DNA from: Francisella sp. SYW-9
GTDB taxonomy: Bacteria; Pseudomonadota; Gammaproteobacteria; Francisellales; Francisellaceae
DNA length: 64,000 bases
NCBI RefSeq assembly: GCF_008711465.1
Contig: NZ_VXKQ01000008.1
Coordinates: 165,952-229,951, forward strand
Direction of reading: 5' to 3'
The position numbers and the translations under genes were made by a program. Under the pieces are notes generated by a model. That model made no database searches and was not told the origin of the DNA. It saw only the letters and a program-made list of their open reading frames with translations. Of this stretch, positions 1 through 64,000 are shown piece after piece. Each line of letters begins with the position of its first letter. Position 1 is the first letter of the stretch.

Positions 1-2222
1 TTAATAGAGCCTACATAGTGTACTCCTGCTAGATCTTGCTTCTTATCTTTTATTTGATTCATTATCTGATCATTAAATGCAGGTAATTTTTCAAAAAACT
101 CTTCGACACTACACTCTCTTAGCTCTTCTGGGACTAAATTCTCTACCGTTAGATCACCTATACTAAGGTTTAGACCTATTTCTCTAGCTAAAATTATAGT
201 CTTTCTCGCTACATCCATACCAGATAAATCTTGACGAGGATCAGGTTCCGTATAGCCAGCATCATATGCCATTTTTACAGCATCTGAAAAGATCACACCA
301 TTATTTAACTGTGTAAATAAATAGCTTAATGTTCCAGAGAAGATACCACTAATTGATTTAACTTGGTCTCCACTTCTCACCATACTTTGTAAAGTCGCTA
401 TAAGAGGTAGTCCTGCACAAACATTTGTTTCATAGCAGAACATAGAGTCACTTTCATTAGCAACTTTTCTTAGTTCTCGATAGTAATCATAGTTACCAGA
501 GTTCGCATATTTATTTGGTGTGACAATGCTTATACCTTTTTGTAGGAAATTAATATAACTTTTTGATACTTCTTCACTTGCAGTAGCGTCAATAACAATC
601 TTTTTAACTGCTGAAGCACGAGACATAAATTCTGCTAATTTCTCTAGATTTACTGGCTCAATATTCTCTTCAAGTAAAGTATCTACATTTTCAAACAATA
701 GATTCTCATATACAGTTCTCATCTGTTTTGAATTAGTTGCTCCAATAAGTATGAGATTAATACCCTTTTCATACCATTTTTGATATGTCTGCTTCATTTG
801 TTTAATAAATTCTTTACCAATATTTCCTGCTCCAATCACAGCGATAGCAATATCATCACTTACAGTATTATAGTGGCGATGCATTGCTTGCACACCTCGA
901 GCTTCATCTTCTGTTTTAACAGCAAAAGTAACACTTCGCTCAGATGATCCTTGGGCAATAGCATGTATGTTTATATTTGCTAATCTAAGAGAGTTTACTA
1001 ATTTTGCAAGTGATCCAGTTTTTGCTCTCATACCCTCACCAACAGCAGTAATTAGTGAATGATGTTTGTGAGCAACTATCTCTTCTATAAGGTTATTTTT
1101 TATTTCATTAGCGAACTCTCTTTTTAGAGTATCTATTGCATTATCAGCATTTATACTATCTATAGCAAAGCATATAGAATACTCTGAGCTTGCTTGTGAT
1201 ATCATCATTACTGATATTTCTGCCTTTTCTAACGCTCCGAATACTTTAAATGATATTCCTGAGACACCAATCATCCCAGCACCTTGCACTCGAACTATAG
1301 CAACATCTGAAACACTTGTTAAACCTTTAATAAGACCTTGATTTTCATCTTTCTCAGCACAAATCTTAGTACCCGGCTCTTCAGGAGCATAACTACTTTT
1401 TATATAGATTGGTGTTCTCTCTATTGCCATTGGTGTAATAGTTAGAGGATGTACAACAGATGCTCCAAAATATGCTAGCTCTAAAGCCTCTTTATAAGTT
1501 AGCTGAGTTAAAGGTTTTGCTTCTGGTACAACTTGAGGGTTCGCACTATATACACCTGCCACATCTGTCCAAATATATAATTTTTCAGCTTGTAGTAGTT
1601 TTGCGAAAATCGCTGCTGAATAATCACTACAGTTCAAACCTAAAATAGTTCTTTTACCAAATTTATTCTGTGCAATAAATCCTGTTATAACGTAAACATC
1701 CGCAGGGTTTTCTTTTTTTATACTCTCAAGCTCTTCTAAGCTTTTCTGCCAATTTACAGTCACTGGATAGCTACGATCATTTACGATCAAACAATCAGAA
1801 GCATCTATGAAATGCGCATTTTCTCCTTTTGATTTCAAATATACTGTTAGAATGTTTGCTGACCATATTTCGCCAAACCCTAGAATAAAAAATCTTAAAT
1901 CATCCGCACAGAAGTTTGTAATAGTAATAGTATTTAAAATATTTCTTATATTTCGTAAATCTCTAATAATTAAGGCTTTAATAGTTGTATCTTCTGGAGT
2001 TAACTCACTAATAATTTGGGTATGATGTTCCAAAATAGTATTAAGTGTTTCATCATAGTCACCGCCTATGACCGCTTGATCTATAGCTTTTTGTAAATTG
2101 CTAGTAGTCTTTGCTGATGCCGAAACAACAACCGTTTCGTCATGACACTCTATAATATTAGACACATTTTTTATTTTTTCTGCTGTAGCGAGACTACTTC
2201 CTCCAAATTTATGTACTATCAT
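1..2222 (-). CDS. thrA: Bifunctional aspartokinase / homoserine dehydrogenase (C-terminus beyond window)
   Basis: Read on the minus strand from ATG at 2222, with AAGG just upstream, the frame stays open to the left edge, giving about 740 residues. The N-terminus (IVHKFGGSSLA) is the aspartokinase KFGGSS motif. Residues up to about 290 are the kinase, about 310-460 the ACT regulatory repeats, and GAGNIGKEF near 462 opens the NAD(P)-binding homoserine dehydrogenase domain, with GIFSGTLSYL and a DLSGMDVARK segment later. Family members are about 810-820 residues, so some 80 residues lie outside. It phosphorylates aspartate and reduces aspartate semialdehyde to homoserine, feeding threonine and the metA/metY genes at 28.7-30.9 kb. 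It is divergent from asd, which makes its substrate for the second step. Confidence 0.95.
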   Translation of the reverse strand, partial: MIVHKFGGSSLATAEKIKNVSNIIECHDETVVVSASAKTTSNLQKAIDQAVIGGDYDETLNTILEHHTQIISELTPEDTTIKALIIRDLRNIRNILNTITITNFCADDLRFFILGFGEIWSANILTVYLKSKGENAHFIDASDCLIVNDRSYPVTVNWQKSLEELESIKKENPADVYVITGFIAQNKFGKRTILGLNCSDYSAAIFAKLLQAEKLYIWTDVAGVYSANPQVVPEAKPLTQLTYKEALELAYFGASVVHPLTITPMAIERTPIYIKSSYAPEEPGTKICAEKDENQGLIKGLTSVSDVAIVRVQGAGMIGVSGISFKVFGALEKAEISVMMISQASSEYSICFAIDSINADNAIDTLKREFANEIKNNLIEEIVAHKHHSLITAVGEGMRAKTGSLAKLVNSLRLANINIHAIAQGSSERSVTFAVKTEDEARGVQAMHRHYNTVSDDIAIAVIGAGNIGKEFIKQMKQTYQKWYEKGINLILIGATNSKQMRTVYENLLFENVDTLLEENIEPVNLEKLAEFMSRASAVKKIVIDATASEEVSKSYINFLQKGISIVTPNKYANSGNYDYYRELRKVANESDSMFCYETNVCAGLPLIATLQSMVRSGDQVKSISGIFSGTLSYLFTQLNNGVIFSDAVKMAYDAGYTEPDPRQDLSGMDVARKTIILAREIGLNLSIGDLTVENLVPEELRECSVEEFFEKLPAFNDQIMNQIKDKKQDLAGVHYVGSI

Positions 2223-2267
2223 TGTATACCTTAAGATTTTAACAAATATTAAATTAGTTAGTTTTGT

Positions 2268-2273
2268 ATTATA
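2268..2273 (-). promoter_or_regulatory. Candidate -10 box for thrA
   Basis: A perfect TATAAT on the minus strand lies about 45 bases upstream of the thrA start in the 94-base thrA/asd divergent gap. No good -35 hexamer stands 16-18 bases further up (GTGTAT is the nearest), so the assignment is tentative. The gap has no visible leader peptide or attenuator. Confidence 0.35.
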
Positions 2274-2316
2274 CTTTATCATTAGTTTATATACACTAGT
2301 AGTTACGGAGGATTTT

Positions 2317-3420
2317 ATGCTTAAAGTTGGTTTTATTGGTTGGCGAGGAATGGTTGGCTCTGTTTTGATGTCTAGAATGGTTGAATCAAAAGATTTTGAT
2401 GACATTTCACCTACTTTCTTTTCAACATCTCAAGCCGGGCAAAATCCATCTGGTTTTATGCAAGAGTATGGAGTATTGCAAGATGCTTTTGATGTTGAGC
2501 AGCTAAGCAAAATGGATATACTACTAAGCTGCCAAGGTGGAGAATATACAAAAGATATCCATCCAAAACTTAGAGCTAATGGCTGGCAAGGTTTTTGGAT
2601 AGATGCTGCATCCACTTTGCGTTTAGATGAGAATAGCACTCTAGTTTTAGACCCTTTAAACCAAAATCAGATCTCTGAGGCTATAAATAGTGGCAAAAAA
2701 GATTTTATTGGTAGTAATTGTACAGTTAGTTTAATGTCACTTGCAATAGCTGGCTTACTAAAAGAAGATTTAGTTGAGTGGGTTAACTCCAGTACTTACC
2801 AAGCTATTTCAGGTTCAGGCGCTGCAGCAATGCAAGAGTTACTAGAGCAAGCTTCTTTACTAAACAAAGCTGATAATATTAACCAAGATATTTTAACAAG
2901 AGAGAAAACTCTTCGTGAACTATCAAAAAATGCTGATTTGATACCGCAGCAAAAGACTGGTCAAACACTTGCCTATAATCTTCTACCTTGGATTGATGTT
3001 GCTATGGATAATGGCCAAACTAAAGAAGAATATAAAGCAGCAACTGAGCTTAACAAAATTCTTGATACTAAAAAAACTATTCCAGTTGATGGTGTATGTG
3101 TTAGGGTTCCTAGTCTAAGATCTCACTCTCAAGCACTAACTATAAAACTTAGAGAAAAGCTAACTATCGAAGAAATTAAACATAAGATCTCTAAAGGTAA
3201 TCAATGGGTCAAAGTAGTTGAAAACAACAAAGAAGATACATTAAAAGATCTAACTCCTCAGGCAACTTCTGGAACTTTAGATATTGCTATTGGGCGAATT
3301 AAGCCGTCGCTTCTAGCTAATGATATATTTCATTGTTTCACAGTTGGTGATCAACTTCTTTGGGGTGCTGCTGAACCTTTAAGAAGAGTATTAAATATTA
3401 TTAAAAATAAAGTTAAATAA
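2317..3420 (+). CDS. asd: Aspartate-semialdehyde dehydrogenase
   Basis: A 367-residue protein of normal length for the gammaproteobacterial Asd. The N-terminus has a Rossmann nucleotide site (GFIGWRGMVG, residues 5-14). The nucleophile is Cys135 in GSNCTVSLM, and RSHSQALTIKL holds the acid/base His. The ATG has a strong GGAGG 7 bases upstream. It reduces aspartyl phosphate to aspartate semialdehyde for the lysine/diaminopimelate, threonine and methionine branches. It faces away from thrA and the two probably share the short promoter region between them. The downstream gene is convergent. Confidence 0.97.
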   Translation: MLKVGFIGWRGMVGSVLMSRMVESKDFDDISPTFFSTSQAGQNPSGFMQEYGVLQDAFDVEQLSKMDILLSCQGGEYTKDIHPKLRANGWQGFWIDAASTLRLDENSTLVLDPLNQNQISEAINSGKKDFIGSNCTVSLMSLAIAGLLKEDLVEWVNSSTYQAISGSGAAAMQELLEQASLLNKADNINQDILTREKTLRELSKNADLIPQQKTGQTLAYNLLPWIDVAMDNGQTKEEYKAATELNKILDTKKTIPVDGVCVRVPSLRSHSQALTIKLREKLTIEEIKHKISKGNQWVKVVENNKEDTLKDLTPQATSGTLDIAIGRIKPSLLANDIFHCFTVGDQLLWGAAEPLRRVLNIIKNKVK

Positions 3421-3429
3421 AGCTATAAG

Positions 3430-3454
3430 GTCATTCCCATAAAGGAGGGAATCT
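3430..3454. repeat. Degenerate intergenic palindrome
   Basis: ATTCCC (3433-3438) and GGGAAT (3447-3452) form an inverted repeat within a sequence resembling the GTCATTCCC...GGGAATCT palindromes seen between genes in many bacteria. It sits between convergent asd and the Cys-rich protein gene and could act as a weak bidirectional terminator hairpin. The remaining gap to 3516 is AT-rich and featureless. Confidence 0.45.
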
Positions 3455-3516
3455 TTCAACTGATAATGTTTATTGCAATTTCATTTATAAACTGTTCATT
3501 TAATTAAATATTGCTT

Positions 3517-4350
3517 TTACTCCCAAACATAACCTTTTGGAAGATCACAAGATGCAATTTTTGAATGTAATCTAAATGATTTAACATTTTTAGTTATAGG
3601 ACAAGTACAATTTGCAAACTCCTTAGATCCCTTCTCATATTTACATGGCTGAGCCATACAACCAGCCACATCTATATTAGAACATACTGGACCACCTTTT
3701 GGCCCTGCTGCATCATAGGCTTTATTCATATTAAAGCTATACGTCGATATTAAATCATATCCAGGTATAAATGAAACTCTATCATCTTTTCTATTTTGAG
3801 CAGCAACATATGAACATACAGGTGCTATTTTACCTACACAGTTACCTTTTCCTCCTGGCTTACAGGTAGATAAGTTTTTACATTTAGAGCCATCTTTGCC
3901 ACATACAGCAACAGTTTCATAATAAACACCTAAATTCATAATACCATCAATATTCACATAGCTTGGTCCAGTAAAAACCTTACATCTACAATTAGCTGTT
4001 TTACCATCTTTATTTACTTTACAAGGCAAACTTGGATTCTCATTCGGGTTTACTCCTGTAGGAGATGGCGGACCAGAGAAGTGACAATTTGCAAAGGTTG
4101 ACTGAGGACAATATAACTGTTTAGTTTCACTTGTCACGCCGGCACCAGCCCAGGCAGAACCAGCGCTAGTAGGCCAACATGTTGTTTCACAGAATGGAGT
4201 ATTACTACAGTTATCTCCACAAAAAGGCTTAACACTAGAACAAACCTGACCTGGTTTAAAAACAGGGCAGTTAAAACTTTTTGTAGTAGTTGATGAATAT
4301 GAATAAATCAGAGCGAATAACAACGCCATAAGTATGGATAATCTCTTCAT
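3517..4350 (-). CDS. Exported cysteine-rich protein of unknown function
   Basis: I do not recognise this 277-residue protein. It starts with a clear signal peptide (MKRLSILMALLFALIYSYSS), and the mature part has about 22 cysteines spaced in small loops (FCGDNC, FCETTCW, NCRCK, NCTCP), as expected for a disulfide-bonded protein in the periplasm or outside the cell. Gly, Pro and Asn are common and there is no membrane segment after the signal. It is on the same strand as murF upstream (41 bases away) but shares no obvious function with it. The paired-Cys loops may indicate internal repeats, but no enzyme motif is visible. Confidence 0.8.
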   Translation of the reverse strand: MKRLSILMALLFALIYSYSSTTTKSFNCPVFKPGQVCSSVKPFCGDNCSNTPFCETTCWPTSAGSAWAGAGVTSETKQLYCPQSTFANCHFSGPPSPTGVNPNENPSLPCKVNKDGKTANCRCKVFTGPSYVNIDGIMNLGVYYETVAVCGKDGSKCKNLSTCKPGGKGNCVGKIAPVCSYVAAQNRKDDRVSFIPGYDLISTYSFNMNKAYDAAGPKGGPVCSNIDVAGCMAQPCKYEKGSKEFANCTCPITKNVKSFRLHSKIASCDLPKGYVWE

Positions 4351-4391
4351 CTAAATAACCTTACAAATTTATAGATTAATTTGATTATATA

Positions 4392-5765
4392 CTATTTATT
4401 TTTTTTAGAGAAAGAAATTTTTATATACTCAACTATCTCTTCCATTTTATAGCTTCTAGCCCCTTTGACTATTATTTTAGTCTCAGATAACTGAGATTTT
4501 TTTATAAAATCTAACAAGTCATTATTTAAGCTTTGCTTTGATTCATAATAACTTACTCTATGATCATCAACTTGCTTAAGCACACAATTCATCAGCTGGC
4601 TATCACCAAATAAAAATACTCTATCTAAGTTTGCTTGCTTTAACCATTGTCCCATTTCTCTATGATAATTTTCAGCCTCATCACCTAGCTCTCTCATAGA
4701 ACTTGCAACAAGTATTTTCTTACCGTTAAAATCAGCCAAATCATCAATAGCTGCTTTCATTGCAGCAACACTAGCATTATAAGTATCATCAACTAAAGTT
4801 AATTTTTCTGCTATTTTTTCACTAGTAAATCGCCCCTTGTAGCTCTTGATTTTTTGAGTATTTGATAAAAATTCAGCTGGCTTTATACCTACAGCAACCA
4901 CACTTGCTATAGCTAATATACTGTTAAGTAAATTATGCTTACCAATATTAGGTAACTTATAGTTATATTCTTTATCAAAGATTCTAGCTCTGACATCATA
5001 AAACTGTGATGATACTTGGTGATCTAGAAGTAAAATATCGGCAGATTTATTACTCATTGAGCAAGTTATCTTACGACAATTCAACTTATCTACATAAGTA
5101 GGAATTCTGTCATCATCAAGATTTACTATACAATAACCATCATTAGGTAGTGCTTTCAAAAGCTCACCCTTTTCTATCATAACACCATCTAAAGTTTTTA
5201 GATTTTCTAAATGACTTGCACCAACATTTGTAATCATAGCAATATCTGGCTGAATAATATTAGCCGCTGCTTTTATTTCTCCGCCAACATTTGTACCTGC
5301 TTCTACTACTGCAAAATCAACATCCTGAGGTATTTCTAATATTGTCATTGGCACACCAAGATAGTTATTAAAATTACCTTGAGTAAAATGCACCTTTTTA
5401 TTTGATAAAAGAGTTACAATCATCTCTTTTACTGTTGTTTTTCCACAGCTTCCTGTTAGGGAAATTATCGGCATTTTTAATGATTTACGATATTCTTTTG
5501 CTAAAGCTCTTAAACCTTTGATAGTGTTAGCACAAACTACTTGTGGAATATCCAAATCCTGCTTCTTTGAAACCAAGAGTGCTTTTGCTCCGTTAGCAAT
5601 AGCACTTGGTATAAACTCATGCCCATCACGATTAGCTACAATTGCTATAAATAAAGCATCTTGTTTTATTTCATTTGAGTTAATAGCTACTGTTCGAATT
5701 GTAATATCTTTACCGATATATTCTAAGCCTGCTTGTATCGCTAGCTGTTTTAGTGATTTGATCAT
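4392..5765 (-). CDS. murF: UDP-N-acetylmuramoyl-tripeptide--D-alanyl-D-alanine ligase
   Basis: A 457-residue Mur ligase. The ATP loop GSCGKTTVK is at residues 105-113, NFNNYLGVP and GTNVGGEIK follow in the central domain, and the C-terminal domain has VDDTYNAS and the RELGDEAENYH stretch typical of MurF. It adds D-Ala-D-Ala to the UDP-MurNAc-tripeptide in the cytoplasm, the last soluble step of the peptidoglycan precursor pathway. In many bacteria murE and murF are adjacent; here murE lies about 2.8 kb upstream on the same strand, separated by accessory and decayed genes, suggesting insertion into an older murE-murF pair. Confidence 0.95.
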   Translation of the reverse strand: MIKSLKQLAIQAGLEYIGKDITIRTVAINSNEIKQDALFIAIVANRDGHEFIPSAIANGAKALLVSKKQDLDIPQVVCANTIKGLRALAKEYRKSLKMPIISLTGSCGKTTVKEMIVTLLSNKKVHFTQGNFNNYLGVPMTILEIPQDVDFAVVEAGTNVGGEIKAAANIIQPDIAMITNVGASHLENLKTLDGVMIEKGELLKALPNDGYCIVNLDDDRIPTYVDKLNCRKITCSMSNKSADILLLDHQVSSQFYDVRARIFDKEYNYKLPNIGKHNLLNSILAIASVVAVGIKPAEFLSNTQKIKSYKGRFTSEKIAEKLTLVDDTYNASVAAMKAAIDDLADFNGKKILVASSMRELGDEAENYHREMGQWLKQANLDRVFLFGDSQLMNCVLKQVDDHRVSYYESKQSLNNDLLDFIKKSQLSETKIIVKGARSYKMEEIVEYIKISFSKKNK

Positions 5766-5792
5766 CTTTTCTCCATAATCTAAAATTTCCCT

Positions 5793-6165
5793 TTAGGTTG
5801 ACGGTGTAGTACTTTCAAGTTTATTTCTTAAGTATATCAATATATTTTCAACATTATCTTTTACATCACTATCATTAATTCTGATAACCTTTAGTCCCAG
5901 ACTTTCTAAATATGTTTGTCTTACTAAATCATACTCATATTTATTATCATGGCTAGAGCTAGCTATTTCTATTACAATATTTTTATTTGGACAATAGAAG
6001 TCTACGATATAGTTTCCTATAATCTTTTGCCTATCAAAATCTAAACCTAAAAACTTTTTTGCTTTTAAGTTGATTCCAAAGCAGAACTTCTGATAAATTC
6101 CCGGTCTTGCGTAGTTCTCTTGCTCGTTGTTTTAATTTATTATTATATGGTAGTTTAAATCTCAT
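5793..6165 (-). pseudogene. Frameshifted DUF559-type endonuclease-like protein
   Basis: Read from ATG at 6165, the first frame gives about 43 residues (MRFKLPYNNKLKQRARELRK, then LSEVLLWNQLKSKK) and stops at 6034-6036. One base over, the frame continues as FLGLDFDRQKIIGNYIVDFY and on to VIEIASSSHDNKYEYD and KVIRINDSDV, ending at 5793. Together they form one DUF559 (very-short-patch-repair-like) protein of about 123 residues. The shift is a single extra A in an A-rich stretch (an AAAAGC that would be AAAGC). The usual DG after E in the catalytic strand is replaced by AS, so the gene was probably already inactive. Confidence 0.75.
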
Positions 6166-6189
6166 ATTTAATAAAACTCCCTTTTAAAA

Positions 6190-6362
6190 GTGCTACCACG
6201 ACCTGCTTCGCAGCCCGCCCCTTCGACACTCGAAGGGGAATAGCCGCATTCAACTTTACACCTAATTATCACTCATATTTCAATCCCATGTTAAAACCTG
6301 AAGAGAGTGCAATCTTTAAATTATTACACTTTGCCATACCACGACTTGACCGCAGCGTCGAT
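6190..6362. repeat. Cluster of degenerate intergenic palindromes
   Basis: A perfect 9-bp stem CCCCTTCGA/TCGAAGGGG with a 3-base loop lies at 6218-6238. Around it two related segments start with TACCACGACYTG (6194 and 6336 areas) and resemble the GTGGTCAAG...GTGGTAT intergenic palindromes of other bacterial genomes. G+C is clearly above its surroundings. No coding frame spans the segment. It lies between two decayed genes, consistent with repeat insertion or deletion having broken this interval. Confidence 0.5.
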
Positions 6363-6406
6363 TTCTAAAAACTACTGTAATAATTATATAGCTGAAAAAA
6401 GAAAAT

Positions 6407-6529
6407 CTAAAAATTTATTTTCTCAGAACCAAAAGTTACAAAACTACCAGGGTTTGAGTTAAATTGAACCGAGCTACAACTAGATAAAATCAATAAAGTA
6501 AAAAGTGACAATGTAAGCTTTTTAAGCAT
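6407..6529 (-). pseudogene. Truncated lipoprotein, paralogue fragment of the next gene
   Basis: A 40-residue open frame from ATG 6529. It begins with a lipoprotein signal (MLKKLTLSLFTLLILSSCSS) followed by VQFNSNPGS, closely like the start of the complete lipoprotein at 6637-7020 (LLASCSSVQLNPAAS). It then stops after VTFGSEKINF. It therefore looks like a duplicated lipoprotein gene whose body has been lost, with the palindrome cluster immediately downstream. It could still be translated and lipidated as a very short lipopeptide, but no RBS stronger than AATAAAT precedes it. Confidence 0.55.
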
Positions 6530-6636
6530 TATTTATTAGAGAAAAATTATATATAGAAACCATTATAAGAGAATATTAGATCAATCACAAATACCTAGAA
6601 TAAATTATAAGTTTTTATAACTCTAATATTTTAAAT

Positions 6637-7020
6637 TTAGTTATTTGGACAATTATAAACAGATCCTGTCACTGTATAATTAGTCTGTTGTGAACTATAA
6701 TCAAAGTTTCCATTAAAGCTATTTCCTCCGCCGGTATTTCCTGCTTGACTAGAAATTAGTTGAATATAGTTACCGCCCATTTGTGCTGCTTCATTTCTTG
6801 CTTTATTATATGCGCCTTCTTGTAAATTATTATTTGATGTAAAGCCACCGGTAAAGAAGTTACCTTGCGTAGCCGTTACTGTATTAACAAACTTACAGTC
6901 TTTTGCCGGAGCGACTGTAGACACTTGCACCCTACTAGCAGCAGGATTTAACTGAACAGATGAGCAGCTTGCTAAAAGAATCATACTGATTGATACAGCC
7001 AATATTTTTTTATTAATCAT
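6637..7020 (-). CDS. DUF4156-type small lipoprotein
   Basis: A 127-residue protein with a type II signal peptide and lipobox LLASC at residues 15-19, so the mature protein starts at Cys19 and is probably outer-membrane anchored through the Lol system encoded at 53-54 kb. The mature part (VQVSTVAPAKDCKFVNTV, YNKARNEAAQMGGNYIQL) fits the DUF4156/RcsF-like fold: two Cys (DC and YNC near the end) could form a disulfide. A Gly/Asn/Ser-rich stretch follows position 95. The function is unknown. A truncated relative lies just downstream. Confidence 0.75.
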   Translation of the reverse strand: MINKKILAVSISMILLASCSSVQLNPAASRVQVSTVAPAKDCKFVNTVTATQGNFFTGGFTSNNNLQEGAYNKARNEAAQMGGNYIQLISSQAGNTGGGNSFNGNFDYSSQQTNYTVTGSVYNCPNN

Positions 7021-7262
7021 TCTTACAGTCCTCTGTTTAAAAATTAAATTTTGCTAGATTATACATAGTTATTTATTAAACACAATATTTTTTACAGCAT
7101 AAATTACTTACTAACTTTCTTTGCATAGTATTAACTAAAAACCAATATTCTTTAGCTTTAAAAAATGTTTTCTAAATCATTATTACAACAAATATCTGTA
7201 ATAATTATGTCAATATCTAAACGATTATTAATGATTCTAAACTACTGCTTTAACTTATTTAC

Positions 7263-7455
7263 CTAACCCCTATTAAGCTCTTGTAGTCTGCTTTCTATAT
7301 CCCCTTCAGAAGATGAATCATAAGATTTATGATTACTCATACTGGGTTCATTAATAGCCGAGCTATAAGACCCCGTTGGATTAGCATTAGAAAAACTTAT
7401 AAACGTTGTTAATAATACGATCGATAGTAATAATATTTTTTTTTATTTTTTGCAT
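7263..7455 (-). pseudogene. Small secreted protein gene out of frame at an A9 tract
   Basis: From ATG 7455 the frame runs MQKIKKK into a tract of nine A on the minus strand (7436-7444) and soon stops. With eight A the product would be 63 residues: MQKIKKILLLSIVLLTTFIS then FSNANPTGSYSS, a clean signal peptide with cleavage near SNA, followed by a Ser-rich tail ending in IESRLQELNRG. The coding signal on both sides of the tract favours one gene. Either this copy is phase-off, or the tract length is a sequencing error, or the gene is dead. The function is unknown. Confidence 0.6.
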
Positions 7456-7616
7456 GATATACACCTAAAATGACAATTAAATTTATTTATATGATATAGC
7501 TTTTAAATTAATTAAACAGACCATTATAAGAAACATATCTTTTCCAGTATGGAAACATCTAATAAGGAAGACAAAATTAGGCTATTAAAACCATTAATAG
7601 TCAAGTTTTCTAAATG

Positions 7617-8537
7617 TTAATCTTGAGGTAATAAAGACATCCCAGGTATTTCATTAGCTAGATTTTTAATATGCTCACTTAGGTAGTTTACAAAAATAGC
7701 AATAGGAGATGTACTATTTACAGGACGATGATATATATAAATATTAATATCAGCAAGTTTCTTGCCCACATCAACAAAAACTAAATTGTTATTAGCTACC
7801 TCTTGATAAAGTTCAGGATAGGAGCTCATAAATATTCCAAGCGAATTTTTAGCTGCATGAATATTTAGAAAATTAGAGTCTGTTGTATATCTACAAGGCA
7901 TTTTCACTTTAGTATTATCTAGGAAAGTCAAAGTATGTGTTGATCCTATCATTCTTCTATTAGATATTAAGTAATGATTTTCTAAATCATTAATATTTTT
8001 AGGATTACCTTTTTCTTTTATATATTCAGGAGATGCAAATAGTCTACATTCAAGTGAGCAGAAAGGAACTTTTATTACTTGAGGGTCATTATATTCTACT
8101 CCACTAATAATCATGTCATAATCACCATTAACTACTTTAGCAATAGAATTTGCAACATAAAGCTCCATAGAAATTTTTGGATAATCTTTTAGGAAACTTG
8201 TGATTATGTTCATTAAAGGACTAATCATAAGAACTAGTGGAATAGAAAACTTAATTTTACCACTTGGCTCATCTGACAAAGAATCAAAACACTCATGAAT
8301 ATTTTTGACATCGGCTAATACACGCTGACAATGTGATAAAAATATCTCTCCAGCTTTTGTTAAAAATACTTTCTTTTTAGATCTTTCAAGGAGGATAGTA
8401 TTGTTTTCTGATTCTAACCAACGAACCTGTTTGCTCAATTGAGAAGTGCTTACATTTAGCTCCCTAGCAGCCTTAGAAAAACTTGAATGTTTAACAATCT
8501 CTACAAAATTTTTAATACATATTAAGTAGTTATACAT
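7617..8537 (-). CDS. LysR-family transcriptional regulator
   Basis: A 306-residue protein with an N-terminal winged helix-turn-helix (residues 4-62, SFSKAARELNVSTSQLSKQV) and a C-terminal substrate-binding-like effector domain (from about 90). It would bind DNA as a tetramer and respond to a small molecule. It stands alone between the decayed lipoprotein region and murE; LysR regulators often control a divergent neighbour, but the neighbour here (murE) is on the same strand, so the target is not evident. Confidence 0.9.
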   Translation of the reverse strand: MYNYLICIKNFVEIVKHSSFSKAARELNVSTSQLSKQVRWLESENNTILLERSKKKVFLTKAGEIFLSHCQRVLADVKNIHECFDSLSDEPSGKIKFSIPLVLMISPLMNIITSFLKDYPKISMELYVANSIAKVVNGDYDMIISGVEYNDPQVIKVPFCSLECRLFASPEYIKEKGNPKNINDLENHYLISNRRMIGSTHTLTFLDNTKVKMPCRYTTDSNFLNIHAAKNSLGIFMSSYPELYQEVANNNLVFVDVGKKLADINIYIYHRPVNSTSPIAIFVNYLSEHIKNLANEIPGMSLLPQD

Positions 8538-8580
8538 GACAAACCAGATTTAGTTAATATTTACATTAAAGTAAAATATT

Positions 8581-10044
8581 TTAGTTTATAGTATTTTTAA
8601 CAATTTCTCGCTCATCAAAATACTCTTTTACACCATTTTTATCCAAATAACATTCATGTCCCTTTCCAGCCAAAAGAATAATATCACCAGCTTCAGATTT
8701 CTCAATCGTATATTTTATGGCATCTCGACGTGATGGTATAAACTTATGCTGATTTACATTATTAAATCCTTTTTTAATATCATTAAAAATATTATCTATA
8801 TTCTCAAATCGGTTATTATCTTCTGTAACGATGACTTTATCAGCATATTTCTCAGCAATTTTAGCCATCTCAGGTCTCTTTGTAGTATCCCTATTTCCAC
8901 CACAACCAAAGATACTCCATAAAGTATTTTGAGAATAGTTTTGTAATGTCTGCAGGGCTTTTTCTAAAGCATCAGGAGTATGAGCGTAGTCAATCACTAC
9001 TTTGACATTATTTGCTAACTCTATGACTTCCATACGCCCCTTTACAGACTCTATATTTTCTATATTTGATATACAGTCCCAATCTAGCACACCATCTAAT
9101 GATGCAAAGCTAAGACCTAAATTCATTAGATTAAAATCTCCAAGTAGCTTAGTAGTATACTCGCCTACAAGCCGTCCATTAAAAAACATCTCAAAATTAG
9201 TTCTAATACCTTCAATGGATTTAGGTCTTATATACAGATCTGCATACTCGTTTTTAAGACTAACAGTGATAATAGGTATTTCGATCATATTACAAAGCCT
9301 ACAACCATAATCATCATCTATATTTATAACTGCTTTTTTTAAGCTCTCAAATTGAAATAGTTTAGCCTTTGCCTCAAAGTAGTTTTGCATAGTCTTATGG
9401 TAATCAAGATGTTCATGACTAAGGTTACTAAAAACTGCTATATCAAAATCTAACCCTTTAACACGTTTTTGATCTAATGAATGAGAGGAGACTTCCATTA
9501 CTAAATTTTGAACATTATGGTGAAATTCAGAATGACTTTTATAATTATTACAATGATCAGAAATAGTATGATACAAAGATAAAATATCCAGTGTAGTATG
9601 AGAGCTTTCTTTTAGGTCAGGGTAAATGCCATTACCATTTGTACCTAACAGTAATGTTTTTTGGTAGTTTAAGTCTAGAAGTTGAGCAATATAATTAGAA
9701 ATTGAGGTCTTACCATTTGTACCAGTTATACCTATTATATTTTTTGGTTTTCTATAGTCATAAAACCATATTGCTAAACTTGCAAGTTTATTTTTCAAAT
9801 CTTCGACGTAAAAAACTTTATCACCATCCTCAAATTCGACGCTATCAGTTAAAACTAGATTAACTCCTTTAGAAATAACAGTATCAATATACTTATTACC
9901 ATCAGTAGCTTGACCTTTTAGAGCTATAAAAGCCGACTCACTACCACATTTACGACTATCCAAATATAAGGATTGAATTTTAAAATCACTCTTAGATAAG
10001 TTTTGAATGCCAAGAAATTTCAATACTTGATTTAAATTTTTCAT
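8581..10044 (-). CDS. murE: UDP-MurNAc-L-Ala-D-Glu:meso-diaminopimelate ligase
   Basis: About 487 residues from ATG 10044 (MKNLNQVLKFLGI); a further in-frame ATG at 10071 adds nine atypical residues (MCFFAVKNK) and has no ribosome site, so the inner start is preferred. The ATP loop GITGTNGKTS is at about 106-115, EVSSHSLDQKRV and FSNLSHEHLDYH form the central domain, and VIDYAHTPDALEKAL opens the C-terminal domain. The amino-acid specificity motif is DNNR rather than the common DNPR; the Arg that reads meso-diaminopimelate is kept. It adds DAP to the cytoplasmic peptidoglycan precursor. Confidence 0.94.
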   Translation of the reverse strand: MKNLNQVLKFLGIQNLSKSDFKIQSLYLDSRKCGSESAFIALKGQATDGNKYIDTVISKGVNLVLTDSVEFEDGDKVFYVEDLKNKLASLAIWFYDYRKPKNIIGITGTNGKTSISNYIAQLLDLNYQKTLLLGTNGNGIYPDLKESSHTTLDILSLYHTISDHCNNYKSHSEFHHNVQNLVMEVSSHSLDQKRVKGLDFDIAVFSNLSHEHLDYHKTMQNYFEAKAKLFQFESLKKAVINIDDDYGCRLCNMIEIPIITVSLKNEYADLYIRPKSIEGIRTNFEMFFNGRLVGEYTTKLLGDFNLMNLGLSFASLDGVLDWDCISNIENIESVKGRMEVIELANNVKVVIDYAHTPDALEKALQTLQNYSQNTLWSIFGCGGNRDTTKRPEMAKIAEKYADKVIVTEDNNRFENIDNIFNDIKKGFNNVNQHKFIPSRRDAIKYTIEKSEAGDIILLAGKGHECYLDKNGVKEYFDEREIVKNTIN

Positions 10045-10127
10045 TTTATTTTTTACCGCAAAAAAACACATTGTGGCAAACTATTGTCAAAGCCATTGAA
10101 TCAGTAGCTATAACTATTTGAGCTTGC

Positions 10128-10184
10128 GAGTTTTGTAGGCATCAATTGACTTACAATAAAAGTAAACATCTGCTAAGTAAGTTT
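10128..10184. repeat. Diverged intergenic repeat, copy 1
   Basis: A stretch of about 57 bases starting GAGTTTTGTA, with ACAATAAA in the middle and TGCTAAG then AGTTT at the end, resembles 14098-14154 between malQ and glgP. Both copies lie downstream of or between metabolic genes and contain no coding frame. Similarity is partial, with one-base offsets, so this is a suggestion only. Confidence 0.3.
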
Positions 10185-10203
10185 ATGAAACCTTTTAAAT
10201 TAT

Positions 10204-11088
10204 TTACTTCTTAAAGGCCGGAAAACCTAGCTTTTCTCTAGCACTATAATATTCCTTAGCAACTTCTAAAGCTAACTTTCTAACTCGCAAAATATAACCT
10301 TGTCTCTCTGTAACAGATATTGCATGACGAGCATCTAATAAGTTAAAAGTATGAGATGCTTTCAAGACAAATTCATAAGCAGGAATAGGAAGATTCTTCT
10401 CAACTAAACGATAGCCTTCTTTCTCTAGCAAATCAAACTGTTTAAATAACTCTTCAACATTTGCCTCTTCAAAGTTATAAGTAGACATCTCAACTTCATT
10501 TTGCATAAATACATCACGGTAATATAAAGGCCCATTCTGAGTATTTGCCCAAAGTAAGTCATACATACTATCAACATTTTGGATATACATTGCAAGACGC
10601 TCAAGGCCATAAGTGATTTCACCCATCACAGGTTTACACTCTAGTCCACCAACTTGTTGAAAATATGTAAACTGTGTAATTTCCATTCCATTTGACCATA
10701 CTTCCCAGCCAAGTCCCCAAGCACCTAATGTTGGCGACTCCCAGTTATCTTCAACAAAACGAATATCATTTTCTAAAGCATCTATACCAAGCTCTTTTAG
10801 AGAACCTAAATAAAGCTCTTGAATATTATCTGGTGATGGCTTCATTACAACCTGATACTGATAATAATGTTGCGTACGGTTTGGATTCTCACCATAGCGA
10901 CCATCTGTAGGTCTTCTTGAAGGCTGGACATACGCAGCTGTCCATGGCTCTGGACCTATTGCTCGTAGAGTTGTCGCTGGGTGAAAAGTACCAGCTCCGA
11001 CTTCCATATCTAATGGCTGAATAATAGCACATCCTTTAGATGCCCAATAATGATGTAACTTTAAAATAATTTCTTGAAATGTAAGCAT
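10204..11088 (-). CDS. glyQ: Glycine--tRNA ligase alpha subunit
   Basis: About 294 residues when started at ATG 11088 ([15 protein letters not shown]), matching where GlyQ proteins begin; the upstream ATG at 11106 adds six residues (MKFLIS). The protein is strongly conserved: [56 protein letters not shown] and [12 protein letters not shown]. It forms the class II catalytic part of the alpha2beta2 glycyl-tRNA synthetase. The beta subunit gene glyS is not in this window, so the two subunits are encoded apart, unlike in most enterobacteria. It is probably transcribed on its own; the next gene upstream is divergent. Confidence 0.96.
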
Positions 11089-11374
11089 ACTAATTAAAAA
11101 TTTCACATAACTATAATTTTGTAAAAGATTCTACCATATTTGGATGTTAATAAATATTATATAAAAATATCTAGCTTGGATTATTATAAAAATCTAGCAG
11201 CTAATACTGATCAATTTAATTATTATCACACTAAAACTATAGTCTCCACAAAAAACTATAGCTCTTAAATTCTTATTAAACATAGATTAAATATAACTAT
11301 ATGTTATTTGACTTCCTTAGTTAGTAATATAGAATGACTATTACCTTAATCTAAAGATATAAGAATATGATTTT

Positions 11375-12604
11375 ATGAGAATAGCAATTAATGGTGCGGG
11401 TGTTGCGGGATTATCTTTAGCCTGGTGGATTGAAAGATATGGTTTTGAAGTAGTTATATTTGAGAAAAAACAAAAGCTACCTCCTGAAGGATATCTCATT
11501 AACTGCTGGGGTTCTGGATACGAAGTATTAAAAAGGATGGGGTTACTAGATGACATCAAAGACAAAGTCATTAACTTAAAGCATCTAAAGTGCTATGATC
11601 ATACAGGCAAAAACTCTAATACAGTCGAAGTCTCATCGATAATAAGAAAAAACTACGGCAAGTTCATTAGCATAAAAAGATTTGATCTTTTATCTATACT
11701 TCACAAAAATCTTGAAAAAACTAATGTAGTTTTTGGTACTTCGATATCTGGTTTTAAAGAAGATAATAAAGGAGTTATCATAGAACGCTCTGATGGTAAA
11801 AAGGAATGCTTTGATCTAATCATTGGAGCTGATGGCTTCCACTCTCACATTCGCTCATTAACATTTAAAAAAGAAGAATATCAAGAAATTGACATAAATA
11901 CTTATATTGCTTCATTTTATTATAATCATGATGCTACTGTACATACTGACGAAGATTCTTATGAGCTTTTTTTAGATAGAGACAGACAAACTTCATTGAT
12001 CTCTCTTAATGATAAAGAAACTAGCGTTTGTACATTCGCATTTGATAAAGACTTGGTTGATAACCACCCTAAAACATTACAAGATAAAAAAGACTTATTA
12101 AAATCTCTATTTAAAGGATTTGGTGGCAAAGTTCATGAAATATTAGAAAATCTTGAAAATGTCGATGACATGTTTCTTGATAATGTTGGCCAAGTAAAAA
12201 TGGATAGCTGGTATAAAGGTAGAGTTGCTTTAACAGGAGATGCATCAAGTGCTCCTACATTACTAGCGGGACAAGGCTCTATATTTGCACTATGTGAAGC
12301 ATATATACTTGCTGGAGAATTGCATAAGGCTAAAGGTGACTATAAGATAGCTTTTGCTGAATGGCAGAGTAAACTAAAAGATATTATTGATGATAAACAA
12401 GATAATAGCCTTACAAATTTATCATTTTTTATGCCTGAGGAAATTTTTACTAGGTATATAGTTTCTATGAGTGGCAATCTTCAGTCTGTACCTATATTTA
12501 ACCAAATCTTTGGTGCTGAAGTATTAAGATATAGTATTGATCTGCCTGATTATCAGCATGAAACTACGTACTCTGAATTAAATACTAATAAGCTTCGGTT
12601 CTAA
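11375..12604 (+). CDS. FAD-dependent monooxygenase (UbiH/TetX-like group)
   Basis: A 409-residue flavoprotein. It has an N-terminal dinucleotide-binding fold (NGAGVAGLSLA at 7-17, acidic E30 in VVIFEKK), the DG motif (LIIGADGFHSHIRS, about 148-161), and the second FAD-binding GD motif (RVALTGDASSAPTLLAGQGS, about 282-301). This is the class A aromatic hydroxylase architecture shared with tetracycline-inactivating monooxygenases and many natural-product hydroxylases; the substrate cannot be told. It is the only plus-strand gene in this stretch, and its last 27 bases overlap the 3' end of malQ tail to tail, leaving no room for a separate terminator. Confidence 0.85.
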   Translation: MRIAINGAGVAGLSLAWWIERYGFEVVIFEKKQKLPPEGYLINCWGSGYEVLKRMGLLDDIKDKVINLKHLKCYDHTGKNSNTVEVSSIIRKNYGKFISIKRFDLLSILHKNLEKTNVVFGTSISGFKEDNKGVIIERSDGKKECFDLIIGADGFHSHIRSLTFKKEEYQEIDINTYIASFYYNHDATVHTDEDSYELFLDRDRQTSLISLNDKETSVCTFAFDKDLVDNHPKTLQDKKDLLKSLFKGFGGKVHEILENLENVDDMFLDNVGQVKMDSWYKGRVALTGDASSAPTLLAGQGSIFALCEAYILAGELHKAKGDYKIAFAEWQSKLKDIIDDKQDNSLTNLSFFMPEEIFTRYIVSMSGNLQSVPIFNQIFGAEVLRYSIDLPDYQHETTYSELNTNKLRF

Positions 12605-14014
12605 AAGTTTAAAATCAACCAATTTCCATTGCCAATTAGGTTCACCTACAGTACCAGGCGTATTTAGTCTAGACTCACTACCTAATTCTAAGATATCTTG
12701 TACTGGCAAAATTACATATTCAGCATCACAATTTATTAAATATTTAATAACCTTTCTAAAGATATTTTTATCATTAGCTTTAAAATATTTCTTTAAAAGT
12801 TTTCTCTGGTATCTGCTTAGCTCATCAAAATACCAACCTTTTAACGTATTGTTATCATGTGTTCCAGAGTAAGCAACAATATTTGCATCATCAATAAAAC
12901 CACCAGTTTTCAGATCAAAGTGAAAAGGAAATACTTTCATACCCTTTAGATTATAGTGATCACGTAGTTCTAGCACTTCAGGACGTAAATCACCTAAATC
13001 TTCAGCAATAATATTTACATTAGGCAATTTTTCAAAAACAGTATCAAAAAACTTATATCCAGGAGCCTCGACCCATTCACCATTGATAGCTGTTTCAGCA
13101 TCTGCAGGAATCTTCCAATATGTATCAAAAGCTCTAAAATGATCAATCCTAACAATATCAAATAGTTTAAAATTACCTTTTAAACGCTCTATCCAAAACT
13201 CAAAGTTAGTCTCTTCTAATCTATCCCAATCATATAGAGGATTACCCCACAACTGCCCTGTTGCAGAGAAAAAGTCTGGTGGAACTCCTGCAACAAAAGT
13301 AAGATTTTGATCGTCATCTAATAAAAATACATATTGATGCTCCCATACATCGGCAGAATCAAAACCTAGATAAATAGGTAAATCTCCCATGATTTCGATA
13401 TTATTTTCATTTGCATATTCTTTTAGCTCAAACCACTGTTTGTAAAATATATATTGTAGAAATAGCTCATAATCAATATCTGACTGATATTGCTCAAGTT
13501 TTATAGATTTATCCTTGATCCAGTTTTTATACTCTTGTGGCCAAAGATTCCAAGCTTGATTATTATTAGCTTTTCTAAAAGCTTTAAAAATAGCATAGTT
13601 CAGAACCCAACTATTTTCATCAATAAACTTTTGATATTTTAATTCAAGAGTCTCGTCATTAGATGCTTTAAAGTTTTCAAAAGCTTGCTGCAGTGATTTA
13701 TCTTTATGCAACCTAACTACTTCGTAATCAACTTTATCTAAATCAGCATTACAATATTTGATATCAGATTCATCTAGCAAACCTATCTCAACTAAGTTAT
13801 CAATAGCTATATATATTTCATCACCTGCAAATGATGAACTTGATTGATATGGTGAATTTCCATAACCTAACGGTGTAAGTGGTAATACTTGCCATAGCTT
13901 AATATTTGCTTGTTTTAAGATATCTATAAATCTATAAGCATTTTTACCTAAATCACCAATCCCAAAGTGACTAGGAAGACTTGATACTGCTAATAAAACT
14001 CCAGTTTTTTCCAT
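12578..14014 (-). CDS. malQ: 4-alpha-glucanotransferase (amylomaltase)
   Basis: A 478-residue GH77 enzyme. Motifs in order: SSLPSHFGIGDLG at the N-terminus, WQVLPLTPLGYGNSPYQSSS, GDLPIYLGFDSADVWEH, the nucleophile in VRIDHFRAFDTYW, the acid/base in NIIAEDLGDL, and AYSGTHDNNTLKGW. It transfers alpha-1,4-glucan segments, recycling the short maltodextrins left by glycogen phosphorylase and the debranching enzyme. It is the last gene of the minus-strand glycogen row (pgm-glgC-glgA-glgP-malQ), 216 bases beyond glgP, and ends inside the convergent monooxygenase gene. Confidence 0.95.
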   Translation of the reverse strand: MEKTGVLLAVSSLPSHFGIGDLGKNAYRFIDILKQANIKLWQVLPLTPLGYGNSPYQSSSSFAGDEIYIAIDNLVEIGLLDESDIKYCNADLDKVDYEVVRLHKDKSLQQAFENFKASNDETLELKYQKFIDENSWVLNYAIFKAFRKANNNQAWNLWPQEYKNWIKDKSIKLEQYQSDIDYELFLQYIFYKQWFELKEYANENNIEIMGDLPIYLGFDSADVWEHQYVFLLDDDQNLTFVAGVPPDFFSATGQLWGNPLYDWDRLEETNFEFWIERLKGNFKLFDIVRIDHFRAFDTYWKIPADAETAINGEWVEAPGYKFFDTVFEKLPNVNIIAEDLGDLRPEVLELRDHYNLKGMKVFPFHFDLKTGGFIDDANIVAYSGTHDNNTLKGWYFDELSRYQRKLLKKYFKANDKNIFRKVIKYLINCDAEYVILPVQDILELGSESRLNTPGTVGEPNWQWKLVDFKLLEPKLISI

Positions 14015-14097
14015 ATATTTTCTCTAAATTAAAGCGCACATTGCATTAAGCTATTATGAACTGATAAATAGACGGTTACGATTGTCTAAACTTTAGT

Positions 14098-14154
14098 GAG
14101 TTTTGTAACTGTCATTAGTTCACAATAAAGCGATAGCACAGTGCTAGGCAGTTT
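14098..14154. repeat. Diverged intergenic repeat, copy 2
   Basis: A partner of 10128-10184 sharing GAGTTTTGTA at the start, ACAATAAA, TGCTAGG and AGTTT. It occupies the glgP-malQ gap just beside the hairpins at 14157-14212, and no open frame is present. Confidence 0.3.
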
Positions 14155-14156
14155 TG

Positions 14157-14212
14157 CATACTTTTTCTGCCATGAAAAAAGTATGTCGCTAAAATTTGCA
14201 AAGCAAATAGCG
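14157..14212. terminator. Double hairpin between glgP and malQ
   Basis: Two adjacent inverted repeats. CATACTTTTT (14157-14166) pairs with AAAAAGTATG (14176-14185). CGCT...ATTTGC (14187-14199) pairs with GCAAAT AGCG (14203-14212) around an AAA loop. On the minus strand the second stem comes first, 19 bases after the glgP stop, followed shortly by T6, so it may terminate or attenuate glgP transcription before malQ. Confidence 0.5.
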
Positions 14213-14230
14213 AAAAAACATGTTTATATA

Positions 14231-16504
14231 TTATATCTTCCAAATATGCTTATTGTATTGACTAATAGTTCTATCAGAACTAAAGAAACCAGATTTAGCT
14301 GTATTTACTAGGCTCATTCTTGACCAATGCTCACGATCTTCATAATCTCTAAATACTTGATCTTTAACTTTGATATACTCAACCAAATCTATCAAAGTCA
14401 TAAACCAGTCTTTACTTATTAATTCGTTAAATAAAGGAATTAGCTTATCTTTATCACCAATTGACACTAAAGTTGGCGAGATTATAAAATCAACAACATT
14501 TTTAATCACCGGATTATGATAGTAATCTATCGATTTATAACCATGCGTTTTATACAAATCAATAATCGTATCACTATCCTTGCCAAATGTATAAATATTA
14601 GCACTTCCTACTAACTCCGCTATCTCAACGTTAGCCCCATCCATAGTACCAAGAGTAATAGCTCCATTTAACATGAACTTCATATTTCCAGTACCACTAG
14701 CCTCTTTAGAAGCTAAAGATATTTGCTCTGATACATCTGTAGCAGGGATCAACTTCTCAGCAACACTTACATTATAGTTCTCAACAAAAAGTACGCGGAT
14801 ATATTGATTTACTTCTTCATCATTATTAATCAACTCTTGTAAGCATAGAATCAAGTGAATAATGTGCTTAGCAATCGTATAAGCAGGAGCAGCCTTACCA
14901 CCAAAAATAAAGTTTATTGGACGCTTAGGTTTTGGATATAAACCTGATTTGATTTCAAGATATTTATGAATAATATATAAAGCATTCATCTGCTGACGCT
15001 TATATTCATGAATACGTTTGATTTGAACATCAAAAATACCATCTTTTAATAGCTCAACACCTGAGTAATAGCTTGCAAATTCTATAAACTGCTCTTTTTT
15101 AGTTTTCTTGATTTCATCAAGTTTAGCTAATACATTTTTATCATTATGGTATGCAAGTAGCTTTTCTAACTGCTTAGAGTCTTCAATAAAGCTATCACCT
15201 ACTAAGCTTTTTAGATAAGATGCTAACTCTGGGTTTGCTTGTAATAACCAACGTCTAAATGTAATACCATTAGTTTTATTATTAAATTTATCTGGATATA
15301 TGTCATTAAAATGTTTTAATTCTGAGTTCTTTAAAATATCTGTATGAAGTGCTGCAACACCATTTACACTAAAGCTATAATGAATACAAATGTGTGCCAT
15401 ATGGACACAGTTATTATCATCAATTATTGCCAAATCATGATCTTTATATTGCTCTTTAACTTTTCTATCTAGATATTTAATGATTCCAATCATCTCTTTA
15501 GATAAAACCTTCTCTAAATAACTCAAAGGCCATTTTTCTAAAGCTTCAGCTAGAATAGTATGGTTTGTATAAGCAGCAGTTTTACTAACAAGCTCTATAG
15601 CCCTATCTATATCAATACCATTTGCAACTAATTGACGGATTAACTCAGGGATAACTAAAGTCGGATGAGTATCATTAATCTGTACAACAGCATGCTCAGG
15701 TAAACTTTCTAATGAGTGGCCATTTTTAGTGATATCTGAGAAGATTAGGCTAACTGCATTACTAACCATAAAATATTGCTGGAAAATTCTTAAAAGATGT
15801 CCATTCTCATCACTATCATCTGGATATAAAAATAATGTCAGATTCTTCTCGATAGCAGTTTTATCAAAGGTGATATCATCTTCTATCACATCAGGATCAA
15901 CACTAGTTATATCAAATAAGCATAACTTATTTACAAAGTTATTTTTATAACCAACAACGTCAATCTCACATAATTGAGACTTAACACTAAAGTTATTGAA
16001 GTCCACTTTATAGCTAACATCTGTTTTATTTAACCAGCCTAGCTTTTCTATCCATGGATTTGGTTTCTCAGTTTGGCTATGGTTTTTAAATTTCTGTTTA
16101 AATAAACCATAGTGATAGTTCAAACTAATACCTGTTCCAGGAATGCCTAAAGATGCTATTGAATCTAAAAAGCAAGCTGCTAATCTTCCCAAACCTCCAT
16201 TACCTAATGATGGCTCTGGCTCAAACTCTTCTATTTGTACGATATCTTTACCACTATCTTTTAGTATCTGACAAACATCATTATAAACACCTAAGTTAAT
16301 CAGATTACTAATTAGCATCTTGCCAATCAAAAACTCGCTAGATATATAGTAAATTTTCTTTTTATAATCTTGCTCGGGAAGCTTTTGTGTTTGTTCTTTT
16401 GCATAAGTTAACAAAGCATAGTATAAATCTTGATCATTTGCTTGACTAACTTTACAATCTAGTGTTTTCTCAAGATATAACTCAATGGGATTTTTTTCAT
16501 TCAT
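14231..16504 (-). CDS. glgP: Glycogen/maltodextrin phosphorylase
   Basis: A 757-residue GT35 phosphorylase, shorter than the usual 800-840. Conserved blocks: EPEPSLGNGGLGRLAACFLD near 97-116, NDTHPTLVIPELIR, KTNGITFRRWL, RIHEYKRQQMNALY, and the pyridoxal-phosphate lysine in EASGTGNMKFMLNGA near 605, followed by GTMDGANVEI. It releases glucose-1-phosphate from glycogen chain ends, which pgm then passes to glucose-6-phosphate. It lies between glgA and malQ in a row that couples synthesis and breakdown. The shortening seems spread over loops rather than one deletion, since all active-site blocks are present. Confidence 0.95.
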   Translation of the reverse strand: MNEKNPIELYLEKTLDCKVSQANDQDLYYALLTYAKEQTQKLPEQDYKKKIYYISSEFLIGKMLISNLINLGVYNDVCQILKDSGKDIVQIEEFEPEPSLGNGGLGRLAACFLDSIASLGIPGTGISLNYHYGLFKQKFKNHSQTEKPNPWIEKLGWLNKTDVSYKVDFNNFSVKSQLCEIDVVGYKNNFVNKLCLFDITSVDPDVIEDDITFDKTAIEKNLTLFLYPDDSDENGHLLRIFQQYFMVSNAVSLIFSDITKNGHSLESLPEHAVVQINDTHPTLVIPELIRQLVANGIDIDRAIELVSKTAAYTNHTILAEALEKWPLSYLEKVLSKEMIGIIKYLDRKVKEQYKDHDLAIIDDNNCVHMAHICIHYSFSVNGVAALHTDILKNSELKHFNDIYPDKFNNKTNGITFRRWLLQANPELASYLKSLVGDSFIEDSKQLEKLLAYHNDKNVLAKLDEIKKTKKEQFIEFASYYSGVELLKDGIFDVQIKRIHEYKRQQMNALYIIHKYLEIKSGLYPKPKRPINFIFGGKAAPAYTIAKHIIHLILCLQELINNDEEVNQYIRVLFVENYNVSVAEKLIPATDVSEQISLASKEASGTGNMKFMLNGAITLGTMDGANVEIAELVGSANIYTFGKDSDTIIDLYKTHGYKSIDYYHNPVIKNVVDFIISPTLVSIGDKDKLIPLFNELISKDWFMTLIDLVEYIKVKDQVFRDYEDREHWSRMSLVNTAKSGFFSSDRTISQYNKHIWKI

Positions 16505-16609
16505 TTTAATAAAACCTTTAATAAGAAATTTACTTCAGTTAAAAATATTGATGTAATTGGCAATATAATGTCATTAAAACATTTTCTATACAAGATATAT
16601 GAGATTTTT

Positions 16610-18076
16610 TTAATCCATTTCTTTAATTAGCTGTTGATAAATACCATTTAGTCTGTCTGCGGCAGCATTCCAGCTCACATCCTGTTGCATAGCTATTTTT
16701 CTCACCTTTCGCCAATCGACTTTACGATCATATAGTGCAAAAGCTCTACGAATAGCTCGCTTGTAATCTTCTACCGTGAATTTCTCAAATACAAAACCAG
16801 TTGCAGTATTATCTGCTAAATTCTCTAAAGATGTATCTGTTATAGTATCTGCTAAACCTCCAACCTTATGAACAAGAGGTAAAGTACCATAGACTAATCC
16901 ATAAAGCTGAGTCAAGCCACAAGGCTCAAAACGAGAAGGAACCAAAATAACATCACAAGCTGCAACGATCTGGTGAGCATATTTTTCATCATAACCTATC
17001 TGTACAGATACAGATTCAGGATATTTCTCTGCTATAGCTTTAAACTCATCTTCTAAAATACGATCACCACTACCTAGTAAGACAAGCTGACCTCCTCTAG
17101 ATATAATCTCCTCTAATCCAGCAATAACAAGATGTAAACCTTTTTGTTCAGTTAATCGACTAACCAAACCAAACAAAGGCGCCGTATTTTGGACCTTAAG
17201 CCCTTTTGATTTCTGCATAAATGATTTATTTTTTGCTTTACTAATAGCAACAGATTCTTTAGTGTATTTATTCTTTATAACAGGATCGATACGAGGATTC
17301 CAAACATTAGGATCAACACCATTTAAAATACCATATAAATCATTTTTCCTCTTAGAAAGCAACCCATCTAAACCACAGCCTTGTTCATGTGATTGAATTT
17401 CTTTTGCATATGTAGGACTAACAGTAGTTATCTTATCAGCAAAACTCAAACCTGCTTTCAAAAAAGATATTTGACCATAAAACTCCATACCATCCATATC
17501 TAAGAAATCCTTAGGTAGCCCTAACTCTGGAAAAATATCCATTGGGAAAAGACCTTGATATGCTAAGTTATGTATAGTAAACACAGACTTAACACTTCTT
17601 ATGCCTGTTGCAATTTCAGCTGCTTTTATATATGCAGGAACTAACCCTGAATGCCAGTCGTGACCATGTACTATATTAGGAATCCATTGACAATCAAGAC
17701 CTTTTACTAACTCAGCAGCAACCCATCCTAATAAAGCAAACCTTTTATAATTATCAGTATATTCTTTATTATCCTTATCTGTATAAGGGTTTCCTGGACG
17801 ATTATATAAAGCTGGGGCATCAATAATATATATCTTGATTTTTGTATTAGGAATTTTTGCTAAATAAATAGATACTTGATCATCAAAACTTGATGATAAC
17901 TCAATTAACAATTCTTTTTCTTCAACACTGTCGATAAACGCTGGAAAGCCCGGAACTAATACCCGACTATCAACTCCTAACTCTGACAATGCTGGAGGCA
18001 ATGCAGCTGTCACATCTGCAAGCCCCCCTGTTTTTAGTAATGGATACAATTCACTACAAACATGTAAAACTCGCAT
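16610..18076 (-). CDS. glgA: Glycogen synthase (ADP-glucose dependent)
   Basis: A 488-residue GT5 enzyme. The N-terminal ADP-glucose-binding motif KTGGLADV is at 15-22, followed by VHGHDWHSGLVPAY, FTIHNLAYQGLFP, and the C-terminal domain with PLFGLVSRLTEQKG, the catalytic ESVSVQIGYDEKYAHQI region, and SRFEPCGLTQLYGLVYGTLP. It extends glycogen from ADP-glucose made by GlgC, whose gene ends 16 bases upstream on the same strand, so the two are surely cotranscribed. Confidence 0.97.
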   Translation of the reverse strand: MRVLHVCSELYPLLKTGGLADVTAALPPALSELGVDSRVLVPGFPAFIDSVEEKELLIELSSSFDDQVSIYLAKIPNTKIKIYIIDAPALYNRPGNPYTDKDNKEYTDNYKRFALLGWVAAELVKGLDCQWIPNIVHGHDWHSGLVPAYIKAAEIATGIRSVKSVFTIHNLAYQGLFPMDIFPELGLPKDFLDMDGMEFYGQISFLKAGLSFADKITTVSPTYAKEIQSHEQGCGLDGLLSKRKNDLYGILNGVDPNVWNPRIDPVIKNKYTKESVAISKAKNKSFMQKSKGLKVQNTAPLFGLVSRLTEQKGLHLVIAGLEEIISRGGQLVLLGSGDRILEDEFKAIAEKYPESVSVQIGYDEKYAHQIVAACDVILVPSRFEPCGLTQLYGLVYGTLPLVHKVGGLADTITDTSLENLADNTATGFVFEKFTVEDYKRAIRRAFALYDRKVDWRKVRKIAMQQDVSWNAAADRLNGIYQQLIKEMD

Positions 18077-18092
18077 GATTTTCTCTTATAGT

Positions 18093-19376
18093 TCAATTAG
18101 TTTTTTTATTTAATTTATCAATCATTGGTTTAGTAACTAATACTACGCCTTTTTCAGTTCTAAAGAAGTTTTTAGCATCTTCTTCAGGGTTCTCACCAAT
18201 TATCATACCAGCAGGAATATTACACCCTTTATCAACGATAACCTTTTTCAAACGACAGTTTTCACCAATCTCTACATCAGGCATAATTACTGACTGATCA
18301 ATACTACAGTATGATAAAACTCTCACATTAGAAAACATTAATGTTTTAGATATTTCTGAGCCTAATACTATACACCCACCAGAAGCTAGAGTATTCGTTA
18401 TAACACCATGATTTCCTTTTGAATCAGGAACAAACTTTGCTGGTGGAAGCTGCTCTTGAGCAGTCCAAACAGGCCAATCTTTATCATACAAGTTTAGCTC
18501 TGGAATATTAGCTGCTAGGTCCAGGTTTGCTTCCCAAAAAGCATCTATAGTTCCGACATCTCTCCAATACGGTTCAATATCATCTCCTCTAGGCACACAT
18601 GACATACTAAATGGATGAGCTAAAGCCTCTTGCTCTTTTACTACTCTTGGAATGATATCCTTACCAAAGTCATGACTAGATGCATCATTTGCAATATCTT
18701 CCTCAAGTAGATCATATAAATAATCTGAATTAAATATATATATTCCCATACTTGCTAAGCATCTATCAGAATCACCTGGTATTGTTGGCGCATTTTCTTT
18801 AGGTTTCTCAATAAAACCTGTTACCTCACGCTCTTCATTAATTCCCATTATCCCAAATGCAAATGCTTCTTCTTTATGAATTTCAACACAACCTACTGTA
18901 CACTTATAGCCACTTTTAGCATGATCACGTAGCATTCTTGAGTAATCCATCTTATAGATATGATCACCCGCTAAAACAATAACATATTCAGGAGAATATG
19001 AACGTAAAATATCAATATTCTGATAAACTGCATCAGCAGTACCTCTATACCAATGCTCTTCATTAACTCGCTGCTGAGCTGGAAGTAAATCTATAAACTC
19101 ATTCAACTCTCCTCTTAAAAAGCCCCAACCACGTTGTAAATGACGCAACAAAGAGTGTGACTTATACTGAGTTACAACACCTATTTTACGTATCCCAGAA
19201 TTTAAACAATTTGATAACGCAAAATCTATAATTCTAAACTTACCACCGAAATAAACCGCTGGTTTTGCACGAGTGTCAGTCAGATTATATAAACGTGAAC
19301 CACGCCCACCAGCTAAGACTAAAGCCATAGCTTTTTTGTATAGTTGGTGATTTTGTGAGGTATCAGAATATTTCAT
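18093..19376 (-). CDS. glgC: Glucose-1-phosphate adenylyltransferase
   Basis: A 427-residue ADP-glucose pyrophosphorylase. It has the N-terminal nucleotidyltransferase with [18 protein letters not shown] and [33 protein letters not shown] with the glucose-1-phosphate-binding Lys, [20 protein letters not shown], and a C-terminal left-handed beta-helix. It makes ADP-glucose, the committed step of bacterial glycogen synthesis, and is usually allosterically controlled by glycolytic intermediates. It lies 39 bases after pgm, so pgm-glgC-glgA form a tight transcription unit. Confidence 0.97.
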
Positions 19377-19415
19377 AATATTATTAACTCCTTTGGTTTA
19401 ATATTTCATAAAAAA

Positions 19416-21350
<1,935 letters not shown>

Positions 21351-23273
21351 ATGAAGGATTTAAAACAACAATGCAACACGGAAACTAACATAGGCGATCT
21401 AGATAAGTACTATTTTCACGAAGGTAAACATATTTACGCATATAGCTTTATGGGTGCGCATGAAGCTAAAGAAAGTGGCATTACAGGAATTAGATTTACA
21501 ACATGGGCTCCTAATGCAAAAAGTATCTGTGTAATTGGGGATTTTAGTTACTGGGGTATTAATGATAATTACTACATGAAGCCAATAAGCGAAGCTGGCT
21601 TATGGAGTGTATTTATACCAGAGGCAAAAAATGGTGATAAATACAAATTTGTTATTACAAGCAAACATTCAAATCAAGAAGTTCATAAAAGCGATCCATA
21701 TGCTGTCTTGTCTGAATTAAGGCCTAATATAGCCTCTATCATTAATACAAAAACACAATATAAATGGCACGATAACAAATGGCTAGAAAAGCGTGCTAAG
21801 ACTAATCATTATGAAACTCCAATAAATACCTATGAACTACATTTAGCATCTTGGAAAACTAAAAATGGTGAGTTTATGAGCTATGATGAAATAGCCAAGA
21901 CTTTACCTAAATATGTTAAAGAAATGGGATATACTCATGTTGAGTTCATGCCTCTTCACGAACACCCTTTAGATGCATCTTGGGGATATCAGCCAACTGG
22001 TTTTTACTCTGTAAATAGTCGCCATGGCGATCCTATAGGTCTAAAGCGCCTTGTAGATAAACTTCATTGTGAAGACATCGGTGTAATTTTAGATTGGGTT
22101 CCAGGTCATTTCTGTAAAGATATCCATGGTTTAATCAATTTTGATGGTAGCCCTTGTTATGAATACCAAAACTATAACAAAGCAGAAAATAAAGGTTGGG
22201 GTACAAAAAACTTTGATCTAGGTCGAAATGAAGTCAAATGCTTTTTAATATCAAATGCAATGTATTGGTTAAGTGAATTTCATATAGATGGAATTCGTGT
22301 TGATGCTGTATCAAATATTCTTTACTTAAACTATGATCGTGAAGATGGTCAGTGGGAGCCAAATATATATGGTGGTCATGAAAATTTAGAAGGAATTGCC
22401 TTCTTAAAAGAGCTAAATAGTGTACTCAAACATACATGCAAAGGTGTTTTAACAATCGCTGAGGAGTCATCATCTTGGCCAGATATTTCAACTCCTGTAG
22501 AAAACGGTGGTCTTGGCTTTGACTTCAAATGGAATATGGGTTGGATGAACGATACTCTAAGATATATAGCTCTAGATCCTGTTTATCGTAAGTATCATCA
22601 TAACTTAATTACCTTCTCAATGGTATATCACTACTCAGAGAAATTTATCTTATCTATATCTCATGATGAAGTTGTTCATGGTAAAAAATCTTTAATCAAT
22701 AAGATGTGGGGAGATTTATGGAACAAGTATGCCGGCTTACGCTTATATATGACATATATGATCGGACACCCTGGTAAAAAACTTATTTTCATGGGTAGCG
22801 AGTTTGGACAGTTTGTTGAATGGCGTGAGTATGAGCAACTACAGTGGCAAGTTGTAGATGAGTATGACTCTCATAAACAAACTCTAGAGTTTTTTAAAAA
22901 CTTAAATGATTTCTATCGTCATGAAACAGCACTTTGGGAATGTGATTACGATCATCAAGGTTTCCAATGGATAGATGCAAATAACTCAGAACAGAGTATT
23001 TTATCTTTTGTAAGAAGTGATAAAGCTGGTAATCATTTAATTTTTATATGTAATTTTACTCCAGAGGTATACTATGACTACCATATAGGGGTACCAAAAG
23101 CAGGAGCATATAAAGAAATATTTAACTCAGATGAGCTTAAATTTGGTGGCTCTGGACAAATTATCGAAGGTGAAATATTTACTGAACAAAGAGCTTCTCA
23201 TGGCTTTGATCAAAGAATCAGCATCAAGATACCTCCAATGGCTACATTAGTTCTAAAGCCTATGGCTTCATAA
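21351..23273 (+). CDS. glgB: 1,4-alpha-glucan branching enzyme
   Basis: A 640-residue GH13 enzyme. The N-terminal CBM48 module holds [20 protein letters not shown] and is followed by the catalytic barrel: [20 protein letters not shown], region [10 protein letters not shown], nucleophile Asp in [13 protein letters not shown] (about 320), acid Glu in [11 protein letters not shown] (about 371), and [13 protein letters not shown]. It is shorter than the 730-residue E. coli enzyme because it lacks the first N1 module. It makes alpha-1,6 branches in growing glycogen. It is the first gene of the plus-strand half, 48 bases before the pullulanase gene. Confidence 0.96.
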
Positions 23274-23321
23274 TAACTTAAATAATCATATGTATATTTA
23301 ATTGAAAGAGAATTATATTAT

Positions 23322-26300
23322 ATGCAAACAATAGATCAAAACATATGGATTCAAGACAAGCATGGAAACTTTAGTTTACTAAATGTTGCTCATGATATCA
23401 GTCTAGATTTTGAAACAAATAGTATTAGGTTTAGAATACAAGCAAATGGATTTTTACATGGATATGTGGTCGGAAAATTTAACGACTGGAAAAAACAAGA
23501 AGACCTAAAACTAACGTGGACTATAGATAATGATGACGGTAGCTTATGGCTAGCTAAAGATATATTTTCTATAGAAAACCTTGTTCCAGGAACAAACCAG
23601 TATTCATTTATATTAGTTGACCGAGATGGTAATGAATTTAAAGTCTCAATTAATGATAATGATTTTATTCCTTTAAGCTTTAACTGGCTCGTCAATTCAA
23701 ATAAATTAGAAATTAAGTCATCTGAAAACTTTATTGCTTTAGGATATAAGGTTGACTTAGTTGCTGTTACAAAGTCAGTTAGTCAACGCTACAAAATTGT
23801 AGATGTGGATTGGCAGGTTTACCCTAAAAATTCTCAAATACACATTACTGATAATAAGCTTTTTGTTGATCCGAATATTAGTGAAGAAATCTCTCAAGTT
23901 AATATCAAATGCTTTAGCAAGCAAGATCCATCAATCACTGCTGAAAAAAGTTTTGAGATTGTTAGAGAAGAACGTCAAGGTGCTTTAGTTCACTTTATAA
24001 AAAAAGATCGCCAATATCATGGTGAAAACTTTAGCTGGGACTTATGGACATATAGTGAAGATCAAACCACTGAAATAGTCTTTTTATCTAGCCAAAGTGA
24101 TTTTGGATTTTATGCTCTATGCGATAAAGATAATGTTATTGCAAGGAAAAAAACATGGGGTATAAACTGGCATAACGAATGGAGTGAACAAACAAATTCT
24201 TTTGATATATCTGAGCAGTATAACAACTACTACATTATTCATGGAGATGCTTGTATCTACACATCTTTAGTTGATGTTATAAATAGAACAAATCCTAGAA
24301 TAGAATATGCTGTGATGGATGAGAGTGATAAAATCAAGGTTCACCTCTCAGATAGAGCGCAAGTTGGGACAATATTTGAGTTATGGATAAATTCTAATAA
24401 AGCTAAAGATGTTGATATTATTGTAAAAGAGAAGTCTCAACAAGTAGTATTTACAAATCTTCCAGAAGGTATAAAAGGTTCAGACTTAGTTGAAGTTCGT
24501 GCAAATAATACTTTTTTACCTACAAAAATATTGATGAGAAATTACTTAGATAAGTTTTACTACCCTAAAAATGATATGGGGGTAATCTTTAATCAAAATG
24601 CAATATCTCTAAGGTTATGGGCTCCTACAGCTAAAAAAGTCGAAGTTCTATTATATAATGAAGATTTAGCAAATAGTAAAAAGCCTGCTGATTTCTCATA
24701 TGAACTAACTCCAGAACCTGAATATGGAACACACCATATAGAAATAAGCCGTAATAACTACGAAAACAAATACTATTTATATAAGTTATATTTTGATGAT
24801 TTAGATCCAAGAGGAGATATCTACACAAAAATAACTTATGCGGTAGATCCTTATACATGCGGATTAGGTATAAATGGTGATAGTGGCTTCTTAGTAGATC
24901 TTAGCAGTTCTGATTTAATGCCAGAAAACTGGCTAGAAGATAAATCACAAAGTATCGTAAGTAAAGATGACGCTATTCTTTATGAAGTACATTTGCGTGA
25001 TTTTACAATAAGTCCTGAAAGTGGCATAGATGAAAGTCTGCGCGGTAAGTTTCTTGGTGCGGTAGAGAAAAATACTATTTATACAGATGGTGAAAAACAG
25101 GTATCAACAGGGATTGATAGTTTAGTGGAGCTTGGTATTACACATGTACACCTATTGCCTATTTTTGATTTTTCTTCTGTCGATGAAAAGAAAATTGATG
25201 AAAAAGACAATAGAAACTGGGGGTATGACCCTAAAAACTATAATGCCCCAGATGGTAGCTACTCACTAAATCCTTACGATCCAACTCAAAGAATCAAAGG
25301 TGTAAGAGAGATGATTCTAAAGTTTCATCAAAAAGGCATTGGTGTAGTAATGGATATGGTTTATAACCATATGACTGATACATCAAACTTAGATAAAATT
25401 GTACCTAAATACTATTTTAGAACTGATGAATTTGGTAATTTCACCAATGGTTCAGGTTGTGGTAATGAGTTGGCAACTGAGCGTCCTATGGTAAGCAAAT
25501 TTGTTCAAGACTCCGTTGTGCATTGGATTAAGAACTATAAAATAAATGGTGTGCGTTTTGATCTGATGGAGCTAATTGACTTAGATACTATAAAAAACAT
25601 AGTCACGAAAGTAAAACAGGTAGATCCAAATGTAATAATCTATGGTGAACCGTGGAAAGCTGATTACTCTCCTCTAACAAATGGTACTCATAGAGGGACT
25701 CAAAGGAATCAAGATTTCTCTATATTTAATGACTCTTTTAGAGATGCTATTCGTGGTAATAATAATCCTGGTAATGGTTTTATAAATGGTAATCCTCATA
25801 ACCCTGAAAATATGGGTAATGTTATTGAAGGCTTAAGAGGTTCTATTCATAACTTAACTGCTAGACCAAATGAATCTATTAACTATGCTGATGCTCATGA
25901 TAACTATACATTGTGGGATCAAATAGAAAAAAGTCAAAATCATAATATAGCAACAAACTGTTATAGAAAAAATATACCTAATGATATTTTCCAAAGTACT
26001 CTTGTACGTCAAAATGCCCTAGCTTTAGGGATAATTCTAACAGCTCAAGGAATACCATTTCTTCATGGTGGTGTAGAGTTCTTAAGAACTAAGCAAGGCG
26101 ACCATAATAGCTATAAAAGTGGCGATGATGTAAATGCTTTCCACTGGTCTGATAAACTACATTACAAAGACTTCTTTGACTATGTTAAAGGACTGATAAA
26201 GCTACGTAAGGAACACCCTGCATTTAGAATAAATGATAGAGTAATTGTTGATAAAAACCTAAATATAACAACTGCCCATCATGATAGTAAATCAGGAGTT

Positions 26301-26537
26301 ATCATTTCTCACTTTAAAAACTATGCTAATGGTGATAGTTGGAAAGACATTGTTATAGTCTACAATGCAACGGCAATAGATAATTATGATATAAATGATC
26401 TTTTACCCAAACCTGATAGTAAAGAATGGCATATTGTTGCCAATCATAAGCAAGCTGGTACAGAAACTATACAAAAAGTTAGCATTGGTGAACTTCCAAG
26501 CTTAAGATCCCATTCTTTAATGATTATCCATAGTTAA
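23322..26537 (+). CDS. pulB: Type I pullulanase / glycogen debranching enzyme
   Basis: A 1071-residue GH13_14 protein with no signal peptide, so it is likely cytoplasmic and acts on stored glycogen. The first 400 residues hold beta-rich domains of uncertain type, and a CBM48-like module starts near ISLRLWAPTAKKVEVLLYNE (about 427). The catalytic part has the pullulanase-specific NWGYDPKNYNAPDGSYS (about 629), region I VVMDMVYNHM, nucleophile Asp in GVRFDLMELID (about 747), acid Glu in IIYGEPWKAD (about 775) and YADAHDNYTLWD (about 858). It cleaves alpha-1,6 branch points left after phosphorylase action; no separate glgX occurs in the window, so it probably fills that role. Confidence 0.9.
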   Translation: MQTIDQNIWIQDKHGNFSLLNVAHDISLDFETNSIRFRIQANGFLHGYVVGKFNDWKKQEDLKLTWTIDNDDGSLWLAKDIFSIENLVPGTNQYSFILVDRDGNEFKVSINDNDFIPLSFNWLVNSNKLEIKSSENFIALGYKVDLVAVTKSVSQRYKIVDVDWQVYPKNSQIHITDNKLFVDPNISEEISQVNIKCFSKQDPSITAEKSFEIVREERQGALVHFIKKDRQYHGENFSWDLWTYSEDQTTEIVFLSSQSDFGFYALCDKDNVIARKKTWGINWHNEWSEQTNSFDISEQYNNYYIIHGDACIYTSLVDVINRTNPRIEYAVMDESDKIKVHLSDRAQVGTIFELWINSNKAKDVDIIVKEKSQQVVFTNLPEGIKGSDLVEVRANNTFLPTKILMRNYLDKFYYPKNDMGVIFNQNAISLRLWAPTAKKVEVLLYNEDLANSKKPADFSYELTPEPEYGTHHIEISRNNYENKYYLYKLYFDDLDPRGDIYTKITYAVDPYTCGLGINGDSGFLVDLSSSDLMPENWLEDKSQSIVSKDDAILYEVHLRDFTISPESGIDESLRGKFLGAVEKNTIYTDGEKQVSTGIDSLVELGITHVHLLPIFDFSSVDEKKIDEKDNRNWGYDPKNYNAPDGSYSLNPYDPTQRIKGVREMILKFHQKGIGVVMDMVYNHMTDTSNLDKIVPKYYFRTDEFGNFTNGSGCGNELATERPMVSKFVQDSVVHWIKNYKINGVRFDLMELIDLDTIKNIVTKVKQVDPNVIIYGEPWKADYSPLTNGTHRGTQRNQDFSIFNDSFRDAIRGNNNPGNGFINGNPHNPENMGNVIEGLRGSIHNLTARPNESINYADAHDNYTLWDQIEKSQNHNIATNCYRKNIPNDIFQSTLVRQNALALGIILTAQGIPFLHGGVEFLRTKQGDHNSYKSGDDVNAFHWSDKLHYKDFFDYVKGLIKLRKEHPAFRINDRVIVDKNLNITTAHHDSKSGVIISHFKNYANGDSWKDIVIVYNATAIDNYDINDLLPKPDSKEWHIVANHKQAGTETIQKVSIGELPSLRSHSLMIIHS

Positions 26538-26557
26538 TAAATAATAGGTTAAAATAT

Positions 26558-27400
26558 ATGTCAGATATCTTTAAAACTCCGATAAATACTAAAACTAAAT
26601 TCTTACTATCGACATCAGGTAGTAACTCTTCGATAACAAGACATAATACAGCTATACAGAAATTAGGTCTAAACCTTTGCTACTTCACATTTGAGGGAGA
26701 AATCTCTGCAAAAACTTATACTAATGCAATTAAAGCACCTTTTATAAATGGTGGTACTGTTACAGCTCATAATGGTCTAAAATCAAAGGTAATACCTTTC
26801 TTAGACTATGTCGAACCTCTTGCTCAGAAGACTTTAGCTGTAAATACTATTATTAATAAAGATGGTAAACTTTATGGTTATAATACTGATTGTCACGGTT
26901 TACAAACAGCTTTAGCTAAAGGTATAAAAGAATCAAAACAAGATATAAAAACAGCTGTAATTTACGGTAATGGTGGTGTCTCTGGTGTTGCTTTTAAGGT
27001 GTTGCAAGATTTAGGTATTAAAGTAACTATCATTGGTAGAAATGCTGAAAAAGTAGTTCAAAAAAGAAAAGAGCTTGGTATAAAAAACATTCCCCACTTT
27101 GAAGGGCCTTATGATCTAGTAGTTGATGCAACTCCTATTTCATCATCGCCTAATCTAGAGCAAAATACTCAGTTTATAGATTTAGTTAAAAATGCAAAAA
27201 TAGTATTTTGTCATGCTATGCCTGAAAAGGATAATAAGAAAAATCATCTATTAGAATACTGCAATAAAAATAATATTTTCTATATTTCAGGTGAAGATAT
27301 GTATATTGCCCAGCTTATAAAGCAATATATGATTTATTTTAAAAACCTTAATCAAAAGAAAATTTCTGAAGAAGATATAATTACTGCCTGGAATTTATAA
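26558..27400 (+). CDS. Shikimate dehydrogenase-like protein with altered active site
   Basis: A 280-residue AroE-family protein. The family landmarks are there: NTIINKDGKLYGYNTDCHG (about 100-118) and a Rossmann loop VIYGNGGVSGVAF (about 133). However, the substrate segment that normally reads NVTxPxK is TVTAHNGLK here, losing the Pro and placing no Lys at the catalytic position, and the N-terminal SxS substrate site is STSGSNSS. It starts 21 bases after the pullulanase gene and is probably cotranscribed. It is likely a paralogue with a changed substrate, not the housekeeping enzyme, so no aroE symbol is given. Confidence 0.75.
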   Translation: MSDIFKTPINTKTKFLLSTSGSNSSITRHNTAIQKLGLNLCYFTFEGEISAKTYTNAIKAPFINGGTVTAHNGLKSKVIPFLDYVEPLAQKTLAVNTIINKDGKLYGYNTDCHGLQTALAKGIKESKQDIKTAVIYGNGGVSGVAFKVLQDLGIKVTIIGRNAEKVVQKRKELGIKNIPHFEGPYDLVVDATPISSSPNLEQNTQFIDLVKNAKIVFCHAMPEKDNKKNHLLEYCNKNNIFYISGEDMYIAQLIKQYMIYFKNLNQKKISEEDIITAWNL

Positions 27401-27468
27401 AAGACACATACAATAGCAAATCCTACCCTTTAATGTTAAACTTTAACGGAAAGGATAGGATATAAATT

Positions 27469-28713
27469 ATGAATAAAAAGCTTACTCGCAATATTATTCT
27501 AGCTATGATCTTGGGGGCTGTTTTTGGCTCAATGTTTCATTTTTTCTCTGATGTTTTTTGGGTTAAAGAATATCTTGTAAACGGTATTTTAGATATTATT
27601 GGTACAATTTTCATTACCTTAATGAAAATGCTAGTTGTGCCACTAGTTCTGGTATCAATAATTTGTGGTACAAGTAATATATCTGATCCAAAAATTCTTG
27701 GACGAGTTGGTGGTAAAGCTATTTGTCTTTATATAATGACAACAGCTATAGCAATTTCTTTAGCTATTTCAATCGCGCTCTTATTCAATATTGGTGCTGG
27801 AGCAAATATAGCTACAACAGATTTACACTATAATACAGGTCAGACTCAAAGTTTAACTCAGACAATTTTAGGATTATTCACTGAGAATCCTTTTAAATCA
27901 TTTGAACAAGGTAATTTATTACAGATAATAGTTTTTGCTATTTTATTTGGCTTAGCTATAAGTCTTACCAAAGAACCTTCTAGACAAAGAATAAACCAAT
28001 GGTTTCACGATATAAACAATGTAATTATGTCATTAACAAATATCGTCATAAGCCTTACTCCATACGGTGTCTTCGCCCTAATTTCAAAACTAGTTATAAC
28101 GACTGAATTTAGCAAATTTCTACATATTTTTAGTTATTTTTTTACAGTACTGCTAGTTTTGATTATTCATCTTTTTATCACAAATGGAATCTTAATAGGG
28201 ATTCTTGCAAGATTAAATCCTCTTAGATTCTTTAGTAAACTATTACCTGTTCAACTTTTTGCTTTCTCAACTGCTAGTAGTAATGCTACTATTCCCTTAA
28301 CACTAGATACAGCAGAAAATAAGGTTGGTATAGATAGGAAAATATGCGGTTTTTCAATCCCTCTTGGTGCAACTATAAATATGGATGGTACTGCTATTAT
28401 GCAAGGAGCAGCTACCGTATTTATAGCCCATATTTATAATATTGATCTTAGTTTTTCTGCATATATCACAGTTATATTAACTGCTACATTAAGCTCAATA
28501 GGAACTGCAGGAGTCCCTGGCATAGGTCTTATTACTTTAACTTTAGTATTATCACAGGTTGGCTTACCTGTTGAAGGCATAGCTCTAATAATTGGTATAG
28601 ATAGGATATTAGATATGATTAGAACAGCTGTGAATGTTACTGGTGATCTTGCTGTATCAACAGTTATCGCCAAATCAGAGAACTATTTAGATAAAGAAGT
28701 TTTTGATAAATAG
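27469..28713 (+). CDS. Dicarboxylate/amino acid:cation symporter (DAACS family)
   Basis: A 414-residue inner-membrane transporter with eight hydrophobic segments and two re-entrant loops typical of GltP/DctA/SstT proteins. Signature: the serine-rich hairpin FSTASSNATIPLTLD (about 262-276), then GATINMDGTAIMQGAATVF in the seventh helix, and DRILDMIRTAVNVTGD in the eighth. It carries glutamate/aspartate, a C4-dicarboxylate or another small anion with Na+ or H+. The RBS is GAAAGGATAGG. It follows aroE-like by 68 bases; metA is convergent and four bases beyond its stop. Confidence 0.9.
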   Translation: MNKKLTRNIILAMILGAVFGSMFHFFSDVFWVKEYLVNGILDIIGTIFITLMKMLVVPLVLVSIICGTSNISDPKILGRVGGKAICLYIMTTAIAISLAISIALLFNIGAGANIATTDLHYNTGQTQSLTQTILGLFTENPFKSFEQGNLLQIIVFAILFGLAISLTKEPSRQRINQWFHDINNVIMSLTNIVISLTPYGVFALISKLVITTEFSKFLHIFSYFFTVLLVLIIHLFITNGILIGILARLNPLRFFSKLLPVQLFAFSTASSNATIPLTLDTAENKVGIDRKICGFSIPLGATINMDGTAIMQGAATVFIAHIYNIDLSFSAYITVILTATLSSIGTAGVPGIGLITLTLVLSQVGLPVEGIALIIGIDRILDMIRTAVNVTGDLAVSTVIAKSENYLDKEVFDK

Positions 28714-28717
28714 AATA

Positions 28718-29590
28718 TTAAGATTTATCTTCTTTTAAGATACCTAACCAGTTAGAATAAAAAATTTGCTGATCATTCTGCCAAGAATAATCTATATCTC
28801 CTTTCTCATTATAATAATTATCTGGCTTAGCTATATCCATAATTTTTTTATCTCTTATGTATTCAGCTTCTAAAACTCCTTTAGAATACTCTAAATGATT
28901 AAACATATATGTTATTTTATGAGTTTTATCAACCAAACAATCTAAACCATCTATAGGTGATGCCAAAATAACATCCGTATACTTTAAAACATTATTATCT
29001 CTTACGATTGTTCGTCTTGATATACAAGCTTTCAATTGAGTACCTATATTTTTTAGCAAAGAATGATCCTGTTTCATAATTTTATGCTCATATACTCCAA
29101 ATAACTTTCTATCTAAACCTTCTTTTTCAATATCATATAAAAAATGTACACCTGCCATAGCGGCCCAGCACACTAACATTAGAGGCACATCATGCTTAAG
29201 GCTCTTTGTAATAATTTCACAAATTTCTTTATAGTAATCTACATCTTCAAACTTTAATAACTCTACAGGAGCTCCAGTAATAATAACACCATCTAGGTCA
29301 TCAAAATTATAAGCTTGCCAATTAGCATAATTCTCATCTAAATGATTCTTATCTACTCGGCTACTTGGTCTAATCAAAGAATGAAAAAATACAAAATCAA
29401 CAACTGTAGAGCTATCCTGCGAAAGCACCGCTTTCCATTGTTCTTCCGTATCTTTAACATTTGGCATTAGATTTACAATAGCTATACGAAGATGCCTAGT
29501 GCTAACTTGCTTAAAACCAATCTTACTTGAGAAGTCTATTTTCAAATCTTTATTAAAATACTCAGATGACTTTTTCACTTTCATCCTCAT
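28718..29590 (-). CDS. metA: Homoserine O-acyltransferase (MetA family)
   Basis: About 290 residues. Three ATGs are clustered (29593, 29590, 29584); the second has the best spacing to GGAGG. The family blocks are LRIAIVNLMPNVKDTEEQW, TGAPVELLKFEDVDYYKE, and the nucleophile Cys near 139 in LVCWAAMAGVHFLYDI with KLFGVYEHKI after it; the catalytic His/Glu pair lies in ASPIDGL...MFNHLEYS. It activates homoserine as an O-acyl ester. Its 5' end overlaps metY by about 30 bases, so the two are translationally linked, and the pairing with a sulfhydrylase suggests acetyl rather than succinyl transfer (inference). Confidence 0.9.
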   Translation of the reverse strand: MRMKVKKSSEYFNKDLKIDFSSKIGFKQVSTRHLRIAIVNLMPNVKDTEEQWKAVLSQDSSTVVDFVFFHSLIRPSSRVDKNHLDENYANWQAYNFDDLDGVIITGAPVELLKFEDVDYYKEICEIITKSLKHDVPLMLVCWAAMAGVHFLYDIEKEGLDRKLFGVYEHKIMKQDHSLLKNIGTQLKACISRRTIVRDNNVLKYTDVILASPIDGLDCLVDKTHKITYMFNHLEYSKGVLEAEYIRDKKIMDIAKPDNYYNEKGDIDYSWQNDQQIFYSNWLGILKEDKS

Positions 29591-30872
29591 CATTCACCTC
29601 CACATACCCTAAAGCTTGTTTTAAATCCTCAATTAAGTCATTAGAATCTTCTAAACCTATAGATAGCCTAACCAAACCATTAGAGATACCTGATTGTGCT
29701 TTTTCTTCTTCGCTTAATTGAGAATGAGTAGTAGATGCTGGATGAATTATCAAGCTTCTTGCATCACCAATATTTGCACAATGAGTAAATAATTTTGTTT
29801 GTTCCACAAGATTCCTTCCAGCTTCAAAGCCTCCTTCTAACTCTACAGTTAAAAGTCCAACTACTCCTTTAGTAAAATATTTATTAGCTAAAAGATTATA
29901 TGGAGAATTCACTAGTCCTGCATAGTTTACTTTTTTAACTTTTGGATGAGCATTTAAAAACTTAGCGACTATTTCAGCATTTTTAACATGTCTATCTAGT
30001 CTGGCTCCTAAAGTTTCTAAGCCTTGAATTGCCAAAAATGCTGTATGTGGACTAAGTGTAGCACCTATATCACGTAAGCCAACAGCTATACCTCTAACAG
30101 TAAATGCAAGATTACCAAAAGATTTAGCAAATGTAATATTATTATACGAAGCATCTGGCTTTGACAGCAATGGAAACTTGTCATTAGTAGACCAATCAAA
30201 AGTACCTCCATCAATCACAGCACCTCCAACTATAGACCCATTGCCACTTAGATACTTGGTTAGTGAATAAGAAACGATATCAGCGCCATGCTCTAATGGA
30301 TTTAATAAATAAGGGGTCGCAACTGTATTATCCACAATTAGCGGAATACCAGCCTCATGAGCAATTTCTGCAAGAGCTTTTATATCAGCAATAACTCCAG
30401 ATGGATTTGACTGAGACTCAATATAAAGTGCTTTTGTATTTTCTTGGATAGCATTTCTAACTTCATCAAGTTTATTTATATCCACTAGAGTTGATTGCCA
30501 ACCAAACTGTCTTGGAAATGTGTGTGTTAATTGCGTTGTAGTACCACCATATAAGTATTTAGAAGCTACAATATGGTCACCATTTTGAAGTAGATTTAGC
30601 AATATTAAAAATTGAGCAGCATGACCAGATGAACAAGCAAAACCTCCGGCTGCACCATGCAGATTAGCCAATCTAGTTGCATACTCATCTACAGTTGGAT
30701 TAGTTAAGCGTGAATATATACTACCAAACTCTTCTAGCGCAAAAAGCTTAGCTGCATGCTCTGTACTTTCAAATACAAAACTAGATGTTTGATGTATTGG
30801 TGTTTGTACAGAACCGCTTTTTTCTGGGATTGAACGGTGTACGGCTAAAGTTTCTAAAGAATATTTACTCAT
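29562..30872 (-). CDS. metY: O-acetylhomoserine aminocarboxypropyltransferase (sulfhydrylase)
   Basis: A 436-residue Cys/Met-metabolism PLP enzyme. ETLAVHRSIPEKSGSVQTPI at the start, SSGHAAQFLILLNLL, VDNTVATPYLL, and the PLP lysine in SYSLTKYLSGNGSIVGGA (about 206). The length, longer than the 385 residues of cystathionine gamma-synthase, and the C-terminal GLVRLSIGLEDSNDLIEDL fit the MetY/MetZ class that adds sulfide directly to acylhomoserine to make homocysteine. The ATG has AGGAG at good spacing. A SAM-II-like riboswitch and a consensus promoter lie upstream, so expression of metY-metA should fall when S-adenosylmethionine is plentiful. Confidence 0.92.
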   Translation of the reverse strand: MSKYSLETLAVHRSIPEKSGSVQTPIHQTSSFVFESTEHAAKLFALEEFGSIYSRLTNPTVDEYATRLANLHGAAGGFACSSGHAAQFLILLNLLQNGDHIVASKYLYGGTTTQLTHTFPRQFGWQSTLVDINKLDEVRNAIQENTKALYIESQSNPSGVIADIKALAEIAHEAGIPLIVDNTVATPYLLNPLEHGADIVSYSLTKYLSGNGSIVGGAVIDGGTFDWSTNDKFPLLSKPDASYNNITFAKSFGNLAFTVRGIAVGLRDIGATLSPHTAFLAIQGLETLGARLDRHVKNAEIVAKFLNAHPKVKKVNYAGLVNSPYNLLANKYFTKGVVGLLTVELEGGFEAGRNLVEQTKLFTHCANIGDARSLIIHPASTTHSQLSEEEKAQSGISNGLVRLSIGLEDSNDLIEDLKQALGYVEVNDEDESEKVI

Positions 30873-30941
30873 AATAGTTTTCTCCTATTTATAAGGCTCT
30901 TTAGCTTGGGATAAATCTGAGAGATGAAGGATTGATATCCA

Positions 30942-31000
30942 GCACCCTTTTAGCAGATTGTTTTTCGTGTCCGCAAGCTGAGTTAACAAATCAACACGTT
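30942..31000 (-). promoter_or_regulatory. SAM-II riboswitch upstream of metY-metA
   Basis: On the minus strand the leader reads CGTGT (30994-30998), TGATTTG, then GCTTGC, then the P1 partner ACACG (30966-30970), an A-rich linker, and GCTAAAAGGG (30945-30954). Order and conserved words (GAUUU after the first P1 strand, CUUGC before the second, AAAA linker, GCUAAAAGGG at the 3' end) match the SAM-II (metA motif, Rfam SAM_alpha) pseudoknot. SAM-II RNAs control met genes mainly in alphaproteobacteria. The 3' end is about 72 bases from the metY start, longer than the usual direct masking of the ribosome site. Confidence 0.78.
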
Positions 31001-31043
31001 TATAAGCACCAGCTTATAAGTCTATATGAAACTAAATTTCATA
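31000..31043 (-). promoter_or_regulatory. Two perfect hairpins at the start of the metY leader
   Basis: TTATAAGC/GCTTATAA around an ACCA loop (31000-31019) and TATGAAA/TTTCATA around CTAAA (31025-31043) lie between the promoter and the riboswitch. They could protect the 5' end of the mRNA or serve as an operator; no known Met repressor box was recognised. Confidence 0.5.
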
Positions 31044-31048
31044 CTTTT

Positions 31049-31077
31049 AGCATAATCATAAGGTTTAACGTTGTCAA
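31049..31077 (-). promoter_or_regulatory. Sigma-70 promoter for metY-metA
   Basis: Minus-strand TTGACA (31072-31077) and TATGCT (31049-31054) are separated by exactly 17 bases. Transcription should start near 31042, giving a leader of about 170 bases that contains both hairpins and the whole SAM-II-like aptamer. Confidence 0.75.
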
Positions 31078-31135
31078 ACAGTTATACGACACTTTTTAAA
31101 AATTTATTTACAAAGATCTGGATGTATCCGTTTTA

Positions 31136-32053
31136 TCAAATATTTCTTAAATATTTGTTTATACCATTTAAGCTACAAAAATCATTACAGCTTAAGCAGT
31201 TAGTATAGGCATCATGTGAATTAAAAATATTCTTAAGAGCGAACCCTGGTCCAATTTCAACTACATTTGAATAACCATATTCTAATACACATTGAGAAAG
31301 TTTACCAAACTGTAGAGTTGTACTTAACTCTTTTGCCAAAAAATTTGTAGCTGATGCTGAAGTATAGTTCTTACTAAGGCTCAAGGAATCTATAATTGGG
31401 TATCGAAGGGAACAATTATCATACTGTTTAAGATAACTAGCAAACTTAGATGTCGCATCTTTTAGAAAATATGTATGAGATGGAACATTTACACTAACTT
31501 TTTTAACAAATTTTGCTCCTAGCTCTTTAACTACTTTTGCAAACACTTCAAGCTTACTATTTGATCCAGCAACTATAGCATGAGTATCTGAAAGACAAAT
31601 AGCTAGCTCACATTGATACTTATTTGCAACTTTTTTGATTTGAAAAACATCAAGACCATCTTTGACAGACATCATTGAAAACTTACTCTCATCATTATCT
31701 ATCGCATCAAGCATAAACTCAGCACGCATTGATACTAACTCTAGAGCCTTATCTAAACTTAAATTAGCAGAACAAATAAATGCTATAGCCTCACCTAAAC
31801 TATAGCCACAAAGACCACTATCTGACTTTATAGATAATAAATCAAAGATCCCCTTAGATAATATAGTTATAAACAACTGAGCAAATTTTTGATCAAATAA
31901 ATACTTACTAAAGTCATTCTTGTTTAATAGATTTACATCAACTAATTTTGCTGCTTCTTCTAAAAAAGTAACTCCTCTTTCATCCTCAGATAAAAGTTTA
32001 AACATATCTACATTTTGCAAACCTTGGCCACTAAAAGCATACATTATTGCCAT
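31136..32053 (-). CDS. mdcH: Malonate decarboxylase malonyl transacylase subunit
   Basis: A 305-residue FabD-like acyltransferase. AFSGQGLQ at the N-terminus, the nucleophile Ser in GLCGYSLGEAIAF (about 82-94), and SVNVPSHTYFLK with the catalytic His. It loads malonyl onto the carrier domain to start the malonate decarboxylase cycle. It is the last gene of the operon, starting 10 bases before the stop of mdcB, with AGGA upstream of ATG 32053. The conserved small residues around the active Ser argue against it being the housekeeping fatty-acid enzyme. Confidence 0.88.
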   Translation of the reverse strand: MAIMYAFSGQGLQNVDMFKLLSEDERGVTFLEEAAKLVDVNLLNKNDFSKYLFDQKFAQLFITILSKGIFDLLSIKSDSGLCGYSLGEAIAFICSANLSLDKALELVSMRAEFMLDAIDNDESKFSMMSVKDGLDVFQIKKVANKYQCELAICLSDTHAIVAGSNSKLEVFAKVVKELGAKFVKKVSVNVPSHTYFLKDATSKFASYLKQYDNCSLRYPIIDSLSLSKNYTSASATNFLAKELSTTLQFGKLSQCVLEYGYSNVVEIGPGFALKNIFNSHDAYTNCLSCNDFCSLNGINKYLRNI

Positions 32054-32877
32054 ACTAAATCCTTATAGTAATACTGACCTAATAACAATAGTAAAGCTAT
32101 CATATCAGCTACTCCTCCAGGACTAATATTTGCCGAAGAGAATTCTCTATGCACAGAAACTGCATTGTTCAATAATTCTGTTGATTGACAATTTAATAAA
32201 TCCTTTGAACGGTTTTTTGCGTATATGAGAGTATCATAACCACATCTATTTAAAATGTTTGTATCATCCATATTCTGCATTAAATATCCGTAAGCATTGG
32301 CGATGGATATATTTAAACCATTATCTTTATAGTTATATACAAATTCCTCAAAATAATCAAAAACTATAGAATAACCATCTATAGCTAAATCCTTAGCTCC
32401 CTTAATATTATATTTTTCTCTTTGCTGCTGGCGTGACTTAGGTATCAATGTATCATGCATTTGTAATGGCTTTTGCCACTGTGACATAAAGGACTCTTTT
32501 AGATCTGATAAATCTATAACATCATCAAAAGAAGCAAGTGTTGCACTCATAAGCCCTAAGGCAAATATTGCTCCTTTGTGAGTATTTATATCATTAGTCG
32601 CTCGCAACATTGTATTTTCAGCTTGTATTGCTAATTTCTTAAGCGTAAGAAAATCACATCCTTTATTTGCATGTTCAACAACTTGTGAAAAATAATTCCT
32701 TAAAGTAAATAAACTCTTATAAAAAGTACTAGCATTCATATCATTATGGGCACCACTATCTACAAAACTAACCAAACCAGGTTTAGGATAGCTCTTTAAC
32801 TCTAAAAAAAGAGCTTTTACAGCATAGCTAGCTATTTTTTTATAATTAGTTCTCATACAAGGTTGGCTCAAGCTCAT
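32044..32877 (-). CDS. mdcB: Triphosphoribosyl-dephospho-CoA synthase
   Basis: About 277 residues from ATG 32877; in-frame ATGs also exist at 32901 and 32856. The CitG/MdcB signature is clear: ELKSYPKPGLVSFVDSGAHNDMNA, NTHKGAIFALGLM with a THKG metal/ATP site, and the late SVHREFSSANISPGGVADMIALLLLL. It builds the unusual prosthetic group 2'-(5''-triphosphoribosyl)-3'-dephospho-CoA from ATP and dephospho-CoA; MdcG then attaches it to the carrier Ser. It overlaps mdcG slightly at its 5' end and mdcH by 10 bases at its 3' end, so the operon is tightly packed. Confidence 0.9.
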   Translation of the reverse strand: MSLSQPCMRTNYKKIASYAVKALFLELKSYPKPGLVSFVDSGAHNDMNASTFYKSLFTLRNYFSQVVEHANKGCDFLTLKKLAIQAENTMLRATNDINTHKGAIFALGLMSATLASFDDVIDLSDLKESFMSQWQKPLQMHDTLIPKSRQQQREKYNIKGAKDLAIDGYSIVFDYFEEFVYNYKDNGLNISIANAYGYLMQNMDDTNILNRCGYDTLIYAKNRSKDLLNCQSTELLNNAVSVHREFSSANISPGGVADMIALLLLLGQYYYKDLVWQ

Positions 32878-33511
32878 ATAATTCTCTTTTATCAATAGCA
32901 TATACAGATAATTTTGTTTTACATATCACATCATTAGTTTTATCACTAATTAGCTCTCTTAAATTAATATCTCCAATATTATTAAAGCGTATTTCAATAT
33001 CAATCTTACGGCTTAGACATCTTTGAAGACCATCAAGAAGACTTTTTAAAGAGATTATAGTTTGTCCACTATATATCAAAAGCATATCTATATCTGAGGT
33101 TTCTGTAAAAAGTTCTTTTTTAGTCAGATAACTAATAGCATAAGATCCATAAACGTAGATTTCGTTTTGATCAAAAGTTTTGGTTCTCCATTCGAAATAT
33201 TCAGATATTTCTTTTAAGGTTGGTGGTAATTGTATCTTAATAATATCAGTACTTTCAAACAGCATTGCCGCTTTTATTTTATGGCTTTTTTCTAGTGTAG
33301 AGATGGCAAGCTTAATTCCATTTTGAGCATTTTCCTGTCTTGCTACAATCAATGGATACGAATTTTTGATCCAAGCTTTAACAATATCTAAATGATTTTT
33401 ATAAAAATCATCTGAATTAAATGTAGCATTAGGTTTCACATAGGCAATATTATGTCGATCTAATAAATTATCTAGCTGTTTAATATTTGCTCCATCACAG
33501 GTAAAGCCCAC
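32846..33511 (-). CDS. mdcG: Malonate decarboxylase holo-carrier synthase (phosphoribosyl-dephospho-CoA transferase)
   Basis: A 221-residue nucleotidyltransferase-fold protein. The start is GTG at 33511, supported by GGAGG six bases upstream, although this places 40 bases inside mdcE. The catalytic centre is YGSYAISYLTKKELFTETSDIDMLLIY (the GS...DxD pattern of pol-beta-type transferases) near 139-166. The N-terminal RHNIAYVKPNATFNS and PLIVARQ resemble other MdcG proteins. It transfers the prosthetic group made by MdcB onto Ser of the MdcC domain with release of pyrophosphate. Confidence 0.85.
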   Translation of the reverse strand: MGFTCDGANIKQLDNLLDRHNIAYVKPNATFNSDDFYKNHLDIVKAWIKNSYPLIVARQENAQNGIKLAISTLEKSHKIKAAMLFESTDIIKIQLPPTLKEISEYFEWRTKTFDQNEIYVYGSYAISYLTKKELFTETSDIDMLLIYSGQTIISLKSLLDGLQRCLSRKIDIEIRFNNIGDINLRELISDKTNDVICKTKLSVYAIDKRELYELEPTLYEN

Positions 33512-34173
33512 TTTCTCCCTCCTCGCTCAAAGCCCAATTTTGCACGCTCATCACCCTCATAATCAAGATATAAATCTTTTTTTAAGTTCTCTGGGATTTC
33601 TTCAATATTTAGGACTTTATGTATGCCACCTAAATTTTTGAAATTTTCTATTCCTGGAGCAAATACTGCCGAAGTTTTACTAAGCTCTTCTAATCTTGAT
33701 TGAGAAATCTTTGTAACTTTGGCCATTCCTTCTAACCACATCACAGCTACTTTAGCTTCTGGAAGTGCATAGATCTGATCACACATTAAACCAAAAGCAA
33801 TGAAACCTCCTCCTATTGCTTGATTATATACCGCAGAAATTAATGTATGACCACTATTTCTAGCTACCTCCAAAGCTTCTAAAAGATGTGCAAAATATTG
33901 ATTCATACTTAACCATTCATCTTGCATTGCTAGCTTTTGACCTGCCACATCAACAGGCATAAAAATAGGAGTCTGCTTACCTTCCTCAATAGTTTCAACA
34001 ACCTTCTCAGCCATCAACAATGCCTGCTTAACACCTAAAAAGGTATCGTTTTCAACACCTAATATCTTAACAGGTTTACCATCTAAAATAGCTTGACCAA
34101 ATACAACACCGTCAGTAGTGTCGTAGCTGCAACCCTCCGCAAATACACTATTTAAAAAGTCATTAGTTTTCAT
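33472..34173 (-). CDS. mdcE: Malonate decarboxylase gamma subunit
   Basis: A 233-residue crotonase/carboxyltransferase-fold protein. VFGQAILDGKPVKILGV, the oxyanion segment AVYNQAIGGGFIAFGLMCDQIYAL, AVMWLEGMAKVTKIS and VFAPGIENFKNLGGIHKV match MdcE. With MdcD it decarboxylates the carrier-bound malonyl thioester to acetyl. The ATG follows the mdcCD stop by one base, with its AGGAG lying in the end of that gene, so the two chains are made in step. Confidence 0.9.
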   Translation of the reverse strand: MKTNDFLNSVFAEGCSYDTTDGVVFGQAILDGKPVKILGVENDTFLGVKQALLMAEKVVETIEEGKQTPIFMPVDVAGQKLAMQDEWLSMNQYFAHLLEALEVARNSGHTLISAVYNQAIGGGFIAFGLMCDQIYALPEAKVAVMWLEGMAKVTKISQSRLEELSKTSAVFAPGIENFKNLGGIHKVLNIEEIPENLKKDLYLDYEGDERAKLGFERGGRKWALPVMEQILNS

Positions 34174-34174
34174 A

Positions 34175-35365
34175 TTAACTCCTTTTGATATCTTCAGCTA
34201 TTTTTAGAAAATCACTATAATTCATATCAAAAATCTTATCAGCTAATTCACCATAGTTATTCTCATTAAGATACTCTGCTTCTTCTCTACAATCTCCAGA
34301 GTCTAATAACCTTTGTTTAAGTAGCTTTTGTTCAGCTTTAACTACTTCTAAATCTAATCTGGCTTCTTTTTGCAATGCTTCACTAATTCTGATTCGAATC
34401 GTATCTATATTATTATCAGCAAAAAGTTCAACCTCACTATTTAGATAACGTGTTTTACCGCCATAAACTCTCCATACAAGGGCTCGATCATTAGCATCAA
34501 ATGCTTCAATACCTTTAACTGCTTGGATAACTTCGGCCCCTGAGACGCCCATTCGTGATACTTCAGAAACAATTCGACAATCTAGCGTTGCCGCAATAAT
34601 TCCCATGCCTCCATAGGCACCATTTTTACCACAGATGACACCTATTGTTTTGACTCCATTCCTTCTTGCAGCAAATATAGATCTGATAATTTCAGATATA
34701 GCAATCTCTCCGGCATTTGCCTCATGTAAACGGACACCGCCACTATCAATCAGTAAAATAACTGCTTCTATATTTTCCTTCACTGCTTTTTTAAATAATG
34801 CATTTAGCTTTGCACCGTGCATCTCTCCAACAGCGCCACCAATAAAATCCTTCTGTTGTGCAGCAACAAATACTTTTTTATTTTTAAAATTAGCTCTACC
34901 TAAAACAATACCATCATCATGCTCACTAGTTATTCCTAGATCATCGAGATGATGACTATAGCAGCCATCTTTACAATTAAATTCCTCAAAGTTTTCAAAA
35001 AGAGAAGCTATCCTGCTTCTAGCATCAAGCTCCAGATAATTATTACCCTTTGGAACTTCTTGCTTATAGTATACTTCAATTGCCTGTCTTAACCTAAGAG
35101 CTACAACAGCTGGCGTTGCTCCGCTATCATTTATTCTGAAACCTAATGCTTCTGGCTTATACTCATCAACAAAATATGTACATACTGCTTGCCATAACTG
35201 TTCAAAACCATCTACTGATGTAAATATGTCAAATGTTACTTTACTTTCTCGCTTACTTTTGTCTACTAACACTTCACAATTTCCAGAACCTACAACACCT
35301 ATAGTACAAGCTAAGCCTTTCGTTGTTGACTTCGTTGCCTCAAATACATAGTTTAATTTTTGCAT
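34175..35365 (-). CDS. mdcD: Fused malonate decarboxylase carrier (delta) and beta subunits, MdcC-MdcD
   Basis: A 396-residue protein. Residues about 1-107 are the MdcC acyl carrier: VVGSGNCEVLV with the prosthetic-group Ser27, TSVDGFEQLWQAV, and SGATPAVVALRLRQAIEVYY. From about 112 (YLELDARSRIASLFE) the MdcD beta subunit follows: GIVLGRANFKNKKVFVAAQQ, GGAVGEMHGAKL, DSGGVRLHEANAGE and GAYGGMGIIAATLD. The two parts have the lengths of the normally separate subunits (about 100 and 285). The frame is continuous and no other mdcC exists in the operon, so the fusion is real in this sequence. The carrier holds acetyl/malonyl thioesters on a dephospho-CoA arm. Confidence 0.88.
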   Translation of the reverse strand: MQKLNYVFEATKSTTKGLACTIGVVGSGNCEVLVDKSKRESKVTFDIFTSVDGFEQLWQAVCTYFVDEYKPEALGFRINDSGATPAVVALRLRQAIEVYYKQEVPKGNNYLELDARSRIASLFENFEEFNCKDGCYSHHLDDLGITSEHDDGIVLGRANFKNKKVFVAAQQKDFIGGAVGEMHGAKLNALFKKAVKENIEAVILLIDSGGVRLHEANAGEIAISEIIRSIFAARRNGVKTIGVICGKNGAYGGMGIIAATLDCRIVSEVSRMGVSGAEVIQAVKGIEAFDANDRALVWRVYGGKTRYLNSEVELFADNNIDTIRIRISEALQKEARLDLEVVKAEQKLLKQRLLDSGDCREEAEYLNENNYGELADKIFDMNYSDFLKIAEDIKRS

Positions 35366-35375
35366 ATCAACCTAC

Positions 35376-37022
35376 CTACCAGTTTCTAAATTTACTTGGT
35401 GCTTTATATAATCCTCCCGAAATATCTACAAGGTCACGTATAGATTTAGCTGCAAGTAAATCTCTAGAGGCATCACTAAGTTTTATCCCTAAATCTTCAG
35501 GGCGCTGAATCACTCCTCTTTCTCTTAGCTTGGCAACCTTTTGTTTATCTCTTGCTAATCCAACTGGCGTATAACCTGCTACTCCTCGAATCGCCTGCTC
35601 TCTTTCATCTGCATTTTTACACATCAAAAGATTTGCGATACCTTCTTCTGTAACAACATGCGATATATCATCACCATAAATCATTACCGGAGGTAAATCT
35701 GCTTTCATTTCTTTTTGCAAATCCCAAGCATCAAGATTTTCAACGAATGTTGGCTTGCCAGAACCCTGGAATGTCTCGATCATTTGTATTACTAACTTTC
35801 TCCCACGTGGCATCTTATTAGAAGTAGCTTGTGTAATCTCTTGCCCTGCTTTTAGCCATGCATAAGAGGAATGTCGTCTACCTAAAGAATCACAACCCAT
35901 ATTTGGAGCTCCTCCGAATCCAGCCACACGTCCTTTTGTTGCAGTTGAACTGTTTGCTTGTAAATCCATCTGTAAAGTTGCCCCAATAAATACATCGCAA
36001 CCATAATGCCCCGCTAACTGACCGAATAACCTATTTGATCTAAGTGACCCATCTCTTCCTGTAAAAAACACATCTGACCTTGCTTTGACATAATCATTCA
36101 TACCAAGCTCTCCACCAACAGAGTGGATAGATTCAACAAAACCTGCTTCAATTGCAGGAATTAGCGTTGGTAATGGATTAACCATCCAATGTTTACAGAT
36201 TTTCCCTTTTAAGCCTAATGATTCGGCATATGTAGGTAAAATAAGCTCTATGGCACAAGTATTAAAACCAACCCCATGATTAAGGCGATTAACCTGATAT
36301 GGAGCATATATACCTTTAATAACCATCATAGCCATTAAGATTTTGATCTCATCTATTAAAGCTGGATCTCTAGTAAATAGTGGCTCAATATAGCAAGGCT
36401 CTGGTGATTCTATTATTACATCAACCCAATCACCCGGTATATCAACTCGTGGAAGCTTATCGACAATTTTATTAACTTGTACTATTATCAAGCCCTTTTT
36501 AAATGAAGTTGCCTCAACAATTGCTGGCGTCTCTTCAGTATTTGCTCCAGTATATAGATTGCCAGCTCTATCTGCTTGCTCTGCAACAATAAGTGCTACA
36601 TTTGGCGTCAGATCCATTACCATTCGAGCATATAGCTCATTATAAGTATGTATATTGCCGATCTCAATCTTACCATTTTTAATCATCTGCGACAGTCTAA
36701 TTGACTGAGGACCTGAGAAACTAAAATCAACCTTTGAAGCAATCCCTTTATCAAAAATATCTAAATGTTGAGATAATGAAATAGCAGATTGTATCATATG
36801 AAGATGATTAACTTTTGAAACATCACAAGCCAATAATGATTTAGCTAAAAAACTTGCTTGCTTTTGATTATCCCCTTCGATACAGACTTTATCTTTTGGT
36901 AAAATGGCATTTTCTAATAATGATACACAATCACTACTTTTACAAACTTTACCATCTAAAAACTTACTTATAGAACGAACTCTACTTTGATACTCTTTTT
37001 CTAGACTACTCCAATCTCTCAC
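35376..37022 (-). CDS. mdcA: Malonate decarboxylase alpha subunit (acetyl:malonate carrier transferase)
   Basis: A 548-residue CoA-transferase-like protein starting at GTG 37022, with GGGAG upstream. Typical MdcA stretches are QADRAGNLYTGANTEETPAIVEA, VDVIIESPEPCYIEPLFTRDPA, GFNTCAIELILPTYAESLGLKG, the long GGELGMNDYVKARSDVFFTGRDGSLRSNR region (split here for length), GFGGAPNMGCDSLGRRHSS, and QGSGKPTFVENLDAWDLQ. It swaps acetyl on the carrier for malonyl. It is the first gene of mdcA-mdcCD-mdcE-mdcG-mdcB-mdcH. No malonate transporter or mdcR regulator is next to the operon; the 81-base gap before it carries only a small hairpin (37084-37099). Confidence 0.93.
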   Translation of the reverse strand: MRDWSSLEKEYQSRVRSISKFLDGKVCKSSDCVSLLENAILPKDKVCIEGDNQKQASFLAKSLLACDVSKVNHLHMIQSAISLSQHLDIFDKGIASKVDFSFSGPQSIRLSQMIKNGKIEIGNIHTYNELYARMVMDLTPNVALIVAEQADRAGNLYTGANTEETPAIVEATSFKKGLIIVQVNKIVDKLPRVDIPGDWVDVIIESPEPCYIEPLFTRDPALIDEIKILMAMMVIKGIYAPYQVNRLNHGVGFNTCAIELILPTYAESLGLKGKICKHWMVNPLPTLIPAIEAGFVESIHSVGGELGMNDYVKARSDVFFTGRDGSLRSNRLFGQLAGHYGCDVFIGATLQMDLQANSSTATKGRVAGFGGAPNMGCDSLGRRHSSYAWLKAGQEITQATSNKMPRGRKLVIQMIETFQGSGKPTFVENLDAWDLQKEMKADLPPVMIYGDDISHVVTEEGIANLLMCKNADEREQAIRGVAGYTPVGLARDKQKVAKLRERGVIQRPEDLGIKLSDASRDLLAAKSIRDLVDISGGLYKAPSKFRNW

Positions 37023-37103
37023 GGAGAAACAACTCCCAAAAAAAATCCCTATACAAAAAGTCTACGAGAAAAGTATATCATTCACAAGCGATAACTTGTT
37101 TGT

Positions 37104-38033
37104 CTACGATTTAAAACTCAGTATTGATTTTACTTTTGAAATAAACATCGGAATAAGTAAATCTTTTTTCATCTGCTTCCATGGTTTAATAACAACCTCT
37201 ATAAAGGAATCTCTCTGCCAAAGATTTTCCGTATATTTTTTTATACGCTGACTATCTCCCCACAGGTACTCTCCTAAATTTAGAAAATCTAATCTCCATA
37301 AAAACACTCCTAAATAAATATCTATAGCAGAGAAGTCTTTGCCTAGGGCAAACTGATCACTATGACTCTGTAAATACTCATTTAACTTAGCTATAGCCTC
37401 TTTTGTGCCTTGTAAAGTTTGCTCCATTAGCTTTGGACTATGAACAATCTTATTTGTTCTAGAAACAACTTTAAGTTTATTCTCAAAAGCTCTCCTTAAA
37501 AAAGGATCATTTGAATGCTTCTTGATCTTCTTCTCTAAAATTTCAATTTTATTCTGATGACTATTTTTAGAAAGAAACCTAAACATAAAAGGTCTTTTAG
37601 CAACAGAAACATCTCCATAAGTTAATGCTTCAGGATCAATTTGATCTACTAATGTTTGCAAATATTCAAATTCTTTTTGAAGCTTTTTATCTACTGGAAA
37701 TAAGGTTGCATGTATAGAAAAATATTTATCTGCAAATTTAGCGATGTTATAGGCATTATTCGTCACTTTACCATCTATAACAAGAATAGGAACAACACAA
37801 AATGGTGAAATTCTTACGAACTTAGGATCATACTGCTGACAAGCATTATTTATTAATATCATATGACTCTCATATTTAGCATTCTTCTCAGCTAATGCTT
37901 GTCTAGCAATTTGTGAGTAAAGTGAGCCAGGGAAATAATAAAGATGAACTCCTTTTTGAGGAGCATATTTATTATGTTTTTGAGTAAAGACCTTTTCTTT
38001 GAGATCTTGTGTGCTGTATGTAAATTCGTTCAT
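37104..38033 (-). CDS. Glutathione S-transferase-like protein
   Basis: About 309 residues from ATG 38033, which has GGGGA at good spacing; a TTG one codon earlier is less likely. An N-terminal thioredoxin-fold half (HLYYFPGSLYSQIARQALAE; VPILVIDGKVTNNAYNIAKF, about 29-110) is followed by an all-helical half with FALGKDFSAIDIYLGVFLWRLDFLNL (about 228-253). This is the GST layout, with an insert of about 60 residues between the halves and a basic C-terminal amphipathic tail (LLIPMFISKVKSILSFKS) that might touch the membrane, somewhat like GDAP1-type GSTs. The substrate is unknown. It is upstream of mdcA on the same strand. Confidence 0.75.
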   Translation of the reverse strand: MNEFTYSTQDLKEKVFTQKHNKYAPQKGVHLYYFPGSLYSQIARQALAEKNAKYESHMILINNACQQYDPKFVRISPFCVVPILVIDGKVTNNAYNIAKFADKYFSIHATLFPVDKKLQKEFEYLQTLVDQIDPEALTYGDVSVAKRPFMFRFLSKNSHQNKIEILEKKIKKHSNDPFLRRAFENKLKVVSRTNKIVHSPKLMEQTLQGTKEAIAKLNEYLQSHSDQFALGKDFSAIDIYLGVFLWRLDFLNLGEYLWGDSQRIKKYTENLWQRDSFIEVVIKPWKQMKKDLLIPMFISKVKSILSFKS

Positions 38034-38161
38034 CAATTAAGTCCCCTATAACGAATATACTTACAGTATTACAAATAAATTAGCTCTTGTCATCTTAAAA
38101 CCAGTGTTTTAAGACTGTATATAACTTTATAATATTCCCTATAGCAAGACTCAATAGAAAG

Positions 38162-39142
38162 TTATAGATTCACTAGACTATTATTCTTAATAAATTCTAT
38201 TATTTCATTTTTATAACCAAAACATATCCCTACAACAGTATCTGCCGCGCCATAATATATAGCAACTTTCTCACCATCACATAAAGCTGCACAAGGAAAC
38301 ACTACATTTGGCACATCACCTGTAAGCTCATACGATGCCGCTGGTGCTAATAAATATGGCTTCGTACGGTATAAAACTTTATCTGGATTCTGTAAATCTA
38401 AAAGTGCAGCACCCATTGAATAACGGAAACCATTACAAGTATTAATCACACCATGATAAAAGATCAACCAACCATCATCTGTCTTGATCGGAACTGATCC
38501 AGCACCTATCTTGGTACACTGCCAAGCACTTTGGTCAAAAGGTGTCACTTTCATCACACAACGATGCTCTCCCCAATATTTCATATCAGGACTATAGCTT
38601 ATATAGATATCACCAAAGGGAGTATGACCATTATCACTTGGACGACTAAGCATTGCATATTTACCATTTATTTTTTCTGGAAACAAAACTCCATTTCTAT
38701 TAAAAGGTAAGAATGCATTTTCACACTGGTAGAATTTTTTAAAATCATAAGTATATGCTATACCAATAGTTGGACCATGATAGCCATTACACCAAGTTAT
38801 CCAATATCTATCTTCAATCCATGTAACTCTAGGATCATACTTATAATCAGAGTCTATCATTTGAGTATTTCCACAATCCATAATGATTGGATCATGATTT
38901 ATATCCCAATTTATACCATCTTTACTAAATCCCGCATGTATATTCATCTGCACAGCTTTATTATCACAACGAAAAACTCCAGCAAAACCATTTTCAAAAG
39001 GCACTACAGCACTATTAAAAATACTATTTGATGTTGGAATAGCATAGCGCTGTATTATTGGATTGGCAGAATATCTCCAAATGACATCTTGGCATCCTTC
39101 AGGTTTTGACTCAAATGGTATATTTAACTCTTCAAATTTCAT
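38162..39142 (-). CDS. Glycoside hydrolase family 130 phosphorylase
   Basis: A 326-residue five-bladed beta-propeller enzyme. GH130 hallmarks: [17 protein letters not shown] near the start, [28 protein letters not shown] (the DPR with catalytic Asp), [13 protein letters not shown] and the final [14 protein letters not shown]. These enzymes cleave beta-mannosides with phosphate (for example 4-O-beta-mannosyl-glucose or manno-oligosaccharides) in the cytoplasm. It lies 20 bases after the MFS permease gene, which probably once imported the sugar. The exact bond specificity cannot be judged from sequence alone. Confidence 0.85.
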
Positions 39143-39162
39143 TATAAAATCCTTAATTTGAC

Positions 39163-40357
39163 TTACGATTTACTTTCTATTTTGCTATCTGAATATCGAT
39201 ATGGTACAAAGTATGTCACTAAAAATGCTGGAATAGTAGCAAATAAAACTCCTATAAAAAACCATTTATAGCCCAGTAAATCACTAAAATATCCACTTAA
39301 CATAGATGGGAACATAAATCCCAAATTCATAATTGATGTTGCAAAAGCATAATGTGCCATCTTATATTTACCTGGTGCGACCTGCTGCATCATAAATAAA
39401 ATCAATCCGACAAATCCAAAACCATAACCGAAATACTCTAATACAACACAACTTGAAATAACATAATAATTTTGAGTTTGTGTAAATGCCAAATATGCAT
39501 AAACTGCAAATGGTATATTAAAACAAGATACTAAAACCATTCTAGCATTTCTAAGCCCTCTCTTGGCAATAAAATATCCACCACCGATAGAACCAAAAAC
39601 AAATGCTGCTGTACCAAAGGTTCCATATATCAAACTATATTGCTCTGTAGATAGACCCAACCCTCCTACACTAACTGCAGATATTGAAAATAATGGAGCT
39701 ATTTTTATAGCAAATCCTTCGGCAAAGCGATAGAAAACTATAAAAACAATAAACCAAATAATATGTTTTTTCTTAAAGAAAGTTACTACAACATCTACAA
39801 AAACCTTCAAACCCTGCTTAACTAATTTACCTTGCAAATTATTTGCTTCTTCCTTAGGTAACACTAAAAGGTGATATAAACATAGTACAAACATTAATAT
39901 TCCAAAAACAACCATAGTAATCTCCCAAGCCTTTACAGTTCCTAGTTGATTTTGTAAACTCCCTGCCAAATATATTAAAGGTCCTGCAGCAATAATTTTT
40001 GCAATATTATAAAATGCCCCCTGCCAACCTATATATTTCGCTTGAGTTTTAGGATCAAGAACATTTATATAAAGCCCATCTGTAGCTATATCATTCGTAG
40101 ATCCCATAAATGCCACAATTGCCAATAGTGCTATAGAATATCTAAAAAAACCATCTAATGATCTCTAAGAAAGGACTCCAAAAAGGCTTAAGGCTCCATG
40201 GAAGGATCAAAAGACCTGTCCAGAATGTTATTTGAGCATCATTTATACCTAAATTTTTATACATCACAGATGATACTTGTGCTATAAATATAAAAGGAAA
40301 ACCCATTGCAAAGTAGGCACTTAATATCCAAGTAATAGGTGTTTTTTTATTAAGCAT
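39163..40357 (-). pseudogene. Frameshifted and internally shortened MFS sugar permease (AmpG-like)
   Basis: The N-terminal piece begins at ATG 40357 (MLNKKTPITWILSAYFAMGF), covers helices 1-2 (QITFWTGLLILPWSLKPF), and runs into a T7 tract (A at 40144-40150 on the plus strand) and a stop. With one T fewer the frame continues FFRYSIALLAIVAFMGSTND and on through the remaining helices to 39163. Even so, helix 3 and its loops (about 35-50 residues) appear to be missing between SPFLEIIR and WFFRYS, so the gene is probably dead rather than phase-variable. It belongs with the GH130 gene: uptake of a mannoside, now apparently lost. Confidence 0.75.
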
Positions 40358-40366
40358 AGTGATCAA

Positions 40367-40654
40367 ACTCTAATAGATAATAAAATTAAATATAGCAATA
40401 CCTAAACTATTAGTCCATAAACGCTATGGCTTAATCATAATAGGTTTTGTGCACAAAAAAATATAAATTAGATTGAAAACAACTAAACCGTTGTTATTTA
40501 AAAGTTGAAAGACAATAAATATCAGCGGTTTAGTAAGATGCATTATCATATAATACCAATTGATGAACCTAGTCCATAACACCTTCATTTTAAAACTTTG
40601 ATTTTATTATTTCCCCTTCCACAAAGACACTATTTTGTCTTTTTTAAAAAAAAT
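40367..40654. repeat. AT-rich gap with several inverted and direct repeats
   Basis: No coding frame. Contents: a 14-bp palindrome TTTTGTGCACAAAA (40445-40458); CTAAACCG near 40483 facing CGGTTTAG near 40525; a direct repeat TAGTCCATAA at 40411-40420 and 40570-40579; and a stem-loop AAAGACA/TGTCTTT (40623-40642) followed by T on the plus strand that may terminate the protease gene from the other side. The pattern looks like remains of a mobile element. Confidence 0.45.
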
Positions 40655-41965
40655 TTAATACGTCAGTTCATACAAAAATATTGAAGTACCATTTAAATCA
40701 GGATTTTCTACAGGCATAACAGAATCATCATTTATACAATACCATCTATTATTTATTTTAGAATAATTTATATAATGACCTGAATTTACATTACGTCCGA
40801 TATGATTTACAGCACTTATTAAACTATAAGTTTTATTATTAATTGTTATTTCTAATGATTCTATGAATTTAATATTTATCTTGCTTCCTGTATGCGTAGT
40901 AGCATCCATTCTAAATATTATAGGGGCTATAATAAGATACTGGCCCGTAGATAATATATTATATTTTGAATTAAAAATTACATTCCTATCATTACAGAAA
41001 TTACAATCTTTATTTATGCGTTCAATATTTTCTTGATAATCTTTTAATAATCTTGAGACTGTATATATATATGGGTTATCATCTAAATTAGGCTTTGTAT
41101 CATCATTAGGAGGAGGCACTAATTTTTGTTCATCTACATTCATACTAAATATAGAATATTCCTCACTTTTGGCTTCATCATAATGTCCCTTTGCTTCATG
41201 ATAAAAACATTGAGATACTTTAGTTTTTATATTAGATAAATTAGTATTGGTAGCTTTACTAATATCTTCTAATAGATTAGATAGGAAGATAGTAGGGTCA
41301 TTTTGCTCGCGTCCTATTGGAATATCTTTTCCATATTTTTCATTCCACTTTTCAAAAAAAATTTGCAATCGTACTCTTGATGGCGATTTTTTATTGTCTA
41401 ATTCCTTTAAGATCTCCATATATGATGGAAAGTATTCTTCCGCTTTGCCTAGGTCGACTAGGCTGTATATCTCTTTTTTAAGCTCTACACATCTATGTAT
41501 TAACTGAGTAGCCGAATTAAAAAAACAAGTATTAACTGAGTTTAGTATACCTTTTACATCTTGTATTTTTTTTACTTCTACATTTGAAGTATTTATGAGA
41601 AATCTACTTCTACTAAAGTAACCATCATATTTAGTTAACATACCATAGTTTCTTATTTCAGTTTTAAGAAGAGCACGTAAATTCTCAAATTTATTTTCTT
41701 TTGCGAAACCTCTACAAAGTTCACCAAGTCTACCATCTCTTATGCACCCAGATAAATTATTTGGAAATTTACTTATACCATTTATATGTGATAAAAAAGC
41801 TATAGCAGCACTAACTTTATCTTTTTGATTATATCTACCATACCAGTGATGCTTGTGTTTTTTATTATATGATGACTCAATGAACCTAATATTTATATAA
41901 TTCCATATTCTTCTATTTATACGAGCAATAATTTCTTCTTTCATATAGACAATATTTTTTTTCAT
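40655..41965 (-). CDS. Ubiquitin-specific protease (peptidase C19)-like protein, candidate effector
   Basis: A 436-residue protein from ATG 41965 (AAGGA upstream). The USP fold is recognisable in order: Cys box ILNSVNTCFFNSATQL (nucleophile Cys147, oxyanion Asn142); QNDPTIFLSNLLEDI (221-235), the QQDAxEFL box; a CNFC pair (321-324) where USPs carry a zinc ribbon, leading to LIIAPIIFRM in place of LxIxLxRF; and the His box NSGHYINYSKINNRWYCINDDSV (His397, Asp413/414). The first 130 residues are basic and helical, unlike any domain I know. There is no signal peptide. It would cleave ubiquitin or a ubiquitin-like protein, which bacteria lack, so a host target is inferred. Confidence 0.82.
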   Translation of the reverse strand: MKKNIVYMKEEIIARINRRIWNYINIRFIESSYNKKHKHHWYGRYNQKDKVSAAIAFLSHINGISKFPNNLSGCIRDGRLGELCRGFAKENKFENLRALLKTEIRNYGMLTKYDGYFSRSRFLINTSNVEVKKIQDVKGILNSVNTCFFNSATQLIHRCVELKKEIYSLVDLGKAEEYFPSYMEILKELDNKKSPSRVRLQIFFEKWNEKYGKDIPIGREQNDPTIFLSNLLEDISKATNTNLSNIKTKVSQCFYHEAKGHYDEAKSEEYSIFSMNVDEQKLVPPPNDDTKPNLDDNPYIYTVSRLLKDYQENIERINKDCNFCNDRNVIFNSKYNILSTGQYLIIAPIIFRMDATTHTGSKINIKFIESLEITINNKTYSLISAVNHIGRNVNSGHYINYSKINNRWYCINDDSVMPVENPDLNGTSIFLYELTY

Positions 41966-42265
41966 TTATGTTCCTTTAAATAAAATGATTTACCCTAGCA
42001 ATTTGGGAGATTTTACTTCTTTATTTTCGATTATACATTCAAACTGATATAATTATTTCAGTAAAAAGTACTGATTATAGAAAAATTTTTATTCCTAAAT
42101 ATTATATTTAATTAGGTTCTGCGCACAGAACATATATTTAATGATTTTATACTTAAGCTTTATCTATTTAATATTGATTTCTATTCAGATTTCTTTGATT
42201 AACTATATTTATAGTTTACTGTAACTGTTAATATTAAACATATCTCTACAAAACTGAAAATTAAG
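41966..42265. repeat. Gap upstream of the USP-like gene with a GTTCTG/CAGAAC palindrome
   Basis: A 300-base AT-rich gap between two divergent genes; it must hold both promoters. GTTCTG CGCA CAGAAC at 42116-42131, within TTAGGTTCTGCGCACAGAAC, resembles TAGGTTTTGTGCACAAAA on the far side of the protease gene (40441-40458). No other feature is visible. Confidence 0.4.
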
Positions 42266-43168
42266 ATGAAAAATATAGCAATTATTGAGCCAATTGGTAT
42301 GACTCTAGAGCAAGAAGCTCAGCTAAAAGAAATTTTAAAGGGTCACAAATTAAGTATTTTTGATAGTCGTAACTATAATGATCAAAAGCTCCTAGAGCTA
42401 CTAAAATCTGTAAATATTATTTTATTAACCAATAGAACTCTTTCGTATGAACTTATTAGCCAACTTGATAATTTAGAATTTATTTCTGTAGCTTTCTCAG
42501 GAGTAGACCACATCGATAGCCAAGCTGTTAAAGAAAAAGGAATAATAGTTAAAAATTCTGCAGGATATGCTAACAGTGCTGTTGCTGAACTAACAATGGG
42601 TTTTATGATTTGTCTTGCAAGAAATATTGTAAACAATCATAACAATATGACTAATGCCATTGGAACAAATACAGGAACTGAGTTAAAAGGTAAAAAACTA
42701 GGAATTGTTGGTTATGGTAATATAGGCAAAAAACTAGAACATATTGCTAATGCTTTTGAAATGCAAACGATAAAGTATAATTCAAAGAGCTCCCAAAATG
42801 ATTTGGAAAACTTATTTAAAGAAAGTGACTTTGTCAGCTTAAATATTCCTCTAAATGATCAAACAAAAGGTATGATTAATAGCCATTATTTTAACTTAAT
42901 GAAACCTTCAGCATATCTAATTAACTGTGCAAGAGGACCAATAGTTAATCAGCAAGATTTAATTGATGCATTAGATAATAAGAAACTTAAAGGTGCAGCT
43001 ATTGATGTTTTTGATACTGAGCCACCATTAAGCTCTGACAATTTACTTTTAAATAGAAAAGATATAATTGCCACTCCACATATTGGATTTAACACACAAG
43101 AAGCACTAGCTTCTAAAGCAAAAATCGCTATTAATCATGTTATAGAATACTTAAATAAAGATAGTTAA
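42266..43168 (+). CDS. D-2-hydroxyacid dehydrogenase, NAD-binding
   Basis: A 300-residue member of the D-isomer 2-hydroxyacid dehydrogenases. The Rossmann motif is GKKLGIVGYGNIGKKLEHI (about 141-159), and the catalytic triad is Arg in LINCARGPIVNQ, Glu in DVFDTEPPL and His in IATPHIGFNTQEA. It reduces a 2-keto acid to the D-hydroxy acid; family members act on glycerate, lactate, phosphoglycerate and others, and the shorter form without an ACT domain speaks against being the housekeeping SerA. It stands alone on the plus strand next to a convergent hydrolase gene. Confidence 0.88.
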   Translation: MKNIAIIEPIGMTLEQEAQLKEILKGHKLSIFDSRNYNDQKLLELLKSVNIILLTNRTLSYELISQLDNLEFISVAFSGVDHIDSQAVKEKGIIVKNSAGYANSAVAELTMGFMICLARNIVNNHNNMTNAIGTNTGTELKGKKLGIVGYGNIGKKLEHIANAFEMQTIKYNSKSSQNDLENLFKESDFVSLNIPLNDQTKGMINSHYFNLMKPSAYLINCARGPIVNQQDLIDALDNKKLKGAAIDVFDTEPPLSSDNLLLNRKDIIATPHIGFNTQEALASKAKIAINHVIEYLNKDS

Positions 43169-43176
43169 TAATATTA

Positions 43177-44034
43177 CTAACTTATTGCTTCTCTTTTAGC
43201 TGATAAAAAGTCTAATAAGCAGTCATTGAATAACTTAGGATTTTGTAAGAAAGCAAAATGACTTACATCTGGCAATATTAATAATCCTGCATTAGAAATC
43301 TCATCTGCCATATATAAAGTATTCTCTCTTTTTATAGCTTCTTCATCCTGAGAATCCACAATCCACACCGGAACTTTAATTGAGTTTAGCTGCTTTTTCG
43401 TAAGGTTTGGTTTCGTTGCCCACATATTAGCAATCTCTTTTAAGAGATTATCATATCCATTTGGTGTTAGAGATAACTTCTCATATTCTATCTGACTTCT
43501 AGCAACATATTTACTAAAGACGGGACTCTTGGCATAATCTTTAATTGCTTTAGGATTTGAATTAGCAGCGAAAGCAAAAAGTCTAGAAACTCTATTTGGA
43601 TAGTTAATAGCAAGTTCAAGACCTGTATTTGCTCCATCACTCCATCCAACTATAGCAGCTTTTTTAAGATTTATAGAGTTCATAAAAGCAATAACATCAG
43701 AAGCCATTAACTTATAAGTGATCAGGCTACCATCATTAGTACTACGCCCTTGACCACGGCTATCAATTACAATAACTTTATAGTGCTTTTCTAATGCTCT
43801 TACTTGATTTCCCCAGTAATTTGAATTACCAACTCCTCCATGTAGCATTATTACAGGCTTGCCCTTGCCAAACTCTGCGTACCATAAACGTATACCATTT
43901 ACATTTGCATACCCAGACTTCTCGGCCTTCGGCAATGTTGGTGTTGGAGGTAACTTTAACCACTGATGTGTACTTGCATAAACAGTAGTTAAACTAAGGA
44001 TAAAAGCAAGCCATAAACAGATAATTCGCTTCAT
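43177..44034 (-). CDS. Exported alpha/beta hydrolase
   Basis: A 285-residue protein with a signal peptide (MKRIICLWLAFILSLTTVYA), so it probably acts in the periplasm. The fold's landmarks: oxyanion HGGVGNSNYWGNQ (about 65-77), strand VIVIDSRGQGRST, nucleophile elbow VGWSDGANTG with Ser near 147, Asp in VPVWIVDSQDEEA, and His in PDVSHFAFLQNP near 262. These are the usual Ser-Asp-His esterase/lipase or epoxide-hydrolase-like elements; the substrate is unknown. It is eight bases past the convergent dehydrogenase gene. Confidence 0.85.
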   Translation of the reverse strand: MKRIICLWLAFILSLTTVYASTHQWLKLPPTPTLPKAEKSGYANVNGIRLWYAEFGKGKPVIMLHGGVGNSNYWGNQVRALEKHYKVIVIDSRGQGRSTNDGSLITYKLMASDVIAFMNSINLKKAAIVGWSDGANTGLELAINYPNRVSRLFAFAANSNPKAIKDYAKSPVFSKYVARSQIEYEKLSLTPNGYDNLLKEIANMWATKPNLTKKQLNSIKVPVWIVDSQDEEAIKRENTLYMADEISNAGLLILPDVSHFAFLQNPKLFNDCLLDFLSAKREAIS

Positions 44035-44110
44035 ATATTAAGCCTAAGTATAATAACTATAGTAAAATTATTCTATCAACAAAATTGCTATAAAATTTTA
44101 CTATTTACTC

Positions 44111-45346
44111 TTAGGAGAAGACAACTGATCTATTTCTTCCTTGAGATTTAGCTTGATATAACGCCTTGTCAGCAGCTTTTATAGTTTGGTTCACCGATAA
44201 ATTATCATTAGCTGCGATACCACAGCTTATAGTATAATCGATACTTTGATCATCTATGATTAATTTCTGTTCTTGTACTTTAAGACGTATCCTTTCAGCA
44301 ACATTTTTAGCATCATTTTTGTTTGTATCAGGCAAGAAAATTATAAATTCTTCTCCGCCAAATCTTACAGCTAGATCATCACTACGGGAGTATTCTTCAA
44401 TTATATTAGCCAAAGATATAAGCACTTTATCTCCATGCAGATGAGAAAAATCATCATTTATTTTCTTAAAATGATCCACATCTATCATAATCACAGAAAA
44501 AGACTGAGTTTTAGTAAAGTTGGCATATTCTTTTTTTAGCCCTCTTCTATTTAAGAGTCCAGTTAAAGGGTCCTTTTGAGCATCCTCAACACTCTCTATC
44601 TCTGATTTTTTAATCTCTGTAATATCTTTTTGTATAGAACAAAAGTGTGTTACGCTATCATCAGGAGCTAAACTCAATGGAAAAATAGACATATCTACCC
44701 AATATACATCGCCTGATTTTTTATAATTTAACATTACTTCTCTAATTGGAGATTTCTTTTCTAAAGCCTTCCTGATTTTTGATATTGATTCTTCGCTCGT
44801 ATCATAACCTTGAAAAATTCTAGGAGTATTGCCGACCAGCTCCTCTTTAACATAGCCTGTCAGTTCTATTAAATGATCGTTAACATATATAATTTCAGGA
44901 CCATTAGGCTTATCAATATTATCAGCTTTTGTGATTATTACACCATCAATTGCATGCTCAACAATATCGTGAAATGCATGAGTATATCTATGTGTTACAT
45001 CACTAAAAGTTACTACAACATTATTATTATCTCTATATGCATTAGTTAGCATCCAGATAGGCTCTTCTATATTTTCATTTGTCAAACCTATTATACGATT
45101 GATTATATTATCATCTTTTAAAGCAACTGTATGAGCAGGATAATGTTCTTTTTTAAGCTTATCACCTGAAGCATTAAGCAATGTCCAATTAATATCATCA
45201 AAGCTCTTATCAATAAGCTCTTGCTTTTGCATTTTGAGTATATCTAAAGCACTAGAGTTAACAAAGATCACTACCGAATTAGAATCATATACTATAACTC
45301 CGTCCTGAATCTTTTCCAAAAGGAGTTTAGTATTTAAATCTTCCAT
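44111..45346 (-). CDS. PAS-PAS diguanylate cyclase
   Basis: A 411-residue cytosolic signalling protein. PAS1 is at about 8-118 (DGVIVYDSNSVVIFVN). PAS2/PAC at about 125-245 (DGVIITKADN, ELTGYVKEELVGNTPRIFQG, HFCSIQKDITEIKK) resembles LOV sensors but has NTPRIF where they have the flavin-binding Cys. The GGDEF domain spans about 250-411 with active site RFGGEEFIIFLP (GGEEF 330-334) and an inhibitory I-site RSDD (321-324) exactly five residues ahead. It should make cyclic di-GMP and be feedback-inhibited. No EAL domain protein is in the window. It stands 92 bases below gcvPB on the same strand. Confidence 0.9.
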   Translation of the reverse strand: MEDLNTKLLLEKIQDGVIVYDSNSVVIFVNSSALDILKMQKQELIDKSFDDINWTLLNASGDKLKKEHYPAHTVALKDDNIINRIIGLTNENIEEPIWMLTNAYRDNNNVVVTFSDVTHRYTHAFHDIVEHAIDGVIITKADNIDKPNGPEIIYVNDHLIELTGYVKEELVGNTPRIFQGYDTSEESISKIRKALEKKSPIREVMLNYKKSGDVYWVDMSIFPLSLAPDDSVTHFCSIQKDITEIKKSEIESVEDAQKDPLTGLLNRRGLKKEYANFTKTQSFSVIMIDVDHFKKINDDFSHLHGDKVLISLANIIEEYSRSDDLAVRFGGEEFIIFLPDTNKNDAKNVAERIRLKVQEQKLIIDDQSIDYTISCGIAANDNLSVNQTIKAADKALYQAKSQGRNRSVVFS

Positions 45347-45438
45347 CTAATTATTCAAAAGGTCTTTAATTAACTAATTATATTGTAAATAATATCTAAA
45401 GGCTATCGATTATTATGTAAACCCTATTAAATAGAAAA

Positions 45439-46884
45439 TTATTTTGGTTGCCAAACTATATCAAGCTCTTTGGCAGCTTTGACATCGTCTAAGCGACGTG
45501 AAGGTAGGCTATATGGCGCTTTTTTAAGATACTCAGGATTATCTTTTGCAATATCTCTAATCTCTACCATGGCTTGGATAAACTTCTCCATACTATCAAC
45601 GTTTTCAGTTTCAGTAGGTTCTATTAGCAAGCACTCTGGCACCAATAATGGGAAGTACATAGTAGGAGCATGCACTCCTCTATCTATCAAACACTTAGCA
45701 AAATCTGTAGCTGTAACACCATATTTTTGCAATTCAGGTTTTAAAGTTACAATAAACTCATGAGATGCTCTTCTATCAGGATATGCTATCGTGAAACCTT
45801 CTTCTTTTAGGCGAGCCATCATATAGTTAGCGTTTAAAGTTGCTATTTCAGAAGCTTCAGTTAAACCATTACCACCCAACATTGCTCCATAAATATACGC
45901 TCTAAGTAGCACGCCAATATTACCATTAAATGCTGATAATCTACCGATAGTGTTTGGTACATCTTTTTCTTCTAACCATACAAACTTATCAGCTTTTTTA
46001 CCAACCATTGGTACAGGTAAAAACTCTTTTAGTTTGTCATTCACAGCAACAGGACCAGCACCTGGACCACCACCACCATGAGGAGTAGCAAAAGTCTTAT
46101 GTAAGTTCATATGTAAAACATCAAAGCCCATATCACCAGGACGTGCTTTACCCATAATCGCATTTAGATTTGCGCCATCATAGTACAATAGACCACCAGC
46201 TTCATGAACTTTCTTAGCTATTACAGCAATATTTCTTTCAAATACCCCAACAGTAGAAGGATTTGTAAGCATGATACCTGCTGTCTTTGGTCCAAGTACT
46301 TTATCTAATGCTTCAAGGTCAATATCACCACATTTCTTAGTTGGAATCTCGATAACTTTCAAGCCGCATACTTTTGCAGTAGCTGGGTTTGTACCATGAG
46401 CTGCATCTGGCACGATAATCTCATTACGCTCAAAATCACCTCTCTTATGATGATACGCTTTGATCATAGCCACACCAGCAAACTCGCCTTGAGCACCAGC
46501 CATAGGCGCAAGCGAAACACCTGTCATACCTGTTAGTTCTTTGATCAAATCTTGAAGATCGTATAGACACTCTAAAGTTCCTTGAGCACTTTGATTACTT
46601 GCATATGGGTGTCTCTCTAAGAAACCCGCAAGTGATGCATATTTATGTGCTGCACGAGGATTGTACTTCATAGTACAAGAACCTAACGGATAAAAGTTTG
46701 TATCTATACAAAAGTTTTTACGTGATAGCTGTGTATAATGTCTAACTACATCTAGCTCTGCTTGCTCTGGCAAAATAGGCTTTTTAGAACGTAGCATATC
46801 CGTTGGGATATTTGAAACATCGCCTTTCTTACTAGGCATTACAGCTGGTGAATTCACACCTCTAGTTTTTTCAAAAATAACCAT
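45439..46884 (-). CDS. gcvPB: Glycine dehydrogenase (decarboxylating) subunit 2
   Basis: A 481-residue C-terminal half of the split P protein. The PLP lysine is in [20 protein letters not shown] (about 261), with [27 protein letters not shown] at the N-terminus and [16 protein letters not shown] at the C-terminal end. With subunit 1 it decarboxylates glycine and passes the aminomethyl group to lipoyl-GcvH. It starts four bases after gcvPA, so both halves are produced together. Confidence 0.96.
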
Positions 46885-46888
46885 TTTC

Positions 46889-48256
46889 CTAACCTCCTAA
46901 CCTAGCTAAAACTTTTTTAGCTGCAGCAATATACTCAGCATGGTCATCTGCTGTATGAATCTCTGTAGAACAAATCATAATAGATTTTTCCAAATCACTA
47001 CTATATTCGCCTAAGAAATAACCTGCATCAATACCTTCTTTTTCCATCTCTGTTACAAAAGTTACCGCACTTATAGGTAAATCAATAACTACTTCATTAA
47101 AGAATGCATTTTCAAACCTAATGCTCACACCATCTAGCTTAGATAATTCATTTGTCAAGTTTGTTGTATTTTCATGAGATACACTAGCAACTCTTTCTAG
47201 ACCCTCAGCACCAAGCAAACTCATATAAATAGTTGCAGCAGTTACCATAAGACCTTGATTAGTACAGATATTAGAAGTAGCTTTTGCACGACGAATATGT
47301 TGCTCTCTAGCTTGTAGAGTTAAGCAAAAACCTTCATTACCATCTAAGTCAACTGTTCTACCAACAATACGTCCTGGCATTTGACGAATATGAGGCATTT
47401 TACAAGTCATAAAACCAAAATATGGACCACCTGAAGCTAGTGGCACTCCCATAGTTTGACCTTCGCCACATACTATATCCGCACCATTATCACCCCATTC
47501 AGCTGGCGATTTTAAGATTGCTAATGACATTGGATTTGTTACAGCTATTGCTAAAGCTCCATGTTCATGTGCCCAATTTGTAAGGCTATCAACATCTGCA
47601 AGTTGACCTAAAAAGTTAGGGCTTTGGATAACTACTGCAGCATATTGAGTATCTGCAAAATCAGCTAACTTTGCTATATCTGTTTTACCATTTTTAGAGT
47701 CTAGATTTACAACATCTACCTCAATGCCTTGATGCTTTGTAATAGTTTCTAATACATTTAAATATGTTGGGTGTAGTGCTTCAGCTATTAGGACTTTTTG
47801 TGATTTTGCCTTTTTATTAGAGCGAATCGCCATAAGTACAGACTCTGCTAATGCAGTTGCTCCATCATACATAGATGCATTTGAAGCATCCATACCTGTC
47901 AATCCAGCCATCATAGTTTGAAATTCATAGATAACTTGTAGACCACCTTGAGAAGCCTCAGCTTGATACGGTGTATATGCTGTATAAAATTCTCCACGAG
48001 CTACAATATCCCATATTGCTGATGGAATATAATGACTATATGCTCCAGCTCCTATATAGTTTGTATTATGATGATTCTTATTAGCTCTTTTTCTAGCTAA
48101 ATTCGCTAGCTGTATCTCATTGATACCATCAGGAATTTTTAAGGTCTTTGATCTTAATTCTGAAGGAATTTCATCAAATAGTTGATCTACAGAGCTTGCT
48201 CCTATAGTATCCAGCATTTTTTTAATTTGTTCTGGTTTATGTGGAATAAAAGACAT
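46889..48256 (-). CDS. gcvPA: Glycine dehydrogenase (decarboxylating) subunit 1
   Basis: A 455-residue N-terminal half of the split P protein: [20 protein letters not shown] at the start, [41 protein letters not shown]-type segment with [17 protein letters not shown], and [21 protein letters not shown] strong GGAGGAAAT precedes the ATG. It forms the alpha2beta2 enzyme with GcvPB. It follows gcvH by 126 bases on the same strand. Confidence 0.95.
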
Positions 48257-48382
48257 ATTTCCTCCATGCCTTTGAATGAAAATAATTAATTTATAATAAG
48301 TTAGTCATACTAAATATTAATCAATTTCTGAATAATTAAAGATTTTAACTTTGGATCTTTATTTTAGTATATTAAGAATTAT

Positions 48383-48766
48383 TTAGTCTTCCATAACTTT
48401 TACATAAGCATCAGCAGTTAGTAGATTAGCTAACTGAGACTCATCAGAAATTTTTAGTTTAAATAACCAACCATCTTTGTATGGTGCATGGTTTACCTGA
48501 GAAGGATCATCTACTAGAGATTCATTTACTTCAATAATTTCACCATCTAGTGGTGAGTAAACATCTGATGCTGCTTTCACAGATTCTACGACACATGTAT
48601 CATCCCCTCTTGAAAACTCCTCCCCAACTTCAGGAAGCTCAACATATACTAAATCTCCGAGTAATGATTGAGCGTGTTCTGTAATACCTACTGTTACTTC
48701 ATCACCCTCTACTTTTATCCACTCATGCGACTCTGTATATTTTAATTCATTAGGAATATTTGACAT
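48383..48766 (-). CDS. gcvH: Glycine cleavage system H protein
   Basis: A 127-residue lipoyl carrier. The lipoylated lysine is Lys64 in [37 protein letters not shown] opens the protein and [16 protein letters not shown] lies after the lipoyl hairpin. It shuttles the aminomethyl group between P, T and L proteins. A GGAGG follows the 117-base gap from gcvT. The L protein gene is not here, as expected because it is shared with other 2-oxoacid dehydrogenases. Confidence 0.97.
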
Positions 48767-48883
48767 TTTTTACCTCCAATAATTAACCAGTTTAATTTTT
48801 CGCTTAAAATTTCCAATACTAATAGTTTAAAATTCATTGTCATTCTAAATCCTAGCTAAAATGACTTGAATACTTTATATCAT

Positions 48884-49960
48884 CTATATTAAAGATTTAC
48901 CATTTTTAACAAATCTAGGTTTTACAATCTCTACATCTAGCTCTTTACCACGAATGTTTACTTTAGGATTAGATCCTTGTTTTGGTACATATGCCAAAGC
49001 TATAGCTATTTTTAAAGTTGGTGAGAAACTACCACTTGTAATATAACCTTTTTCACCATTATCTAAAATGATTTCTTGACCAGATCTTAAGACACCTTTT
49101 GATCTAAGAACTATACCAGCCCATTTAGTGTCAACGCCCTTTGCTTTTTTAGCTAATAGAGCTTTTTTGCCAATAAAGTTTCTACTCTCATCAGATAAAT
49201 CAACGCTCCAACCAAGACCTCTTTCTAAGGGTGTTGTTGAGCTATCCATATCTGAACCATATAGATGCATCCCAGCTTCGAGTCTAAGAGTATCTCTAGC
49301 ACCAAGACCAGCCGGAGTTGCACCATGTTTCAATAGGTTATTCCAAAAATCCATAGCTTGATCTGCTGGAAGCATAATCTCAAAACCATCTTCTCCGGTA
49401 TAACCTGTACGTGCAAACATCCATTTACTAAAAAATTTAAATGAAAAAGGCTTAAGGTGACCTAACTGCTCAGCAATTTCTGATGTCACTACATGCTCAA
49501 CTACTTCAGCTGCTTTTGGACCTTGAACTGCTACTATAGCTAGATCTTCTTGAGGAGTTATCTCAACTGTAAAATCTTTAGCATTTTCTCTAAACCATGC
49601 TACATCAGATTCTCTATTACCTGCATTTACAACGATTCTAAAGTTTTCCTCATCAATCTTATAAGTAATTAAATCATCAACAATTCCAGCTTCGTGATTT
49701 AGCATACAACCATACTGTGCTTTGCTACTAATCAATTTAGCTACATCATTTGCCAACATATGGCGTAAGAATTTTTCAGCATCCTTACCTTTAATATCTA
49801 CAGCAAGCATATGTGAAACATCAAATACACCACAATTTTCTCTAACATTATTATGCTCTTGAATCTGTGAACCATAATTAATCGGCATTGACCAACCAGA
49901 GAAATCAACCATTTTTGCATTCGCAGCTACATGTGCTTCGTAAAGAGGAGTTTTAAACAT
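48884..49960 (-). CDS. gcvT: Glycine cleavage system T protein (aminomethyltransferase)
   Basis: A 358-residue tetrahydrofolate-dependent aminomethyltransferase: [54 protein letters not shown] with the active Asp, [19 protein letters not shown] and [18 protein letters not shown]. First gene of gcvT-gcvH-gcvPA-gcvPB. Only 86 bases separate it from the lysine decarboxylase gene, too few for a full tandem glycine riboswitch. Confidence 0.96.
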
Positions 49961-49993
49961 AAGAAATTACCCACTGAATTTGAACCTTAACAA

Positions 49994-50025
49994 AAGACAC
50001 TATACATCTTTTTATAGTCTTTTAT
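49994..50025 (-). terminator. Stem-loop between lysine decarboxylase and gcvT
   Basis: AAGACACTATA faces TATAGTCTTT around a short CATCTTT loop. On the minus strand it follows the lysine decarboxylase gene (stop at 50047) and ends next to T-rich sequence, so it may terminate that message ahead of the gcv operon promoter. Confidence 0.5.
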
Positions 50026-50046
50026 AAGCATTTTTTCTCATTTTTT

Positions 50047-52191
50047 TTATGATTTTTGTTCATCAAGAACTTTTATATATAACTTACCATCTTTAGCTCT
50101 CTCTGGACCATGAATATCTGTATCAAATCCTGGTAACATCGAGCCTATTTTTTCTAACATTAATAAGAAGTCTAAAATTACTTTTGATTCTGCTGTTACT
50201 CGCTCGCCTGGAAATATCACTGGAATCCCAGGTGGATATGGAAGTATCATAACAGCACAAATATGCCCGTATATATCAGCTAGTGGAACTTTTTTAACTT
50301 TGCCTTTTAGTAATTTTTGAAAAGCTCTATGCGGATTTAACTTTTGCTCTGGTAAAACATTAAAAGCATGGTACATTAAGTTTGGTAAGTTAGCATCTTT
50401 CATATATTGATGTAATTGCTCACTAATCTCTTGTATTTTTTTACCGTCATAGAACTTAGCATCTTCTGCGTACAAAGTTGGTAGCATCTTTTCTATTAAA
50501 GTATTCTCATCATACATCTGCTTAAACTTATTTAATACAGATATAAGTCTTACAGATTTTGCTTTTGTAGTTCCTAAACTAAATATAAACAATAAAGAAT
50601 AAGGTCCAGATTTCTCAACAACAATATCATGCTCATCTAAGAACTTAGCTACAACATCTGCCGGAACACCCCATTCTTGAACATCATTATCTTTTATCCC
50701 TGGAGTTAAAATAGTTATCTTAATAGGATCTAATGATAGAAAATCATCATCAACATTTTTAAAACCATGCCATTTATCAACATTTCTAAGCGACCAAGTC
50801 TCTTTATCTGAAATGTCATCAGGCTGCCAAACATCAAAAAACCAGCCATTAGCCTCAGATTTTAATTTAACTAACTCCCTTCTAAAATCTATAGCTAAAT
50901 TAATAGTTTTATCTATAAGATTATATCCTTGCTCACCCTCCATCATAGCAGCGGCCATTTCAGTGCTTGAAACAATTGGGTAAAATGGTGATGTTGATGT
51001 ATGCATCATATAGGCTTCATTTAAAACTTCTTCATTATAATCACCTTTGATATGAAGCATAGATGATTGACTAAATGCTGCTAAAAGCTTATGGGTTGAC
51101 TGTGTCTCAAAAATTATATGCTCAGGTTTAGGATCAATCTGCATAGCAGTTTTATGTTTATATATTGAGTGAAATATTGCATAAGGAATCCATGCACTAT
51201 CAAAGTGTAGTTTTTTGACATCTAATTCATTATGTATTGTATCAGTATTATATAAAATTCCATCATAAGTAGAATTTGTGACAACCGCATATTCTGGCCA
51301 CTTATCTGCAATACTACTATTTTGTATTTTATTTTGAATTGCTTCTTTTTGAAATTCAGCTTTGGGAATTCCCCCAATTATGCCATAAGCATTTCTAGTT
51401 GGCTTAAGATATACAGGATTAACATCGACCATCATCATCAGATGAGTTATAGACTTATGGCAATTTCTATCAACTAATATAGTATCACCATCAGCAACAC
51501 TATACATACCAACAATCTTATTAGCCGTTGACGTGCCATTAGTTACAATAAGAGATCTTTCAGACTTAAAAACTTTTGAAATATATTCTTCAGCATCTTT
51601 ATGAGCCTCTGAGTGATCTAGTAAGCTACCAAGTTCTTTCATTGAGATTGATAGATCAGTTTTAAAGACATTCTCACCATAAAAATCATAAAATAAAGCA
51701 CCAACTGGAGATCTTTGGAAACCATAACCTCCTTGATGCCCTGGTGTACAAAATGCCGAATTAAAATCTTTTGAATACTTAAATAACTCATAAGTCAGTG
51801 GTGGCAGAATATCATTAAAATAATTTGTGATAGTTTTATGAATAAAATCCGAGTCTTCACCAGCTAAAGCGTCATACTGGATAAAGTTAATATTTAGATT
51901 AAAATCTCTTAAATTAAGCTTTATACTTTGACTATAATCAGAAGCTACAAATATAGGTAGCTTTGTATTTAAATGGGCAATGTTATGAAAAGCTTCGATA
52001 TTAAAGCTTGCTCTATCTAAGACGATACAACATATCCTAGAGTTCTCCTCAAGAATCTCAACAACCTCTGACATATCGTCTATAACCAAAGTATTATAAT
52101 GATAACTTTTAAGATCTCTTTCGATTTTTAGAAGAAATTTTTCTTTGTATGATTTTAAAGAACTATTGTAGACAAACACCACAGTTTTCAT
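50047..52191 (-). CDS. ldcC: Lysine decarboxylase (group III PLP decarboxylase)
   Basis: A 714-residue protein, the length of CadA/LdcC. An N-terminal receiver-like wing domain (1-130) is followed by the PLP core: TPGHQGGYGFQRSPVGALFYDFYG, VTNGTSTANKIVGM, DRNCHKSITHLMM and the PLP lysine in FETQSTHKLLAAFSQSSMLH (about 368). The C-terminal domain has LPYPPGIPVIFPGE. It turns lysine into cadaverine, consuming a proton, and is often linked to acid stress. Ornithine and arginine decarboxylases share the fold but are usually longer, so lysine is the best guess. The choice between the cadA and ldcC names is arbitrary. Confidence 0.85.
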   Translation of the reverse strand: MKTVVFVYNSSLKSYKEKFLLKIERDLKSYHYNTLVIDDMSEVVEILEENSRICCIVLDRASFNIEAFHNIAHLNTKLPIFVASDYSQSIKLNLRDFNLNINFIQYDALAGEDSDFIHKTITNYFNDILPPLTYELFKYSKDFNSAFCTPGHQGGYGFQRSPVGALFYDFYGENVFKTDLSISMKELGSLLDHSEAHKDAEEYISKVFKSERSLIVTNGTSTANKIVGMYSVADGDTILVDRNCHKSITHLMMMVDVNPVYLKPTRNAYGIIGGIPKAEFQKEAIQNKIQNSSIADKWPEYAVVTNSTYDGILYNTDTIHNELDVKKLHFDSAWIPYAIFHSIYKHKTAMQIDPKPEHIIFETQSTHKLLAAFSQSSMLHIKGDYNEEVLNEAYMMHTSTSPFYPIVSSTEMAAAMMEGEQGYNLIDKTINLAIDFRRELVKLKSEANGWFFDVWQPDDISDKETWSLRNVDKWHGFKNVDDDFLSLDPIKITILTPGIKDNDVQEWGVPADVVAKFLDEHDIVVEKSGPYSLLFIFSLGTTKAKSVRLISVLNKFKQMYDENTLIEKMLPTLYAEDAKFYDGKKIQEISEQLHQYMKDANLPNLMYHAFNVLPEQKLNPHRAFQKLLKGKVKKVPLADIYGHICAVMILPYPPGIPVIFPGERVTAESKVILDFLLMLEKIGSMLPGFDTDIHGPERAKDGKLYIKVLDEQKS

Positions 52192-52288
52192 AGTTTTACT
52201 ACCTATAAAAATAACTATCTACTAATGCAGTATACTAAATGTCTATTAATTAGAAATGTTTTTATTAAAGAAATATAAAAAAATAGAG

Positions 52289-52984
52289 TTATTCAGAATG
52301 CTGAACTAATTGGATTTCACCATCTACTAATCTATAGATTTTATTCATTCTTTGAGCTAGTTCTTCATCATGAGTTACAATTACAAAACTAGTTCCAAAA
52401 TCATCACTTAACTGCTGCATTAGTTGAAAAATGCTTTCAGATCGTTGACTATCAAGATTTCCTGTTGGTTCATCTGCTAAAATGCAACTTGGATTAGTCA
52501 CAAGTGCTCTAGCTATTGCTACTCTTTGACGCTCTCCACCTGAAAGCTCTGCCGGTTTATGATTTGCTCGATGATCTAAGCCAACTTTCTCAAGTATTTC
52601 TTTGGCATATTTGATAGAATCTTTTTTGTTATATTTCTTAGTGATTGCTAAAGGAATCATAACATTCTCTATAGCCGTAAACTCAGGTAAAAGATGATGT
52701 AACTGATATATAAAACCTAAGTGTTTATTACGCATCATTGCTCTTTTATTAACAGATTGGTTATCAAATCTTTCACCCATTAAATACACTTCACCAGAGT
52801 TACATTTATCTAACCCACCCAGTACATTTAATAAAGTTGTTTTACCAGAACCTGATAAACCTAATATAGCGACTTTTTCACCTTTTTTAATCTCAAGATT
52901 AATATCTTTAAGAATAGCTATATCATTCTTAAATTCAGTATATTTTTTTGAAACATTTTTACAGTTTAAAACAATATCACTCAT
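52289..52984 (-). CDS. lolD: Lipoprotein-releasing ABC transporter ATPase
   Basis: A 231-residue ABC ATPase. The Walker A is GLSGSGKTTLL (42-52), the Q-loop is FIYQLHHLLPEFTAIENVM (the HHLLPEFTAxEN form is typical of LolD), the signature is LSGGERQRVAIARAL, and Walker B is CILADEPTGNLD. It powers extraction of outer-membrane lipoproteins from the inner membrane to LolA. It starts inside the last 8 bases of the permease gene, so the two are cotranslated. Confidence 0.93.
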   Translation of the reverse strand: MSDIVLNCKNVSKKYTEFKNDIAILKDINLEIKKGEKVAILGLSGSGKTTLLNVLGGLDKCNSGEVYLMGERFDNQSVNKRAMMRNKHLGFIYQLHHLLPEFTAIENVMIPLAITKKYNKKDSIKYAKEILEKVGLDHRANHKPAELSGGERQRVAIARALVTNPSCILADEPTGNLDSQRSESIFQLMQQLSDDFGTSFVIVTHDEELAQRMNKIYRLVDGEIQLVQHSE

Positions 52985-54239
52985 ATCTTAGCGCCTCTAC
53001 TGGTTGAACTCTTGAAGCACTCCAAGCAGGATACAATGTTGCTAAGAAACTTAAAAACATTGATACTAAAGTCACTTTAACAACATCAGAGAACATTAAA
53101 TCTGATGGAATATAGTCAATCAAATAAACACTAGCACTTAAGAACTGCCTACCTGTAACATGCTGGATAAAATTAACTATTTCTGTAGCATAAGTTGATA
53201 ATATCACCCCTAAAAATACACCAATAATTGTACCTATTAGACCGATTATAAAACCTTGATATATAAATACTGTGATAATTTGGCGTGAGGACATTCCCAT
53301 AGTTCTTAATATAGCAATATCACTACGCTTATCTGTAACCACCATCACCAAAGACGATAATAAGTTAAATATTGCTACTGTTATTATCAATAGCAATATA
53401 AAGAACATCATAGTTTTTTCCATCTTCAAAGCATCAAAGAATGATTTATTCTCATCTGTCCAATCACGAGTAAAATAATAAGATGATAAGCCTCCATCAT
53501 TTAGCTTATTTTTAATGATAGGAGCATCATAGACATTTTTTGTGCCTAACTGTAAAGATGTAACAGCATTTCCTGTCTCAAAAACTTTTTGTGCGTCTTT
53601 GAGATTAATCATCGCATAATAGGCATCATACTGATAACTCACAGAGAAGATTCCCGTTACTGTAAACTGCTTGATCCTAGGAATCATACCGGCCGGAGTT
53701 AGACTAACTTTTGGCACAATAAGAGTAACTTTATCACCCACAGATACACCCAAGTTGCCTGCTAAAACACTACCTAAAATTATATTATAGCCCTTACCAT
53801 CATCTAAAGATGACAGGCTTCCATCAACAATATGCTTCTTAATAGGCAAGACCTTAGTTTGATATTTTGGCTCTATCCCTTGGATCTGCACAAACGCGGT
53901 TGTACTACCGCCAGTATTTGCACTAAGTAACCCTTGAGACTCTACTATAGGAGCAGCTGAAGTGACTTTCGGATTATTTGCCAGTATCTTTTTTGAAAGA
54001 GGTTGCCAATTATTAAGTTTCCCACCCATTTCATATACTTTTAATGGCGGCACCATCATTAGGATTCTACTTTTAATCTGTTGATCAAAACCATTCATAA
54101 CAGACATCACAGTGATTAAAACTGCAACACCCAAGGATATACCCAGAAAAGATATTGCTGAAATAATAGATATAAACCTATTACGCTTCTTCGCACGAAT
54201 ATATCTTAAGCCAATAAATAAAGGTAAACTTCTAAACAT
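52977..54239 (-). CDS. lolF: Lipoprotein-releasing ABC transporter permease (LolC/E, LolF-type)
   Basis: A 420-residue permease with one N-terminal transmembrane segment (RFISIISAISFLGISLGVAV), a large periplasmic domain (about 45-265), and three C-terminal transmembrane helices, followed by TLYPAWSASRVQPVEALRYE, the classic LolC/E/MacB tail. A single permease gene next to lolD, rather than lolC and lolE, matches reports that Francisella uses one hybrid LolF homodimer; I rely on that knowledge for the symbol, and many annotations call it lolC or lolE. Confidence 0.88.
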   Translation of the reverse strand: MFRSLPLFIGLRYIRAKKRNRFISIISAISFLGISLGVAVLITVMSVMNGFDQQIKSRILMMVPPLKVYEMGGKLNNWQPLSKKILANNPKVTSAAPIVESQGLLSANTGGSTTAFVQIQGIEPKYQTKVLPIKKHIVDGSLSSLDDGKGYNIILGSVLAGNLGVSVGDKVTLIVPKVSLTPAGMIPRIKQFTVTGIFSVSYQYDAYYAMINLKDAQKVFETGNAVTSLQLGTKNVYDAPIIKNKLNDGGLSSYYFTRDWTDENKSFFDALKMEKTMMFFILLLIITVAIFNLLSSLVMVVTDKRSDIAILRTMGMSSRQIITVFIYQGFIIGLIGTIIGVFLGVILSTYATEIVNFIQHVTGRQFLSASVYLIDYIPSDLMFSDVVKVTLVSMFLSFLATLYPAWSASRVQPVEALRYE

Positions 54240-54445
54240 TTAATTTTTTAATAAGAAAAATTGTATTATAGGATAACATATTAGGATGTGAAAAACATTT
54301 CAAAAATATTTACCAAAATTTACCGATACTTAAAATTATAGCCTTTATTAAAAATTAATTGTCCTTGTTAATTTTACATAATTGCTATAACACTTTTTTA
54401 TCTTATAATTAAGCAAGATCATCTTACGTTAAAATAAGAAGCAAA

Positions 54446-54553
54446 ATGAAAGATTTAGTTAAGTCTCGAGTTAATTACATTTGCATCTATTTAGGAGGAT
54501 TAGTTATAACTTATACAGGTATAACATTTTTAATCTTGGAAACGATGTTCTAA
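54446..54553 (+). CDS. Possible 35-residue membrane peptide ending at a MITE
   Basis: ATG 54446 opens a 35-residue frame: a basic head (MKDLVKSRVNYICIYLGG), one hydrophobic stretch (LVITYTGITFLIL), then ETMF and TAA. A weak AAGAAG lies upstream. The stop codon is formed by the first bases of the inverted-repeat element at 54551-54667, so the frame was either cut short or given a new stop by that insertion. The hydrophobic pattern supports translation only modestly. Confidence 0.3.
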   Translation: MKDLVKSRVNYICIYLGGLVITYTGITFLILETMF

Positions 54554-54667
54554 ATACAGTTAATATATTTTGACTACACAAAGTCAAGTGTTGTACCCAC
54601 ACGCTATAACTCTAAGCAACACTTAGATAAATCCCTTAAAAAAATCAAAATGTATTGACTGTATTTA
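54551..54667. mobile_element. 117-bp MITE with 22-bp inverted ends and TA flanks
   Basis: The left end TAAATACAGTTAATATATTT (54551 onward, continuing TGA) and the right end, ending ACTGTATTTA at 54667, are inverted copies matching at 20 of 22 positions, each bordered by TA. Within it AAGTGTTG (54586-54593) faces CAACACTT (54617-54624). Small non-coding, strongly folding elements with TA borders are typical of MITEs mobilised by IS630/Tc1-mariner transposases, a family common in Francisella (ISFtu1). It has no coding capacity. Confidence 0.65.
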
Positions 54668-54703
54668 AACAAATTATAAACACTTATTCATATATAAGTA
54701 ACA

Positions 54704-55654
54704 CTACCAGCGCTGAAAAATTTCCATGCAAATGTCCTTTATAGCTTTGCCTGTTTGTTTAGCTTTTTCAACATCTTGAGCATGAATATTTGTCAATACA
54801 ATGGTATCAAATGGTCGAGTCTTATACTCAGGAAGTAAGTTGACTATTTCATAGTTTTCCTCACCAGGCTCATCAAAATATTTTTCTGGAAGTAACCCTA
54901 TTCCATAACCTAAACGCACAAGATCTCTTAACTGCACTAACACATCTGTTGCAAAGTTACCATTGATTACAACTGAGTGCTCTTTATTATCATCATCAAG
55001 TAGATTCCAGCGAGTTTTTGACCAAAGATTTGTATATAAGCAGTTATGATCTTTAAGATCTTCTAATTTCTTTGGTTCACCATGCTGTTTTAAATACTCT
55101 CTAGAAGCAAAAATCTTCATAATATCTGAACGTCGTGTAACAATATTCCAGTGATCAGGATTTATTGCATGAAAGAACAAATCTTCTATTATACAAATAT
55201 CAAAATGTTGAATAAAGTTTTTAAGCTTAAGAATTTCACGCTCCATCATATTAAATGTATATGTTGATAGCTCAATTTTAATATTTGGAAATTTTTCTTT
55301 TAGCTTTGGATAAATGTTATAAATAAAAAAGTATGAAAAACCAATAGACAAAAATATTTTGATAGGAATATTCTCATCATCAAGGTTGCTGATATTACCC
55401 TCCACATCATCTAATACTTTTTCAATACTCTCAAGATGGTTTAATGTCGAGTTATATAAAATTCTACCGGCAGAAGTTAGCTCAATACCTTTGTTTGAGC
55501 GTGTAATTAATTTCTTACCAATTTGATCTTCAAGTTGTGAAATTTGTCTTGAAATAGTTGTATGTGCTATTCCAAGCACTGCGCTTGCTTGCGAAAAAGA
55601 ACCACTATTTATTAATGTTTTAAAAAAAAATAAATTATCGTAAACTTTCTTCAT
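54704..55654 (-). CDS. LysR-family transcriptional regulator
   Basis: A 316-residue protein with an N-terminal helix-turn-helix (FFKTLINSGSFSQASAVLGIAHTTISRQ, shown here with its 28 positions trimmed to SFSQASAVLGIAHTTISRQ, about 17-35) and a substrate-binding-like effector domain from about 95. SIGFSYFFIYNIYPKLKEKF and the IIEDLFFHAINPDHWNIVTR region fit the group whose effectors are often quinones, aromatic acids or fatty acids, but no ligand can be named. It lies downstream of the peptide operon on the same strand, 92 bases after the small membrane protein gene, and could regulate it. Confidence 0.88.
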   Translation of the reverse strand: MKKVYDNLFFFKTLINSGSFSQASAVLGIAHTTISRQISQLEDQIGKKLITRSNKGIELTSAGRILYNSTLNHLESIEKVLDDVEGNISNLDDENIPIKIFLSIGFSYFFIYNIYPKLKEKFPNIKIELSTYTFNMMEREILKLKNFIQHFDICIIEDLFFHAINPDHWNIVTRRSDIMKIFASREYLKQHGEPKKLEDLKDHNCLYTNLWSKTRWNLLDDDNKEHSVVINGNFATDVLVQLRDLVRLGYGIGLLPEKYFDEPGEENYEIVNLLPEYKTRPFDTIVLTNIHAQDVEKAKQTGKAIKDICMEIFQRW

Positions 55655-55746
55655 CTCTATATTATAAGAAAATTATATAGAGTAATAATATCAACTTATT
55701 CTATGTTTTGTTTGCTATTCTTGAAAATTAACTACAAAAAATGACT

Positions 55747-55941
55747 TCAGAAACATATTATAAATTTCCTAGATAAATTTATAATATTGGTTATAGCTAG
55801 CTTAAACCTATAAAAATAGATTATAAAAGCTGCTCGATAAAACTTTAATAAACGATATATAAAAAGTGCTTCTAAGACTATAAAGGTTCCTGTTAAAAAG
55901 CACATTGATGCAATAAATAAAGCTATAACCCAACTACGCAT
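55747..55941 (-). CDS. Small membrane protein of the peptide operon
   Basis: A 64-residue protein from ATG 55941, preferred over an upstream ATG at 55977 because AGAGG lies eight bases before it and it overlaps the previous stop by 8 bases, as in coupled genes. It has one strong transmembrane segment (WVIALFIASMCFLTGTFIVL) followed by a second hydrophobic and basic stretch rich in Tyr, Phe, Arg and Lys (YRLLKFYRAAFIIYFYRFKL). It is unrecognised. As the last gene of the operon it could serve export, anchoring or immunity. Confidence 0.6.
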   Translation of the reverse strand: MRSWVIALFIASMCFLTGTFIVLEALFIYRLLKFYRAAFIIYFYRFKLAITNIINLSRKFIICF

Positions 55942-56452
55942 TTCTAATACCTCTAGATAAAATAAAATATGCTCCAATATCTGGTCTTTTGCTTGTTATT
56001 GACTTTGGTAACTGATGTTTTGTTAGTTCCATATCTTTACATGACTTAAATAAACGTATTAAAAAATTACTCTTCACATTACTAACTAACTTTTTTGAAG
56101 GGAGTAAATGAAAAGTGTTAATATCTTTATATAACTTATAAAATACAGTCTGAGTAAATTTATATTTATAAATAAACATCATCATTGGCATTCTATATTT
56201 TGGTTGAAATGCATGAAGATGTAATTCACATTGAGAGTTTCTACTATCAATATTTTTAACTAAAACATAACCCACAGGGGTATCTTTTTCATCTGTAAAA
56301 ACAATATGATCACATTTTAACTCAAATATTCTTTGATAAAACTTCTCTATAGTTAATGGGCTCTGTATATAGGCTAAAATACTTTTAACTAATTTATCTG
56401 TATAACTAGTTCTCTTAGTATCATGATAAAGTATAGTATAGTTTAGACTCAT
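55934..56452 (-). CDS. Uncharacterised protein of the peptide operon
   Basis: A 172-residue soluble protein with AGGAG well placed before ATG 56452. I do not recognise it. The middle (DHIVFTDEKDTPVGYVLVKN, then CELHLHAFQPKYRMPMMMF) has the look of a GNAT acetyltransferase: a beta-bulge strand with GYVLV followed by a basic loop, but the acetyl-CoA P-loop is not clear. It lies 26 bases downstream of the WH...HH protein and overlaps the membrane protein gene, so it is part of the same operon. A role in peptide tailoring is possible (inference). Confidence 0.6.
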   Translation of the reverse strand: MSLNYTILYHDTKRTSYTDKLVKSILAYIQSPLTIEKFYQRIFELKCDHIVFTDEKDTPVGYVLVKNIDSRNSQCELHLHAFQPKYRMPMMMFIYKYKFTQTVFYKLYKDINTFHLLPSKKLVSNVKSNFLIRLFKSCKDMELTKHQLPKSITSKRPDIGAYFILSRGIRNA

Positions 56453-56478
56453 TTTACTCTCCTAGGATTAGTTTTTAT

Positions 56479-56910
56479 CTAAATAGCTTCTGCAACATCA
56501 TTACCATATGCCCAGACTCGATCAATATACTGCTCACCCCAATCATCCATTAAAAATAATAACTGCTGTTCAAAAACTTCTGGATCCATAGGTTCGCCTT
56601 TAAATGGATTCTCTGGATTATGGTGAACACACTCAATACCAAATAACTCCTTTGACATCGTCAAGTAATCTCGTGTATGTAAAATGTATGCATGCCAAAC
56701 TTCATCTAAGTAATTCATTGAATCCATCATAAATGATTTTTGTTTCTCTAAGCGCCATCTTTGTGCAGAGTAAAGCCAACACATAAAATCTGTAAACCAC
56801 TGTTTTGCCTGTGCTCTATTCATTTTTAGCTCTTTCATAACTCTCAGAATTACTGACTCATTATTCCAGTTTAAAATATCAGTCTTTAATGGAAGTTTTA
56901 TTTTTTGCAT
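56479..56910 (-). CDS. Small WH...HH motif protein of the peptide operon
   Basis: A 143-residue soluble protein. NYLDEVWHAYILHTRDYLTM (67-86) and LFGIECVHHNPE (89-100) resemble the vDxvWHxxIL-T-xY...FG..iHHxP motif of the glycine-rich-domain-protein-like (GRDP) group. His73, His78, His96, His97 and Asp69 could form a metal site. The N-terminal half is helical and basic; the tail is acidic (EQQLLFLMDDWGEQYIDRVW). It begins 46 bases after the last peptide gene and is the first larger gene of the operon, which makes it the best candidate for a peptide-binding or modifying protein. The reaction is unknown. Confidence 0.65.
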   Translation of the reverse strand: MQKIKLPLKTDILNWNNESVILRVMKELKMNRAQAKQWFTDFMCWLYSAQRWRLEKQKSFMMDSMNYLDEVWHAYILHTRDYLTMSKELFGIECVHHNPENPFKGEPMDPEVFEQQLLFLMDDWGEQYIDRVWAYGNDVAEAI

Positions 56911-56956
56911 ACTACTGTCACCCTATTTTTTTACTAGTCTTTTACTTCTATAGTTA

Positions 56957-57040
56957 CTAAGCCGCGCACATTATTCCACAAGCTTTGCAAGATAGTGATA
57001 TATTTGATGTTAGTCTTTTCAGATTTTCAATTGTTCTCAT
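56957..57040 (-). CDS. Peptide gene copy A, divergent core
   Basis: A 27-residue peptide: leader MRTIENLKRLTSNISLS, then CKACGIMCAA with three cysteines. ATG 57040 follows GGGAG. It keeps the leader pattern (M-[KR]-T-I-x-N-L-K-[KR]-L-T) of copies C-F but has a different tail. It is the array member nearest the WH...HH gene. Too short for standard gene finders. Confidence 0.75.
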   Translation of the reverse strand: MRTIENLKRLTSNISLSCKACGIMCAA

Positions 57041-57071
57041 TTTTTTCTCCCTTTTATATTTAAAAAAACCT

Positions 57072-57131
57072 CTAAACTCCACATGAAACAACGTTACAAG
57101 ATGCTATCTGCGTAGTTAATTTCTTTAAGTT
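57072..57131 (-). pseudogene. Peptide gene copy B, start lost
   Basis: The frame NLKKLTTQIAS followed by CNVVSCGV ends in TAG at 57072-57074. Upstream, where the other copies have a ribosome site and ATG AAA ACG, the sequence runs straight into spacer DNA with an in-frame stop at 57132-57134. A deletion joining the spacer to the AACTTAAAG of the gene would explain this. The core differs from both A and C-F but keeps C-x4-C-G. Confidence 0.7.
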
Positions 57132-57152
57132 TTATTCTTTTATCAGCTCTGA

Positions 57153-57230
57153 TTAACCTCCACATGGTGGAACGCTACATGCTGCTAATGTTTGTGATGT
57201 TAGTTTCTTTAAGTTCTTGATCGTTTTCAT
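57153..57230 (-). CDS. Peptide gene copy C
   Basis: A 25-residue peptide: leader MKTIKNLKKLTSQTLAA and core CSVPPCGG. ATG 57230 follows AAAGGAGAAATAAA, an excellent ribosome site. It repeats with a period of about 132 bases with copies D-F. The absence of a hydrophobic signal segment means it is not a Sec substrate; a leader/core layout as in RiPP precursors or a small metal-binding peptide fits better. Confidence 0.82.
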   Translation of the reverse strand: MKTIKNLKKLTSQTLAACSVPPCGG

Positions 57231-57284
57231 TTTATTTCTCCTTTTTTAACTTTTCTCTAAATCTTTATTCTTTATCAGCTCTGA

Positions 57285-57362
57285 TTAACCTCCACACGGT
57301 GGAATGCTACATGCTGCTAATGTTTGTGATGTTAGTTTCTTTAGGTTCTTAATCGTTTTCAT
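57285..57362 (-). CDS. Peptide gene copy D
   Basis: A 25-residue peptide identical to copy C except for the core, CSIPPCGG (Val to Ile). ATG 57362 with the same AAAGGAGAAATAAA site 132 bases from the previous copy. Some third-base differences from its neighbours leave the protein unchanged, which speaks for selection on the peptide. Confidence 0.82.
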   Translation of the reverse strand: MKTIKNLKKLTSQTLAACSIPPCGG

Positions 57363-57416
57363 TTTATTTCTCCTTTTTTAACTTTTCTCTAAATCTTTAT
57401 TCTTTATTAGCTCTGC

Positions 57417-57494
57417 TTAACCCCCACATGGTGGAACGCTACATGCTGCTAATGTTTGTGATGTTAACTTCTTTAGGTTCTTAATCGTTTTCAT
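57417..57494 (-). CDS. Peptide gene copy E
   Basis: A 25-residue peptide with leader MKTIKNLKKLTSQTLAA and core CSVPPCGG. It is the same protein as copy C though several codons differ (for instance AAG for AAA at Lys9, TTA for CTA at Leu10, GGG for GGA). ATG 57494 with the shared ribosome site. Confidence 0.82.
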   Translation of the reverse strand: MKTIKNLKKLTSQTLAACSVPPCGG

Positions 57495-57547
57495 TTTATT
57501 TCTCCTTTTTTAATTTTTCTCTAAATCTTTATTCTTTATTAGCCTGC

Positions 57548-57625
57548 TTAACCCCCACATGGTGGAACGCTGCATGCTGCTAATGTTTGCGATGTTAACT
57601 TCTTTAGGTTCTTAATCGTTTTCAT
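57548..57625 (-). CDS. Peptide gene copy F, first in the array
   Basis: A 25-residue peptide with leader MKTIKNLKKLTSQTLAA and core CSVPPCGG. Synonymous changes relative to E include TCG at Ser12 and TGC at Cys18. ATG 57625 with AAAAGGAGAAATAAA upstream. As the promoter-proximal copy it is preceded by unique rather than repeated sequence. Confidence 0.82.
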   Translation of the reverse strand: MKTIKNLKKLTSQTLAACSVPPCGG

Positions 57626-57681
57626 TTTATTTCTCCTTTTTATTTTCTTTTCATCTTTCAACCTCTCAGCTGATAATGAGT

Positions 57682-57687
57682 ATTATA
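57682..57687 (-). promoter_or_regulatory. Candidate -10 box for the peptide operon
   Basis: A perfect TATAAT on the minus strand, 57 bases ahead of copy F. The -35 region 17-18 bases further (around TTCCAG) is poor, so an activator may be needed. The next 400 bases upstream have no gene on this strand. Confidence 0.45.
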
Positions 57688-58088
57688 TGAGGCATGACTC
57701 TTATCTGGAATACTATAAAATGAACACTGCTGTGCAAAAATGCATAAGCAATCATAGGACTAGAAAAGATAGAGGAAATAAAAATAGTAATCTTTTACTT
57801 AAAATGAATATCCAAACTATCCTTAAAAACTAATTTATTAATATCTGATAATTTACTATTTAAATTTCAAATTACTTTTCACTGAATATAGCTAATAGTT
57901 AAGATAAATATTGCTGTAAAAAAGTTTTCTTTCTCAATCACACCGTTAGAATAAATTGTATAAAATAGATTTTTAATTCTAGTTAAAGAATTATATTTTG
58001 GAAATACTTCTAGCATAAAAGTCATTTATAAATCTGACTAAATATAAGTATTCAACAATACAATTAAACATACAACCGGAGAATAGGT
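57688..58088. other. Gene-free AT-rich stretch between the peptide operon and the PAS remnant
   Basis: About 400 bases with only short frames lacking ribosome sites (the longest, on the plus strand from 57721, would encode 37 residues). It must contain the upstream part of the peptide-operon promoter and the promoter of the PAS gene, whose start is preceded by CCGGAGAATAGGT. Nothing else is visible. Confidence 0.5.
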
Positions 58089-58437
58089 ATGACTGAAACA
58101 GAAATACATTCACTACTACTTGACGCTCACCCGCACCCTATCGTCTTTGTTGATAAGGACTATATTATTAGATACATGAACAAAAAAGCGAAATTTTGGT
58201 ACAATCAAGAACGCGGATACCCTAATATGATTAGTAAGGTATTATTCGAAGGCCATAATAAGCAAGATCCGAAGAAGTTATAAAAAGCATGCCGTAGCAT
58301 TAAAGAATCATGCAGCTGAACAGTTCCTATATGTGCATAAAGGATTAAATATGCGTCTATATATGACTGCTGTTAGAAATGATAAAGGTGAATTTTTAGG
58401 ATTTTTTGAAAGGTTTGAAGGTAACTATACTTTATAA
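58089..58437 (+). pseudogene. Frameshifted single PAS-domain protein
   Basis: The first 64 residues (MTETEIHSLLLDAHPHPIVF, then VDKDYIIRYMNKKAKFWY) are the N-terminal half of a PAS sensor. The frame stops at 58281-58283 just after DPKKL. Shifted by one base, it resumes as SYKKHAVALKNHAAEQFLYV, HKGLNMRLYMTAVRNDKGEF and LGFFERFEGNYTL, ending at 58437. The two halves form a normal PAS protein of about 115 residues with one extra base around AAGAAG. The ligand and partner are unknown. Confidence 0.7.
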
Positions 58438-58521
58438 AAGCATAACTTAAACAACTAATAGCTTCTATAATATAAATCTGGACTTTAAAGTATATATTTG
58501 GAAAACATTTCTTGAAAAAGG

Positions 58522-58637
58522 TCTGACGACTACCTACTTTCACCTGGGCAAATGCCAGACTATCATCGGCGTGAGCCCGTTTCACTTCTGAGTTCGGAAT
58601 GGGATCAGGTGGTTCCAGACTGCTATCATCGTCAGTG
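58522..58637 (-). rRNA. rrf: 5S ribosomal RNA, isolated copy
   Basis: The minus strand contains the universal 5S core CCATTCCGAACTCAGAAGTG followed by AAACG and GCCGATGATAG. The terminal helix pairs CTGACGA near 58636 with TCGTCAG near 58523, giving about 115 bases, and a T5 run follows the 3' end. No 23S or 16S rRNA adjoins it; the next upstream gene is an MFS transporter. Francisella genomes are known to carry one 5S gene more than their 16S/23S count, which fits. Confidence 0.93.
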
Positions 58638-58643
58638 GGTACT

Positions 58644-58671
58644 ATAATACTCCTCTTAATTTATATGTCAA
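58644..58671 (-). promoter_or_regulatory. Promoter of the isolated 5S rRNA
   Basis: TTGACA (58666-58671) and TATTAT (58644-58649) on the minus strand with a 16-base spacer; the start would fall at about 58637, exactly the 5' end of the 5S gene. This indicates that the orphan gene is transcribed on its own. Confidence 0.75.
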
Positions 58672-58716
58672 CCTATATATCAACAGAAAAATTACTCTAT
58701 AAAATTCTAATTATTT

Positions 58717-59874
58717 TTATTTAAGTATAAGTATTGGCTTTCCCTTATTAATAATTAAAATCATAAAGGATGCTAGCATAGTATATATGCAGATTATATC
58801 TACAATATGCATACTAAATACGCTCATTATACTAGCAATAACTCCAGATAATAAAAACTGTAATAAGCTTGCACCAGCAGCTCCTTGTCCAGATAATCCA
58901 GGTATGGAACTAAGTGCCAATGTTAAACTACATGGTCTAGTAATAGTCCCACCAGCTATCATTATTAGTATCAATATACTAAAGATATAAATATTAGAAT
59001 TATTAGTAATAGAGAGTACTAATAATAGCAATGCACTTGTTAACATAATTATGGTACCTATAACAATAATTTGAGCATTATGATATTTAATACTTAATTT
59101 ATTTGTAACAACTCCACTAGCAAAAAGCATTAAGCCATACAGTACCATAAAGAAACTATATACAAATAGATTATAGTGCATTTGTATTACTATTATATAA
59201 GAAGACATTATTACAAAACAAAAATGAACAGAGTATCCTAGTGCATACTGTATATTACGTTTCATATAGCTAGGATTATATCTCACTAAAGTATAATAGT
59301 TATTAATAATGTTTTTACTATTGATAGAGTTGGAAGTATTAGTTTCTTTAAAGAAAAAAACTATAAAGACAAATGTTAAAAGAAATACTCCTGAACTTAA
59401 GATAAATGTTCCACGCCAACCGGAGATATACACAAGAAAAGATCCTAGAGATGGAGCCACTGATATTATAACTCCAGCAATCATAGTTGAATAACCTCTT
59501 AGCCGTGTAGCTATAGGACCATCATGTAGATCCCTAATAATGGCATGCATAACTACAAAGCATGAAGCTCCAACAGCCTGTAATATTCTGAAAGTAAGAA
59601 GTTCCCAAAAGCCACTTGCCAACCCACATAAAAACGTTGATACAGTAGCTAAAAATAATCCAATAATTAAAATCGGCTTTCTTCCATATTTATCAGATAA
59701 AGGACCTACAATTAATTGTGAAATAGCAAAAGTGATTGAAAATATTGTAAAAGTCCAGCTAATTGCTGTACTACTAACATTTAGTGATTTAATTTGTTCA
59801 GGGACACCTGGTAAATATATATCTAAAGTAAATATTCCAGATATGGCGATACATGTAAGAATAAATTTAATCAT
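58717..59874 (-). CDS. MFS transporter, Bcr/CflA drug-resistance type
   Basis: A 385-residue, 12-helix inner-membrane transporter. Signature: LDIYLPGVPEQIKSL in the first loop (the LDxYLPA motif of Bcr/CflA pumps), LIVGPLSDKYGRKPILI (motif A), and the FRILQAVGASCFVVMHAIIRDL segment. The ATG follows AAGGAAAATT. It would export a drug or metabolite by proton antiport. It stands alone between the orphan 5S and the secreted-enzyme group. Confidence 0.9.
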   Translation of the reverse strand: MIKFILTCIAISGIFTLDIYLPGVPEQIKSLNVSSTAISWTFTIFSITFAISQLIVGPLSDKYGRKPILIIGLFLATVSTFLCGLASGFWELLTFRILQAVGASCFVVMHAIIRDLHDGPIATRLRGYSTMIAGVIISVAPSLGSFLVYISGWRGTFILSSGVFLLTFVFIVFFFKETNTSNSINSKNIINNYYTLVRYNPSYMKRNIQYALGYSVHFCFVIMSSYIIVIQMHYNLFVYSFFMVLYGLMLFASGVVTNKLSIKYHNAQIIVIGTIIMLTSALLLLVLSITNNSNIYIFSILILIMIAGGTITRPCSLTLALSSIPGLSGQGAAGASLLQFLLSGVIASIMSVFSMHIVDIICIYTMLASFMILIINKGKPILILK

Positions 59875-59981
59875 AATTTTCCTTTTATTAATAAAGTATG
59901 TACCTTCATTTAGAATATTTTTTTTAAGAGAAAAGTTGCTAAAATTACAGCTTCAGAAGATTATGACTAGTAACCTAGATA

Positions 59982-61691
59982 TTAATTATGTTCTGCTACC
60001 TTCCCATTGATAACATCAATTGTGTGATGGATATGTTCACCATTCGAGTTAGAATAGTCAAACTTTTGAGTTACATTTTGACTAGCATTTCCAATAACCA
60101 TATTCTTAACTTGGTTAATATAAGTTTTACTAATGCCTGTAATATATCTAGACATATTACTAGTGTAAACTACTGGACTTTTTGATTCTTTAACTGATTT
60201 GATTTTACTATACCCTTGATGTATTTGATTAAGCCATGCATTTTTCTCTTTAGAATCTAGAGTATTGGTAAAAGTAATGTTTAACGGCCAACTGATATAC
60301 TCTTTTGTAGTAGTCGTCTCATCTGCAGTTTTTTGTATATATTGATTTTCAATATTAGTATATTGGTTCATAAACTGCTCTGACTTCTTAGAAGAAACTA
60401 TCCAGTTTTGTAAATTACTAAAGTTTATAGAAGTCTTAACTATCGTAGTTATTTTCTTACCATTATGATCTAGAATATAACCAGATGTTGTAAAAGATCT
60501 AGTTGATGCTGTTACAAAGCGTCCACCATTTTTATCAAAATTTTCATTTGAAATTACATTTGGTGAATCTACCAAAGTATTCTTAGTTACAGCGCCTTTA
60601 ACTATACTTTGACTCTTATCTAAATATAGAAGTAAATTTCCTGCGACTGAAAAACCATCATTAGCATTATAAACTTTTATACTTATCTTATGACTTTTAC
60701 CATCTGACAATAAACTTGCAAAAGGAGTTAGGTTTACTCGATATGGATCAAAGTTTAATGTTTCTATTGCTGGAGTTGGACGCCATAAATAAGGATCTAC
60801 TCCACCAGTATATATTTTAGGAAATATTGGTACAATCCCAACTAGCTGTCCATCAATATATACTTGTCCTTCGCGAAAAGCTCCATTACCACAAGTACCT
60901 AGCCTCTTAGCTAAGCTACTTGGTACACATTGGAACCATTGCTCATCTATCTTTTGACTTTGTAATGTAACATCTAAATAAGCCTTAGTAATATTTCTTG
61001 GGAAAGTTTTACTAATACTATAAGTAGAGTCAGAATTTACTAAATAACCAGGTTTAAAATTATCAGTCCCAGCAAAACCTATAACTTTATCTGCAATAGA
61101 TGTACTAAGTTTTGCTTGCTTAGTTTCTGGATAAAATAATAGTTTTGATGACCCTACAGGGTATCCAGGTCGCTTAGGAGTAAGCACATTTGGTAAAAAC
61201 ACAAAGCCTTTGCCACTTTTCATAAGTAAATTTTGATACTCAGTGATATCGCTTTGAGTTTGCCATTTTGACCCTTTTACTTCTGCAGTAGTACCAAAGA
61301 AAAGATTCACTCCATCTAACCATAAAGATGCTGTACGATCATACTGTACACCTTTTTTTGTTGCAAAGGTATTTTCTAAAATAACTTTTGACCATGGACC
61401 TGGACAATTTTTAGGAGGTGTATAGCTAAAACTCTTTTGCTGAGTATTATTAAATTTCAAATTATTATATAAATTAACTACACACGGCTTCTCATTAGGA
61501 ACATTTAGGCTAGATTCAGATGATAAAACCTTATCTTTTTTATAGCTATCCTTAGCTGTTACAGCTACTCTAAGAATATCATTTGTTGGCTGAGTATTTT
61601 GATTTAAATCATAACTATAACCTAAAAAAGGAAATAGCAAAGCTATGGATAGACCTATTTTTTTCTTTCTTTTTTTAGTTTTTCTAAACAT
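59982..61691 (-). CDS. Exported PNGase A-like peptide:N-glycosidase
   Basis: About 569 residues from ATG 61691, preferred over 61703 because GAGG lies six bases before it. A basic N-terminus and hydrophobic run (KKRKKKIGLSIALLFPFLGY) form a signal peptide. The body matches the plant/fungal acidic peptide-N4-asparagine amidase A family: WSKVILENTFATKKGVQYDR, SLWLDGVNLFFGTTAEVKGS, DITEYQNLLM, then FREGQVYIDGQLVGIVPIFP, YTGGVDPYLWRPTPAIETLN and YRVNLTPFASLLSDGKSHK. Members cleave the bond between Asn and the first GlcNAc of N-glycans. Acting outside the cell it could deglycosylate host or protist glycoproteins. It overlaps the small secreted protein gene by 8 bases. Confidence 0.82.
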   Translation of the reverse strand: MFRKTKKRKKKIGLSIALLFPFLGYSYDLNQNTQPTNDILRVAVTAKDSYKKDKVLSSESSLNVPNEKPCVVNLYNNLKFNNTQQKSFSYTPPKNCPGPWSKVILENTFATKKGVQYDRTASLWLDGVNLFFGTTAEVKGSKWQTQSDITEYQNLLMKSGKGFVFLPNVLTPKRPGYPVGSSKLLFYPETKQAKLSTSIADKVIGFAGTDNFKPGYLVNSDSTYSISKTFPRNITKAYLDVTLQSQKIDEQWFQCVPSSLAKRLGTCGNGAFREGQVYIDGQLVGIVPIFPKIYTGGVDPYLWRPTPAIETLNFDPYRVNLTPFASLLSDGKSHKISIKVYNANDGFSVAGNLLLYLDKSQSIVKGAVTKNTLVDSPNVISNENFDKNGGRFVTASTRSFTTSGYILDHNGKKITTIVKTSINFSNLQNWIVSSKKSEQFMNQYTNIENQYIQKTADETTTTKEYISWPLNITFTNTLDSKEKNAWLNQIHQGYSKIKSVKESKSPVVYTSNMSRYITGISKTYINQVKNMVIGNASQNVTQKFDYSNSNGEHIHHTIDVINGKVAEHN

Positions 61692-62067
61692 ACTCCACCT
61701 CATTACTCAAACTATTCTTACTACATTTACCTTGTGTCTTTAGATTAACGCATTGCCAGCCCGTTACTTTACCTTGTTTAATAATTGGAGTAAGTTTCAA
61801 ATTAATATTTTTACTTTCAAAACTAATCCCTCCAACACTAGTTACTTTTGTATAGCTAGGTACTGTAATGCCTCCTATCAGATCATTTACAGCTCCAGAT
61901 CCTAGCATATATTGACCTTGGTGCTGAAGTATATTTTGTTGTATTACATCTTGAAGATTCTCTAAATATACTGGAGATTTCTTATCAATCTCACTAGAAA
62001 AACTATAATTAAATGAAAGTAATACACCTATTAATAGTGCAAAAAGTTTCATTATTGATTTACTCAT
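61684..62067 (-). CDS. Small exported protein coupled to the PNGase-like gene
   Basis: A 127-residue protein (a start at 62052, MKLFALLIGVLLSFNYSFSS, is equally possible) with a signal peptide. The mature part has TVPSYTKVTSVGGISFESKN and ends with GKVTGWQCVNLKTQGKCSKN, two Cys 10 residues apart that may form a disulfide, recalling the C-terminal loop of type IV pilin-like proteins, though no prepilin site is present. Its stop overlaps the PNGase-like ATG, so translation is coupled and the two may form a complex. The function is unknown. Confidence 0.65.
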   Translation of the reverse strand: MSKSIMKLFALLIGVLLSFNYSFSSEIDKKSPVYLENLQDVIQQNILQHQGQYMLGSGAVNDLIGGITVPSYTKVTSVGGISFESKNINLKLTPIIKQGKVTGWQCVNLKTQGKCSKNSLSNEVEYV

Positions 62068-62165
62068 TAAATATAAATTAATTATTTATTATAGGATAAT
62101 TCTAAATAGTTTTTATACTTTTTTCTCTATTTAAAGACCAAAATAATAAAACTCTTATTCTAAGA

Positions 62166-62774
62166 CTAATATATATTAGTTCCTATTTCATACCCTTCTA
62201 GCAAGAAAGGAATATTTTCACCACACTCCTCATATGGACTAATCTCACCACTTGCAAACTTTGCTTGAAGTTCTTCATTATCCATATATTCAGTATCAAA
62301 ATCAACATATACAGAACCAAGCAAATGATTGAATTCATGCTGAAAAATTACTGCAGCAATCGAATCTAACTTACCAATAATTTTCTCACCATATTGACTA
62401 TATGCCTCATATTCAATTTCTTTGTATGTTGCAAGCTTACCTCTTTTTTCACCTATAGCACTTAAGCAACCATGCCAAAAGCTAACTCTTTCCTTAGAGG
62501 CTTTTGTAATTTTTGGATTAATAAACACCTGATATGCTACACTCTCAAAATCTAATGGATATCTAGAATTAGAACCATCAAATTCAAGCATAAATATTTG
62601 ATAAGGATAGCCAATCTGATTAGCTGCCAGACCGATACCGTTACCACTCATTTTTTGATGCATCTCAGAGATAATATCTTGTATTTTAGCACTTTTGATA
62701 TCTGTTACAGGTCTACACTTTTGATATAGAACTTCGTTATTAGGATCGTTATATTGTATAAACTGTGAATCCAT
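62166..62774 (-). CDS. Variant peptide deformylase
   Basis: About 202 residues from ATG 62774, with GAGG six bases upstream (a GTG at 62786 is less likely). The three deformylase motifs are present: GNGIGLAANQIGYPYQIFM, WHGCLSAIGEKRGK, and FQHEFNHLLGSVYVDFD. The metal ligands (Cys near 103, two His near 146 and 150) and the catalytic Glu (near 147) are kept, but the usual EGCLS reads HGCLS and HExDH reads HEFNH. It is also longer than a standard deformylase at the C-terminus (GEISPYEECGENIPFLLEGY). It is probably a second enzyme with changed specificity rather than the housekeeping Def. Confidence 0.82.
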   Translation of the reverse strand: MDSQFIQYNDPNNEVLYQKCRPVTDIKSAKIQDIISEMHQKMSGNGIGLAANQIGYPYQIFMLEFDGSNSRYPLDFESVAYQVFINPKITKASKERVSFWHGCLSAIGEKRGKLATYKEIEYEAYSQYGEKIIGKLDSIAAVIFQHEFNHLLGSVYVDFDTEYMDNEELQAKFASGEISPYEECGENIPFLLEGYEIGTNIY

Positions 62775-62839
62775 CTTATACCTCACTAGAATATATTTTT
62801 ATAGATAAAGAATTATATAAATAACTTTATACTAAGTTA

Positions 62840-63832
62840 TTATTTAACTCCAATAATACCATTAGTAGAATCAAATAAAACACTTTTAGTATAAAACAAT
62901 GCATGGCCAGAATTAACTCTATCTTCCCTATACTGAGAAGCTCTAACAAAAGTTGTTGTTGCGATATTAAGATCACTTGATGCAAATAATGCCGATTTTA
63001 GCTTACTATTTACTAACTGATCTTTTTTTATATATTGTTTTAAGCGTTCAGGAACTCTTGAAAATAATAAGTGAGTATAATATCCCCCTGAATCCAATAA
63101 TGTTCTAATTGTTTTATCAAATATAACTTCTCCATTATTATTTATGAGAGTATATCTAACAGGGACATATGGATCCCAACATTTAGTTTTATTTATGGGA
63201 TCTCTTGGAGTAACTGTATTATGACATCTTACCGTAGATCTTATTTTATAAGTTGTATATTTATCTAAAGTTTCTCTTGTTGAAGCTCCAAAAGATATAG
63301 CTTGTTTTGGTCCATCTATTATCATTAGCTGGTTATAAGGGCTTGGTAAATAATTCCAAGGAGAGTTTTGTGTAGCCAGCTTTAAGCCTAAAATCCCAGC
63401 ATAACCTTTAAAAGTACCATTCGGAACCATAATAATTGGCACATGTTTGGCTGTAACTTTTGGCTGTGTATCAAATGTAATATCTGAATAAACAAGCTCA
63501 CCTATAACTTTTGATTTTAGATTAGCATAGCCATAATTAATAGTTACTTTTTTATCGGTCGCTTGATAATTTGACAAATACTTTTTCTCAAGAACTAAAC
63601 GTGAAGATCCTGTATCTATCTCAACAAATGCTTTTTTCTCAGACATATTACCCTTTCCTACAAAAATAGCTGTACCAATACGAGCTTTATGGAATCTTTT
63701 TATTGGTGCGGAAATCATTTTTGGCTTTTCTAAAGCATCATTTGTAGTATCTGTGAGCTGACTTGCAGATAAGTTTAATATTGGAATAAATAGTAGCAAT
63801 AATATTTTAATATTTTTTCTTGATAAACTCAT
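62840..63832 (-). CDS. Exported pepsin-like aspartic protease
   Basis: About 330 residues from ATG 63832 (a TTG at 63841 is less likely). A signal peptide (KNIKILLLLFIPILNLSAS) is followed by two aspartic-protease centres: AFVEIDTGSSRLVLE (Asp near 73) and RTLLDSGGYYTHLLF (Asp near 247), about 174 residues apart, close to the bilobal A1 pepsin spacing, and each lobe shows a GxxG-type hydrophobic strand (YAGILGLKL, NGIIGVK). A Cys pair lies at VRCHN and TKCWD. Bacterial pepsin homologues are uncommon. It would act in the periplasm or outside the cell. Confidence 0.78.
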   Translation of the reverse strand: MSLSRKNIKILLLLFIPILNLSASQLTDTTNDALEKPKMISAPIKRFHKARIGTAIFVGKGNMSEKKAFVEIDTGSSRLVLEKKYLSNYQATDKKVTINYGYANLKSKVIGELVYSDITFDTQPKVTAKHVPIIMVPNGTFKGYAGILGLKLATQNSPWNYLPSPYNQLMIIDGPKQAISFGASTRETLDKYTTYKIRSTVRCHNTVTPRDPINKTKCWDPYVPVRYTLINNNGEVIFDKTIRTLLDSGGYYTHLLFSRVPERLKQYIKKDQLVNSKLKSALFASSDLNIATTTFVRASQYREDRVNSGHALFYTKSVLFDSTNGIIGVK

Positions 63833-63927
63833 ATCTAACAAACACTCAAGTTAAATAATTACTACATACATAATATCTTAGCCATAACTAATGTTGCAAA
63901 TATTTGAAGTTATAGACAAAAAAGATT

Positions 63928-64000
63928 GGGGCTGTCCTAGATAAGTTTACTTTAAACTCTCTCTAACCCAGTGTCTAATTAGCTTTAGCTGTTCCTTAGA
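63928..64000 (-). mobile_element. Terminus of an insertion sequence running off the right edge
   Basis: GGGGCTGTCCTAGATAAG beginning at 63928 looks like an insertion-sequence end. Just inside it on the minus strand a coding frame ends at 63947. The inner part of the element lies beyond the window, so the family cannot be fixed; IS5- or IS1595-like elements of Francisella are candidates. Confidence 0.6.
63947..64000 (-). CDS. Transposase, C-terminal fragment
   Basis: The last 17 codons before TAA (63947-63949) read SKEQLKLIRHWVRESLK, a basic Trp/Arg-containing tail like those of small transposases, ending 16 bases inside the insertion-sequence end at 63928. The rest is outside the window. Confidence 0.5.
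   Translation of the reverse strand, partial: SKEQLKLIRHWVRESLK

What the first reader, a model, noticed from the sequence alone, without database searches (positions are those of the whole stretch)
55747..57687. Operon of six tandem mini-peptides plus three small proteins: candidate undescribed peptide system
Seen: five intact and one dead gene for 25-27 residue peptides in tandem on the minus strand, four in units of about 132 bp and each intact copy with a near-perfect ribosome site, followed without a break by a WH...HH protein, an unknown protein and a small membrane protein. Copies C-F share leader MKTIKNLKKLTSQTLAA and core CSVPPCGG (CSIPPCGG in D). Their coding parts differ at synonymous sites while the protein stays the same, so the peptide is under selection. 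Inference: a modified (RiPP-like) or metal-binding peptide family whose maturation uses the WH...HH protein. No radical SAM, YcaO, lanthipeptide or DUF692 enzyme is nearby, so it matches no RiPP class I know.
Basis: partly seen in the sequence, partly recalled or inferred. Interest (0 to 1): 0.95.

Follow-up and report, generated by a model that had tools for sequence, protein, structure and literature searches.

The report
Cysteine mini-peptides with dedicated maturation partner
This Francisella-type genome carries a row of tiny cysteine-containing peptide genes next to a gene for a small helper protein, and the same pairing, sometimes fused into one protein, recurs in many other bacteria, where the helper likely finishes the peptides chemically, which would make this a new class of bacterial peptide products.

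Summary
In detail: four 25-aa and one 27-aa intact peptide genes plus one decayed copy precede genes for a 143-aa DxxWH...HH protein, a 172-aa protein and a 64-aa hydrophobic protein. The peptide is conserved as protein: 16 synonymous against 2 amino-acid changes over 10 copies in three genomes, p = 1e-8. Peptide, WH protein and 172-aa protein occur in the same 3 of 17 genus genomes. In other relatives a Cys tail is fused to the WH protein. One gammaproteobacterium has three double-glycine Cys precursors, two WH genes, HlyD and a C39 peptidase exporter; E. coli plasmids have a WH-Cys fusion, ABC exporter and JmjC protein. Best reading: a RiPP-like system with an uncharacterised maturation partner family (PF27765/GRDP-like). 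Modification, chemistry and activity are inferred, not shown.

The parts
57548..57625 (-). 25-aa peptide gene 1 (leader MKTIKNLKKLTSQTLAA, core CSVPPCGG)
   Evidence: ORF and ribosome site AAAGGAG
57417..57494 (-). 25-aa peptide gene 2
57285..57362 (-). 25-aa peptide gene 3 (core CSIPPCGG)
57153..57230 (-). 25-aa peptide gene 4
57072..57130 (-). decayed peptide copy (its start region is missing); an intact relative exists in L006
56957..57040 (-). 27-aa peptide gene 5 (core SCKACGIMCAA)
   Evidence: ORF and ribosome site AAAGGGAG; counterparts in L006 and L007
56479..56910 (-). 143-aa DxxWH...HH protein, predicted maturation partner; all-helical model, pLDDT 88
   Evidence: 97% identical relative assigned PF27765; D69 W72 H73 T79 Y82 H97 invariant in 71 selected rows
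55934..56452 (-). 172-aa protein, predicted GNAT-like acyltransferase fold
   Evidence: pLDDT 55; 99 PDB chains at E <= 0.001; the 50 listed are N-acetyl- or acyltransferases
55747..55941 (-). 64-aa hydrophobic protein, possible membrane, export or self-protection role (inferred)
   Evidence: pN/pS 0.09-0.25

Best explanation
The locus is a same-strand cluster of five intact and one decayed 25-27-residue cysteine-containing peptide genes followed by a DxxWH...HH protein gene, and the peptides are likely precursors whose C-terminal cysteine core is predicted to be modified by that protein. Shown: the peptides have a constant leader-like N-terminus and a C-terminal Cys core and are conserved as protein; the WH gene follows a Cys-ended short ORF in most relatives examined, or the WH protein carries a Cys tail on its own C-terminus. 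Inferred: the WH protein recognises the leader (or, when fused, its own tail) and acts on the cysteines through its invariant Asp/His/Tyr set, probably with a bound metal. Inferred: the GNAT-like protein then acylates the peptide, as a cap or for self-protection, and the 64-aa hydrophobic protein helps export or immunity. Inferred: the product leaves the cell, because two relatives carry an exporter gene in the cluster; it may be antimicrobial or metal-binding.
For: Linkage: 88 of 125 non-fused WH loci have an upstream same-strand ORF of 18-95 aa with at least 2 Cys in its last 14 residues, against 33 of 350 other ORFs of 100 aa or more in the same loci and 174 of 1210 shuffled regions; Fisher p = 3e-38; with at least 3 Cys: 25 of 125, 4 of 350, 23 of 1210. 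The peptides form families with their own leaders and cores: 20 loci with a CGPGTC or CRPCTS core, 31 with a near-terminal CC; others end CKCCR or CSGxCxSGxC. pN/pS is 0.28 (18 of the 20) and 0.29 (13 of the 31, the commonest length each). Fusion: 21 of 151 WH proteins examined have at least 3 Cys in their last 35 residues; on a 128-row tree this state needs at least 9 changes, 7 forced by well-supported branches. One fused tail carries SCGPGTC, seen in Legionella-type free peptides as WCGPGTC. Export: L167/L179 has three double-glycine precursors, two WH genes, HlyD and a 723-aa C39 peptidase ABC exporter; the E. coli plasmid has a WH-Cys fusion, an ABC exporter and a JmjC protein. D69, W72, H73, T79, Y82 and H97 are invariant in 71 selected rows.
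Confidence: 0.6

Rival explanations
1. Metal buffering without covalent change: the Cys peptides bind copper, zinc or iron themselves and the WH protein is a metallochaperone or loading partner.
For: Many cores are Cys-rich (CKCCR, CSGxCxSGxC, CGGCGG). In Aureibacter the peptide and WH genes lie between CobN/ExbB-type genes and a TonB-dependent receptor, a setting I recall as metal or haem uptake. Bufferins are Cys peptides that chelate copper (PMC12452194, abstract).
Against: The Francisella 25-aa core and two frequent Legionella-type cores have only two Cys. Double-glycine leaders with a C39 exporter point to processing and secretion. Metal binding was not tested.
Confidence: 0.2
2. The WH protein is an immunity protein or antitoxin for a toxic, unmodified peptide.
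For: Adjacent genes in regular order; a GNAT and a small membrane protein would fit self-protection; two relatives have exporters.
Against: Repeated fusion of the WH domain to a Cys tail in one protein, as in the E. coli plasmid protein, is hard to square with an immunity protein; the invariant residues include Asp, Trp, Tyr and two His.
Confidence: 0.1
3. The short ORFs are regulatory leader ORFs (attenuator-like, sensing cysteine) rather than peptide products.
For: Short ORFs with Cys codons just upstream of a gene.
Against: Protein-level selection along the ORF, tandem copies, fused forms.
Confidence: 0.05

Closest known systems
MNIO (DUF692) bufferins and TIGR04222 proteins
   Same: Cys-motif precursors beside a small dedicated gene set; TIGR04222 proteins carry C-terminal Cys-containing tails fused to a larger domain (PMC12452194, passages)
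   Different: No MNIO in this cluster: the genome's single MNIO match is on another contig with its own precursor. The WH proteins scanned do not match TIGR04222. The peptides here have no evident signal peptide (by eye).
Class II microcins / double-glycine bacteriocins
   Same: L167/L179: double-glycine leaders, HlyD, C39 peptidase ABC exporter
   Different: Francisella peptides have no double glycine before the core and no C39 exporter in the cluster; the genome's one C39 match is on contig C76. In L167 two WH genes sit between precursors and HlyD.
GRDP-like (PF07173, formerly DUF1399) and Pfam PF27765
   Same: Same WH...HH signature; L009 passes the PF07173 cut-off (23.2 against 22.7) and L010, L011 come close; P0001, 97% identical to the window protein, is assigned PF27765
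   Different: The window protein itself matches no Pfam model in the library copy, which returned no PF27765. No function for the bacterial branch turned up in the searches; of the ten DUF1399 papers, most are on plants by their titles.

Membership tests
RiPP (general) | short precursor with conserved leader and distinct C-terminal core, under selection as protein | tested here: met
RiPP (general) | dedicated modifying enzyme encoded with the precursor | tested here: inconclusive
   WH partner linked in most loci, but enzyme activity unknown; no convincing fold match
RiPP (general) | post-translational modification of the core | not testable with these tools
   needs mass spectrometry
MNIO/bufferin | DUF692 enzyme in the cluster | tested here: not met
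   the only PF05114 match in G000 is on contig C76, not C3; it has its own Cys precursor
TIGR04222 | match to the TIGR04222 model | tested here: not met
   no TIGR04222 match for the window protein, 7 WH relatives or 6 further WH proteins
Class II microcin | double-glycine leader | tested here: not met
   read from the five window peptides; met in the relative L167
Class II microcin | C39 peptidase exporter in the cluster | tested here: not met
   the only PF03412 match in G000 is on contig C76; met in L167/L179
Thiazole/oxazole (YcaO) RiPP | YcaO enzyme | tested here: not met
   no PF02624 match in G000
PF27765 | match to the model | tested here: inconclusive
   precomputed assignment on P0001, 97% identical; the library copy searched gave no match for the window protein
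GRDP-like PF07173 | match above cut-off | tested here: not met
   window protein has no match; of the relatives scanned only L009 passes
GNAT (172-aa protein) | GNAT fold and acetyl-CoA site | tested here: inconclusive
   99 PDB chains at E <= 0.001, the 50 listed being N-acetyl- or acyltransferases, from a low-confidence model; Pfam gave no GNAT match; acetyl-CoA site not examined

The most novel reading that the evidence does not exclude
The DxxWH...HH domain is a new, widespread class of peptide-maturing metalloenzyme: it acts on C-terminal cysteine motifs supplied in trans as mini-peptides (single or tandem) or in cis as its own tail, in Pseudomonadota and Bacteroidota, and founds a new RiPP class that includes an unrecognised microcin-like product on small E. 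coli plasmids.
Probability: 0.45. Interest if true: 0.88.

Novelty: new variant of a known kind. Interest (0 to 1): 0.72.

Why it matters
If right, a protein family with no function found in the searches made here becomes a peptide-maturing family with many substrates, found in Francisella- and Legionella-type bacteria, Neisseriales, a Bacteroidota plasmid and E. coli plasmids. The trans/fused interchange gives ready-made enzyme-substrate pairs, and the E. coli plasmid version (88 of 5426 complete genomes hold part of it, 29 at least 80% of it, all places on plasmids) makes the chemistry testable in a laboratory strain.

Tried and rejected
Rejected: MNIO-modified peptide (the genome's MNIO has its own operon; action in trans is not excluded). 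Regulatory leader ORF (selection on protein, fusions). Chance ORFs. Led nowhere: Pfam and NCBIfam on the cluster's products gave nothing above a cut-off (the weak lines, a toxin-subunit model at E 0.087 for the 172-aa protein and NF047798 'bacteriocin-like protein' at E 0.55 for the 25-aa peptide, were taken as chance); Foldseek and VIA-align 2 on the WH model (no convincing match, which does not show a new fold); PDB sequence search; promoter/terminator scan (9 promoter-like sites against 15.8 in shuffles). Pfam on one downstream same-strand ORF in 69 loci (those of the set that had one of 70 aa or more within 300 nt) found DotU in 18 and no other family in more than 3 of the 25 families shown of 38, so no shared enzyme.

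Literature: nine searches of open-licence PMC papers (two searches were for a plasmid and a family name) found nothing on this pairing; PF27765 gave 0 papers. PMC12452194: abstract and passages seen. PMC12710340 and PMC5831011: passages only. The others were seen as listings only.

Full report
What is there. On the minus strand lie, in order, four 25-aa peptide genes (57625 to 57153), a decayed copy (about 57130-57072), a 27-aa peptide gene (57040-56957), and genes for a 143-aa DxxWH...HH protein, a 172-aa protein and a 64-aa hydrophobic protein; a LysR-type gene follows. Each intact peptide gene has a purine-rich ribosome site 6-7 nt before its ATG. The nearest named relatives are Francisella sp. 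LA112445 (97% identical WH protein) and Francisella uliginis (88% identical 172-aa protein).

Is it real? Yes. Ten 25-aa copies in three genomes differ by 16 synonymous and 2 amino-acid changes (24% synonymous expected, p = 1.2e-8). Peptide, WH protein and 172-aa protein are each found in the same 3 of 17 genus genomes. In the two relatives the array has six and three copies, with the position that is decayed here intact in one.

What the WH protein pairs with elsewhere. WH relatives were found in 33 of 369 genomes of the class, 90 of 143 genomes of one order (probably Legionella-type, inferred from Legionella-named relatives), 20 of 299 genomes drawn from the phylum (the sets overlap) and 27 plasmid records, 25 of them Escherichia. 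Of the first seven relatives read (L008-L014), four (L010-L013) showed a short Cys-ended ORF directly upstream; L009 begins near a contig end, L014 showed none, and the one in L008 was seen only later. A fixed rule applied to 125 non-fused loci gave 88 hits, against 33 of 350 other ORFs in the same loci and 174 of 1210 shuffled regions. The rule was set after the first examples and related genomes are not independent, so the p-value (3e-38) overstates certainty; the size of the effect does not rest on it.

Peptide families. By leader and core they fall into groups: a KIIKKIV-type leader with core CGPGTC or CRPCTS (20 loci); an MSKEEMICRIVR-type leader ending near CC (31 loci); a leader ending CKCCR; a longer leader with core CSGxCxSGxC before GRDP-like WH proteins; and single cases such as Neisseriales (L013) and Aureibacter (L075). 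The two largest groups show pN/pS 0.28 (18 of 20 peptides) and 0.29 (13 of 31), each counted on its commonest length.

Fusions. By rule (at least 3 Cys in the last 35 residues) 21 of 151 WH proteins examined carry a Cys tail of their own; a few may be accidental. Clear cases are the E. coli plasmid protein ending SVCGCSGKGCGAGCSCNSR and L168 ending SCGPGTCGASTNCQG, whose CGPGTC is the core of Legionella-type free peptides. On a 128-row tree the fused state needs at least 9 changes, 7 forced by well-supported branches, so the partners seem to be joined or separated repeatedly. In the first set taken alone the enrichment of fused tails is weak (11 of 136 against 16 of 507, p = 0.015).

Clues to the fate of the peptide. 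Three loci of one supported clade (100/90) have telling neighbours. L167/L179: three tandem double-glycine precursors, two WH genes, HlyD and a 723-aa exporter with C39 peptidase. E. coli small plasmids: WH-Cys fusion, ABC exporter, JmjC protein; bacterial homologues of one set of JmjC proteins are reported in RiPP-like contexts (PMC12710340, passage). Aureibacter: peptide and WH genes beside CobN, ExbB-type and TonB-dependent receptor genes. So export is likely in two of the three; uptake of a metal complex is possible in the third. The window's genome has one C39-type match, on another contig; whether it serves this peptide is unknown.

Mechanism. Committed reading: the WH protein binds the leader and modifies or closes the Cys core, using D69, H73, H96/H97 and Y82, probably with a metal (D69, W72, H73, T79, Y82 and H97 are invariant in 71 selected rows). 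The 172-aa protein, GNAT-like in a low-confidence model, would acylate the product; recalled, not tested here: some RiPP pathways use GNATs for capping or self-immunity. The 64-aa protein would act in the membrane. None of these steps is shown.

What it is not. The genome's only DUF692/MNIO match lies on another contig with its own Cys precursor, and it has no YcaO match. TIGR04222 is not matched by the 14 WH proteins scanned. The WH model has no convincing structural match and no solved homologue by sequence.

Known or new. Pfam has an accession for the family (PF27765, seen only as a precomputed label), and part of the superfamily touches PF07173. I found no paper on the pairing in nine searches of open-licence papers (listed under Tried and rejected), which does not exclude subscription papers or preprints. 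I rate it a new variant of a known kind: RiPP-like, with an uncharacterised partner family.

Noticed in passing
L008 and related loci among L078-L154: In Legionella-type genomes a distinct branch pairs a 25-28-aa peptide ending near CC (31 loci) with a WH gene; DotU is the next gene in 18 of the 69 downstream ORFs scanned, hinting at a link with a secretion gene cluster.
   Followed up: partly
L074 376-3601 (E. coli plasmid p4_4.4): Mobilizable 7.9-kb E. coli plasmids carry a WH-Cys-tail fusion, an ABC exporter and a JmjC protein; part of it is in 88 of 5426 complete E. coli genomes, all places on plasmids.
   Followed up: partly
L172 1130-2993 (own genome, contig C76): A separate bufferin-like operon: Cys-containing precursor, DUF692/MNIO enzyme and a third gene that looks like its partner.
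   Followed up: no
G000:C76:161845-162198 (L182): The genome's one C39-peptidase match, in a 708-aa open frame, possibly a peptide exporter.
   Followed up: no
window 58521-58636 (-): A 5S rRNA gene about 0.9 kb upstream of the peptide array; similar translated pieces lie upstream of the array in L007 (by eye).
   Followed up: no
window 58089-58437 (+): A small ORF divergent from the array appears in two pieces here, while L006 shows a longer ORF at the same place.
   Followed up: no
L075 1-10399 (Aureibacter plasmid pAT2): Peptide and WH gene sit between CobN/ExbB/DUF2149-type genes and a TonB-dependent receptor, a possible metal-uptake setting.
   Followed up: no
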